43,697 nucleotides of DNA, taken from contig NZ_AZDA01000054.1 of the NCBI RefSeq assembly GCF_001434575.1, positions 1 to 43,697 of the forward strand, in the 5' to 3' direction. Positions within the stretch are counted from its first letter, which is position 1, and each line of letters begins with the position of its first letter. Shown one piece after another: positions 1 to 43,697 of the stretch. Both the position numbers and the translations under genes were made by a program. The notes beneath the pieces are model-generated. The model did not search any database. It was not told where the DNA came from and saw only the letters and a list, made by a program, of their open reading frames with translations. The stretch comes from Loigolactobacillus bifermentans DSM 20003 (GTDB taxonomy: Bacteria > Bacillota > Bacilli > Lactobacillales > Lactobacillaceae).

Positions 1-239
1 CCATGATACCGGGGTGACACTGTACTTGGAGAACTTATGGTGAATAATTCAGGTTTATAGCGTTTTGCTAAAATATCATCTAACCCATTTTCAACGTGTT
101 GCATCATGCATTTTAATTCATCAACACTCGGTGGCGCTTTGCGGATATAGCGCTTCACATAAGGAATCTGGTGATCTTCCAACCATTGAACGGCCTTACG
201 AGACGATGTGCAATTTGAGCTGTAGAATAATGTGATCAT
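1..239 (-). CDS. spx: Spx/ArsC-family transcriptional regulator, 3' end outside window
   Basis: The minus strand opens with ATG at 239-237 behind an AAGGAG ribosome binding site. It reads 79 codons before leaving the window, so only the N-terminal part is present. The first residues, MITLFYSSNCTSSRKA, are the thioredoxin-like first strand and helix of the Spx/ArsC family, followed by a basic segment (KRYIRK) and a helix rich in M and H. Spx proteins bind the RNA polymerase alpha C-terminal domain and redirect transcription under disulphide stress. Typical redox-sensing Spx has CxxC here; this copy has CTSS, so the second cysteine is replaced by serine. It is probably one of several Spx paralogues. 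The length and C-terminal features cannot be judged. The family call is firm and the exact paralogue is not. Confidence 0.8.
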   Translation of the reverse strand, partial: MITLFYSSNCTSSRKAVQWLEDHQIPYVKRYIRKAPPSVDELKCMMQHVENGLDDILAKRYKPELFTISSPSTVSPRYH

Positions 240-526
240 GAGCTTCACTCTCCTTAATGAGTTATGGCGATTTGTCAATGCAAATCTTCAATTTAGTCTA
301 TTTCTAATTGTTTATTTTATGGTACTTGCCAGTTACACCCTTTAAGCCAGCATTACAAAATATTCTTTTGTTTCAGCTGCTGTAACCGCTTTTCAATGAT
401 TTTATAATATCATCTTTTTCTTATGATTTCTATAACATTAACAAAAAGATTGAACTTAATTCACAATTTGTTCACATTTTGCTTTTTATATGACAAACCC
501 GTAACAGAATAGGCTTTATGGATAAT
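240..526. other. AT-rich intergenic region, no gene seen
   Basis: These 287 bases lie upstream of the minus-strand spx gene and probably hold its promoter. The stretch is AT-rich. I see no open reading frame with a ribosome binding site and no strong dyad besides the terminator that follows it. Confidence 0.4.
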
Positions 527-527
527 A

Positions 528-560
528 AAAAGCCAGATTGAGGGACTCAATCTGGCTTTT
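528..560. terminator. Rho-independent terminator
   Basis: A 15-bp perfect stem (528-542 with 546-560, loop GGA) carries an A run on the left and a T run on the right, so it can act in both directions. On the minus strand it lies just after the stop of the histidine phosphatase gene. Confidence 0.85.
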
Positions 561-574
561 CTTTAGCAAATAAA

Positions 575-1186
575 TTAATAAATGCGGTTGAAATATTCTA
601 ATACTTGCTGACCCTTAGCCGTGACCCTAATTTTCGTCACACTGGTATTATCGGGCTCCGGTACTGCCAACGGATGCGGTACTTGTAATGCATTCACGAC
701 AAAACTCCGCACGGTAAACCCATGGGTGACCACGACCAACTTTCCCGTTGGATAGTCGCGGACTTTCTCAGCGACAAAGTCTGCCACTCGGCGCTCAACG
801 TCCGCAAAGGTTTCACCACCAGCTTCTGCCGCATAGGCCGGTAACACATCACCAGTTAAATCACTAAATAGTGCTGGGTACTGTTGTTTGAGCTCCGCAT
901 TAAGTTGGCCGTCCCAGCGACCATACGAAATTTCCAATAACCGCTGATCCACGGTTTGCGGTAGCGCTGCCGTTTGATTTACAATTGCTGCTGTTTGCTG
1001 TGTCCGAATCAAGGGACTTACAAATAGCTGATCGGCAAAATCAATCGCAAAATGATCATGTAACCGCTGTGCTTGCTGTTGACCAGTTTCATTTAAGTGG
1101 GTAATGGCCGTATTCGTCGTCCCTTGCTTAATGCCTTGGGTGTTGCCCGTTGTTTGACCGTGACGGATCAGGTAAAATTCAGTCAT
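575..1186 (-). CDS. Histidine phosphatase family protein (phosphoglycerate mutase-like)
   Basis: A 203-residue cytosolic phosphatase of the histidine phosphatase (PhoE/GpmB) superfamily. The start MTEFYLIRHG is chosen because it places the catalytic RHG motif (R8, H9, G10) at the usual N-terminal position; the frame stays open upstream to 1252, but those residues look non-coding. Other family residues are visible: R61 in PLIRTQQT, an acidic residue near E85 in LLEISYGRW, and the second catalytic histidine H155 in VVVTHGFTVR. The protein forms a phosphohistidine at H9 during phosphate transfer. The substrate cannot be read from sequence; many lactobacillus homologues are annotated as phosphoglycerate mutase without evidence. 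It is monocistronic, ends at a strong terminator, and is divergent from the acetyltransferase gene. Confidence 0.85.
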   Translation of the reverse strand: MTEFYLIRHGQTTGNTQGIKQGTTNTAITHLNETGQQQAQRLHDHFAIDFADQLFVSPLIRTQQTAAIVNQTAALPQTVDQRLLEISYGRWDGQLNAELKQQYPALFSDLTGDVLPAYAAEAGGETFADVERRVADFVAEKVRDYPTGKLVVVTHGFTVRSFVVNALQVPHPLAVPEPDNTSVTKIRVTAKGQQVLEYFNRIY

Positions 1187-1324
1187 TTCATGCCTACTTT
1201 CCGTAGCGACGCTACAAATTCGTTTGCCTATCATCATAGCGCCAACTTCCAAGTATCGTCAATGTACGTTTGCCAGTAACTCATGTTATGATGAGCATAT
1301 GCTAATCATTAAGGGGATCTCGCG

Positions 1325-1831
1325 ATGACACCATTTGAAATTTATCATCCATTAATGAGTCAAAATTTAGTTTTAGACTGGCTCACAACTTTTCCATTAA
1401 AGGACGTTTTCCGGCTTCAACAAGATGCAACCCTTGCGGCTCAAAAGCAACGTGCCCCCATTACAGACATGACTGCTGCGGCTCAGGCAATCAATCAAAT
1501 GATGCACCATGTCATGCGCAATGACTGCTTGGTCTGGGGTGTTGGGCTTAAACCGGCCAAACAGCTCGTTGGAATGGTACAACTCACCCCACACCAACAA
1601 ACGGCTCAGGTGGTATTGGACTTCTTCCCGAACCAGCAAATCCCGACCATTTTAAACGAAACTTTGCAACGTGTTGGCCAGTTAGCTTTACACGAATTTG
1701 ATTGTACAACACTTGAAATCACCTTAAAACCAACTGAGCACCATTTAGCACAGCTGCTCACGCAGCAAGGGTTTCGCCAAATCAGCACGCAGGCTTATCA
1801 AATCGCCTTAACGGCACAGGAAATGCAATAG
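1325..1831 (+). CDS. GNAT family N-acetyltransferase (probable)
   Basis: A 168-residue soluble protein starting at ATG 1325 behind AAGGGG at 1311-1316. Its layout resembles RimJ/RimL-type GNAT enzymes: an N-terminal strand, a helix with PITDMTAAAQAINQMMHH, a central strand VWGVGLKPAKQLVGMVQL, and a C-terminal half ending LLTQQGFRQISTQAYQIAL, which matches the usual 'GF' turn before the last GNAT strand. The acetyl-CoA loop (Q/RxxGxG/A) is poorly preserved, with NETLQRVGQLAL in its place, so activity is uncertain. GNAT enzymes transfer an acetyl group from acetyl-CoA to an amine; no substrate is suggested here. It is alone in its transcription unit, divergent from the phosphatase. Confidence 0.6.
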   Translation: MTPFEIYHPLMSQNLVLDWLTTFPLKDVFRLQQDATLAAQKQRAPITDMTAAAQAINQMMHHVMRNDCLVWGVGLKPAKQLVGMVQLTPHQQTAQVVLDFFPNQQIPTILNETLQRVGQLALHEFDCTTLEITLKPTEHHLAQLLTQQGFRQISTQAYQIALTAQEMQ

Positions 1832-1842
1832 GCCAGTCGTTC

Positions 1843-1862
1843 AGCGCGCTAGCAAGCGCGCT
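1843..1862. terminator. GC-rich hairpin, weak terminator candidate
   Basis: AGCGCGC (1843-1849), loop TAGCAA, GCGCGCT (1856-1862). It lies 12 nt after the acetyltransferase stop but has no real T run, so it is only a weak terminator candidate. Confidence 0.35.
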
Positions 1863-1923
1863 TGATGATTGAAATTACTTTATTTTAGGCAATGAATGCA
1901 TTTACAAACGTAAATAATTTTTA

Positions 1924-1951
1924 TTGACATGACTCAAAATGAGTGTAAGAT
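1924..1951 (+). promoter_or_regulatory. Promoter of the T-box leader / amino-acid ABC operon
   Basis: A perfect -35 TTGACA at 1924-1929 and -10 TAAGAT at 1946-1951 are separated by 16 bp. Transcription would start near 1958, just before the T-box stem I. Confidence 0.7.
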
Positions 1952-2157
1952 TAGAACCAAGTCAAATACTTAGCTTCGATGGGAAGATTAGCCTAAACCG
2001 TTTAGCACAGAGAACTTCGTCAGGTGGAAAGAAGTGTAACATTTAGGTGAAGATGAACCTGGAGCCCGATTTTTGGTCAGCTGGCTAAAAATCCGTTTTG
2101 TTAGCGATACATAACAACAACGTATCTCAAATATTATGCAGAAAAGGAGTGAGCCAC

Positions 2158-2223
2158 ATGTTAAATCAAGACTGTTGTTGTCAATTGAATATGAACCACT
2201 CACTTCTAAAATTCAGCCTGTAA
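2158..2223 (+). CDS. Candidate 21-codon leader peptide with Cys-Cys-Cys, inside the T-box leader
   Basis: ATG at 2158 is preceded by AAAAGGAG (2142-2149), 8 nt away, an excellent ribosome binding site. The frame reads MLNQDCCCQLN followed by ten more residues and stops with TAA at 2221. Three consecutive TGT codons (2173-2181) are typical of cysteine-sensing leader peptides. The same bases could instead be structural: GTTGTTGT (2174-2181) is complementary to ACAACAAC (2114-2121), and the SD region GGAGTGAG (2146-2153) can pair with CTCACTTC (2199-2206) with one wobble. These pairings would fit the stem II/III region of a T-box. Translation of the frame is therefore a hypothesis. Confidence 0.45.
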   Translation: MLNQDCCCQLNMNHSLLKFSL

Positions 2224-2344
2224 TGTCATCGTAAGCGTTATTTTCATTAAGTGCTTATTTGTGCGGGCGTCATAATGTCGCGATGCGCTTAATTGAGTTT
2301 AAGTTATCAAGCTTAAAAAAGCTGGGTGGTACCACGTTAATTCG

Positions 2345-2375
2345 TCCCGACATCGTGATCGATGTCGGGATTTTT
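2345..2375 (+). terminator. T-box regulated terminator
   Basis: TCCCGACATC (2345-2354), loop GTGATC, GATGTCGGGA (2361-2370), followed by a T run. It begins about 9 nt after the T-box core and would compete with the antiterminator. Confidence 0.9.
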
Positions 2376-2410
2376 CTTTTTCCCAGTAAATGAATCAAAG
2401 TACATTGCAC

Positions 2411-2560
2411 CATCATTTTGCGCTTGCAAAATAATCCGTTGTCTTTTAGGAGGCCCATGTGTCCTGCGGGGTGGTTTGACCCCACAAGACTGGTGATCCT
2501 CCGGTAATCACCATTTTGCGCTTGCAAAATAAACATCTGTGCTTTTAGGAGGTTGTTCTT
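2411..2560 (+). promoter_or_regulatory. Duplicated-SD / anti-SD leader element, copy 1
   Basis: Order of parts: hairpin ATTTTGC-GCTT-GCAAAAT (2415-2432); SD1 AGGAGG (2448-2453); hairpin GTCCTGCGGGG...CCCCACAAGAC (2461-2490); anti-SD CCTCC (2498-2502); a second copy of the ATTTTGC hairpin (2513-2530); SD2 AGGAGG (2547-2552), 8 nt before the permease start. SD1 and SD2 are 99 nt apart. CCTCC can pair with either SD1 or SD2, giving two exclusive folds. An ATG 3 nt after SD1 opens a 16-codon frame (2457-2507) that ends just past the anti-SD, but this frame is not kept in the other two copies. Function is inferred only. Confidence 0.6.
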
Positions 2561-3220
2561 ATGAGTTGGAGTGTTGTTCAACAAAGCATTCCCATATTCG
2601 GTCAAGCATTCTGGTTAACCCTAAAATTGTCGTTTTACGGCATTATTGGTGCCAGTATTCTCGGACTGCTCGCCAGTTTTATCCGCTACTTTGAAATGCC
2701 GGTATTACAGCGTATTGCTGGTATGTATATTGAATTATCACGTAACACGCCTTTATTGATTCAGTTATTCTTTATCTACTATGCTTTTCCTGAAATCGGG
2801 ATCAAGCTGTCGGCCCAAACTAGTGGGATCATTGGGCTGATTTTCTTAGGTGGTAGTTATATGGCCGCGGCTTTTACCGGCGGGTTAAACGGGGTTGATA
2901 AGATTCAAGTTGAATCTGGTAAAGCGATTGGTCTGACGAATTGGCAGCTGGCGCGTTACGTGGTGTTGCCCCAAGGGTTGTCACTTAGTGTCCCTGCCAT
3001 TGCTGCTAACGTGATTTTTCTGATTAAGGAAACCTCAATTTTTACCGTCATCGCCATTCCAGAATTAACCAATACCGCATTGGACCAAATCGGGATGTAC
3101 TATCACACAGACGAATCGTTACTGTTGTTAGTCATCGGTTATGCCATTATTTTGATTCCATTATCGATCTTGCTCACTTGGCTGGAAAGGAGGGCTCGTT
3201 ATGGCGCATTCGGGAATTAA
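2561..3220 (+). CDS. Amino-acid ABC transporter permease (His/Glu/Gln/Arg type), subunit 1
   Basis: A 219-residue integral membrane protein of the polar amino-acid uptake family. Several hydrophobic segments are visible from about residue 15 onward, including FWLTLKLSFYGIIGASILGLLASF. The cytoplasmic EAA-type loop follows the family pattern (ESGKAIGLTNWQLARYVVLPQGL, about residues 126-148) and contacts the ATPase. The start is ATG 2561, 8 nt after SD2 of the leader element. The gene is first in a four-gene operon and overlaps the next permease by 20 nt, suggesting translational coupling and a heterodimeric membrane unit. Control lies in the upstream T-box. The substrate is probably a small polar or sulphur amino acid, as judged from the binding protein at 4661. 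Confidence 0.9.
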   Translation: MSWSVVQQSIPIFGQAFWLTLKLSFYGIIGASILGLLASFIRYFEMPVLQRIAGMYIELSRNTPLLIQLFFIYYAFPEIGIKLSAQTSGIIGLIFLGGSYMAAAFTGGLNGVDKIQVESGKAIGLTNWQLARYVVLPQGLSLSVPAIAANVIFLIKETSIFTVIAIPELTNTALDQIGMYYHTDESLLLLVIGYAIILIPLSILLTWLERRARYGAFGN

Positions 3221-3887
3221 TATTTTATTTGAAGGTCGTAACTTCACCCGCCTACTCGGTGGTTTATGGATCTCCGCTAAAATTGCGGTGATTGCGATTA
3301 TCTTAGGTATTTTGTTGGGCATTATTTTTGGGGCATTACGCACCCTACATAATCCTGTTTTACGATTTGTTTTACGGATCTATTTGGAATTTTTCCGAAT
3401 CGTTCCTACTGTTGTGTTACTCTTTTTGTTCTATTATATTCTGCCAAAAAACTTCAATATGAACTTAGGTGCCGAAACCGTCGCAATTTTAGTCTTCACC
3501 TTGTGGGTCGCTGCTGAAATGAGTGATATTGTGCGCGGAGGGTTGATCTCAGTCCCACCGCATCAAGTTGAAGCTGGCGAAGCAATTGGCCTTAATCGAC
3601 TGCAACTTTACTATTATGTCTTGCTGCCACAGTCGATCAAGCTCATGATTCCAGCAACCATCAACTTAACCAGTCGTGTGATCAAGACCACCTCGCTGTT
3701 GCTGTTGATCAGTGTCATGGATGTCATCAACATCGGCCAACAAATTATCGAAGCAAATAGCCAACATTATCAAAACGGCGCGTTCTGGGTTTATGGATTT
3801 ATTTTCATTTTATACTTTATCCTCTGTTACCCACTTTCACTTTGGGCCCGTCATATTGAACGAAAGGAGCTGGCAGAAAATGCCTGA
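3201..3887 (+). CDS. Amino-acid ABC transporter permease, subunit 2
   Basis: A 228-residue partner permease, started by ATG 3201 inside the end of the first permease; AAAGGAGGG lies just upstream. It has the same fold: hydrophobic segments from about residue 15, and the conserved EAA loop EAGEAIGLNRLQLYYYVLLPQS near residues 125-146. HAAT-family importers often use two different permeases, as here. The last codons overlap the ATPase start by 8 nt, so the three genes look tightly coupled. No truncation or frame break is visible. Confidence 0.9.
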   Translation: MAHSGINILFEGRNFTRLLGGLWISAKIAVIAIILGILLGIIFGALRTLHNPVLRFVLRIYLEFFRIVPTVVLLFLFYYILPKNFNMNLGAETVAILVFTLWVAAEMSDIVRGGLISVPPHQVEAGEAIGLNRLQLYYYVLLPQSIKLMIPATINLTSRVIKTTSLLLLISVMDVINIGQQIIEANSQHYQNGAFWVYGFIFILYFILCYPLSLWARHIERKELAENA

Positions 3888-4617
3888 TAAATTATTAACG
3901 GTTAGCCATCTCAATAAAAGTTATGGCAAAAAGCCAGTATTACATGATATTAATCTCGAAGTCGAAAAGGCCAGCGTTACGGTGCTACTTGGGCCTTCTG
4001 GATCTGGTAAAAGTACCTTGATCCGGTGTTTAAATGGCTTAGAAGATTTTCAATCTGGTCAAATTGACTTTATGGATCAAACCATTAAGCCGGGATTTAA
4101 AAAATGGCAACCCATTCGTCAGCATATTGGCATGGTGTTTCAAAGCTATGATTTATTCCCAAACCGTACTGTTTTGGATAACATTTTGTTAGGCCCATTA
4201 AAAGTCCAAAAACGGGACAAACACGAAGCGACTGAACAAGCCATGCAATTACTAAAAGAAGTGCAACTGGCCGATTACGCAAATGTTTATCCGCGGCAAT
4301 TGTCTGGGGGGCAAAAACAGCGCATCGCCATTGTGCGGGCGCTGGCGCTAAAACCAGAATTCATGTTATTCGATGAAGTCACCGCCTCGCTTGATCCAGA
4401 AATGGTGCGTGGCGTCCTTGAAGTCATGTTACAACTGGCCCATCAAAAAATGACCATGTTAGTGGTCACGCACGAAATGAATTTCGCGCAACAAATTGCC
4501 GATCAAGTCTTGTTCCTTGAAGCCGGCAAAATCGTCGAGGCATCATCAGGCCAAACATTCTTTACCCAGCCTAAAACAGAGCGGGCACAAGAATTCTTAA
4601 ACAGTATGGCCTTTTAA
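3880..4617 (+). CDS. Amino-acid ABC transporter ATP-binding protein (GlnQ-like)
   Basis: A 245-residue cytoplasmic ATPase that powers the two upstream permeases. ATG 3880 is chosen because GAAAGGAGC lies upstream and the product then starts MPDKLLTVSHLNKSYG, the usual beginning of this family. Walker A is GPSGSGKST (residues 38-46), the Q-loop is MVFQSYDLFP, the signature is LSGGQKQR, Walker B is LMFDEVTASLDP, and the switch histidine is in VVTHEM. The frame remains open upstream into the permease gene, but that part is only a shadow. The family couples ATP hydrolysis to uptake of polar amino acids. Confidence 0.93.
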   Translation: MPDKLLTVSHLNKSYGKKPVLHDINLEVEKASVTVLLGPSGSGKSTLIRCLNGLEDFQSGQIDFMDQTIKPGFKKWQPIRQHIGMVFQSYDLFPNRTVLDNILLGPLKVQKRDKHEATEQAMQLLKEVQLADYANVYPRQLSGGQKQRIAIVRALALKPEFMLFDEVTASLDPEMVRGVLEVMLQLAHQKMTMLVVTHEMNFAQQIADQVLFLEAGKIVEASSGQTFFTQPKTERAQEFLNSMAF

Positions 4618-4660
4618 TAAAATTTGTTCACTATAATATATTTAAACTATGGGGGTTTGA

Positions 4661-5497
4661 ATGATGAAAAAGAAATCTGTATTAAAGTTTAGTTTAGCCT
4701 TTGCTGCGGCCCTTTCTGTTGCAGCGATTGCACCACAACCAACAAAAGCCGCTAGCAATGCTTCCTCTGTTAGCGCCATTAAGAAACGCGGCACAATCAA
4801 AATTGCCGTTTTCGGTGACTTACCACCTTATGGTTGGGTGACCAAATCAGGTAAACGGACTGGTTACGATGTTGCCTTAGCCCGCCAAGTTGGGAAAGAC
4901 TTAGGAACAAAGGTGAAATTCGTCCAAGTTAACGCTGACAGCCGGGTCGATGCCTTAAACTCTAACAAGGTCGATATGGTTTTAGCTAACTTTACCGTGA
5001 CACCTGAACGGAAACAAGCCGTTAGCTTCGCTAAACCTTACATGAAGGTTTCAATCGGTGTTGTTTCACCTAAGAAGAAAGTCATTACCAAAGCCAGCCA
5101 ATTAAAGGGCAAGAGCTTGATTGTCACCAAAGGGACCACTGCTGAAAACTACTTCACAACGAAGCAAAAAGGCGTCACATTGCAAAAGTACGATTCAAAG
5201 ACGCAACAATTTAACGCTTTGAAAAATGGCCGTGCCGCTGCTTTAGCCGATGATAACTCTTACTTGTTTGCTTGGGTTAAGAACCACAAAAACTATAAAG
5301 TCGGGATCAAGACTTTAGGCCCTAACCAATACATTGCACCTGGTATTAAGAAAGGCAACAAGAACTTAACCAGCTGGATGAACAAAGAAATTACGAAGTT
5401 AAACAAAAAGGGCTTCTTCAAGAAGGATTATAACGACAACTTGAAGCCATACTTCGGTTCTGACGTTAAGCCTAGCGACATTATTATTACCAAATAA
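4661..5497 (+). CDS. Amino-acid ABC transporter substrate-binding protein, CjaA-like, not a lipoprotein
   Basis: A 278-residue extracellular binding protein, started at ATG 4661 (or 4664) after GGGGG at 4651-4655. A signal peptide is clear (KKK, then a hydrophobic stretch, then a PTKA-A-type cleavage site near residue 30). There is no cysteine anywhere in the protein, so there is no lipobox; this is unusual for a Gram-positive binding protein. The mature part has the family motifs YGWV, GYDVALARQV, VDMVLANFTVTPERK and PYMKVSIGVVSP, which recall the Campylobacter CjaA cysteine-binding protein. The mature protein is very lysine-rich and may stay on the wall by charge. A TATAAT at 4632-4637 could be part of an internal promoter. 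Substrate assignment (cysteine or another small amino acid) is inference. Confidence 0.88.
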   Translation: MMKKKSVLKFSLAFAAALSVAAIAPQPTKAASNASSVSAIKKRGTIKIAVFGDLPPYGWVTKSGKRTGYDVALARQVGKDLGTKVKFVQVNADSRVDALNSNKVDMVLANFTVTPERKQAVSFAKPYMKVSIGVVSPKKKVITKASQLKGKSLIVTKGTTAENYFTTKQKGVTLQKYDSKTQQFNALKNGRAAALADDNSYLFAWVKNHKNYKVGIKTLGPNQYIAPGIKKGNKNLTSWMNKEITKLNKKGFFKKDYNDNLKPYFGSDVKPSDIIITK

Positions 5498-5513
5498 ATA
5501 AGCTTCGCAAGCA

Positions 5514-5545
5514 AAAAGCGCAAATCTCGATGGATTTGCGCTTTT
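5514..5545. terminator. Bidirectional terminator
   Basis: A 13-bp perfect stem (5514-5526 with 5533-5545, loop TCGATG) with A and T runs at its ends. It serves the binding-protein gene on the plus strand and lutC on the minus strand. Confidence 0.88.
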
Positions 5546-5554
5546 CGTTTGCAA

Positions 5555-6265
5555 TTAACAGTCTGTGACCACCACATAAACCACATCTAATGGCCCGTGG
5601 ACCCCAGTGACCAAATGCATTTCAATATCGCCTGAATTAGACGGTCCGGTAATGAAATGAATTGCCGAACTGCCTAAGCGACCGGCTTTAATTTCGTCGT
5701 CATACCAAGCAATGGCCTGGGTCGAACGCGGCACGATCCGTGATTGCGGCACAACGCTGATATAATGTTGCGGTAAAAAGTGGAAGGCACGGCCTTGTCC
5801 GGCGCCACTACTCACCGTAATGGTCCCTGACTCAGCTAACAGAAAATCCGCAAAACTAATACTTAAATTCGCATTTTCAGCTAACTTAAGGTTAGCCGCA
5901 CGTCCATTTTCAGCCTGCCAATAGTCAACTTGTTGCGTTTCCGCCAAGCTTTGTTGCCACGCCGTTAACTGAAATTGCTCAAAAGCCTTGGTGGTTGGCA
6001 GTAAAACTGGCCCCCCACCGCGTTCTTGGATCAACGTAGTCAACTGCGCACCTAATTGCGCCTTTGCCGTTGTCACAAAGGTCACCGGAATTTTTTCACT
6101 ATGGGTTTTGGCAGTTGCCAACAATTCAGCCGGCGTTTGATCAGCTAATGTCGTCTGCGGCAGATCACTGATTGGCTGGTATGGATGCTGCGCCAGCTGA
6201 TGTCGTGGCTGATCCAAGCGATCAGCTAAATGATTTAAGAATTTTTCACGATTAATGATTGTCAT
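5555..6265 (-). CDS. lutC: Lactate utilization protein C (LUD domain)
   Basis: A 236-residue cytosolic protein of the LutC/YkgG family, third subunit of the LutABC complex that oxidises L-lactate to pyruvate. The LUD domain covers roughly residues 60-235. Family motifs include FADFLLAESGTITVSSG (about 138-154), the RxxH-type stretch around FHFLPQHYISVVP, and the C-terminal FITGPSNSGDIEMHLVTGVHGP with its conserved GPS and GVHGP motifs. The start ATG overlaps the lutB stop (6262-6265), so translation is probably coupled. The gene is last in lutA-lutB-lutC and is followed by a strong bidirectional terminator. Confidence 0.93.
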   Translation of the reverse strand: MTIINREKFLNHLADRLDQPRHQLAQHPYQPISDLPQTTLADQTPAELLATAKTHSEKIPVTFVTTAKAQLGAQLTTLIQERGGGPVLLPTTKAFEQFQLTAWQQSLAETQQVDYWQAENGRAANLKLAENANLSISFADFLLAESGTITVSSGAGQGRAFHFLPQHYISVVPQSRIVPRSTQAIAWYDDEIKAGRLGSSAIHFITGPSNSGDIEMHLVTGVHGPLDVVYVVVTDC

Positions 6266-7740
6266 TTGGTAGCACCCCCTTGATTCGCTTGATGATGTTC
6301 AAACCAAACACGAAAATCATCTTTATGTTTTGGTGGTTGTGGTAAATCACGTACATCCGTCCAACCTTTAATCAATCCAGGTCCATTTTTGATCATAGCC
6401 CCTTGATAAGCAAAGAAGTTCAAAGCCGTTGGGGTTTGATGCTTCGTGAAAGCTTGCATCCCAAAATGCTTAAACTGTAAGCCCATCTTAAAGAGGAACG
6501 GTGACGCGGTTGCCTTCCCAACAATTTTCATTTGGGTATCTTTAAACCCGTGCATCATCTTTAAGCGATCGGTTTCAACCTCACGATGCTTGATCAATAA
6601 TGGGTGCAATGGAATCAAAACAGGGCACGTTTCGGTACAAGCACCACACAAAGAAGATGCAAATGGTAATTCACCAAACTGTTCATACCCCCCTAAAATC
6701 GGTGACAACACCGCGCCAACAGGGCCGGGGTAAAGTGACCCATAGCCGTGCCCACCTAGATGGCGGTAAACCGGACAAACATTCAAACAGGCGCCGCAAC
6801 GAATACACTGTAAGATCTCTTGAAATTCAGTCCCCAATGCTTCCGAACGGTTATTGTCCAAAATCACCACGTGAAAATTAGTCGGCCCATCAGCTTCATC
6901 TTGTGCCTTAGGCCCTGCAAATGTCACATAGGTCGTTAGCCGTTGCCCCACTGCACTGCGGGCCAACAAATTATCCATGATCTCGGCTTCCTTCATACTA
7001 GGTACGATCCGTTCCATCCCCATAACGACGATTTGGGTTTCTGGAATTGAATCCACGAGATCGGCATTACCTTCATTGGTATTTAAGTTGATCATCCCGT
7101 TATCGGCAATCGCAAAGTTACACCCGGTGATCCCAACATCAGCTTCTAAAAAGCGTTCACGTAAATAATGGCGGGCAAAACGCGCTAATTTTTCAGGATC
7201 ATTATCCCCAACATAACCGATTTTCTCAAACTCGGCTTTAACTTGGTCCCGGTTTTTATGCAAGGCTGGGAACACAATGTGCGATGGTTCGTCCCAATCA
7301 TCTTCCTGCAAAATAAATTCGGCCAGATCGGTTTCCAAAACAGTAGTATCCGGCAACGCTTGAATCTTTTGATCTAAATCTAATTCGCTGGTCACCATGG
7401 ACTTTGATTTCACCACATGACGACTTTCTTGTTCTTTAAGAATATTTAAAATATAAGTATTGGCTTCCGCTGGTGTTTGGGCAAAGAAAACTGAACCCCC
7501 GCGTTGATCAACATGATCACTAAATTCTTCTAAATAATCTGGCAAATAATTAATGGCGTGTTGGCGAATCGATTGACCAATTTTACGCCATTCTTGCCAG
7601 TGCCCTAACTCCGAACGTGCACCTTCACGTTTCACATATTGTGCATCCTGTGATTGCGCGATCGAGGCCGTTGCAAACTTGTCAGCTGCGGCGGCTGCGA
7701 TCCGTTCTTCAAAAGGCTTCGTACTTGTTTTAAGTCCCAT
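6262..7740 (-). CDS. lutB: Lactate utilization iron-sulfur protein B
   Basis: A 492-residue iron-sulfur protein, the large subunit of LutABC. ATG 7740 is chosen because MGLKTSTKPFEERI matches the usual LutB N-terminus; a GTG at 7752 in the same frame would add four residues. The N-terminal LUD-type domain has KSKSMVTSE, ETDLAEFILQ and GITGCNFAIADNGMINLNTNEGN. Two ferredoxin-like clusters follow: CIRCGACLNVCP (about residues 312-323) and CGACTETCP (about 365-373), each with the CxxCxxCxxxC(P) pattern for a 4Fe-4S centre. The C-terminus (WTDVRDLPQPP, then FRVWFEHH) is also family-typical. Electrons from lactate probably pass through these clusters. No residue loss is seen. Confidence 0.95.
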   Translation of the reverse strand: MGLKTSTKPFEERIAAAAADKFATASIAQSQDAQYVKREGARSELGHWQEWRKIGQSIRQHAINYLPDYLEEFSDHVDQRGGSVFFAQTPAEANTYILNILKEQESRHVVKSKSMVTSELDLDQKIQALPDTTVLETDLAEFILQEDDWDEPSHIVFPALHKNRDQVKAEFEKIGYVGDNDPEKLARFARHYLRERFLEADVGITGCNFAIADNGMINLNTNEGNADLVDSIPETQIVVMGMERIVPSMKEAEIMDNLLARSAVGQRLTTYVTFAGPKAQDEADGPTNFHVVILDNNRSEALGTEFQEILQCIRCGACLNVCPVYRHLGGHGYGSLYPGPVGAVLSPILGGYEQFGELPFASSLCGACTETCPVLIPLHPLLIKHREVETDRLKMMHGFKDTQMKIVGKATASPFLFKMGLQFKHFGMQAFTKHQTPTALNFFAYQGAMIKNGPGLIKGWTDVRDLPQPPKHKDDFRVWFEHHQANQGGATK

Positions 7741-7768
7741 TTCGTCACCCACTTTCTTAAATATTGGC

Positions 7769-8581
7769 TTATGAAAGATCTACTTCAGCTGGTGCAGGCG
7801 TTGGTGCCGGCACCTCACTGACCTTCCGGATCCGGCTTGGATCAACATTCGTATTTAACACTTCTGCCAAGTGCATAATCTTAATTGGTTTTCCAAGCCG
7901 ATTAAAGCGGCCACCAATATTCATCAAACAACCTGGGTCACAACTGACTAAAATTTCTGCCCCAGTTTTTTCAATATTTTCGACCTTTTCGGTGACCATT
8001 AATTGCGAGATCGAGGGTTCCTTCACTGAGAACGTACCCCCAAAACCGCAACAATACTGTAACCCATTTAAGGGCCGCATCTCTAACCCATTCACGTGCT
8101 CGAGTAACCAAAATGGCGTTTCACGTTCGCCTAAGATTCGGGTCATATGACACGAACGGTGATAGGTTGCCACCCCGTCTAATTGGGCCCCACAATCGGC
8201 AATGCCTAATACCCGCCAAATAAACTGTGAAAATTCATATGTTTTAGCGGCTAAGATTTTGGCTTGCTTCATATAATAACCATCTGGATCAGTAGGATCA
8301 TCTTCCAACAAAGTTGGATATTCTTTCAAAATACCGGTGCAAGAACCCACTGGACTCACAATGTAGTCACAATCAACATCTGCAAAGGCATCGATCTGAT
8401 TGTGTAAGACTGGCCACGATGCCTCAACATACCCACTGTTGTAAGTCGGTTGGCCACAACAAATTTGATCTGATGGTACCTGGATCGTACATCCTAATCG
8501 CTCTAAGACGTCAACCATATCCTGACCGACTTTTGGAAACATCAGGTCCAGCATACAGGATGTGAACAGTGCGACTTTCAT
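7769..8581 (-). CDS. lutA: Lactate utilization protein A (cysteine-rich CCG domains)
   Basis: A 270-residue protein with two cysteine-rich (CCG) domains, as in heterodisulfide reductase and glycolate oxidase GlcF. The first is near residues 4-90 (SCMLDLMFPKVG, QICCGQPTYNSG) and the second near 130-220 (TYHRSCHMTR, QYCCGFGGTFSVK, SCDPGCLMNI). They are expected to hold an unusual 4Fe-4S site. The last 25 residues, PAPTPAPAE plus flanks, form a Pro/Ala-rich tail beyond the usual LutA end of about 240 residues. The start has a strong AAGGAGG site. It is first in the lut operon; a promoter and a dyad lie in its leader region. Confidence 0.94.
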   Translation of the reverse strand: MKVALFTSCMLDLMFPKVGQDMVDVLERLGCTIQVPSDQICCGQPTYNSGYVEASWPVLHNQIDAFADVDCDYIVSPVGSCTGILKEYPTLLEDDPTDPDGYYMKQAKILAAKTYEFSQFIWRVLGIADCGAQLDGVATYHRSCHMTRILGERETPFWLLEHVNGLEMRPLNGLQYCCGFGGTFSVKEPSISQLMVTEKVENIEKTGAEILVSCDPGCLMNIGGRFNRLGKPIKIMHLAEVLNTNVDPSRIRKVSEVPAPTPAPAEVDLS

Positions 8582-8622
8582 AGAAAAAACCTCCTTATTA
8601 CGTCTTCACTAACTGACTGGCC

Positions 8623-8640
8623 CCTACAATAACCTGTAGG
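8623..8640. other. Dyad in the lutA 5' leader
   Basis: CCTACA (8623-8628), 6-nt gap, TGTAGG (8635-8640). This perfect 6-bp inverted repeat is about 40 nt before the lutA start and could be an RNA hairpin or an operator. Confidence 0.35.
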
Positions 8641-8723
8641 TCAATCACCTGAAAATTGCAGTTCATTTTTCGAATAACGATTTTTCAATTTTCGAACCAC
8701 AAAAATTCAGTATGATGATATGC

Positions 8724-8774
8724 AAGTCATCCGACTTTTGATCACTGTTATACCTTATTATATTACAATTGTAA
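8724..8774 (-). promoter_or_regulatory. lutABC promoter and operator candidate
   Basis: On the minus strand, -35 TTACAA (8774-8769) and -10 TATAAC (8752-8747) are 16 bp apart. Directly downstream, over the expected start site, is the dyad AAGTC-ATCC-GACTT (8724-8737). GntR-type lactate regulators commonly repress lut genes from such positions, but no regulator gene is adjacent here. Confidence 0.45.
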
Positions 8775-9051
8775 GCCTTTTCGTTTAACTCACCAAGTAA
8801 AACACTGAAATTCGTGGAAATCCCTTAGCCATTATTTGATTGCTTCATGCAATATTTGCGCCTGTTTTACAGCCATAAGAACGATTTTATGTATCTTTTT
8901 TATCAAATATTGAATACACCTTTGAAAAATAGCATTAATTTGAATTTTTGCTTCAATATATCGCCTTTTTTACTAGATTAACCTTTTAACAGGTTCCTAA
9001 TTGGGCTATAATTTGACTAGACCAGTAATTTCAATGAAGGGAGGCGTTACG
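8775..9051. other. Rest of the lutA / cyclase divergent intergenic region
   Basis: AT-rich sequence without a credible gene. A TATAAT at 9007-9012 may be the -10 of the cyclase gene. Only a poor -35 (TTTAAC, 8985-8990) goes with it. Confidence 0.35.
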
Positions 9052-10911
9052 ATGACACCGATGGTCATGCGACTACATTTATTAAGTCCGCCGATGTTCA
9101 TAACACAAGTTTTAATTGCCAGCGTGTTTATGGCCGGGTTTATTTCAATTTATCAGCGTATCGGTCATCGTATAACGCCGGAACTGTTGACGCCTTGGCG
9201 CCATTTTTGGGTGCGTGTCGTTTTGGTCGTAATCTCATTAGGGATTGGGACCATGTTTCATTTAATGGGCTATATTGTGAACTACAATGCGATGATGTTC
9301 CATAACATGGGGCTTTTTCTGATTTCATTTACCTTGATCGACGAAGAAATTGGCCTTTGGGAATATCTCACGCGGCTGGTTTGTATCCTAGCAATCTGGG
9401 CAATGCACCATGCAGGGCATTTTGCGCGCCCACAATTCGCCTTGTCATTGATTGGCTTATTGTTGGTTGCCGCCGTGATTTATCGCTATAAAGCGCGCTT
9501 ACGCGATCGTTTTTGGTTTACCGCCAGTGTGATGGCCTACATTGCCATGATTTTCTGGCTATTACTCCCCCGGTTATCTGCCGGGATCCAGATGAGTACC
9601 CCGATTGCATGGCAAGCCATTGGCATGTTTATTGCAATGGATATTGTGGCTTCTAGCTACTGGCTGCAACAACATCACGTTGATTTGAAAAATGAAAAAT
9701 TATCCCAGTTGGCCAACTACGATACCTTGACCAACGCCAAAACCTATTCCTTATATCAACACGACATCACAACACTTTTTCAGACTGCAAAAACAGAACA
9801 AACACCCTTAACCCTGGTGACACTGGACATTGATCACTTTAAACAGATCAATGATCACTATGGTCACTTGGCTGGCAATGCGATTTTAGTGGGCATTGCC
9901 AAAACGTTAGCGCGTGTTTTGAAAAAGTATGGCGATGACCAACAGGTTTATCGCACTGGTGGTGAAGAATTTAACATTTTATTCGCTGAAATGACGCCGC
10001 AAGAAGCCTTACCGATTATTACGGATTGCTGGCAAACGGTGCGTCAACAATATTATACCTACGATCATTACGATGTGCGGGTCACGCTTTCCATTGGGGC
10101 CACTGCCTTACAAGCCACCGATCAAAGTGTGGAAGATCTGTATAAACGTGCTGACGAAAACTTATATCAAAGCAAACGCAATGGCCGGGATGCGATTACC
10201 ATTGAAAACCAAACCCAAAATAATCAGCATCACGAAACTGAACTGTTAGCCACTTATGTCTTCTTTAATCAGCATATTATGGACGTAACCTCTGATCCGC
10301 CGCAAATTATTGGCGATGAACTGTCACTACGCGCCTATGATTATGAACATAAAACTTGGCGTGAACCACATGATGCGACGCTCTCAATTGATACGCAATT
10401 AAGCTTGTTAGAACAGGCGCTGGCACAACAAGATGCACATCCGATCTTTATTCATCTCTCTTTAGATCAGCTGTGTCACGAACCCTCACAGCAGCGCATC
10501 TTAACCTTTAAACAACAAGTGATTCCTGAGCAACGATTGACGCTTGAGTTATTTACGCTGCCAACCTTGACACAAATACAACAGGTCGCAGCCATTTATC
10601 ATCAAGCACAGATTCGCATTGTGCTCGATCAACTTGAACAGCCGTTTACGTTAAAGGCTGTTCAACCCTTATTACCTTATTTAGATGGTATTAATTTCAA
10701 TATTGATCAACTGACCCACTTCCAAAAAAGCGCCGAATTGCAACAACAAATCACCTTTTGGGCACGAATCGCGCAACAACAGCATTTAGAATTTATCATT
10801 AAAGGCGTCGAAAACCAAGCCGAAGTTCAAAAGGCCTTTAATATTTTCCACATTCACTATTTACAAGGCTATTATTTTGATCGTCCAGCACTACCACGCT
10901 TGGATCAGTAA
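9052..10911 (+). CDS. Membrane diguanylate cyclase with degenerate C-terminal EAL domain
   Basis: A 619-residue protein; ATG 9052 is chosen for the AAGGGAGG site 7 nt upstream. The first ~200 residues contain about six membrane-spanning segments. A GGDEF domain follows (about 215-385) with the metal-binding DIDHFKQIND (259-268) and active-site GGEEF (303-307), so it should make cyclic di-GMP from two GTP. No RxxD inhibitory site is seen five residues before GGEEF. The last ~225 residues resemble an EAL domain, but key residues are missing: no EAL triad, DQLE where DDFG is expected, and NFNID without the catalytic lysine. Only KGVEN and QGYYFDRP resemble the family. The EAL part is probably a non-catalytic sensor. 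It is monocistronic. Confidence 0.88.
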   Translation: MTPMVMRLHLLSPPMFITQVLIASVFMAGFISIYQRIGHRITPELLTPWRHFWVRVVLVVISLGIGTMFHLMGYIVNYNAMMFHNMGLFLISFTLIDEEIGLWEYLTRLVCILAIWAMHHAGHFARPQFALSLIGLLLVAAVIYRYKARLRDRFWFTASVMAYIAMIFWLLLPRLSAGIQMSTPIAWQAIGMFIAMDIVASSYWLQQHHVDLKNEKLSQLANYDTLTNAKTYSLYQHDITTLFQTAKTEQTPLTLVTLDIDHFKQINDHYGHLAGNAILVGIAKTLARVLKKYGDDQQVYRTGGEEFNILFAEMTPQEALPIITDCWQTVRQQYYTYDHYDVRVTLSIGATALQATDQSVEDLYKRADENLYQSKRNGRDAITIENQTQNNQHHETELLATYVFFNQHIMDVTSDPPQIIGDELSLRAYDYEHKTWREPHDATLSIDTQLSLLEQALAQQDAHPIFIHLSLDQLCHEPSQQRILTFKQQVIPEQRLTLELFTLPTLTQIQQVAAIYHQAQIRIVLDQLEQPFTLKAVQPLLPYLDGINFNIDQLTHFQKSAELQQQITFWARIAQQQHLEFIIKGVENQAEVQKAFNIFHIHYLQGYYFDRPALPRLDQ

Positions 10912-10917
10912 GTACGC

Positions 10918-10949
10918 AAAAACCCACCGACAATTGTCGGTGGGTTTTT
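10918..10949. terminator. Bidirectional terminator
   Basis: A perfect palindromic hairpin of 16-bp arms including the A/T tails (AAAAACCCACCGACAATT and its complement). It ends the cyclase gene on plus and the B3/B4 gene on minus. Confidence 0.9.
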
Positions 10950-10952
10950 GAA

Positions 10953-11606
10953 TTAAACGCTAAATTGTGCGTTGACCATCGCTGCTTCTAAATAAGTCGT
11001 TACAGTAGTGGCAACTGTTTGTTGACATTGCTGTAACTCGGCCGTTGTTAATCCAAAACCGTAAACTACGATCAGTGCCGTGGTGGTCTGCGCTGTAATC
11101 ATGGCCCGGATTGAATCAGCAGTGGGACTACCAAAGGCCCCTTGTGCATCTGCCAAAACCAATAAGTGATCTAAGTTAATGGCTGACTTGCCAATCCCTG
11201 GATAGGTCGTACCTGGTGCTCCCTTGGTTAACTGCACAGGTGGTTGCAAAGCCGCTTGATCATAGCTACCTAACGGGACCTTAAACTGTAGTGACAGGTA
11301 ATTGTTCAAATCCACCAACGGATTGACCTGATACAGGCCTTTCCCTTTAGCCACCCGCCGCCATAGGCTATCCGATGACGGCCGAAAACGGGCTGGATCC
11401 TTGCCAAGTGCTTTATAGACTTGTTTCGTGGCCTGAATCCGCGGATTTTCACGAATCGTCACCAAGTCATCCTGTTGTTCAATTTCAGTCAGTAATGGCT
11501 GAATGGCCGTTGTCCATAAGTCCGTTTTAAATTGATTTTTAAAAGTCAGTGCTGTGACGCCTAATTTAATTTGTGCTGGTAATTGTGGATCGCGTTTGAT
11601 CATCAT
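10953..11606 (-). CDS. B3/B4 tRNA-binding domain protein (PheT-like)
   Basis: A 217-residue soluble protein beginning MMIKRDPQL (11606 or 11603). Residues ~60-210 match the B3/B4 domain found in the beta subunit of phenylalanyl-tRNA synthetase: KQVYKALGKDPARFRPS, SLWRRVAKGKGLYQVNPLVDLNNYLSLQ and the GxxG-like PGIGKS segment. Stand-alone B3/B4 proteins are thought to edit or bind aminoacyl-tRNA or free amino acids, but the function is unproven. It is monocistronic, shares a terminator with the cyclase, and has no obvious link to its neighbours. Confidence 0.85.
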   Translation of the reverse strand: MMIKRDPQLPAQIKLGVTALTFKNQFKTDLWTTAIQPLLTEIEQQDDLVTIRENPRIQATKQVYKALGKDPARFRPSSDSLWRRVAKGKGLYQVNPLVDLNNYLSLQFKVPLGSYDQAALQPPVQLTKGAPGTTYPGIGKSAINLDHLLVLADAQGAFGSPTADSIRAMITAQTTTALIVVYGFGLTTAELQQCQQTVATTVTTYLEAAMVNAQFSV

Positions 11607-11756
11607 TATTATCTATCCCTTCGTTAGTTGTCCCTATCTTCACAACTAACAAACAGGCACGTCACACTCACGTAACGGTGCAAAGATCATATCGCCACCT
11701 ACCTTCTTCATTTTTAAGCTTATTATAGGTCATTTCAGTGCACAATATAACGCTTT

Positions 11757-12497
11757 TTAAATCACGTTGATCACTTTATTCAAAAACGCTTTGGTACGTG
11801 GGTTCGCGGGATGCTTAAAAATCTGTTGCGGCGTTCCTTGTTCTTGAATATAGCCCTCATCGAAAAATAACACTTTATCAGCGACTGCCTCCGCAAAGCC
11901 CATTTCATGCGTCACAATGAGCATGGTCATCCCATTTTGAGCCAATTGGTGCATCACATTTAGCACATCTCCTACCATTTCCGGATCTAATGCCGAAGTC
12001 GGCTCATCGAACAGCATCATTTCGGGTTCCATTTCTAAAGCCCGGGCAATCGCCACCCGCTGCTTTTGCCCGCCAGATAATTGAGCCGGATAGCTGTCCT
12101 GTTTGTTCGCTAATCCCACCAGTTCCAAGTAATGAATCGCATGGTCTTTGGCCTCTTGCGGCGTAAAATGCTTGGTCTGAATGGCCGCCATGGTAATGTT
12201 GTCCAACACCGTTAAATGTGGAAATAGGTTAAAATGCTGAAAAACCATCCCAACTTTTTCGCGAATTTGATTCATGTTACTGCTTTTGGCATGAATATCT
12301 TGCTGATCAATCAAGATTTGGCCTTGATCAATGGTTTCTAATCCATTTAAGGTGCGTAAAAAGGTACTTTTACCTGAACCGGACGGTCCGATCATCACCA
12401 CCACATCATTGGTATGAACTGCTAAACTGACGCCCTTTAACACTTGATGTTGTCCATAAGCTTTGCGAATTCGTGACGCAACTAATTTTTCAGTCAT
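11757..12497 (-). CDS. glnQ: Amino-acid ABC transporter ATP-binding protein
   Basis: A 246-residue cytoplasmic ATPase of the polar amino-acid family. It has Walker [10 protein letters not shown] (37-45), Q-loop [13 protein letters not shown], signature LSGGQKQR, Walker [14 protein letters not shown] and switch VTHEMGF. The ATG follows the stop of the upstream permease gene with no gap (TAAATG), so the two genes are co-transcribed and translationally coupled. Together they form a two-gene glutamine-type importer in which the binding protein is fused to the permease. No clear terminator is seen after it. Confidence 0.94.
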
Positions 12498-13967
12498 TTA
12501 AAGCGCATCCTTTCTAATTTGAAAATGCCAACTGACCCATTTGGAAAGCCCCGTTAAGATGCCAATCAGGCCTAAATAAATCAGTGCTACCAGTAACCAA
12601 ATTTTAAAGCCTTCCATATTACGGGCAATGATCATGGTGCCTTGCTGGGTTAGTTCTGCCAAACCAATGGCTGACAAAATCGACGTGCCCTTTAACAACA
12701 TAATGGCCTGATTGATCAATGAAGGGACCATATTGCGAATGGCCTGCGGTAAGATCACCTTGCGCAAACTCGCAAGATAAGGGACACCTAACGATCGCGC
12801 AGCTTCCATTTGACCACGGTCAATCGCCTGGATCCCGCCACAAATGAATACTGCAATGTAGGCACTATTTTCCAAAACTAATGCCGCAACCCCTGCTGGG
12901 AAAAGCGGGATTTTTTGACCCGTTAAACTCGGCAAGCCAATATAGATGAAAAAGGCCAACACCATGAGCGGCACACTTCTAAAAATAAAGGTGTAACCCA
13001 CAAACAGTGCATGTAATAAGCGGTTAGGCAGCACACCGCCAATCCCAAATAGAATTCCCACCAACGTTGCAAGCACAATGCTTACCACAGCCAACTTTAA
13101 CGTCAAGTTCACACCGGCCAATAATTCTGGTGCATTTTGTTTGATCAAGCCAACAAACGAACGGTCTGTTTGCGCTTTTCGTACCACGTGACTATGTGCC
13201 CCTGTATAATAATGGACGATCCGGTTGTAAGTACCATTCTGCTTAATAGCTGCCAGCCCGCGATTAAACCGTGTGAGTAAGGCTTGATTCTGACCTTTTT
13301 TAACCGCAAAACCAATTTGGTGCGACTTATCCGGTGTTGACACGAGATGAAGTTTCAATCCATTTTTAATGGCGTACTGAATGGTCACTGTCATGTCAAT
13401 GGCCGCTGCGGTGTTGCCAGCCACCACATCGTTTAATGCGGTATTCGTGGCGTCAAAGTGGCGCACCTTAAACCCATATTTTTTTTGAATGGTTTTTGCA
13501 TAAGCTTCCGAGGTCGAGCCCGTTTTCACAGCAATGGTTTGCCCCCGGAGATCCTTCAGCGAATGAATTGTACTGCCTGGTTTGGTCACCAAAGACAAAC
13601 TTGCATTGATGTATGGTTTGCTAAACGCCAACACGGCTTGACGTTCTGGCGTTTTCATTAACCCTGCCATAACACCATCGACCTGACCGCCTTGAACGGC
13701 CTGAACAATGCCCGTAAAACTCATAATTTTTAGCTGATAAGTAAAATGACCTTGTTTCGCGATTGCCCGTAACAATTCGATATCTAACCCAGGGTGACGG
13801 CCATTATAAGCACCATCTTTACCTTGAATCCCAAATGGGACGTTCGTTGTTTCCGTACCAATCGTATAGTGCGGTTGCGTTGCCGCTGTGGCGACCTGAC
13901 CTGTGCTCCAAAAGAATAGTAGTCCAACGACGAATAATGAGATTTTCTTAAAAGAAACAAACATCAA
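12498..13967 (-). CDS. glnPH: Amino-acid ABC transporter, fused substrate-binding protein and permease
   Basis: A 489-residue fusion starting MMFVSFKK (13967 or 13964). A signal segment (about 1-28, ending VATA-A) leads to an extracellular type-II binding domain (about 30-265) with PFGIQGKDGAYNGRHPGLDIELL, DGVMAGLMKTPERQ and FSKPYINASLSLVTKPG. The C-terminal 210 residues are a permease with the EAA-loop MEAARSLGVPYLASLRKVILPQAIR. Such GlnPH fusions are common in Firmicutes and keep the binding domain tethered to the membrane, in contrast to the free binding protein at 4661. The substrate is probably glutamine or another polar amino acid. An Lrp-type gene lies upstream on the same strand, separated by a terminator. 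Confidence 0.92.
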   Translation of the reverse strand: MMFVSFKKISLFVVGLLFFWSTGQVATAATQPHYTIGTETTNVPFGIQGKDGAYNGRHPGLDIELLRAIAKQGHFTYQLKIMSFTGIVQAVQGGQVDGVMAGLMKTPERQAVLAFSKPYINASLSLVTKPGSTIHSLKDLRGQTIAVKTGSTSEAYAKTIQKKYGFKVRHFDATNTALNDVVAGNTAAAIDMTVTIQYAIKNGLKLHLVSTPDKSHQIGFAVKKGQNQALLTRFNRGLAAIKQNGTYNRIVHYYTGAHSHVVRKAQTDRSFVGLIKQNAPELLAGVNLTLKLAVVSIVLATLVGILFGIGGVLPNRLLHALFVGYTFIFRSVPLMVLAFFIYIGLPSLTGQKIPLFPAGVAALVLENSAYIAVFICGGIQAIDRGQMEAARSLGVPYLASLRKVILPQAIRNMVPSLINQAIMLLKGTSILSAIGLAELTQQGTMIIARNMEGFKIWLLVALIYLGLIGILTGLSKWVSWHFQIRKDAL

Positions 13968-14104
13968 ATCACCCTTTCTTGAATGTCATAAATTATAACA
14001 TCATTTTTGGTTGATTTAGGTTATGTGTTGATTTCATTCAAAGATTAGGATTTTACTGCTGTGTGCCTAATTTTTGAAAGTTTATTGGCCCTTATTCCGA
14101 ATTA

Positions 14105-14133
14105 CAAAAAAATCACCCTCATCAGAAGGTGAT
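14105..14133 (-). terminator. Terminator of the Lrp gene
   Basis: On the minus strand ATCACC (14133-14128) pairs with GGTGAT (14117-14112), followed by a run of seven T. It separates the Lrp gene from glnPH. Confidence 0.7.
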
Positions 14134-14139
14134 CGCCTA

Positions 14140-14595
14140 CTAATCGTCCGCACGATTCTGTTCATCAAGTTTGACGCCACGGTAACCTAACACTGCGGAA
14201 AAAACCATATTGGTTCGTGTTCGCCCAAACTTTTGCACCTGATTAATAAATGTCTCGAGATCTTCTGATTCTTTAAACAAGGCACATAACATCATGGTAA
14301 AGTCCCCCGTCACCACATCCGCAAAGATCACATTGGGATTTTGCGTTAAAAAAGTGGTAAAACGCTGTTTATCCTTAGGTTCTACGTTAACAGACACATA
14401 AACTTTGACATGATAACCTAACTTTTTAACATTGATTTGGGTGAGATAACCTGTAATATAGCCGTCGCGCTCTAATTTATGCACCTTTTCGGAAACCGAT
14501 GGGCTGGATACAAATAGACGCTTGGCAAGCTGGCTCACTGAAATACGCGCATTCTGCTGTAAATAATTAAGCAACTTATTGTTATTGATCGACAT
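14140..14595 (-). CDS. Lrp/AsnC family transcriptional regulator
   Basis: A 151-residue DNA-binding protein. The N-terminal helix-turn-helix (about residues 1-60) reads NNNKLLNYLQQNARISVSQL, with VSSPSVSEKVHKLERDGYITGY as recognition helix and wing. The C-terminal half (about 70-140) is the RAM/effector domain with HVKVYVSVNV, FADVVTGDFTMMLCALFK and VLGYRGVKL. Members form octamers and respond to amino acids. It sits between an amino-acid importer and a basic amino-acid decarboxylase, so control of one or both is plausible. TTTCATG motifs occur upstream (14687-14693, 14712-14718) and in the decarboxylase/permease intergenic region. Confidence 0.9.
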   Translation of the reverse strand: MSINNNKLLNYLQQNARISVSQLAKRLFVSSPSVSEKVHKLERDGYITGYLTQINVKKLGYHVKVYVSVNVEPKDKQRFTTFLTQNPNVIFADVVTGDFTMMLCALFKESEDLETFINQVQKFGRTRTNMVFSAVLGYRGVKLDEQNRADD

Positions 14596-14869
14596 GACCA
14601 GACCCCTTCCATCAGATACGCTTAAGTTGCTTTTATTTAAGCATTATTGACTGGGAAAATGCAACTAACTGTCGTTTTATGTTAGGTTTCATGACACACT
14701 CAAAAAGCTGTTTTCATGTACTTTCTGAAACCGGCTTCGTTGGATACCACTTACGAGATTAATTTTTTTCGCTAGTATTTGCCTTTAATAGCAGCCTTTA
14801 GCGCTCCAATTATCAAAAATATCATCAATGCGCCAAAATTCAGACCTTGGTGACATTTCAATGAAAGCT

Positions 14870-16870
14870 TTAGTCTGTTAGAATCAACGCCTCACCTGTG
14901 CCATCTGCTGCATAACGTACCCCTTGGATTTCAAATTCAAAACCAGGATAAGCCTGCATAAAGGCGCCTAGTGCTTCGAAATAATGCTGGGCCAACGTCG
15001 TCCAGCGCTCACCAGGTGCAACAACAAAAACGCCTGGCGGATAAGGCAATGCCCCTTCTGCCGCTACTTGTCCAACAATTTTTTCAAGCGGGCACCAAGT
15101 TATCTGATTGCGCGTCAATTGTGCGTCCGCGGCTTGGGGCTGATAGATCTGCTGGCCCCAGGCCCCCGCCTTAAAAAGCTGCTGGTGCATGGCAATCAGT
15201 TGTAAGCGCCGTAGCTCAGCCGCCATTTGATCCGCAAAAGCGGTGACCGTTTGGGTCGCAAACGTTGAGGCGACGTTTGGCAATAATGTTTTTAATGGCG
15301 TTTCAGCAAAATAAGCGCGCTCCAAGCGCTGTAGTGCCTGCAATAAACGCTGCCAATCTGCCTGAGTAGAACCAGGTGTAACTAAAAATAGAACCGAAAA
15401 CAAATCATTTTTCTCCGGAATAAACCCTTGTGCCATTAAATAAGCATTTATCAGCGGACCTGGTAATTTTTCGCTACACAGCGTTATTTTCAAAGGATCA
15501 TTTAAATATTGTTGCGGAGCATAACCTGTAAACCCGTGCCAATCTGCTTGCGGTTGCATTTGCCAAGCTTGTGGATCAGCAGCCAGCTGTGCAGTTGACC
15601 AACTTTGCCAAAGCTTCCCTTGAACGGTGGTTGGCACAAACGGCCGCAAAAGCCGCGTCTTTAACACTTGCTTACGAAATTCAATGCCAACCTTTAATGC
15701 TGATTGCCACATTTCTGCTCCTTGCTGGCCTTGTTGTAAATAAGCGTTGCTTGCCGCTGAAGCATAGAGCGGATATGAAAAACTAGTGGTGACAAATTTA
15801 AGATACGCATGATTAAAGCGGTACGCATCGATATAACGTGCCTGCCCTTTTAAGTGCCCATCAAACTTAAGAATCTGCGACGTTTGTGCCAAGCCTGATT
15901 GCTGTTTATGGAGAGATTGGGTCACCAAAATTCCTGGGTCATCCGGTTGATAGGTTTGCCGTCCTGGATCCACACTGGCTAAGACTGGCAGAAAGTGTTC
16001 ATAACCTGCCCAGGCCGCATCTAACAACAGATAATCACATAACCCGCGTAACTGCTTCAAAACATAAGGCAGTTGTAAATACTGACCATCATACGTATCC
16101 AGTTGTAAGACGGCTAACCGGAAGGGATGGGGTTGGCGTGCTTGGACGGGGTCAATTTGAGCCACTTGTTGCCGCAACGCCGCTTCATCAAAAGCGACTG
16201 CCGGCGTCCCACCAATCAGGCCGTACTGATTACGAGTAGCCGGTAAATAAATCGGGATACTTCCTGCCAGTAACAACGCCCCATTGTAAAGCGACTTATG
16301 ACTATTCCGGTCAAATAAGACAAAATCACCTGGTGCTAAGGCCGCTGCACTACAAATGGCATTGGCGCTGGTGGTCCCATTGGTCACAAAATAGGCTTCA
16401 TCGGCCCCAAAGGTTTGTGCTGCAAACTTTTCGGCGGCCAAGGCACTGCCTCCATGGGTGAGCATATCCCCTAATGTCGGCACAGAATCACTGACATCTG
16501 CTTTTAAAAAAATTGTGCCGAGTAACGTTTCAAGTGCCGCGCCAGCCGGCCCTTGCTTCAAAAACTGACCACTATGGTGTCCCGGCGTGGCAAAACTAAT
16601 TGGATCGGCTTGGGCAAATGCTAATAAATCGCGCACATAGCTGGGAACCATTTGATTTTCATAAGCAGTCGCTGCCGCGAAAATAGCAGCCCAGTCTGAA
16701 GCCGCCTTAAATTGTGGTAACGGCAGTGTCGTTTTCAGAAAGGCCCCTTGTCGTGCCACAACAGCTGCTAAGCGTCGAACATCGACTGCACTGGTTAACG
16801 GTACAATTTGCCAATCCTGTTGCACCGGCGGCTCGATACCAGCTTCAATGGCAATTTGTAAATAATGCAT
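14870..16870 (-). CDS. Orn/Lys/Arg decarboxylase family protein
   Basis: A 666-residue PLP enzyme of the fold-type I ornithine/lysine/arginine decarboxylase family. It has the family start of the catalytic domain, FATPGHHSGQFLKQGPAG (about 93-110), then FVTNGTTSANAI, DRNSHKSLYNGALL, the PLP-contact LLLDAAWAGYEHF and the PLP-binding lysine K322 in SLHKQQSGL. The C-terminal domain ends around 666. The N-terminal wing domain is only about 90 residues, shorter than in E. coli LdcI/AdiA (about 715-755 residues in total). Decarboxylation uses a proton and gives an amine. With the divergent APC permease it would form an acid-resistance or proton-motive-force pair. The specific substrate (ornithine, lysine or arginine) cannot be fixed by eye. 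Confidence 0.9.
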   Translation of the reverse strand: MHYLQIAIEAGIEPPVQQDWQIVPLTSAVDVRRLAAVVARQGAFLKTTLPLPQFKAASDWAAIFAAATAYENQMVPSYVRDLLAFAQADPISFATPGHHSGQFLKQGPAGAALETLLGTIFLKADVSDSVPTLGDMLTHGGSALAAEKFAAQTFGADEAYFVTNGTTSANAICSAAALAPGDFVLFDRNSHKSLYNGALLLAGSIPIYLPATRNQYGLIGGTPAVAFDEAALRQQVAQIDPVQARQPHPFRLAVLQLDTYDGQYLQLPYVLKQLRGLCDYLLLDAAWAGYEHFLPVLASVDPGRQTYQPDDPGILVTQSLHKQQSGLAQTSQILKFDGHLKGQARYIDAYRFNHAYLKFVTTSFSYPLYASAASNAYLQQGQQGAEMWQSALKVGIEFRKQVLKTRLLRPFVPTTVQGKLWQSWSTAQLAADPQAWQMQPQADWHGFTGYAPQQYLNDPLKITLCSEKLPGPLINAYLMAQGFIPEKNDLFSVLFLVTPGSTQADWQRLLQALQRLERAYFAETPLKTLLPNVASTFATQTVTAFADQMAAELRRLQLIAMHQQLFKAGAWGQQIYQPQAADAQLTRNQITWCPLEKIVGQVAAEGALPYPPGVFVVAPGERWTTLAQHYFEALGAFMQAYPGFEFEIQGVRYAADGTGEALILTD

Positions 16871-16896
16871 GTTCCACTTCCTATTCTAATTTTCAG

Positions 16897-16952
16897 TTTC
16901 ATGAAATTATTCTTCAGAAAACATTGACCCACGTTATGAATTTCCTTATTCT
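16897..16952 (+). promoter_or_regulatory. Promoter of the APC permease, with TTTCATGAAA dyad
   Basis: -35 TTGACC (16924-16929), 17-bp spacing, -10 TATTCT (16947-16952). The perfect dyad TTTCATGAAA (16897-16906) lies between the divergent decarboxylase and permease genes. It resembles TTTCATG motifs near the Lrp gene and could be a shared operator. Confidence 0.5.
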
Positions 16953-16997
16953 TGATAAGGGCCTATTTCAGGTCTAATTTAATTTGGAGGTTTTTTC

Positions 16998-18437
16998 TTG
17001 AATAATCTTGAATCAAATCACAAATATATCAAGTGGCCAACTTTGGCGCTGTTAACATTTGTGACGGTTATCGGCTTTGATGATATCATTTATCCCTTTC
17101 AAAATCAGGGCCTTTCAGTTGTTTTCTCATGGATTTTTATGTTATTTGCCTTTGTCATTCCCTATGAATTGATTGCGGCACAAATGGGGTCCACCTTTAC
17201 CTTAAATGGTGGCGGCCTCGCAACTTGGGTGCGACACTCTAGCAATGACACCTTAGGTTACTGGACATCCTGGATGTATTGGTCATCCACCTTACCTTAT
17301 TTAGTGGATGTTGCGAATTCAGTGATTGTTGCACTTTCTTGGCTGGTTTTAGGGAACAATACGTTAGACAAGCACATGTCTAATTTATGGTTTGGTATTT
17401 TTACGTTTGCTATTATTTTAATTTTTATTCTGCTGGAAAACAGCTTCAAACGTTCCCTAGAAGTCATGAGTATTATTGGTGGTGGCGCCATGTTTGTCAT
17501 GACGATTTTATTTGTGATCATGACCATTGCCGGTTTATTACACGGCAATCCGATTGCCACGCAACCATTTGACTGGTCCGCTTTTATTCCGAAATTTGAT
17601 ACCCATTATTTTGCTTCAACTGGTTTATTGATCTTCGCGATGAGCGGTGCTGAATTAGGTGCCGCCTACATTACGAAAATGCGCAATCCTAAAAGTGAGT
17701 ATCCTAAAGCCATGATCATGTTGGCGATCATGACCGCCTTCTTAACGATTTTTGGTTCATTCTCATTAGGTGTTTTCTTCAACGCGCATCACTTACCAAA
17801 CGATTTGAAAATGAACGGTGCTTATTACGCCTTCCAAATGTTAGGTGAATCTTTCGGCATGGGTAAGATTTTGTTATATGTTTTTGGCGTCGTCCAACTC
17901 TTATATATGCTGGCACAATTAGCTGTTTTGATCGATGCTGCAAGCCGCGTCTTATCCGCTGATACTGCAGCAAACTTCATGCCAAAATGGTTGCTTAAAC
18001 AAAATCGTTTTGGTCGGCCAATCCACAGTTACGTCTTTACAGCAGGTCTGTGTTTATTCTTGCTGTTACTGAGTGGCACCTTACCAAATATCAACACCAT
18101 TTTCAACTGGCTATTGAACTTAAACGGCATCGTTTCGCCTTATAAGACTTGCTGGGTTTTCTTTGCCTTTATGGCCTTACGTGCGCATCAAGATCGTTTC
18201 GACTCGCCTTACGTCTTTATGCGCAATAAGTATGCGGCCTTAGCCGTTGGTGCTTGGTGTTTCATCTTCACCTTTACCTGCGCCACCTTAGGCTTTATGC
18301 CCCAAGAAGCTAAGTTTGGGACAGCTGCATTTACCCATCAATTTTGGTTAAACGTATTATCTGTTTTAGTGCTATTCGGATTAGGCTTTATCATGCCGCT
18401 TTGGGCCCGTTTTGAAAAGCATCGCCAGCAACATTAA
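16998..18437 (+). CDS. APC superfamily amino-acid permease / antiporter
   Basis: A 479-residue integral membrane protein with about 12 hydrophobic segments. The start is TTG 16998, 7 nt after GGAGG (16986-16990). The N-terminus WPTLALLTFVTVIGFDDI holds the first helix of APC carriers, whose conserved break is normally GxGI(F); here it reads VIGFDD. Similar proteins are annotated as glutamate/GABA-family (YjeM-like) antiporters. Divergence from a basic amino-acid decarboxylase suggests exchange of the amino acid for its amine. The substrate is inferred from context only. A clear terminator follows. Confidence 0.85.
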   Translation: MNNLESNHKYIKWPTLALLTFVTVIGFDDIIYPFQNQGLSVVFSWIFMLFAFVIPYELIAAQMGSTFTLNGGGLATWVRHSSNDTLGYWTSWMYWSSTLPYLVDVANSVIVALSWLVLGNNTLDKHMSNLWFGIFTFAIILIFILLENSFKRSLEVMSIIGGGAMFVMTILFVIMTIAGLLHGNPIATQPFDWSAFIPKFDTHYFASTGLLIFAMSGAELGAAYITKMRNPKSEYPKAMIMLAIMTAFLTIFGSFSLGVFFNAHHLPNDLKMNGAYYAFQMLGESFGMGKILLYVFGVVQLLYMLAQLAVLIDAASRVLSADTAANFMPKWLLKQNRFGRPIHSYVFTAGLCLFLLLLSGTLPNINTIFNWLLNLNGIVSPYKTCWVFFAFMALRAHQDRFDSPYVFMRNKYAALAVGAWCFIFTFTCATLGFMPQEAKFGTAAFTHQFWLNVLSVLVLFGLGFIMPLWARFEKHRQQH

Positions 18438-18467
18438 GCGCGCTTAAAGTGACGCTTAGCAACTGAT

Positions 18468-18491
18468 AAATCAGGCTTTCGCCTGATTTTT
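18468..18491 (+). terminator. Terminator of the APC permease gene
   Basis: AAATCAGGC (18468-18476), loop TTTC, GCCTGATTT (18481-18489), then more T. Confidence 0.88.
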
Positions 18492-18627
18492 TTGTACGCT
18501 TATTTACAAGGCCAATCCCCCGAAGTCCTGGCCATTTTATGGTAGAATAGTGGGTAGATCAGGCGCCTGGCAAAACGAGATGTCCTCCAAAATAGCCATT
18601 AGCGCACTTAGAAGAGAGTTGTTTGTG

Positions 18628-19326
18628 ATGCTTGCTTTAAATCAGCTACTCACAGACTTTGCGGCAACAGCCGATTTGCAAGTCTGTTTACTAGATATTA
18701 CCGGACAAGTTTTAACCCCACGTGTCACATTGGATTCAAAACTGACCCTGAAAGTGGGCCATCGGATGCGCACACATCCCAAAACGTTACTACTGGCGGC
18801 GCCATCTGGTTTTGCGCTACCGGTTGTTTTAGACGAACAATTAGTCGGAACGATTTTATGTACCTGTCCCACGCCAATCCCTGAAGCAAAGCGGACCAGT
18901 ACCATCACGATTTTACAACTGCTGCTCGCCACCTATCTCAATGGCCTCACACAACGACAACCGTTAACTGCAGCTGATGACGTTCCCGTTGCGTTACGTT
19001 CAGAACTAAAGTTAGCGATTCAATATATTCACAGCCATCTTAACGAAAACATTGCGTTGGCCCGGATTTCCAAACAAGTCTTTTTATCCAGTTACTATTT
19101 TAGCAAACTGTTTAAAAAAGAATTAGGGATCAACTATATCGACTATGTGAATGGCAAAAAAATACGCCACGCGCAGCTTTTATTGCAAGACAATAGCTGG
19201 TCGATCGACAGCATTGCCCAAAGCCTTGGTTTCACACAAATCAGCTACTTTAGTAAAACATTTAAAAAGGTCACCGGCGTTTCACCACGACAGTTTCAAA
19301 AACAATGTCAGGCCCAACAACCATAG
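18628..19326 (+). CDS. AraC family transcriptional regulator with N-terminal sensor domain
   Basis: A 232-residue regulator, started at ATG 18628 with AAGAGAG upstream; the frame is open to 18550, but no SD supports the earlier starts. Residues ~1-125 resemble a PocR-type sensory domain (LTDFAATADLQVCLLDITG; CTCPTPIPE with two cysteines). The C-terminal ~100 residues are a standard AraC double helix-turn-helix: ALARISKQVFLSSYYFSKLFKK and SIDSIAQSLGFTQISYFSKTFK, ending GVSPRQFQK. Its target is unknown. It follows the amino-acid permease in the same direction but after a terminator, and is convergent with rhaD. Control of the decarboxylase or of the rhamnose genes is possible; rhamnose already has its own AraC regulator. 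Confidence 0.87.
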   Translation: MLALNQLLTDFAATADLQVCLLDITGQVLTPRVTLDSKLTLKVGHRMRTHPKTLLLAAPSGFALPVVLDEQLVGTILCTCPTPIPEAKRTSTITILQLLLATYLNGLTQRQPLTAADDVPVALRSELKLAIQYIHSHLNENIALARISKQVFLSSYYFSKLFKKELGINYIDYVNGKKIRHAQLLLQDNSWSIDSIAQSLGFTQISYFSKTFKKVTGVSPRQFQKQCQAQQP

Positions 19327-19335
19327 CGCCCAAAC

Positions 19336-19378
19336 AAAAAGCCCGTTGCGATACACCCAATCGCAACGGACTTTTTTT
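19336..19378. terminator. Bidirectional terminator between AraC gene and rhaD
   Basis: CCGTTGCGAT (19343-19352), loop ACACCCA, ATCGCAACGG (19360-19369), with A and T runs on the two sides. Confidence 0.88.
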
Positions 19379-19411
19379 GTAAGAAATTAACTTTTTATAA
19401 TCGGCCAGTGC

Positions 19412-20227
19412 TTAAAGGAAATCTGGGTTTGGTGTAACACCAAAATCAGATGCTAAATCTTTCAAGTCTTGGTCAGTGATACTTTGTTTAATGTCGCCAC
19501 CTTGCGCTTTGATCGTTGTGAAGATCAAGGCTGCTTTTTCGATGGTTTCAATCAAGCCAAAGGTTTCGTCAAGGTCATCCCCAACAGCGAAGATGCCATG
19601 ATGTGGCCACATAACTGCACGGAACTGCTTCATCTTATCCGCAGTGGCACGGCCAATTTCGTTGGTTCCTGGTGTCATATAAGGAATGATGCCTAAGCCT
19701 TCTGGGAAGACAACCAATGATTCAGCTTGCATCTTCCAAAGCAAACGGCTAATGTTCTTTTCACTTAATTCTTGTGTGAAGGACAAGCCAATGACATTTG
19801 TTGGATGACAATGCATGACCACACGTTGGTTAGGGTTAACCTTTAAGCGTTCGATATGTGTCATTAAATGAGATGGGAATTCACTGGTTGGTTGACCACC
19901 ATCTTCAAAGCCCCACAATAAATCAACTGATTTACCATCTAATGCGATCCGAACCAAGCCGGTATCTAATTGGGGTTGGTTGATAACGTTCTTGAAGTAA
20001 CGGCCAGTCCCAGTGACTAAGAAATAGTCATCGGCCAATGCAGTGGCATCAAACTTAATCGGAATATTACGCTTCACCGTATGGACGTTGTCAAAAGCGT
20101 TCACTTCTTCAGAAGTTAACCGTAAACTAACGTTACCACCATTCCGTTCGTCCCAGCCATGACGGTATAACAGGTTGGTAATTTCACTAATCTTTTTGAC
20201 ATACTTTGATTGACCAAAGTCTTTCAT
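19412..20227 (-). CDS. rhaD: Rhamnulose-1-phosphate aldolase
   Basis: A 271-residue zinc-dependent class II aldolase that splits L-rhamnulose 1-phosphate into dihydroxyacetone phosphate and L-lactaldehyde. The expected residues are present: catalytic glutamate E116 in TSEFPSHL, zinc ligands H139 and H141 in VVMHCHPTN, and H210 in [19 protein letters not shown] near residue 30 is the phosphate-binding loop. Length and motifs match the E. coli enzyme (274 residues). The start has AGAGGAG upstream. It is the last gene of the rhamnose operon and ends at a bidirectional terminator. Confidence 0.96.
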
Positions 20228-20270
20228 AATCTAATCTCCTCTTTCTCGTTCCTTCTATATAATATGCAGT

Positions 20271-21539
20271 TTAGTTACGTTTGAATTGAACATCCTTTTC
20301 GTATTGATGAATGTTGTTTAACCAGTCAGTACCAACAGGGACGTTGTTTTGTAAGCAGAATTGATCCCAAACGGCGCCAAATGGATAAGACTTCAATTCT
20401 TCTGTTTCAGCCAAACGTGTGGTGAAGTCATAGTTTAATTCAGCTTTCTTCAAGTCAGCAATTGGTGCTAACATAGCTTGCAACAAAGCCTTTTGTGTGG
20501 CACGTGCACCGATCACCCAAGCGGCAACCCGGTTGATCGTGGCATCAAAGAAGTCCAACCCAATGTTGGTCTTACTCAATTGATTGTCGCGAACCAATGA
20601 ACGGGCGATCCGAACTAAGGCTTCGTCAAAGATCACAACATGATCACTATCCCAACGAACAGGACGAGAAACGTGTAACATCAAGCCTTTACCAAATGGT
20701 AAGAAGGCAGAGAACTTGTCTGATACGTCTTCTGTTGGATGCCAGTGCCCAGCGTCAATGGTCCATAACTTGTTACGGGTCAAAGCGTAGTTGTTGTAGA
20801 ACAAATGAGAACCAACGGTATAGGATTCGATCCCAGTCCCAAATAATTTACCTTCAAAGGCTTCAATGGTGTTCTTTTCATCATATTTTGCACTGTTCAA
20901 GATTTCATCTAAGGACTTGATCAAGCGTTCCCGTGGGCCTTGCTTGTCGATTGGGTTATCTTTAAAGCCATCTGGAATCCAGAAATTGTTAACAGATCGT
21001 TGTCCTAATGCTTCACCAAAGTAGTTTGAAATTGCACGTGAATTTTCACCTACCCGGATCCAGAAATCACGAATGTCTTTTTCAGGACTTGCTAATGTAA
21101 AGTTATGCTTAACCTTAGGATGAGAGAAGAAGGTTGGGTTCATATCAAGGCCAACGCCTTCTTGTTTTGCCCAATCAACCCAGTACTTAAAGTCGTCAGG
21201 TGTTAATTCGTCTAAGTCTTTCTTCTTGTCTGTAACCGCGTATAAACTGTGTAATTGGACTTTATGTTTCCCAGGAATCAAGCTGAGACCTTCATGTAAA
21301 TCAGCGGTTAATTCGTCAGGTGTGCGGGCAATACCAGGATAATCCCCACTAACACCGATCCCACCTGTTAATTCCTGATCAGGGTTTAAGAAACCATGAA
21401 TATCATCGCCTTGCCAGCAATGGACGGATAGCTTGACCTGCTTTAAATCTGCTAAAACTTTATCTGTATCAACACCGATTTCGGCGTAACGTTGTTTAGC
21501 AACTTCATATGCTTTTTCAACTTCTTGTGCTTTGACCAT
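20271..21539 (-). CDS. rhaA: L-rhamnose isomerase
   Basis: A 422-residue metal-dependent isomerase converting L-rhamnose to L-rhamnulose. ATG 21539 (MVKAQEVEKAYEVAK) is chosen with AAAGGAG just upstream; a GTG inside that SD would add only three residues. Family motifs include SVHCWQGDD, GGIGVSGDYPG, HSLYAV, DMNPTFFSHP, WIPDGFKDNP, DAGHWHPTEDVSDKFSAF and GLDFFDATINR. The length agrees with known RhaA (about 420). It lies between rhaM (16 nt) and rhaD (43 nt) without an intervening promoter or terminator. Confidence 0.97.
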   Translation of the reverse strand: MVKAQEVEKAYEVAKQRYAEIGVDTDKVLADLKQVKLSVHCWQGDDIHGFLNPDQELTGGIGVSGDYPGIARTPDELTADLHEGLSLIPGKHKVQLHSLYAVTDKKKDLDELTPDDFKYWVDWAKQEGVGLDMNPTFFSHPKVKHNFTLASPEKDIRDFWIRVGENSRAISNYFGEALGQRSVNNFWIPDGFKDNPIDKQGPRERLIKSLDEILNSAKYDEKNTIEAFEGKLFGTGIESYTVGSHLFYNNYALTRNKLWTIDAGHWHPTEDVSDKFSAFLPFGKGLMLHVSRPVRWDSDHVVIFDEALVRIARSLVRDNQLSKTNIGLDFFDATINRVAAWVIGARATQKALLQAMLAPIADLKKAELNYDFTTRLAETEELKSYPFGAVWDQFCLQNNVPVGTDWLNNIHQYEKDVQFKRN

Positions 21540-21555
21540 ATTGAACACTCCTTTA

Positions 21556-21870
21556 TTAATCTAAATGAAAGACTTCGTCTAAATCAACGGCAACTGGACT
21601 TTTATCTGGATTGGTATCCATTAAAGGTTCCATGTAAGCCCACCACTTCTTAGCCGCATCTGTTTCGGCAATGGCGTTGTAAGCCGCCACGTCATCAACT
21701 TCTAAATAAGCGAATAGTTGACCTGTTTTTTGATCTAAGAAAATGGAATAGTTATGTGCACCTGCTGCTTTTAAGGCTTGCCGCATTTCTGGAAAAAGGT
21801 TATTGTGCCGTTTTTCATATTCAGCGTAAGCATCTTTGTGCAAGTACATGATTTGACCCATACGTTTCAT
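21556..21870 (-). CDS. rhaM: L-rhamnose mutarotase
   Basis: A 104-residue enzyme that interconverts the alpha and beta anomers of L-rhamnose before isomerisation. Residues aligned with the E. coli active site are at the same positions: Y18, H22 (EYEKRHNN), Y41 (HNYSIF) and W76-W77 (KKWWAYM). Length matches the family (104). The ATG shares its A with the rhaB stop codon (TAATG), so its translation is probably coupled to rhaB. Confidence 0.96.
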
Positions 21871-23345
21871 TAATTCGTGACCTTCTTTCCTTTTTCAAAC
21901 TTTAAGAAATCTTGGTAGCGTTGTAACACAGTGCCATACTTCCCTGTTTCTGGGGTAAAGCGCTTGATCTTAAACGAATCGTTGATCAATTGACGGCCAG
22001 ACGCAATGTCACTGACATCACCTTCAGCAATCATTTGGACCATGATGTTCCCAATGGCCGTTGCCTCATCTGGGCCAGCATACACGTCAATGTTGGCCAA
22101 GGTGCTAGTCATTTGGTTCATCAAGGCCACATTGGACCCACCACCAACGATGTTCAAGGTGTCAATGGCATAGCCTAAAATTTGATCTAACTTGGCTAAT
22201 TCATTGGCGTAGAACAAGGACAGATTACTATAAACGGCCATCATGATCGCGCCAGGTGTATTCGGCACCTTTTGACCTGTTTCACGACAATAGTCTTGAA
22301 TTTCTTGGATCATATCAGTTGGGTTTTCAAACCGTTTCGCATTCACGTCAATAAACTGCTGGAACGGCTTTTCTTTCTCAGCCAACGCGGCCAAGTCCGC
22401 AAAACTATATTTATCGTTGTATTCGCGCTTCACGCACTGTGCGATCCACAAGCCCATGATGTTTTTCAGGAACCGGTAAGTTCCGTAAGCACCCCATTCG
22501 TTGGTGTAATTTTCAGCAAAAGCGGCGGCGCCATTTTCGGGTACGTTTAACTCGGCACCTAACAAGGACCACGTTCCAGAACTGAGGAAGGCCCAATGAT
22601 CGCCGTTGCCAGGCGTCCCAACAACTGCCGAAGCCGTATCATGGGTCGCCACGGTAATGACTTCAGTTTGTGGCAAGTTGTATTCAAGCTGCCACTTATG
22701 GCGAATATTGCCTAAAACCGTCCCTGATTCAACTAAACGTGGGAATTGTTCTTGTGAAACATTGACTTGCTTCAATAAATCTTTATCGAACAAGCCTTCA
22801 CGCAAATTCAACATTTGTGTGGTTGAGGCGTTGGTGACTTCTGTCACAGCATTGCCGGTTAACACATAGCCTAAATAATCGGGCATCATCATGATCTTAT
22901 CGGTTTTTGCCAAATCAGCCTTGTTTTCAGCATATAGCTGATAAAGTGTATTGAAATCCAGGAATTGAATCCCCGTCTTTTTATAAATGTAATCTTTCGG
23001 AAGCTCACTGGTTAATTCAGCGATTGCATCCCGAGTCCGTGCATCTCGATAGCTGATTGGATCTTGTAACTTTTTACCGTCCATGCCGACTAACACATAA
23101 TCGACAGCCCAGGTATCAATCCCTAAGCGGACTTCATCATAGCCCGCGGCCTTGATTTTTTCTAAACCTGTAAAAATTTCATTCACTAAATGATCGACGT
23201 TCCACCGATCATGTTGGTTTTCACGGGTAAAGCCATTTTTAAAGCGGTGCATTTCTTGTAGTTTCAACTTGCCAGCTTGAATTTCAGCCAACATCAGCCG
23301 CCCACTTGAAGCACCGATATCAACAGCTACATATGCTTTTGCCAT
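21870..23345 (-). CDS. rhaB: Rhamnulokinase
   Basis: A 491-residue FGGY-family kinase that phosphorylates L-rhamnulose with ATP. ATG 23345 ([16 protein letters not shown]) is chosen because it is 8 nt from a GAGGTGG site and matches the family start; the frame extends four codons upstream. Motifs: phosphate-1 loop [32 protein letters not shown], the sugar-kinase [10 protein letters not shown], and adenosine-binding [15 protein letters not shown]. The leader before the start contains the duplicated-SD element, copy 3. The gene is between the MFS carrier and rhaM. Confidence 0.96.
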
Positions 23346-23492
23346 CAGTAAAACCACCTCAATTCTCCAATGTAACTTTGCTCCCGCAAAGGTTTGATCT
23401 CCGGTGGATGTCCATTCCCTCGGACGAAAATCATCACGAGGGAAACATGGCCCACCTCAATTCTCTAATGTATCTTTGCTATCGCAAAAGTT
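23346..23492 (-). promoter_or_regulatory. Duplicated-SD / anti-SD leader element, copy 3
   Basis: Located between the MFS stop and the rhaB start. On the minus strand: hairpin TTTGC-GATA-GCAAA (23488-23475), SD1 AGGTGG (23457-23452), hairpin TTCCCTCG...CGAGGGAA, anti-SD CCACC (23407-23403), hairpin TTTGC-GGGA-GCAAA (23390-23377), SD2 AGGTGG (23359-23354), then 8 nt to ATG. The SDs are 98 nt apart and the middle hairpin block is 30 nt, as in the other copies. Both SDs and the anti-SD differ from the other copies by matching changes (GGAGG to GGTGG, CCTCC to CCACC). An ATG after SD1 opens a four-codon frame only (23448-23434). Confidence 0.6.
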
Positions 23493-24770
23493 TTATTGCT
23501 TTTCACTGTACTTATCGCCGTAACGTTCCCGGGTAATTTCATCCAAGGACTTGCCGCGTGTTTGTGGTGTCCAAATCGTCCCGATCACTAATGAAATAAT
23601 CAGTAAGACGATCATGAACATCCCAGCCGCTTTAAAGCCCATTGTGGATAGGATCGTTGGGAAGATAATCGACCAGATCCCAGCAGAGCCCCGAACGACG
23701 AAGAACATGACACCTTGAGAACCGGCACGATACTTGGTTGGGAACAATTCTGTCGCCCATAAAGCGTACCAAGCTTGCGCACCGATACCAGCTGAAACAC
23801 CCCACAAAATAACGAAGATCCATAAGCTGGTCCAATTCATACCAGAGAATGTTAAGACGATCCATGAAGCTGCTGCCATTGCTGCACCGACGAAGAAGAA
23901 AATCCGATGGTTGGCGCGATCGCCATACTTGGCAAATCCAAAGTAAGTGGCAACTGCAGTGAAGATCCATAATACGGCTTGTAACAAGTTAGCTTGTTGG
24001 TTGGTTAAACCACCGGCCGTTTCATACACATATGGCATGAAGAAGCCCATGGCACCGGCAACTAAGTTCCAGAACATGTAAACCCCGATCAAGAATAACA
24101 ACGATTTTACACTAATTGCACTTGAGAATAAGTCTTTGTAAGGATGCGGCTTTTCGCCAGAAGCTTTTTCCTGCTTCTTTTGTTCAACCCATTCTTCTGA
24201 TTCATGCAACCCACGTTGTAAGTTCCAAGCAATGAAGGCAATGACGGTTAACAATCCGAACATTAAGCGACTGCCTAACAAACCAAGTGGTGCTAACACA
24301 ACCCCTAAGATAAAGATAATAGCTGGTCCCATTGACCAAGCAAATTGGGAGATCCCAATATTCTCAGTCCGGTTAGTACTACCCGAAGTTTCGGAAATAT
24401 AAGTCCAAGAAGCAGGCACCCCGGCCCCAACGGCAATCCCAGTAATCAGGAACCCGGCTAATAACATAGCGAAGTTCACTGAAAGGGCGACGATAATCGT
24501 GCCTAACATGTAGATCAACATATCATAGGTGTAAATTACTTTACGCCCATATTTATCTGAAAGGTGACCACCAAACAATGCCCCAATGGCGGCCCCGAAT
24601 GCGTTTGCACTCAATGCACCAAGTAGTCCGACTTGGAAACTGCTTAAACCTAAGGCTTTCGTCCAAAGTGTCAAACCACTGGCACCGGCGACAATCGAGC
24701 CTGAATCTAGAAAGTTTGTTAAAGAAACGGCAAAGGTTGATTTCTTAGAGCCTTGTGCTTTTTCTGCCAT
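23493..24770 (-). CDS. MFS sugar transporter, probable rhamnose permease
   Basis: A 425-residue major facilitator with 12 predicted membrane segments. The conserved loop between helices 2 and 3, GGHLSDKYGRKVIYT, matches the MFS GxxxDrxGRR motif. The C-terminal half has the sugar-porter-like ELFPTKYRAGSQG before helix 10-11 and PQTRGKSLDEI at the C-terminus, both typical of the sugar porter family. As first gene of the rhamnose operon it probably imports L-rhamnose by proton symport. A near-consensus cre site lies just upstream. The substrate is inferred from the operon. Confidence 0.88.
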   Translation of the reverse strand: MAEKAQGSKKSTFAVSLTNFLDSGSIVAGASGLTLWTKALGLSSFQVGLLGALSANAFGAAIGALFGGHLSDKYGRKVIYTYDMLIYMLGTIIVALSVNFAMLLAGFLITGIAVGAGVPASWTYISETSGSTNRTENIGISQFAWSMGPAIIFILGVVLAPLGLLGSRLMFGLLTVIAFIAWNLQRGLHESEEWVEQKKQEKASGEKPHPYKDLFSSAISVKSLLFLIGVYMFWNLVAGAMGFFMPYVYETAGGLTNQQANLLQAVLWIFTAVATYFGFAKYGDRANHRIFFFVGAAMAAASWIVLTFSGMNWTSLWIFVILWGVSAGIGAQAWYALWATELFPTKYRAGSQGVMFFVVRGSAGIWSIIFPTILSTMGFKAAGMFMIVLLIISLVIGTIWTPQTRGKSLDEITRERYGDKYSEKQ

Positions 24771-24808
24771 AGATAACGCCTCACTTTATTTTTATTACGT
24801 TTTTTTGA

Positions 24809-24822
24809 AGAAAACGATTACA
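24809..24822. promoter_or_regulatory. Candidate catabolite-responsive element (cre)
   Basis: AGAAAACGATTACA matches 13 of 14 positions of the TGWAANCGNTNWCA consensus bound by CcpA. It lies 39 nt upstream of the MFS start, between the divergent rhamnose operon and its regulator. Confidence 0.65.
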
Positions 24823-24840
24823 GCTACTGAACACCTTTTA

Positions 24841-24903
24841 TTAAACCGTATTCACAAGTGTGCTACAATAACAGTTGAACAGATTAAAAGTATCATATTC
24901 ACA
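24841..24903 (+). promoter_or_regulatory. Promoter of the rhamnose regulator and TATTCACA repeats
   Basis: An extended -10 TGC-TACAAT (24861-24869) has a weak -35 TTAAAC (24841-24846) 17 bp upstream. Two exact direct repeats TATTCACA (24849-24856 and 24896-24903) are 47 bp apart and could be AraC-protein half sites serving both directions. Confidence 0.5.
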
Positions 24904-24916
24904 GGGGGTAAGTAAC

Positions 24917-25893
24917 TTGAATCAACGGGTTATCAATTTATTAAATCAATACACATTGCTAGAAAATGAGCAAAAAAAATTCAAGTCTTTCAAGATGACC
25001 TACCTAGTCAGGCCATTGACCATGGTGAATCTACTAAAGAAGTCCGGGTGTTAAACAACTATTTTTTCCGTAATCGCAACATTTACATTAGCAAACATAA
25101 TCGTTTTGCACCTTATCCCATGCATACCCATCAGTTCATTGAATTTAATTACATGTTGCGTGGCTCTTGTCACCAAATCGTCGCAGGCAAGCCGTTAACC
25201 TTGCATACCGGTGACCTTTTACTGATTGATGAAGGCTGTGCCCATGCAATTGGTACGCTAAGCGATAATGACCTATTAATTAATATTCTTTTCAGAGATC
25301 AAAATATTAGTATCAAATTTCTCAATAGCATGCGTCGCAGTAACAGTATTTTATATGACTTTCTGTTACGCCGTTCTGCCGGTGAGCAGACAAAAATCAA
25401 TTATTTGTTATTCCCGCAAGAAAATGGTCACGATATTCAAGATACCTTAGAAAAGATCATCGAAGAGTATTTCCTACACCGTGAATTTTCCGATACGATC
25501 ATCAAATCATATTTGTCGGTTTTATTTGCCAAACTCGTCCGTAATTATCGGATCCCGGCTCAACAGAAGGATGCCCATCAACAATTGATCGTCAGTTTAT
25601 TGACTGAAATTTCAAGCTACTATCAAACCGTCAACTTGCAGCAACTGTCCAAACAATATGGTTACAACAAAAACTATCTCAGCAATCTGATCAAGAAAAA
25701 CACCGGCCGCACTTTCAGTGAATTAGTCACCCAACAACGTCTGATCCAAGCCCATACTTTGGTGACATCCACGTCATTACCCATTACGGAAATCATGCAC
25801 AAAGTTGGCATCAACAATAAAAATTTTTTCTACGAAAAATATAAAAACTACTACTTAGTGACGCCTGGCGAGGATCGTAAAGCGAACAAATAG
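24917..25893 (+). CDS. rhaR: AraC family rhamnose regulator, reading frame broken at A8
   Basis: Translation would begin at TTG 24917 behind AGGGGG (24903-24908), giving MNQRVINLLNQYTLLENEQKK. This frame ends at TAA 25051-25053. The continuation IQVFQDDLPSQAIDHGEST lies one frame back, so the frame breaks within a run of eight A (24972-24979); nine A would restore it. The intact downstream frame starts at GTG 25048 with a poor SD. The protein has an N-terminal cupin with the HTHQF motif (PMHTHQFIEFNYML) and a C-terminal AraC double helix-turn-helix (LQQLSKQYGYNKNYLSNLIKK; PITEIMHKVGINNKNFFYEKYKN). It is divergent from the rhamnose operon and probably activates it. The break may be real, phase-variable, bypassed by slippage, or a sequencing error. 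Confidence 0.8.
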
Positions 25894-25896
25894 GGG

Positions 25897-25925
25897 TTGC
25901 ATTCTAAAAAAGAGTGTGAAATAAT
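25897..25925 (+). promoter_or_regulatory. Promoter candidate of the alcohol dehydrogenase gene
   Basis: -35 TTGCAT (25897-25902), 17-bp spacing, -10 AATAAT (25920-25925), starting 4 nt after the rhaR stop. Confidence 0.5.
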
Positions 25926-25979
25926 TCGCAATTGAAGAAACGGTTACTAAAAATTCATTTGTGAAGAAGGTTAATTTTT

Positions 25980-27101
25980 ATGAAAATTAAAGCAGCAGTT
26001 GTTGATAAAGTAAATGATCCATTTGTGATTAAAGACGATATTGAACTTGCACCGATGCAACCAGATGATATTTTAGTGCATATGGTTGCCAGTGGGATCT
26101 GCCATTCTGATGAAGCCCTTCGTCGTGGTGATGCCGCCTTCACATTCCCCGTTATTTTAGGTCATGAAGGCTCTGGGATCATTGAAAAAGTTGGACCAGA
26201 AGTCAAAGGCTTTGAACCTGGGGACCACGTTGTGTTGTCGTTCTACGCTGACGGCACTTGTGATAACTGTTTAAAAGGCAAACCAACACAATGTCGCGAT
26301 TATGCCAAGTACAATTTAAGCGGTACCCGTTGCGATGGGAGTGATCATTTCACTGAAGATGGTCATCACGTCAGCGACATGTTTAACCAATCTTCCTTCA
26401 CCACTGCAACAGTCGTCAAAGCACGTAACTGTGTGAAAGTGCCTAAAGAATTAGACTTACGGCGCTTAGGACCTTTAGGCTGTGGCTATGTCACTGGTAG
26501 CGGAACTGTTTTCAATACGTTACAACCTAAACCTGGTGATACGATTGCTGTCTTTGGGACTGGTGCCGTTGGCTTAGCAGCCATGATGGCTGGCCGGATC
26601 TCTGGCTGTACGTCAGTGATTGCCGTTGACATCGTCGATTCTCGTTTGGACTTGGCTAAAGAATTAGGTGCCACTGATACCATTAACAGTAAGAATGAAG
26701 ATCCAGTTGCGGCTATCAAAGCCTTAACCAATGGCCACGGTGTTGACTGGGCCGTTGATACCACTGGTGTCACTAAAGTCATGCTGGATTCACTGGCCGC
26801 CTTAGCGCAGGGCGGGACAACTGCCACCATCGCCGTTACGCCAAACTTGATCGAAGTCAGCACTTGGAATGACCTGTGTGTCGATGATAAGAAGATCGTC
26901 GGGGTTAACATGGGTGATGCCATTCCACAAATCGATGTGCCTCGCTTGATCAAGTATTATCAACTAGGCAGTTTCCGGTTTGATAAGACTGAAAAATTCT
27001 ATAAATTTGATCAAATCAATGAAGCCAACGCCGATTCTGGCAGTGGTAAGACGATCAAACCTGTCTTGATCATTGATGAAGACTACGTTCCTGGCAAATA
27101 A
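25980..27101 (+). CDS. Zinc-dependent alcohol dehydrogenase, possible lactaldehyde reductase
   Basis: A 373-residue medium-chain dehydrogenase. Catalytic zinc ligands are seen in GICHSDE (Cys near residue 40) and GHEGSGII (His-Glu near 61-62), and the third ligand probably in GCGYVTGSG. The structural zinc loop reads DGTCDNCLKGKPTQC: three cysteines remain and the first position is Asp instead of Cys. The NAD-binding Rossmann motif is VFGTGAVGLAA, followed by AVDIVDSRLDLAKELGA, with the Asp in AVD suggesting NAD(H). Position next to the rhamnose genes suggests reduction of L-lactaldehyde to 1,2-propanediol; this is context inference. It resembles aryl/benzyl alcohol dehydrogenases too. It has its own promoter candidate and a strong terminator. 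Confidence 0.85.
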   Translation: MKIKAAVVDKVNDPFVIKDDIELAPMQPDDILVHMVASGICHSDEALRRGDAAFTFPVILGHEGSGIIEKVGPEVKGFEPGDHVVLSFYADGTCDNCLKGKPTQCRDYAKYNLSGTRCDGSDHFTEDGHHVSDMFNQSSFTTATVVKARNCVKVPKELDLRRLGPLGCGYVTGSGTVFNTLQPKPGDTIAVFGTGAVGLAAMMAGRISGCTSVIAVDIVDSRLDLAKELGATDTINSKNEDPVAAIKALTNGHGVDWAVDTTGVTKVMLDSLAALAQGGTTATIAVTPNLIEVSTWNDLCVDDKKIVGVNMGDAIPQIDVPRLIKYYQLGSFRFDKTEKFYKFDQINEANADSGSGKTIKPVLIIDEDYVPGK

Positions 27102-27120
27102 AGGATCGTTTTTAAACAAA

Positions 27121-27160
27121 GATAAAGCCGTAAACTCTGAGTTGAGTTTACGGCTTTATC
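27121..27160 (+). terminator. Terminator of the alcohol dehydrogenase gene
   Basis: A perfect 17-bp stem (27121-27137 with 27144-27160, loop TGAGTT), with a short T stretch in the right arm. Confidence 0.75.
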
Positions 27161-27187
27161 TGTCGTATTTATAAAAGGTTTACAATT

Positions 27188-27213
27188 ATAGACCGCTCAG
27201 TCTATGCTAAAAT
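27188..27213 (+). promoter_or_regulatory. TetR operator overlapping the TetR promoter
   Basis: ATAGAC-CGCTCA-GTCTAT (27188-27205) is a perfect 6-bp dyad of TetR type. It abuts an extended -10 TGC-TAAAAT (27206-27213). A further half site ATAGAC follows at about 27213. Autorepression by the next gene is likely. Confidence 0.6.
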
Positions 27214-27245
27214 AGACATAGCACTTCTAGAAAGTAGGTACCTGT

Positions 27246-27899
27246 ATGGCATGTAAAACAGATCTTATCGATAAACTAAACCGGGTGATCTTACTCACCG
27301 GATTTAAAAATCAATCAATGTCCTCACTGGCACAGGCCATCCACATGAGTCGGGCCACACTGTACCTGTATTTTAAAAACAAGGATGATATCATTCATTG
27401 TGTGTTGGCCCGTCACTATGAATTTATTCATGACCATGAAATCACGTTAAGCGAAGAACCGGCTACTTTAGCGCGCAATTTCGTAAGTGTGACGTTAAAC
27501 GTTTTGCTATTAAGCGGCATTACCACCGCACTTTTTCGAAAAGAGTTAAAAGCTTATGATCCGGTTTGTTATGCCCAATTTACTCAGACTTCAACTGACT
27601 ATTTTCAGCGCGCACGTCAGTTTTACGAGTTAGCACAAACCAATCATGTGATGAGCGCAGCAATTGCCTCTGATTATTTGATCTTTCAACATCAAACCAT
27701 GGCCAGTCAAATTTTAGAACAAACATTAGCTCAAAAGATAACTGAAACCCAAGCTGAATACTATTTTGATCAGTACTTAAACACGCAAATGACCCTTTTG
27801 GTGCTGCCTAAATATCGGTGTCATTTACGTTCAGCGCCTTTAACCACGTTCCACGAACAAATTTCGGCCCGCTTTCACGCCGTATTTGCGTTAGCTTAA
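27246..27899 (+). CDS. TetR/AcrR family transcriptional regulator
   Basis: A 217-residue repressor. The N-terminal TetR helix-turn-helix (about 5-55) contains SMSSLAQAIHMSRATLYLYFKNKDDII, the signature of the family. The C-terminal ~150 residues are a helical ligand-binding and dimerisation domain with no recognisable subfamily. The upstream dyad at 27188-27205 is its likely operator. No efflux pump is adjacent, so its regulon beyond itself is unknown. A very stable terminator follows. Confidence 0.9.
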   Translation: MACKTDLIDKLNRVILLTGFKNQSMSSLAQAIHMSRATLYLYFKNKDDIIHCVLARHYEFIHDHEITLSEEPATLARNFVSVTLNVLLLSGITTALFRKELKAYDPVCYAQFTQTSTDYFQRARQFYELAQTNHVMSAAIASDYLIFQHQTMASQILEQTLAQKITETQAEYYFDQYLNTQMTLLVLPKYRCHLRSAPLTTFHEQISARFHAVFALA

Positions 27900-27902
27900 C
27901 AA

Positions 27903-27940
27903 AACCCACTACCAGTATGCAAGCATACTGGTAGTGGGTT
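27903..27940. terminator. Bidirectional terminator, 18-bp perfect stem
   Basis: 27903-27920 pairs fully with 27923-27940 across a 2-nt AA gap; in practice a larger loop forms. It serves the TetR gene on plus and psiE on minus. Confidence 0.88.
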
Positions 27941-27944
27941 TATT

Positions 27945-28334
27945 TTATTGCCGCCGTCGCTGCTGTCGCAGCACCACTAGTGCCACAACTAGTACAAAAA
28001 TCGCCATTGTCAGCCAAAATGTTTCCAAACCATCATCATGATGGACTAAGACCACCCGCACCAAGGCGGTGATACCAATATACAAAAAGTCCTCCAAGGC
28101 AATATGCTCGTCATCGCTGAAAAATTCTTTTACTAAAAAGATAAACTCAAAATATAAAAAGAATGCAATGGTGGTATCGGTAATTTTCGCAAAGCGTTGG
28201 GCCGTTTCCACTTCTAAAAGTAATTGCCCTAAATACCAGACTTCACGTAACAAAAAGCCTAACATCACAATTCCTAACAACAGCATGGCTCCCTTTAAGA
28301 TCCAAGCAAAGAAATTCTCAATTTTAGCCGCCAT
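27945..28334 (-). CDS. psiE: PsiE-like membrane protein
   Basis: A 129-residue membrane protein with four predicted helices: about 10-32, 53-68, 80-97 and 103-120. The loop FEFIFLVKEFFSDDEHIALEDFLYIGITALVRVVLVHHDD matches the PsiE (phosphate-starvation-inducible E) family, including the acidic stretch before the third helix and the RVVLVHHDD segment. The E. coli protein is about 136 residues. Its function is not known. It is monocistronic. Confidence 0.85.
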   Translation of the reverse strand: MAAKIENFFAWILKGAMLLLGIVMLGFLLREVWYLGQLLLEVETAQRFAKITDTTIAFFLYFEFIFLVKEFFSDDEHIALEDFLYIGITALVRVVLVHHDDGLETFWLTMAIFVLVVALVVLRQQRRRQ

Positions 28335-28430
28335 TTACGCCAATCCTTTCGTAACCGTTTCAAAAATTATACCACGTTGCTCGCCTTCCCAAATCATGCC
28401 GCTGGTTAATGACGATTTTATGACTCAAAA

Positions 28431-28506
28431 AAAGCCGCCATATTGGGGGATATGGCGGCAAAAAAGGAGTAAGGGTTGACGTTGATTGGGGGATCAACGC
28501 CAGTTT
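28431..28506 (-). ncRNA. Candidate small RNA or YdcF 3'UTR with two CCCCCA-loop hairpins
   Basis: On the minus strand, hairpin CGTTGAT-CCCCCA-ATCAACG (28499-28480) is followed by GCCGCCATAT-CCCCCA-ATATGGCGGC (28459-28434) and a T7 run, a good terminator. Both loops are identical. The RNA also carries unpaired TTACTCC between the hairpins. C-rich loops of this kind are used by Firmicute sRNAs to bind SD sequences. On the plus strand the same region has two GGAGTAA SD-like motifs and a TTG-started 16-codon frame (28475-28525) that runs into ATG AAA ATT TAA. No clear promoter was found on either strand, so the strand is uncertain. The surrounding gap (28335-28659) has no other gene. Confidence 0.4.
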
Positions 28507-28659
28507 TCATTACTTTGGAGGAGTAAAATGAAAATTTAAATTTAGTTATAGTAGCGAAACGATTCTATCGCTTGTTGCTATGTTATTAGAATACTGAAGA
28601 GTTGTGAAGAAAATATGATGAATTTCATGCCTTAATTTGAAAGATTGGTAAAGGAAATT

Positions 28660-29721
28660 TTAAGGATGTAAGACAACGTTAAACTGTAGCCAAGTTTGCA
28701 GACAGGCTAATAGGACAAACAACCCGCCAATTATCAAATGCCATTTTTTATATTGTACAAAAATCGCGATATATTCCCGTAATACAGCATTTGGCAAGAA
28801 AAAATGAGCCGTGTGGGCGCCTAACCCATCTGCTTTTAACCCCACCTGACGGGCGTAAAGCCCTGCACGAAATGTATGGTAATTGTTCGTGACAAAAATC
28901 GTATGCGCTAACTGCGGACCACGCTGATCAATGATTTGCTTCGAAAACCGCATATTCTCCAAAGTTGTGCGTGATTTAGGCTCAGCAATCGCTTGTGCCG
29001 GTGCTAAACCTTGGGTTAACGCAAACCGCCGCATCGCTTCCCCTTCTGGTAATGCCTCATCTGGCCCTTGCCCGCCTGAGAAAATCAGGGTTGCCAATTT
29101 ACCTGTTTTGGCTTGCTGTTTACGCTGAAAAGTCAACCCACGTTGAATCCGCTGTTGCAATAACGGTGGAACCTCATCGCCATTTAACAAGCCACTGCCT
29201 AAAACAATAATATAATCTTGGTTCAATTTTGGCCGGTTAAATTGATAAAGGGCTAACATCGTGAGGTAGTTGTAAAACCAAATCACCACGTATAACAACA
29301 ACATGGTTCCCAAAGTATCGATCCAAAAATTCAGTGCCTGTGGTAAAATCGTCGCTAACCAGCGCGAAAAGATCGGTGCGATCATGAAAGCTAACCCTAA
29401 AAATAAAGTGAGCAGATTTGCCAGTGAATGACTTTCACGATGCCACACGATCACCGCATTCCAAAGTAATAATACAGCCTGAAGCAAGTAAAAGATCACG
29501 ATCACACCGGCCACTAGTACAAATAACACGCCAACGATCAAAATCAATTTGCGATTGTGACTCATTAAAATACTGCCACCAATTGCGGCCAACGTTGACC
29601 AAAAAAATAAATTAAACCAAATCCCGTTGCTTAACCGGCGCTTTTCTTGCTGATAACGCCAGCCAAAGATCAGCCCGGTTACAACTGCAAAACCCCATAA
29701 ACTGCCTAATAAATACCCCAT
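28660..29721 (-). CDS. YdcF family (DUF218) membrane protein
   Basis: A 353-residue protein. The N-terminal half (about 1-160) contains six or so hydrophobic helices. Then comes a DUF218 domain (about 165-310) with the family motifs DYIIVLGSGLLNGDEVPPLL, ATLIFSGGQGPDEALPEGEAM, AEPKSRTTLENMRFSK and FVTNNYHTFRAGLYARQVG; the conserved E and R residues in SGGQG/EG and SRTTLEN are present. A last helix lies near 327-345. DUF218 proteins include SanA/ElyC, linked to envelope integrity, but their chemistry is unclear. The start has GAGGTTAG upstream. It is monocistronic, and the C-rich hairpins lie in its 3' region. Confidence 0.9.
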   Translation of the reverse strand: MGYLLGSLWGFAVVTGLIFGWRYQQEKRRLSNGIWFNLFFWSTLAAIGGSILMSHNRKLILIVGVLFVLVAGVIVIFYLLQAVLLLWNAVIVWHRESHSLANLLTLFLGLAFMIAPIFSRWLATILPQALNFWIDTLGTMLLLYVVIWFYNYLTMLALYQFNRPKLNQDYIIVLGSGLLNGDEVPPLLQQRIQRGLTFQRKQQAKTGKLATLIFSGGQGPDEALPEGEAMRRFALTQGLAPAQAIAEPKSRTTLENMRFSKQIIDQRGPQLAHTIFVTNNYHTFRAGLYARQVGLKADGLGAHTAHFFLPNAVLREYIAIFVQYKKWHLIIGGLFVLLACLQTWLQFNVVLHP

Positions 29722-29774
29722 TGTCTAACCTCGCTCTTTTTCTTCCATCATAGCAAATCTCATTGCAGATTGCA

Positions 29775-29800
29775 TCAAGCGCATAAGCTAGCGCGCTTGA
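29775..29800. repeat. Inverted repeat at the end of the UvrA-like gene
   Basis: TCAAGCGC (29775-29782) and GCGCTTGA (29793-29800) flank the stop codon. It could act as a weak terminator; no T run follows. Confidence 0.3.
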
Positions 29801-32043
29801 TAGGCGCTTAACGCTTGCCCTGTACGGGATTGTTCAGACTGCATTGCTTGTGCTGGAATCCCTGCATATTGGATTTTCCCACCATAAAGGCCTGCGTCAG
29901 GCCCAACATCAATCAACCAATCGGCTTGACTGATCACTTGTAAATTGTGTTCGACGATGACCAATGAATTACCGGCTGTTACCAGTTCATCAAAAAGCGT
30001 TAATAGTCGCTGGACATCTTTTAAATGCAAGCCGGCCGTTGGTTCATCTAACAAATACAGCGTACCTTTTCGTTGTAACTGGATGGCTAATTTCAACCGT
30101 TGCCGTTCGCCCCCCGATAAAGTTGTCAGCGGCTGGCCTAACGTTAAATAACCGAGACCAACCCGTTGCATCTGCCGTAACGGTTCAACAACCGTTGGGA
30201 TGCCTTGAAAAAAGTTGCTAGCTGTCTCAATCGGCATATCCAGCACATCACTAATGGTCTTGCCTTGGAACAGGTAGCCTAACGCTGTTTGATTGTAGCG
30301 TTTACCATGACACAACTCACATGCTTGCACAACAGGGTCCATAAAGGCCATATTGGTCACCATCACCCCTTTGCCTTTACACACTGGACATGCGCCTTTC
30401 CCATTGTAACTGAATAAACTGGTGCCGACATGATTGGCTTGCGCAAACAGTTTACGAATTGGATCGAGCAACTGTAAATAAGTCACTGGCGTTGAACGTG
30501 AATTGGTCCCAATGTCATTTTGGGCTAAATCAACGTAGTCTGTGGTCAACTGTTGGCGCAGCGCTTGAACCAGTGTACTTTTCCCTGAACCTGCTACCCC
30601 TGAAATAACCGTTTCAATCCCTAACGGAATAGTGACATTCACATGTTGTAAATTGTGTAAGGTCACATCCTGTAAGTTGATTGCCCCAGTTGCAGTCCGT
30701 GGTGTTCGAAAAGCGAGTGGCTGATTTAACAACCGACCGGTTAACGTTGAACTGGCTAATAATTCAGTGTAGGTGCCTTGAAACGTGACCGTTCCACCAT
30801 GAATACCTGCACCAGGCCCCATTTCAACCACCCAATCTGCCAAGGCAATTAATGCTGGCTGATGTTCGACAATCAGAATCGTATTGCCCTTCGCTTTTAA
30901 ACGAGTTAGCGCTGCCTTGATCAATTCAATATCATGAGGATGGAGACCGACACTGGGTTCGTCTAAAATATAAACCATGTCGACTAACGCACTGGTTAAA
31001 AACTTGGCAATTTTAATGCGCTGCGTTTCGCCACCCGATAAAGAACCCGTTTCACGATTCAAGGTTAAATAGCCTAACCCAATATCGATCAATGATTGTA
31101 CTTTACGTCCCAATTCGCGCAGTAAGTCCTGCACTAACGGTGTCTTGATTCGGTTTAAAAAGGCCTGAACTTTCAATAAATCTAACTGTAAAACGTCTGC
31201 AATATTCAGCCCAGCAATCTGACAGGTCAACACTTCGGCCCGTAATCGCGTGCCATGACAGGTTGGGCAAGCTTGGCGGGTCACCACTTTAGCCAATGCC
31301 TCACGGTGGTGTGCTGCCTCTTTTTTACCAATAATAGAGCGTTTAATGCGTGGTACCACCCCTTCATACAAAGCCGATTTCGGCCAAGCCGCTGGTGCCT
31401 GCTTCAGTCGTTGTTGTGGCGCATATAGCAACAAGTCTAATTCAGCTGTCGTATAATTTTTTAACGGTTTATCATTGTCAAATAGGCCACTATTGGCATA
31501 CCGTTTCCAACGCCAAGTGTCCGGTCCAAAACTAACAAACGTAATGGCCCCCTCATTTAGGGAACGTTCTGGGTCGATCAGCTGGTCCACATTAATATCG
31601 TCCACATAGCCTAATCCTTGACAGGTGGGGCACATCCCTTGTGGCAAATTAAATGAAAAGGTATCTGAATAGCCGACAAAAGGCCGCCCTGCCCGGGAAA
31701 ATAGCAACCGCAACAAGGAATAGATACCTGTATAAGTGGCCAACGTCGAACGTACATTTTTACCGATCCGCTTTTGTTCAATGACGATTGCCACTGGTAA
31801 ATGATCAATCTGACCTACTTGTGGCTGGCCATATTTTGGCAAATACTGCTGGGTAAAACTCGGGAACGTCTCATTTAATTCTCGCCGCGATGTGGCTGCA
31901 ATGGTATCAAACACCAGTGACGACTTTCCTGATCCGGACAGTCCGGTGAAGACTGTGATCTTACCTTTCGGAATTTTCAAATCCACGTGCTTTAAATTAT
32001 TTTGATGGGCATCATGCACCCTGATATAACCTTGCTCAAACAA
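29788..32043 (-). CDS. UvrA-like ABC ATPase (excinuclease A paralogue, drug-resistance type)
   Basis: A 751-residue protein with two ABC ATPase halves. TTG 32043 is chosen because GAGGTG is 6 nt upstream and the product then begins LFEQGYIRVHDAHQNNLKHV, the usual UvrA-like start. The frame is open another 40 codons, but those have no SD. Walker A GLSGSGKSS and GVAGSGKST, signatures SLSGGETQR and TLSGGERQR, and Walker B YILDEPSVGLHP and YLLDEPTAGLHL are complete. Zinc motifs CPTCQG, CPTCHG, CPVCKG and CELCHG are present. Canonical UvrA is about 940-950 residues; the shorter size fits the class lacking the UvrB-binding domain (DrrC-like), linked to resistance against DNA-binding drugs. The canonical uvrA is not in this window. 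Confidence 0.9.
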   Translation of the reverse strand: MFEQGYIRVHDAHQNNLKHVDLKIPKGKITVFTGLSGSGKSSLVFDTIAATSRRELNETFPSFTQQYLPKYGQPQVGQIDHLPVAIVIEQKRIGKNVRSTLATYTGIYSLLRLLFSRAGRPFVGYSDTFSFNLPQGMCPTCQGLGYVDDINVDQLIDPERSLNEGAITFVSFGPDTWRWKRYANSGLFDNDKPLKNYTTAELDLLLYAPQQRLKQAPAAWPKSALYEGVVPRIKRSIIGKKEAAHHREALAKVVTRQACPTCHGTRLRAEVLTCQIAGLNIADVLQLDLLKVQAFLNRIKTPLVQDLLRELGRKVQSLIDIGLGYLTLNRETGSLSGGETQRIKIAKFLTSALVDMVYILDEPSVGLHPHDIELIKAALTRLKAKGNTILIVEHQPALIALADWVVEMGPGAGIHGGTVTFQGTYTELLASSTLTGRLLNQPLAFRTPRTATGAINLQDVTLHNLQHVNVTIPLGIETVISGVAGSGKSTLVQALRQQLTTDYVDLAQNDIGTNSRSTPVTYLQLLDPIRKLFAQANHVGTSLFSYNGKGACPVCKGKGVMVTNMAFMDPVVQACELCHGKRYNQTALGYLFQGKTISDVLDMPIETASNFFQGIPTVVEPLRQMQRVGLGYLTLGQPLTTLSGGERQRLKLAIQLQRKGTLYLLDEPTAGLHLKDVQRLLTLFDELVTAGNSLVIVEHNLQVISQADWLIDVGPDAGLYGGKIQYAGIPAQAMQSEQSRTGQALSAYQAR

Positions 32044-32116
32044 GCTGATCACCTCTATTTCAAAATACCACACCCTGATGATTTCAACTACGGCAAACAC
32101 TTTTTCAGCACATAAA

Positions 32117-32153
32117 AATACCAGCCGCTCCAAAAGTAGGAGCTGCTGGTATT
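32117..32153 (-). terminator. Terminator of the PnuC-family gene
   Basis: A 15-bp stem with one mismatch (32153-32139 with 32131-32117), followed on the minus strand by a T run. Confidence 0.85.
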
Positions 32154-32172
32154 CCAAAATCACAATTGCTTA

Positions 32173-32922
32173 TTAATGTACCACTGTTTGGTTGGCATAC
32201 GCTGTTTCTTGCTTCGTCAAGCGTGCCCGTTCCTTCTTATTGTACCAAGGTGAAATGGTAAACGCCAAAACATCATTGATCAAGTAAACAGAACTGTTAA
32301 CGAACATTGCCAATGTTGCAGAACCTTGGCGGAATGAAACGAACCATAATACCATTTGTGCCAAACCAGAAGCAACCCACCAAATATATTGGTTGTTGTA
32401 ACGTAAGAAACAAATGACACCAGCCGTTAAGCTAATGGCAAAACTAATAGCATCGATCCAAGGCCGGGGGTCGTTGGTAAAGGTCCCAATGACAAAACCG
32501 GAAATCACATAAACCACTAAAGTTGAGATAATGGCAATGATCCAAGTAGAGCCGGTAAACTTCCGGATCTTGGACACCATGTTCACATTCCAATTCGTGC
32601 TTAACAAGACTGGAATATCCAATGTGATCACGTAAGCCAATTGTTCCCCGATGCTTAAGTAGTTACCAGCTGCATAACCTGTAATAATGAAACAAATCGC
32701 TGATAAGATCCCTAACCAGCCGTTCACTGACTTGGCCGCGTTGATGGCTAAAATACACAACACGCCTAACGTTGTCCCCACAAAAGTGATCAACGTTAAA
32801 GCCGTTACCTTGGTATTGACCAAAGTCATAATTTGACAGCCTAAGCTAAAGAAGAATAAATAATAGTTTTGTTGTGGCCAGCCCTTTAACTGGTGACCTA
32901 AAAACTTAAAATAATTGCTCAA
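32173..32922 (-). CDS. pnuC: PnuC-family nucleoside transporter, possibly a deoxynucleoside (PnuN) type
   Basis: A 249-residue membrane protein with about seven or eight hydrophobic segments. The middle and C-terminal parts (SVNGWLGILSA, RPWIDAISFAISLTAGVICFLRYNNQYIWWVASGLAQ) match the PnuC family with its WxxW motif. PnuC proteins are facilitators for nicotinamide riboside; family branches transport thiamine, riboflavin or deoxynucleosides. Two NrdR-like boxes overlap the promoter region, which favours the deoxynucleoside (PnuN) branch over the nicotinamide riboside branch. AGGAG lies before the start. It is monocistronic with its own terminator. The family call is firm; the substrate is inferred. 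Confidence 0.87.
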   Translation of the reverse strand: MSNYFKFLGHQLKGWPQQNYYLFFFSLGCQIMTLVNTKVTALTLITFVGTTLGVLCILAINAAKSVNGWLGILSAICFIITGYAAGNYLSIGEQLAYVITLDIPVLLSTNWNVNMVSKIRKFTGSTWIIAIISTLVVYVISGFVIGTFTNDPRPWIDAISFAISLTAGVICFLRYNNQYIWWVASGLAQMVLWFVSFRQGSATLAMFVNSSVYLINDVLAFTISPWYNKKERARLTKQETAYANQTVVH

Positions 32923-32984
32923 AAGAATCGCTCCTCCACGTCCATGACGTTAATTGGCACGCGTATCGCCAGGCAAAAATGCCA

Positions 32985-33030
32985 GTACAATATATTGTGT
33001 CTAATAAAAAATCAACACAAAATATTGTAC
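32985..33030 (-). promoter_or_regulatory. Tandem NrdR-like boxes upstream of pnuC
   Basis: Two 16-bp sites. The minus-strand reading of 32985-33000 is ACACAATATATTGTAC, and the plus-strand reading of 33015-33030 is ACACAAAATATTGTAC. Against acaCwAtATaTwGtgt they fit about 14 and 13 of 16 positions. Centres are 30 bp apart, about three helical turns, close to normal NrdR spacing. A -35/-10 pair TTGTGT-17-CAATAT on minus overlaps them. Confidence 0.7.
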
Positions 33031-33133
33031 CACGATTTCAATAAAACAAAAGCCCCTCCTTGACGAAGAAACGTGAAAATCCGTTTCCATGCCTTAAACG
33101 CTAGTCAAAACTTTTTTTGGACGCGGTCGATTC

Positions 33134-33595
33134 TTAGGCCAACTGTTGCCGCAAGTCAATTAATTCAAGGACGTCATTGGCCACATCAAATCCTTTATTA
33201 CCACCTTTACCACCAGCACGTTGCATCGCTTGTTCCAGGTTGTCACACGTTAACACCCCGAAAACCAATGGCTGATCCAGTTGCATGGTCAGCGCACCGA
33301 TGCCTTTCGCCACTTCATTACAAACGTAGTCAAAATGACTGGTTTCGCCACGGATCACGGCACCTAGTGTAATGATACCGGCATAACCTTTGCTGGCCAC
33401 TAATTTGACAATGGCTGGGATCTCAAAAGCACCGGGTACCCAGATCACATCGATTTTATCAGCGTCAACTCCATGCCGGCTTAATGCGTCTTCGGCACCG
33501 GCCACTAATTTGTCGGTTACAACATTGTTAAACCGGCCTGCAATAATTGCAATTTTATCTTGAGTTGCTGAATAATGTCCTGAAAATGTTGTCAT
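33134..33595 (-). CDS. ribH: 6,7-dimethyl-8-ribityllumazine synthase
   Basis: A 153-residue enzyme that joins 5-amino-6-ribitylaminouracil to 3,4-dihydroxybutanone 4-phosphate. Motifs: IAIIAGRFNN (N-terminal strand), WVPGAFEIP, LGAVIRGETSHFDYV with the catalytic His, and LTCDNLEQAMQRAGGKGGNKG near the C-terminus. The length is typical. It is the last gene in ribD-ribE-ribBA-ribH, 25 nt after ribBA, with AGGAG upstream. Confidence 0.97.
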   Translation of the reverse strand: MTTFSGHYSATQDKIAIIAGRFNNVVTDKLVAGAEDALSRHGVDADKIDVIWVPGAFEIPAIVKLVASKGYAGIITLGAVIRGETSHFDYVCNEVAKGIGALTMQLDQPLVFGVLTCDNLEQAMQRAGGKGGNKGFDVANDVLELIDLRQQLA

Positions 33596-33620
33596 AATTT
33601 ATTTTCTCCTCGTCTTGTGC

Positions 33621-34835
33621 TTAGATTACGTGTAATTCGTGATGGAATTTTTCTTGTTTCGTCGCTAAGTAGTCACGGTTCTCTTGGCGTGGTGCAACCT
33701 CTAACGGCACCCGTTCAACTACCTTGATGCCGAAATATTCTAACCGTGCGACTTTATCTGGATTGTTGGTCAATAAACGAATTTGGTGAATGCCTTGTGC
33801 ATGTAAAATGGCAGCCGCAATCCCATAATCCCGTTGATCAGGCGCAAACCCTAATTTTTCGTTGGCTTCAACGGTGTCCAAGCCGCCTTCTTGTAAATGA
33901 TAAGCGGCAATTTTAGCCTTTAAGCCAATGCCACGGCCTTCTTGCCGCAAGTAAACCAATAAACCAGCTGGCGCTTGGGCGACTTCACTAAGCGCTTGAT
34001 GCAATTGTTCTCCACAGTCACAGCGATGCGACCCAAACACATCCCCCGTTAAGCATTCAGAATGTAGCCGAACCAAAGGGACGTCAGCATTGGCAACATC
34101 CCCATGGGCTAATGCCAATTGCAGGCGGTTATCGGCTGTGCTGGTATAATCAGTTAATTCAAATTCGCCATATTCAGTTGGCAATTTCACTGTATTTTCC
34201 GCACGAACCGCATCAATATTGTGACGATAGCGGTAATTGATCAATTCTTCAACTGTGATCAACGGAATCTCCAGTTTAGCCGCCAATTCTTCTAATTCTG
34301 CAAAACGATTCATATGGCCATCTGGTTTTAACGTCTCACAAATGTAAGCTACTGGTGCTGCCCCTGCCATAGTGGCTAAATCAACGGCTGCTTCCGTGTG
34401 CCCATCACGAACCAAAACCCCGCCATCAACGGCAATCAACGGGAACATATGGCCTGGATGTTCAAAATCATCTGGTTTTGCATTGGTGTCACTTAACGCC
34501 TTGATCGTTGTGGCACGGTCATAAGCTGAGATCCCAGTTGTGGTAGTCACGTGATCCGTACTAACGGTAAAAGCAGTGGCATAAGTTTCAGTATTGTGAT
34601 CGGTCATTAAATGCATATTCAATGCCTTGGCGCGTTCTGCGGTCATCGGCGCACAAACCAGCCCACGCCCATAAGTCACCATCGTATTGACACTTTCAGG
34701 CGTTGCATATTCCGCAATTCCTAAAAAGTCCCCTTCTGCTTCACGATTCCGATCATCAGAAACTAAAATTAACCCACCTGACTTTAATTGTTTGATAGCG
34801 CCTTCAATTGCCTGATCTACTACTTGTTCGTCCAT
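33621..34835 (-). CDS. ribBA: Bifunctional 3,4-dihydroxybutanone-4-phosphate synthase / GTP cyclohydrolase II
   Basis: A 404-residue fusion. The N-terminal domain (about 1-200) makes 3,4-dihydroxybutanone 4-phosphate from ribulose 5-phosphate: DDRNREAEGDFL with acidic metal ligands, and RDGHTEAAVDL. The C-terminal domain (about 205-400) is GTP cyclohydrolase II with the zinc site CLTGDVFGSHRCDCGEQL, and RQEGRGIGL. Both active sites look complete. ATG 34835 is 7 nt from SD2 of the duplicated-SD element, copy 2, which fills the 133-nt gap after ribE. Confidence 0.97.
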   Translation of the reverse strand: MDEQVVDQAIEGAIKQLKSGGLILVSDDRNREAEGDFLGIAEYATPESVNTMVTYGRGLVCAPMTAERAKALNMHLMTDHNTETYATAFTVSTDHVTTTTGISAYDRATTIKALSDTNAKPDDFEHPGHMFPLIAVDGGVLVRDGHTEAAVDLATMAGAAPVAYICETLKPDGHMNRFAELEELAAKLEIPLITVEELINYRYRHNIDAVRAENTVKLPTEYGEFELTDYTSTADNRLQLALAHGDVANADVPLVRLHSECLTGDVFGSHRCDCGEQLHQALSEVAQAPAGLLVYLRQEGRGIGLKAKIAAYHLQEGGLDTVEANEKLGFAPDQRDYGIAAAILHAQGIHQIRLLTNNPDKVARLEYFGIKVVERVPLEVAPRQENRDYLATKQEKFHHELHVI

Positions 34836-34968
34836 GATGAAACCTCCTAAATACTCTAATGTCTATTTTGCTATCGCAAAAATCTTATTTCCGGAGGATG
34901 TCCAGTCTTGTGGGGGCAGTTCACCCCGCAGGACGTATGGCTCCTCTATATTTGGATTATTCTAATTG
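34836..34968 (-). promoter_or_regulatory. Duplicated-SD / anti-SD leader element, copy 2
   Basis: Between ribE and ribBA. On the minus strand: SD1 GAGGAG (34946-34941), hairpin GTCCTGCGGGG...CCCCACAAGAC, anti-SD CCTCC (34897-34893), hairpin TTTTGC-GATA-GCAAAA (34881-34866), SD2 AGGAGG (34848-34843), then 7 nt to ATG. SD spacing is 97 nt. The first TTTTGC hairpin seen in the other copies is missing, and the ATG after SD1 is ATA here, so no small frame is conserved. Confidence 0.6.
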
Positions 34969-35580
34969 TTATGCTTGTTGTTCCCAATAGTGCTGCTGCA
35001 CCAATTGGGCCATATATTTACCTAAAATGTCGGTTTCAATATTAATTAATTGGCCGACTTTTTTTGTTTGCAAAATGGTTTCTTCCTGCGAGTGCGGAAT
35101 CATACTCACTGTCAGTTCAGACCCTGTTGCCCGGACAACCGTTAAACTCACACCATCCAAAGCAATTGCCCCTTTACTGACAATTTGTGGCGCCAGCTGA
35201 CTGTCATAACCGATGCTCAGCCACAAAGCCGTTTGCTCCTGCCAGCGGCGGCGCAATCGCCCTACACCGTCCACGTGGCCTTGTACCACATGGCCTTCAA
35301 AACGCCCGTTGGCAGGTAATGCCCGTTCCAAATTCACAGGATCGTTCGGCCGTAATTGGGCTAAATTCGTTCGGCGAAAACTTTCAGGCATCACATCTGC
35401 CGCAAATTCACGACCATTCAGCGCAATGGCGGTTAAACACACGCCATTAACAGCTAAACTGTCACCGATTTTCATGTCAGTGATCAAGGCTGCTGGTGCC
35501 TGCAAACTCAAGCGAATCGCTTGACCTTGCGTTTGCACTTGTCGAATTTTACCAATTCCGCCAATAATGCCACTAAACAT
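34969..35580 (-). CDS. ribE: Riboflavin synthase (alpha subunit)
   Basis: A 203-residue enzyme converting two lumazine molecules to riboflavin. It has two lumazine-binding barrels: residues 1-~95 (MFSGIIGGIGKI, GDSLAVNGVCLT, MPESFRRTNL) and ~98-190 (HVVQGHVDGVGRL, GAIALDGVSLTV, MIPHSQEETIL). The NGVCLT and DGVSLT pair and GHVDG are typical. The start overlaps the ribD stop by 8 nt, so coupling is likely. The C-terminal ~20 residues (LVQQHYWEQQA) are family-variable. Confidence 0.96.
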   Translation of the reverse strand: MFSGIIGGIGKIRQVQTQGQAIRLSLQAPAALITDMKIGDSLAVNGVCLTAIALNGREFAADVMPESFRRTNLAQLRPNDPVNLERALPANGRFEGHVVQGHVDGVGRLRRRWQEQTALWLSIGYDSQLAPQIVSKGAIALDGVSLTVVRATGSELTVSMIPHSQEETILQTKKVGQLINIETDILGKYMAQLVQQHYWEQQA

Positions 35581-36655
35581 CAGCGTCCTCCTTTCGCCGC
35601 GCTACGATTTTGACTGCATTGCCAACCACCTGACTTTGAACAAGCGCCAACGAAACAGTTGGCGCAGGTGCCCCGACAAAACTTGCTTGTGCTTGACCAC
35701 CTAGTGTTTTCAAAGCCTGATACGTGACGATTTCTTGCCAATGGTCCGTGGCCAAAAAGGCGCCATGAACCCGGGCACCGCCTTCTACTAAGACGGATTG
35801 CACCCCTTGTTCACCTAACATTTGCAAAACGGCTGTTAGCGTCCAATGATCGCGGTAAAATACTTTAACCGCTGTTTCAGCAAAACGCTGTATCTGTTGT
35901 GAATCACTGGTAAACAACCAAGTAGGAGCTGCCTGATCCGTAGCCAGTTGCAAAGTTGGCCGCACACGACCACGCCGATCCAAAATCACTCGAACTGGGG
36001 GATAGTCTAGTTGACGCCAACGTACTGTCAATTGCGGATCGTCAACCAATGCAGTTTCACTGCCCACTAAAATAGCTTGGTAATCAGCCCGCAAATGTTG
36101 CACATCAGTGCTTGCCGTTGTATCGGTTAATGCGGTACGCTGGCCGACCTGTCCCAATTTGCCATCTAGCGACATGGCCGCTTTGAGCGTCACGTACGGC
36201 AATTCATGCTGACGATAGAAAAAATTATAATGCCGGTTCAGGGCTTCTGCTTCCGATTCATGTTGGCCAATATGAACCGTTACGCCATGGGCACGTAAAT
36301 AAACAATCCCTTTGCCAGCCACCACTTCATGTGGATCCACTTGGGCCACATAAACGGTTTTAACACCCCAAGCCGCAATTTGGCGGCAGCAAGGCGGTGT
36401 TTTGCCTTGATGTGCACAAGGCTCTAATGTAACATATAGGGTTGAATCTTGAATATCTTCGGGGTTTTGAACATGATGATAAGCATTGACTTCGGCATGT
36501 TCATGACCAAAGCCAACATGATGCCCAACGGCTAGCAACCGGCCATGTTTCACCAGTACTGCACCAACCATTGGATTGGTATACGTTAAATAACGACCTT
36601 TTTGCGCTTCTTGTAACGCTAAAGCCATCCAATCTGTTTCTGTTGAAGGAATCAC
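35573..36655 (-). CDS. ribD: Bifunctional riboflavin deaminase / reductase
   Basis: A 360-residue fusion. The N-terminal deaminase (about 1-145) has the zinc site HAEVNA (H53, E55) and PCAHQGKTPPC (C80, C89). The C-terminal reductase (about 147-355) has VTLKAAMSLDGKL, ALTDTTASTDVQHLRADYQAILVGSETALVDDPQLTVR and LVEGGARVHGAFL. It deaminates and reduces the pyrimidine product of GTP cyclohydrolase II. The start is GTG 36655 with GAGGTG upstream. It is the first rib gene, behind an FMN riboswitch and its terminator. Confidence 0.96.
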   Translation of the reverse strand: MIPSTETDWMALALQEAQKGRYLTYTNPMVGAVLVKHGRLLAVGHHVGFGHEHAEVNAYHHVQNPEDIQDSTLYVTLEPCAHQGKTPPCCRQIAAWGVKTVYVAQVDPHEVVAGKGIVYLRAHGVTVHIGQHESEAEALNRHYNFFYRQHELPYVTLKAAMSLDGKLGQVGQRTALTDTTASTDVQHLRADYQAILVGSETALVDDPQLTVRWRQLDYPPVRVILDRRGRVRPTLQLATDQAAPTWLFTSDSQQIQRFAETAVKVFYRDHWTLTAVLQMLGEQGVQSVLVEGGARVHGAFLATDHWQEIVTYQALKTLGGQAQASFVGAPAPTVSLALVQSQVVGNAVKIVARRKEDADV

Positions 36656-36674
36656 ACTTCACCTCGAATTCAAT

Positions 36675-36705
36675 AAAAAAAACGCCCTGTTTTTTCAACA
36701 GGACG
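36675..36705 (-). terminator. Attenuator terminator of the FMN riboswitch
   Basis: On the minus strand CGTCCTGTT (36705-36697) pairs with AACAGGGCG (36691-36683, one non-Watson-Crick pair), followed by eight T. It lies between the aptamer and the ribD start. Confidence 0.88.
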
Positions 36706-36778
36706 CGAATTGTTTTAGTTTGAAGTAGACTTGTAGGTCTCCTGACACGACGCCAAAAAAACTGGCGCTGTATCAACT

Positions 36779-36903
36779 CTTCTCCCATCCAGACTTTAAC
36801 TGTCGGTTGCAGATTCGCACTGCATCAGCCGCAAAAATTGCGGGTCACGGACTTCAGTCATGATGACTGTTACCGTCGGTCAGGAATTTCACCTTGCCCC
36901 GAA
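36779..36903 (-). promoter_or_regulatory. FMN riboswitch (RFN element)
   Basis: On the minus strand the aptamer shows the conserved RFN blocks: GGGGCAAGGTGAAATTCC (near 36900), GACCGACGGTAAC, GGCTGATGCAGTGCGAATC, CCGACAGTTAAAGTCTGGATG and GGGAGAAG. FMN binding favours the terminator at 36675-36705 and stops transcription of the rib operon. The terminator position indicates transcriptional control. Confidence 0.96.
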
Positions 36904-36959
36904 GAAATGATTGATTCAACTTGGCTTAACTATAAACACAGCCGAAACCGCTGTCAAGT

Positions 36960-37519
36960 CTTTTTTTAATAATCATTTAAGTCGCTGATTCTAAAATAAA
37001 TGAAAATGCAACTGTAAAACCTGGTTTTAATTGGTTATTTTAAGATGCGTATTAGTCGCATTTTAAATAAATTTCAGGCATAATTTAATTAAGCACTAAT
37101 TTTCATCTACCTGAATCTTAAACCGTCAATTTTGGTGCTGCTCATTATCAGTTACACTTCAAATTGTTAACAATATTTTAAATTTTTCGACTATTTTTGT
37201 CTCATTTTGTACGATCAGGCGTATTTTGTAAAAAAAGATAACTATTATTGCTTTATTGCCATGTATAATCAATTTATTGAACTGATAATTATCAGAATAG
37301 AACAATTATAAAATTGAATATTAGGACTAAGCATTCTATAATGAAAATGGACTAATTATAAAGCAAAGTATAAAATCTTTACTTTTAGTTAGCTTTGCCA
37401 TTTTCAAAAATTGAATTTGTAAATTTTATTTTTGTGAAAATGAAAAAACAGGATAACACGTCAATCCTAGGTAAAAATTCGCTTAAAACTTAAATTTAAC
37501 AAGATTGGGAGGAAACAAC
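36960..37519. promoter_or_regulatory. AT-rich intergenic region before the Mga-like gene
   Basis: 560 bases without a credible gene. It holds the perfect palindrome CTGATAATTATCAG (37282-37295). There are also four TGAAAATG motifs: three direct (37001-37008, 37342-37349, 37435-37442) and one inverted (37399-37406). They could be regulator binding sites. Confidence 0.4.
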
Positions 37520-38899
37520 TTGAATATCGATGAATTACTTCTTGACCGAAAATCTCTCGAAAAAATTCGCGTTCTCAAGCTATTACAACGAAATCCGAAG
37601 CTTAGTATCGTTCGCATTTCTGAAATTTTAGATGTTGGTTACATGGGGGCCTACAATCGATTTAGTAAATTAATCCTTGATCTCAGTGGCCAAGCCTTGG
37701 AAGAACTCAGTAAGGAAGCACGTGGACAAGTGATTCGTTCAGCCTCTGTCGATCAATATCGGCGGCGTTTGATTGATGCAAGTTTGCCATATCAGGTACT
37801 GAAACTTATTTTTTCAACCAACTTATCTGCTGCAGAGATTTTGAAGCAAAAAGAAATTAGCCTTTCCACCATTCAACGTAAAACCACTGCTTTACGGCAA
37901 TATTTACGCTCAATTGGGATTAATTTTCATTTAAATGAATTAATGTTAAGTGGCGATGAACGTCAGATCCGCTTATTCTTCTGGCAACTTTTCTGGTGGC
38001 AAAAGGAAGATTTGACCGCATTAGCACCTGAAACAGATGCAATTTTAAGTGAATTGGAACAGCGCTCTTTGTGGGAAGATAATCAAGGACCTGGCTTCCA
38101 AAACACTTATTGCCGCGCCTATTGGCAACTTTCGCTTTTACGCATGAAAAATCAGCACTTTGTGACAACCACAAATTTGCAAGAAATGCATAATGCTAAT
38201 ACGACAAATTACGCTACAATTTTGACGCATCATTTCGAGATAACACCTGAGCTTGCTGAAACTGAATTGAACTGGATCAATTATTTCGTGCAACGTTCGC
38301 CTTATCTCAGTCAGCCAAGCGATTGGGATATTGCAGCGACAACTTTTAAAGAACGTCTGATCAATTTGCTAACGCAATATGAGCCTGTACATTCAGACCT
38401 TGATGCGTTAAGTAACTATATCACCACCGGATTAAATTTTGCCAAAACTAGTCATTTGCATCCTGTTTTTCTGGATCGCCTACAGTTACGGCTGCCACCG
38501 GCTATTTTACATTTTCCATTTGAACAGCGTTTGCCAAGTAATACCCGCCGACTCCTCCAGGAAATGTTGGCTCAGTTACTGGTACCGCTCCAAATTCCGG
38601 CAGCGCAAACCAGCGCAATGGCAGTCTTTATCGTTGTCGAACTAGACCCTGTCACCTCAGCGGCATTGCGCTATGAATTAGATCATTTGCCAGTTGCTTT
38701 ACACTATGTCAATAGCATTCAGCAAGCAAAGATCATTATCACATCACAGCCTTTAGCAAACATTGCCGTTGATCGTCAACAATTTATTTGGCACGACAAT
38801 CAATTCCCATTAGAAAATATTAAACAGCTCAGCGATCAGATTCGGCACTATCTTGACAGTGATTATGTTAATTTAACACCGGATCAGCCGTTTGGTTAA
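37520..38899 (+). CDS. Mga-like helix-turn-helix virulence-type regulator
   Basis: A 459-residue regulator. TTG 37520 is chosen for GGGAGG at 37507-37512, giving MNIDELLLDRKSLEKIRVLKLL. The N-terminal ~150 residues contain two helix-turn-helix parts (NPKLSIVRISEILDVGYMGAYNRFSKL; NLSAAEILKQKEISLSTIQRKTTALRQYL), as in Mga. The middle (about 160-340) resembles PRD-type helical modules. The last ~90 residues (AVFIVVELDPVTSAALRYELD, AKIIITSQPLANI) look like an EIIB-type domain. Mga proteins in Gram-positive cocci activate surface adhesin genes; here the next gene is a large adhesin in the same direction. That link is inference. The gene ends at a clear terminator. Confidence 0.82.
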   Translation: MNIDELLLDRKSLEKIRVLKLLQRNPKLSIVRISEILDVGYMGAYNRFSKLILDLSGQALEELSKEARGQVIRSASVDQYRRRLIDASLPYQVLKLIFSTNLSAAEILKQKEISLSTIQRKTTALRQYLRSIGINFHLNELMLSGDERQIRLFFWQLFWWQKEDLTALAPETDAILSELEQRSLWEDNQGPGFQNTYCRAYWQLSLLRMKNQHFVTTTNLQEMHNANTTNYATILTHHFEITPELAETELNWINYFVQRSPYLSQPSDWDIAATTFKERLINLLTQYEPVHSDLDALSNYITTGLNFAKTSHLHPVFLDRLQLRLPPAILHFPFEQRLPSNTRRLLQEMLAQLLVPLQIPAAQTSAMAVFIVVELDPVTSAALRYELDHLPVALHYVNSIQQAKIIITSQPLANIAVDRQQFIWHDNQFPLENIKQLSDQIRHYLDSDYVNLTPDQPFG

Positions 38900-38928
38900 C
38901 TTTTAAAAATACATCACTGTTATCATCA

Positions 38929-38977
38929 AAAAGCAATCAATTCTGCTCATTAATTGAGCCGGATCGATTGCTTTTTT
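38929..38977 (+). terminator. Terminator of the Mga-like gene
   Basis: AAAAGCAATC (38929-38938) pairs with GATTGCTTTT (38966-38975), with an inner GCTC/GAGC stem and a T6 run. Confidence 0.85.
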
Positions 38978-39047
38978 GATTGGGTCACGCCATTCAAAAT
39001 AGCCCTCTATTCCTATCGACTACTAACCCCCCTTTTTAAAACTAGCC

Positions 39048-39070
39048 GCTTTTCTGTTACCCAGAAAAGC
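39048..39070. other. Hairpin in the Mga-adhesin gap
   Basis: GCTTTTCTG (39048-39056), loop TTACC, CAGAAAAGC (39062-39070): a perfect 9-bp stem with no T run. Nothing else is recognised in the rest of the gap. Confidence 0.3.
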
Positions 39071-39179
39071 AACGAAGCACAACCGCTTCCATTTTTGTTT
39101 ACTAATCAAAAATTGAATAACACATTTACTATAAACACCAGTTAAAGCGATTATCTGTTGTGCAATGAGGTTTAATAAG

Positions 39180-39246
39180 CCTGTGAAATATGCTAAACTT
39201 ACGTTTAGTAAATGTTTATTAGATGTTGAAAGCTGGATTTCACAGG
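39180..39246 (+). promoter_or_regulatory. Adhesin promoter region with two nested dyads
   Basis: CTAAAC-TTAC-GTTTAG (39193-39208) is a perfect dyad that overlaps a possible extended -10 (TGC-TAAACT, 39191-39199). A 10-bp inverted repeat, CCTGTGAAAT (39180-39189) and ATTTCACAGG (39237-39246), encloses it; its right arm touches the SD of the adhesin. Confidence 0.45.
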
Positions 39247-39258
39247 AGGGGGAACACT

Positions 39259-42200
39259 TTGAAAAAAATTAGTACTTATTTTGCACTATTAGCTATCCTA
39301 AGTTCAATTATGATAACACCCGCGGCGGCGTTTACGTCAAATAGCAGTCCGCAAACAACAACTGCACAAAGCACAAGCCCCACCAGTTCACAATCTAAAA
39401 CGGATCAACAGACTGACAGTTCGTCAGCGCAACAAGCATCAGGTACACAAGACAAGCAAGCTACAACAGCGACTAAAGATAAAGCAGCGTCAGAAAGTAG
39501 CACCACCGCTCAACCACGTGCGCCTACTAAAGCGAAATCGATCAACGATCTCTTGCCAAACGATGCTGAAGGCAATCAAACCATTTTCACAAGTGCCAAA
39601 ATCACAGACAAGGCAGGCAACGCCATTAAAGAAGTCCATGTTGGTGATGACATTTTGCTACAATATGAATGGGCGATTCCAGAAAGTATTCGGGATCAGA
39701 TCAATGCTGGCGATACATTCTCATTTACACTGCCCAAGGGGATGAAAATTGATCAACAGCTAACAGGTGATTTATCCGATTCACAAGGCACAGTTTTCGG
39801 CCACTTTGAAATTAATTCGGATGGCAGTGCTAAAATCACGTTTACTGATAATGTTCAGAAGCACTCTAAAATCAAAGGGACCTTATTTGTTTCTGGTCAA
39901 GTGACGATGAGTGATGATGGAACCAACCCAGGACTGGATATTCCTTTTGTCGACTCTAATCATGTCACAGTCCCGGACATCGTCGCGTCGGACCAGGTAA
40001 GCCTCAGTAAAAAAGTGGTGGATCAGACACCAGATACTGAGATTAAAAATAATAAAGCATCTATTACTTGGTCATTAGGCATTAATAAAACCACTTCGGC
40101 TTTAAAAGATGGCACAACGATCACGGATACGCTACCAGCTGGTGTCACTTACACCGGCAACGAAGTACTGAAAGCCTCCGATGTCTATGCGGACGGTTCT
40201 TTACACAATGAAAAGACAGTGGCTTTTAAGGATGTTTTTACGGTTGATCAGCAATCCGGAAAAGTCAGCTTTAAATTAAAAGATAGCGCAGATCATCAAA
40301 AGTATTACGAATTACAATTTGATACCCAAGTTGATTTCACCAAAGTTGATGCAGCCACTAATGCTACTTCGATTGCCATAAAAAATACCGCACAATTGAC
40401 CCAACCAGGGGAAGCGGATGTCAATGCCAGTGCTTCGACTCATTTTGGCTATGATGTTAACTTCAAAAAAGAAGGAACAATGCAAGCAAATGGTGTCATT
40501 AAGTGGACGATCACTGTTAACCATTCAGGCATGACGCTTCCCAAGGGAACGGCCTTTACGGATAAAATGGATAATAATCAAGTGCTAACAGATGCATCTG
40601 GTCAGGCTTTAGCAGATATTAGTGATGCCGTTAAAAGTACTGGTCCTAAAATAGTTGCCTCAGGTAGTAAAAGCAACTATACCTTTACTTTAGATGAAGC
40701 CGCTGATCAAGCAGAATTTAAGCTGACTTATTATACCAAAGCAACTGGTCAACAGCCGAATGCCGTTTATAATAATACGATCAGTTGGAATGGTCAGCAT
40801 AGCACAACTGGTAAAATCGATCACACCAGTAGCATTACTAAGAAAAACACCAAAATTGATACCGCCAATCATACAGCCGATTACCAAATTACGGTGAATA
40901 AAAATAATACCACAATCAACAAAGCAACCGTTGTCGACCAAATGGATACTGGCGCAAATGCCGGGTTGTCCATGGATCAAACGCAAATCAAAGGGATTAA
41001 GGTTTACCGACTGAGTAAAGGGGCTGCTTCGGGTAAAGAAACAGTGGTGGATCCAGATGACTATACCATCACAACTGATGGAGAAGCGCCTTTTACGAAA
41101 TTTACGCTTAACCTTGATAAGGCCGCGAAAGACGGTACGACGGATGCTTTTATCATTAAATACACCGCAAATTACGACGCAGCTAAGCGTGGTGAGCAGC
41201 AAGCCAACACTGCAACCTATACGTATGAGACCAATGGTTTTGATTATTCTAAGCAGACGACAACTAAGATTACACCTGGCGCCCGGGCAACCATGAAAGG
41301 TTCTAAAAGTGGCGCAGTCAACCCATTACAACGAACAGTTGATTGGACGATCAAGTTAAATGAAGATCAAAAGTCGACGTTTGGGGCCGATGGTAAATTA
41401 GTCGATACGTTACCTCAGGGTATCTCGTTAGCAGGCATTGATGCCAATGCTCAAGGTGATCAAACGGTTCCTAAAGCTGACTACCAGGTAACGCAAAACG
41501 GCAAATCGGTTGATCATCTGACAGCAACCTACAATGCAAAAACACGGCAGCTTACGTTTACCGGTTTTGAAAAAGGCAGTCAGGCCGATTATCAAATTGT
41601 TTTGACAACTGATATTGATTCAAATCAAGATAGCACGTTGCCAAATCTCGATGTTACAAACACCGCTAAATATTCGGATGATGACAATCAAACAGCTGAT
41701 TTAACAGCGCGGGTCAGTTACAATCCAACCAGTGATCTTTTACAAAAAAGTGCCCAACAAAATGATAAAAAAGTCACCTACACTGTAAAGGTGAATCCCG
41801 ATACGGCCACCAACTCTGGTGCACATAAACTGAAACTGAAGGATGTTGTGATTACAGATAAACCAGACGATACAAGTATGTTACGGGTCGATCCAAGTTC
41901 CTTTAAAATTACGGATCAAAAAGGGAATCCCCTACCTGAATCACAATATAAGCTATCTGCTGGTGAACAAGGTTTTAAGCTAACCTTTAATGATATTATT
42001 GACCAAGAAATCAATATTACGTATGATGCCACCATTCTGATTCCCGCAGGCACGTTACCAGGTCAAACGATTCGGCCTAGTAATACCGCCACGATTTCAG
42101 GAAATAAAATTAGTGGCTCACAAACGAATAAAACCGTAACGTTGATTGCCCCTAACGCAGGGGGGAGTGCCGAAGGAGTCATGGGCAGTATTACCCTCAC

Positions 42201-43697
42201 GAAACAGGATGCTGTAACTCACAACACCTTGCAAAATGCAAAATTCTCACTTTATCGCGTGCAGGCGAATGGCGATTTAGGCAATGCGGTATTACAAGAT
42301 CAACCGACTGATGAGCAGGGGCAATTAAAATTTAAGAACCTCACGCTTGGGCAGTATAAAATTATTGAAACCGAAGCACCGGCAGGTTATCAGATTTCAC
42401 CAGATCTTGCGAAAGGTAAAACAGTGACAGTAAGTGATACAGATGACGCTTCATTGAACACATCTATCAAACTCGACAATGAGGCTATCACAACGATTAC
42501 CGGGAAAAAATCTTGGGATGATCACGATGATCAAGACGGCTTACGCCCTAAACAGGTCACTGTTTACCTATTTGCCAATGATAAGAAAGTTGAAACACAA
42601 ACGATAACCGCTACAAATGATTGGCATTATCAATTTGACAAACAGCCGGTCTATGATGAAGCAGGCAACAAAATCACCTACACCATCCAAGAAGCAAAAG
42701 TGGCTGACTATACGACTAAAGTAACGGGTTTTGATCTGACCAATACCCATCAACCGGCCGTTACCAGCGTTAAAGGCACTAAAACTTGGGATGATCATCA
42801 GGACCAAGATGCGGTTCGACCACAAGCTATCAACATCCATTTGTTAGCAGATGGCCAACCAATTGCTGAAAAAACAGTAACCGCAGCAACTAACTGGTCC
42901 TATTCATTCACTGAGTTACCTGAATATAAAAATGGGCAGAAAATCAACTATACGATTACAGAAGATACGGTACCCAACTACACAACTGAAATAACCGGTA
43001 CGCAGATCAAGAATCGTTATACGCCTAAAACAACCAGCGTTACGGTTACAAAGCACTGGAACGATGGGCAAGATCAAGATGGCTTACGCCCGAACAACTT
43101 GCAAGTTCAGCTTTATGCCAATGGCAAAAAGTCAGGCGCGCCGGTGGACTTAACAGCAACCGCTGATTGGACCCATACTTGGACCGACTTAGCCGTTAAT
43201 CAAAATGGGCAAAAAATCAGCTATACCGTTAAAGAAACCCAAAAGACGCCTGGTTACACCACACAGGTCGACGATCAAAACGCTGGTAATATCGTTATTA
43301 CCAATACTCACAAGCCCACCGTTACCAGTGTTAAAGGCACCAAAACTTGGGATGATCATCAAGATCAAGACGGCGTGCGACCAAAAGCCATCACGATTCA
43401 TTTATTAGCCGACGGTCAGCCTGTTGCTGAGAAAAAAGTCACGGCTTCAGATGACTGGCACTACGAATTTTCTAATTTACCCGAGTATCAAAACGGGCAG
43501 AAAATCAACTATACAATTACGGAAGACACTGTTAAAAATTATACAACTGAGATCAAGGATGATCAGTTGATCAACCACTATACCCCAATGAAAACCAGTA
43601 TCACCGTCACAAAACATTGGAACGATGATCAAGATCAAGACGGCTTACGCCCGAACAACTTGCAAGTTCAGCTTTATGCCAATGGCAAAAAGTCAGG
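39259..43697 (+). CDS. Cell-surface adhesin with Cna-B repeats, 3' end outside window
   Basis: Starts at TTG 39259 behind AGGAGGGGG and stays open to the window edge (1479 codons). A signal peptide is visible (KK, hydrophobic run, ending TPAAA near residue 23). Residues ~25-95 are Ser/Thr/Gln-rich. From ~100 to ~960 several Ig-like, SdrG/collagen-binding-type domains follow, each with xDTLPxG or similar strands (TITDTLPAGVTYTG; LVDTLPQGISLAG). A SpaA-type domain (about 976-1075, with ETEAPAGYQIS) is followed by Cna-B domains starting near 1078, 1169, 1258, 1356 and 1444, each with a KxWxDxxDQD motif and usually RP. Cna-B and SpaA domains often form internal isopeptide bonds. An LPXTG sorting signal is expected after the window. 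The ligand is unknown. Confidence 0.92.
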   Translation, partial: MKKISTYFALLAILSSIMITPAAAFTSNSSPQTTTAQSTSPTSSQSKTDQQTDSSSAQQASGTQDKQATTATKDKAASESSTTAQPRAPTKAKSINDLLPNDAEGNQTIFTSAKITDKAGNAIKEVHVGDDILLQYEWAIPESIRDQINAGDTFSFTLPKGMKIDQQLTGDLSDSQGTVFGHFEINSDGSAKITFTDNVQKHSKIKGTLFVSGQVTMSDDGTNPGLDIPFVDSNHVTVPDIVASDQVSLSKKVVDQTPDTEIKNNKASITWSLGINKTTSALKDGTTITDTLPAGVTYTGNEVLKASDVYADGSLHNEKTVAFKDVFTVDQQSGKVSFKLKDSADHQKYYELQFDTQVDFTKVDAATNATSIAIKNTAQLTQPGEADVNASASTHFGYDVNFKKEGTMQANGVIKWTITVNHSGMTLPKGTAFTDKMDNNQVLTDASGQALADISDAVKSTGPKIVASGSKSNYTFTLDEAADQAEFKLTYYTKATGQQPNAVYNNTISWNGQHSTTGKIDHTSSITKKNTKIDTANHTADYQITVNKNNTTINKATVVDQMDTGANAGLSMDQTQIKGIKVYRLSKGAASGKETVVDPDDYTITTDGEAPFTKFTLNLDKAAKDGTTDAFIIKYTANYDAAKRGEQQANTATYTYETNGFDYSKQTTTKITPGARATMKGSKSGAVNPLQRTVDWTIKLNEDQKSTFGADGKLVDTLPQGISLAGIDANAQGDQTVPKADYQVTQNGKSVDHLTATYNAKTRQLTFTGFEKGSQADYQIVLTTDIDSNQDSTLPNLDVTNTAKYSDDDNQTADLTARVSYNPTSDLLQKSAQQNDKKVTYTVKVNPDTATNSGAHKLKLKDVVITDKPDDTSMLRVDPSSFKITDQKGNPLPESQYKLSAGEQGFKLTFNDIIDQEINITYDATILIPAGTLPGQTIRPSNTATISGNKISGSQTNKTVTLIAPNAGGSAEGVMGSITLTKQDAVTHNTLQNAKFSLYRVQANGDLGNAVLQDQPTDEQGQLKFKNLTLGQYKIIETEAPAGYQISPDLAKGKTVTVSDTDDASLNTSIKLDNEAITTITGKKSWDDHDDQDGLRPKQVTVYLFANDKKVETQTITATNDWHYQFDKQPVYDEAGNKITYTIQEAKVADYTTKVTGFDLTNTHQPAVTSVKGTKTWDDHQDQDAVRPQAINIHLLADGQPIAEKTVTAATNWSYSFTELPEYKNGQKINYTITEDTVPNYTTEITGTQIKNRYTPKTTSVTVTKHWNDGQDQDGLRPNNLQVQLYANGKKSGAPVDLTATADWTHTWTDLAVNQNGQKISYTVKETQKTPGYTTQVDDQNAGNIVITNTHKPTVTSVKGTKTWDDHQDQDGVRPKAITIHLLADGQPVAEKKVTASDDWHYEFSNLPEYQNGQKINYTITEDTVKNYTTEIKDDQLINHYTPMKTSITVTKHWNDDQDQDGLRPNNLQVQLYANGKKS
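42764..43697 (+). repeat. 561-bp tandem super-repeat of paired Cna-B domains
   Basis: The motif TTAAAGGCAC at 42770 recurs at 43331, and GGCTTACGCC at 43081 recurs at 43642. Both distances are 561 bp, or 187 residues. Each period encodes two different Cna-B domains (TSVKGTKTWDDHQDQD type, then TVTKHWND type). The second period is cut by the window end. Confidence 0.85.

Follow-up and report, generated by a model that had tools for sequence, protein, structure and literature searches.

The window analyzed here is a 43,697-nt stretch of the Loigolactobacillus bifermentans DSM 20003 genome (NZ_AZDA01000054.1), in which the sequences preceding three start codons follow a common plan. This plan had been described in an earlier note at positions 2411-2560, 23346-23492, and 34836-34968, and it is confirmed in all three copies. 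Two Shine-Dalgarno (SD) sequences, SD1 and SD2, begin at positions 2448 and 2547 of the forward strand in copy 1, and at 23457 and 23359 (copy 2) and 34946 and 34848 (copy 3) of the reverse strand, and are therefore 98-99 nt apart, close to the 97-99 nt given in that note.

Each copy contains a complete C-R unit, in which a hairpin termed C is followed by an anti-SD, a hairpin termed R, and an SD. The unit of copy 1 (2454-2552, forward strand) was identified both with a covariance model (match 2441-2552, 100.7 bits) and with nhmmer, and its C hairpin precedes the anti-SD CCTCC (2498-2502), the R hairpin (2514-2529), SD2 with the sequence AGGAGG (2547-2552), and a start codon at 2561. To its left lies an additional R segment (2413-2453; exact pattern match 2416-2453, nhmmer match 2413-2453), composed of the hairpin TTTTGC-GCTT-GCAAAA (2416-2431), a spacer, and SD1, AGGAGG (2448-2453). 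Copy 2, on the reverse strand, holds its unit at 23354-23451 (covariance model match 23354-23464, 99.8 bits; also nhmmer), with a C hairpin, the anti-SD CCACC (23407-23403), the R hairpin (23391-23376), and SD2 AGGTGG (23359-23354), followed by an ATG at 23345-23343. Its left R segment (23452-23497, reverse strand; nhmmer match 23497-23452) starts at the stop codon of an upstream transporter gene and carries a hairpin (23490-23474) and SD1 AGGTGG (23457-23452). Copy 3, also on the reverse strand, is a single C-R unit (34843-34947; covariance model match 34843-34954, 119.9 bits) with SD1 GAGGAG (34946-34941), anti-SD CCTCC (34897-34893), R hairpin (34881-34866), and SD2 AGGAGG (34848-34843), ahead of the ribBA ATG at 34835-34833. 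Thus, copies 1 and 2 read R-C-R, with the extra hairpin-SD segment on the left, where copy 3 has GAGGAG only. The SD AGGTGG and anti-SD CCACC of copy 2 constitute a compensatory pair already within the window.

The genes behind the three copies are indeed unrelated, as the note had stated, although its assignments (amino-acid permease, rhaB, and ribBA) are revised by Pfam to an ABC-transporter permease (BPD_transp_1; 2561-3220, forward strand), an FGGY-family sugar kinase (21870-23345, reverse strand), and RibBA, comprising DHBP synthase and GTP cyclohydrolase II (33621-34835, reverse strand). Copies 2 and 3 lie between same-strand genes and occupy most of each gap. No Rfam 15 family was credibly detected at the elements of the window with either gathering or relaxed thresholds, nor at the elements in eight related loci. 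A T-box leader match (1967-2352, forward strand; 60.7 bits, under the gathering score of 93) is located just upstream of copy 1, and that leader thus seems to combine a T-box with the repeat. An FMN riboswitch is present at 36773-36910 (reverse strand), near riboflavin genes.

A family of short repeats

The three leaders are members of a short-repeat family that comprises approximately 150 units distributed over about 80 sites in the L. bifermentans genome. With a 154-base query from copy 1, blastn returned 54 matches in this genome (E ≤ 1). A covariance model derived from 67 aligned units returned at least 150 matches at E ≤ 0.01, which are all 150 of the candidates scored from among 1021 first-look candidates. 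Given these numbers, the three leaders are not a chance resemblance. With nhmmer, 161 matches, partial ones included, were found in 84 groups of one to five within 242 kb of DNA from the same genome; exclusion of weak groups (best score below 30) and two antisense matches leaves the 78 arrays on which the counts below are based.

The unit is approximately 98 nt in length and frequently occurs in tandem. Hairpin C falls into two main classes, both of which may occur within one array, and an array in genome G006 contains seven strong matches plus a weak partial one. Among 79 exact matches to the R pattern in the L. bifermentans genome, 72 lie directly behind a C hairpin and four are left R segments of arrays; of the remainder, one is interrupted where its contig stops and two have no C in view, one of these two falling outside the 242 kb scanned. 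One array is perhaps split between the contig ends C45:37102 and C122:1 (G000), raising the possibility that the repeats break the assembly. Foreign sequence, apparently from other repeats, is found inside units at L293 (G006) and L084/L098 (G003), and a group II intron match (L239:1081-1151) is situated a short distance upstream of a G005 array.

Placement at ribosome-binding sites

By a strict rule, the ATG of an open reading frame of at least 100 codons lies 4-13 nt after the last SD in 48 of the 78 arrays, versus 129 of 20,000 random window positions (0.6%). By a loose rule, an open reading frame follows 61 of the 78 arrays versus 23% of random window positions. Similarly, in two further species a start codon occurs 1-10 nt behind the SD in all 26 arrays examined, which derive from the better-scoring matches listed and exclude one array at a contig edge. 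The host genes are unrelated and include, in addition to those assigned by Pfam in the window, genes recognized by reading as FabF-, PlsX-, and ParE/ParC-like. For 23 of the 61 gene-bearing arrays, a same-strand open frame of at least 100 codons ends within 60 nt upstream, and these arrays are probably located inside operons.

The left boundary of the arrays is likewise associated with an SD. Among the 62 arrays whose first unit is complete (16 with a truncated first unit were excluded), a gene follows 44 of the 46 in which that unit starts at an SD-like motif, versus 3 of the other 16 (P = 6e-9). When five copies of a single insertion, described below, are counted once, the numbers with and without a gene become 44/2 versus 3/9 (P = 1e-6). 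Of the two arrays among the 46 that have no gene by this rule, one runs off its contig and the other precedes a seemingly broken frame. On a plain reading, the left SD is the original one of the gene and the right SD arrived with the unit. Part of the preference for SDs could come from selection instead of target choice.

The sequence AGCTGG does not constitute an SD. It is found at the end of 18 of 77 internal units and of none of the 61 gene-bearing arrays (P = 1.3e-5); among the 17 arrays that lack a gene, 3 end in it. This distribution indicates that the final SD is retained ahead of a gene, and that inner SDs need only match their anti-SD.

Pairing between the anti-SD and the SD of its own unit

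For 124 units of the L. bifermentans genome, the complementarity score of the anti-SD with the SD of its own unit (SD2) is 1702.5, versus 1431 ± 23 after permutation (highest value in 300 permutations, 1501), placing the observed match 12 standard deviations above permutation. The corresponding score with SD1 is 1475.5 versus 1378 ± 27 (highest 1455.5), which is much weaker yet exceeds all 300 permutations. Where the two differ clearly (41 units), SD2 is favored in 37 and SD1 in 4. The anti-SD/SD pair states include CCTCC/GGAGG, CCAGC/GCTGG, CCTTC/GAAGG, GCACC/GGTGC, and CCGGC/GCCGG. In alignment A2, 97.3% of cells in the anti-SD/SD2 helix are paired, with two-sided changes at three of its five pairs, and these changes are not independent events, since related copies share history. 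For SD1/anti-SD, 67.5% of cells are paired, a figure that is too low owing to the lack of register of SD1 in this alignment.

The earlier note had argued that the anti-SD can pair with either SD but not with both, as in a translational switch. Pairing with SD2 is borne out by these results, whereas SD1 is the weaker partner and is often AGCTGG or missing, and its pairing with the anti-SD is lost in mixed arrays. A two-state SD1/anti-SD/SD2 switch therefore cannot be the general rule and was set aside. An outcome in which only three copies existed, or in which many copies lacked compensatory changes and a preference for start codons, had been named as grounds for abandoning the proposed element altogether; instead, the copies are many and both traits are present.

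In predicted minimum free energy folds of lone units, the anti-SD pairs with SD1 in five of six, copy 1 differing. When whole arrays were folded, the last SD had a mean predicted unpaired probability of 0.37 (57 arrays), compared with 0.20 for internal SDs (63) and 0.35 for the first SD. As the last and first SDs are similarly exposed, folding alone shows no specially free gene SD. RNAalifold yielded few pairs (12 and 8), and the named structures were therefore counted instead.

Distribution and comparison of occupied and empty loci

A model-based search of Lactobacillaceae, of the kind suggested in the earlier note, recovered related units beyond the genome of origin. Model R1 matches all eight Loigolactobacillus genomes and none of 33 genomes of other genera. 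The cross-genus model R2 was applied to 397 Lactobacillaceae genomes with strict filters that leave G001 unmatched, and it detects related units in 15 of them, which represent 4 of the 40 genera. Carriers identified by a pattern scan are L. iwatensis, L. backii, L. jiayinensis, L. zhaoyuanensis, L. binensis, Pediococcus damnosus, P. parvulus, and P. ethanolidurans. Units of the AGGAGG type occur in L. bifermentans, G006, and G007. Much of the family in G002-G005 is of a related type with the tail GGAGTAG, with SD-type units also present in G003 and G004, and solely the related type was found at the two G001 loci read with their flanks. In G002-G005, the GGAGTAG tail is located some nucleotides upstream of the gene's own SD, which counts against the explanation favored below. 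The pattern-scan matches in Pediococcus belong to the related type, and SD-type arrays were obtained for this genus in a separate search (5, 20, and 15 matches). Units from this genus have no CCTCC, and the arrays seen still end in GGAG ahead of a start codon at most of the loci displayed. Carriage on plasmids or phages was rejected, as queries with one L. bifermentans unit gave no blastn match in either and one Pediococcus unit gave none in plasmids.

Host genes and copy number vary between species. Of the 17 gene families behind arrays in G006 and G007, one is closely matched (72% identity) by any of 64 such genes of L. bifermentans, and nine array loci are common to G006 and G007 in the sample. 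Between these close relatives, one locus has one unit in G006 versus zero (R alone) in G007, and another has five versus three. Before ribBA, no unit was found in the stretch inspected for any of five orthologues, and two genomes gave no ribBA match. The guaB gene is present in eight of nine genomes searched; its leader is short and bare in G011 (Pediococcus), as well as in G067 and G194 (another genus), and in the other five Pediococcus it contains R-like sequence without C (two genomes), one unit (one genome), or two units (two genomes). One of the two-unit leaders, that of P. parvulus guaB (L202, L256), has a related element nested in the antisense direction within one of its units.

Another repeat family (CTGCATTATGGCGCACGTTAGAGG...; L141-L159) occurs in at least 13 places of the L. 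bifermentans genome, of which eight are uninterrupted and five hold exactly one unit. By eye, no more than 1 nt is duplicated at this insertion, which lies after CAGAT and not after an SD, and thus counts against entry at SDs. Copies of this one insertion make up five of the 13 arrays that have neither a left SD nor a gene. Elsewhere, left R segments often carry the locus-specific letters of the right R over some 17-51 nt (by eye), a feature that is unexplained by simple insertion of a C-R unit and that suggests local duplication or conversion in addition to insertion.

Origin of the arrays

We consider it likely that the family is a short non-coding dispersed repeat that settles at SD sequences, restores the SD, and forms arrays that grow by whole units, with a fold that may tune translation. 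A small mobile repeat carrying an SD was the last-listed option of the earlier note, and it is the one that the copy number, the placement, and the SD on both sides favor. These three features are observed directly, as are the covariation and the presence or absence of whole units. New copies would enter at SD sequences, through target choice or microhomology, and such entry would be the cause of their position. Since an SD closes each unit, the gene that follows would keep a ribosome-binding site, such that many kinds of genes could be colonized with translation preserved. Once present, an array of the form R(CR)n would grow and shrink by whole units. In the mRNA, the anti-SD would be expected to pair with the SD that ends its own unit or, if matched, with the preceding SD, and might in this way modulate exposure of the gene's SD and hence its translation. 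The covariation itself fits folding of RNA or of single-stranded DNA alike and cannot tell them apart. More tentatively, the ribosome-binding site could be both target and cargo, in that a mobile element might recognize GGAG, enter, restore the SD, and bring a matched anti-SD, thereby distributing a prefabricated module of translational control among dozens of unrelated genes; the SD may then double as a REP-like single-stranded DNA tag.

An account without transposition would treat R as an old leader hairpin and have C modules gained, lost, or exchanged only by recombination or slippage between the R (or SD) repeats of R(CR)n. The locus-specific R on both sides of C, the differences of zero versus one and five versus three units between close relatives, and the R-like sequence that two Pediococcus carry at guaB with no accompanying C are all consistent with this account. 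It is nevertheless unlikely to suffice, given that R without C is rare in the L. bifermentans genome, that a unit without any left R resides inside the CTGCATTATGGCGCACGTTAGAGG family, and that a plain SD precedes many first units.

Slightly less likely is a REP-type element moved by a RAYT, in which a tag tetranucleotide (GGAG or GTAG) adjoins an imperfect hairpin and SDs are favored as look-alikes of the tag. GGAG in the SD type, or GTAG within the GGAGTAG tail of G002-G005, does stand directly before hairpin C, and conserved stem mismatches are also reported for E. coli REPs (PMC8266576). However, the tag pattern does not hold in G001, one insertion follows CAGAT, and a 98-nt unit with two hairpins, in tandem and in a single orientation, is not of REP form. 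The Y1_Tnp gene is also inconsistent among carriers, with profile matches in just two of eight Loigolactobacillus genomes and two of eight other carriers, and a RAYT/IS200 transposase, not found in most carriers, was rejected as the common mobilizing agent. The Y1_Tnp genes of L. bifermentans (G000:C119:54660-55017 and C85:82752-82964) look broken, one being split over two frames and one containing stops.

A dedicated cis-regulatory RNA, whether riboswitch-like or a protein-bound translational switch, with a regulon and with tandem copies providing cooperativity, could account for the conserved SD-sequestering helix with its compensatory changes, the retention of the last SD where a gene follows, and the probable location of arrays within operons (23 of 61). 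We judge this improbable, as the host genes are unrelated and hardly common to species (1 of 17 gene families), SD1/anti-SD pairing is lost in mixed arrays, and CCTCC is missing from Pediococcus units. That every internal SD serves as a decoy ribosome site, a possibility raised in the earlier note, or else as the start of a leader peptide is very hard to credit: SD-GCC-ATG is common in L. bifermentans units (the ATG is present in 119 of 125 full ones), and 34 of these run 17 codons, some longer, but a stop occurs 4-6 codons after the ATG in 52 of the 125, the ATG is found in 0 of 15 Pediococcus units, and decay to AGCTGG is seen among internal SDs.

The usual view of small bacterial repeats is that they persist by causing little disruption. 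The present family is located where translation of a gene is most sensitive to change, and it seems to persist by supplying a substitute for whatever it disrupts. If the repeat does tune translation, it would show in nature how a single portable leader can rewire many genes, including through copy-number changes between close species. The family offers ready before/after pairs for measuring the effects of leaders on translation.

Comparison with known systems

As far as our searches of open-access PMC papers go, a repeat with a restored SD and a matched anti-SD is undescribed, and no description of the family appeared among the papers listed. MITEs are defined by inverted repeats at their termini and by duplication of a fixed length of target sequence. 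The unit ends found here, GCC and AGGAGG, are not inverted repeats, and the duplication varies, being at most 1 nt at the clear insertion and about 17-51 nt elsewhere (by eye), and the family was not classed with MITEs. Translational attenuators such as ermC possess an SD-masking helix with an alternative upstream partner and a conserved translated leader peptide. The first two features have counterparts in the repeat. In contrast, its hosts are many and unrelated and it has no conserved leader peptide, as the early stops and the missing ATG in Pediococcus indicate, and the attenuator assignment was likewise rejected.

The nearest known kinds are BOX, REP, and TAACTGA repeats. BOX elements of Streptococcus pneumoniae are small interspersed modular repeats with a variable number of inner modules and a predicted stem-loop RNA, and are judged parasitic by their authors; one sits between two T-boxes in a leader, in a manner reminiscent of copy 1, which follows a T-box (PMC3049150, in the part available). 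The likeness extends to small size, dispersal, and modularity. By the description in that part, however, BOX elements follow a boxA-boxB(n)-boxC plan with distinct end modules, whereas the C-R units are joined head to tail with none, and neither a restored SD nor start-codon placement figures there (PMC3049150); the family was set apart from BOX on this basis. REPs are high-copy imperfect palindromes of 20-50 nt that follow a short tag, and their orientation alternates in BIMEs (PMC8266576, PMC3733652, PMC2817692). The present family resembles them in copy number and in having imperfect palindromes, which may likewise be preceded by a short tag. The REP tag is mostly GTAG, and GGAG or GTAG precedes the hairpin in most units seen here, GGAG being an SD as well. 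The family differs in its 98-nt length, its two hairpins, its tandem arrangement in one orientation, and its location mostly ahead of a gene; on size, orientation, and the patchy occurrence of Y1_Tnp noted above, it was not assigned to REP/BIME.

The TAACTGA direct repeats of marine Beggiatoaceae are heptamers that immediately precede start codons, for the most part in a single orientation, with no pattern of gene function and a patchy distribution, and a translational role has been proposed for them (PMC4679880). The family shares their single orientation, their position upstream of start codons, their indifference to gene function, and their patchiness. Of the heptamer sets, 132 of 170 face a start codon without a ribosome-binding site (PMC4679880), whereas the unit described here brings an SD and two hairpins with it.
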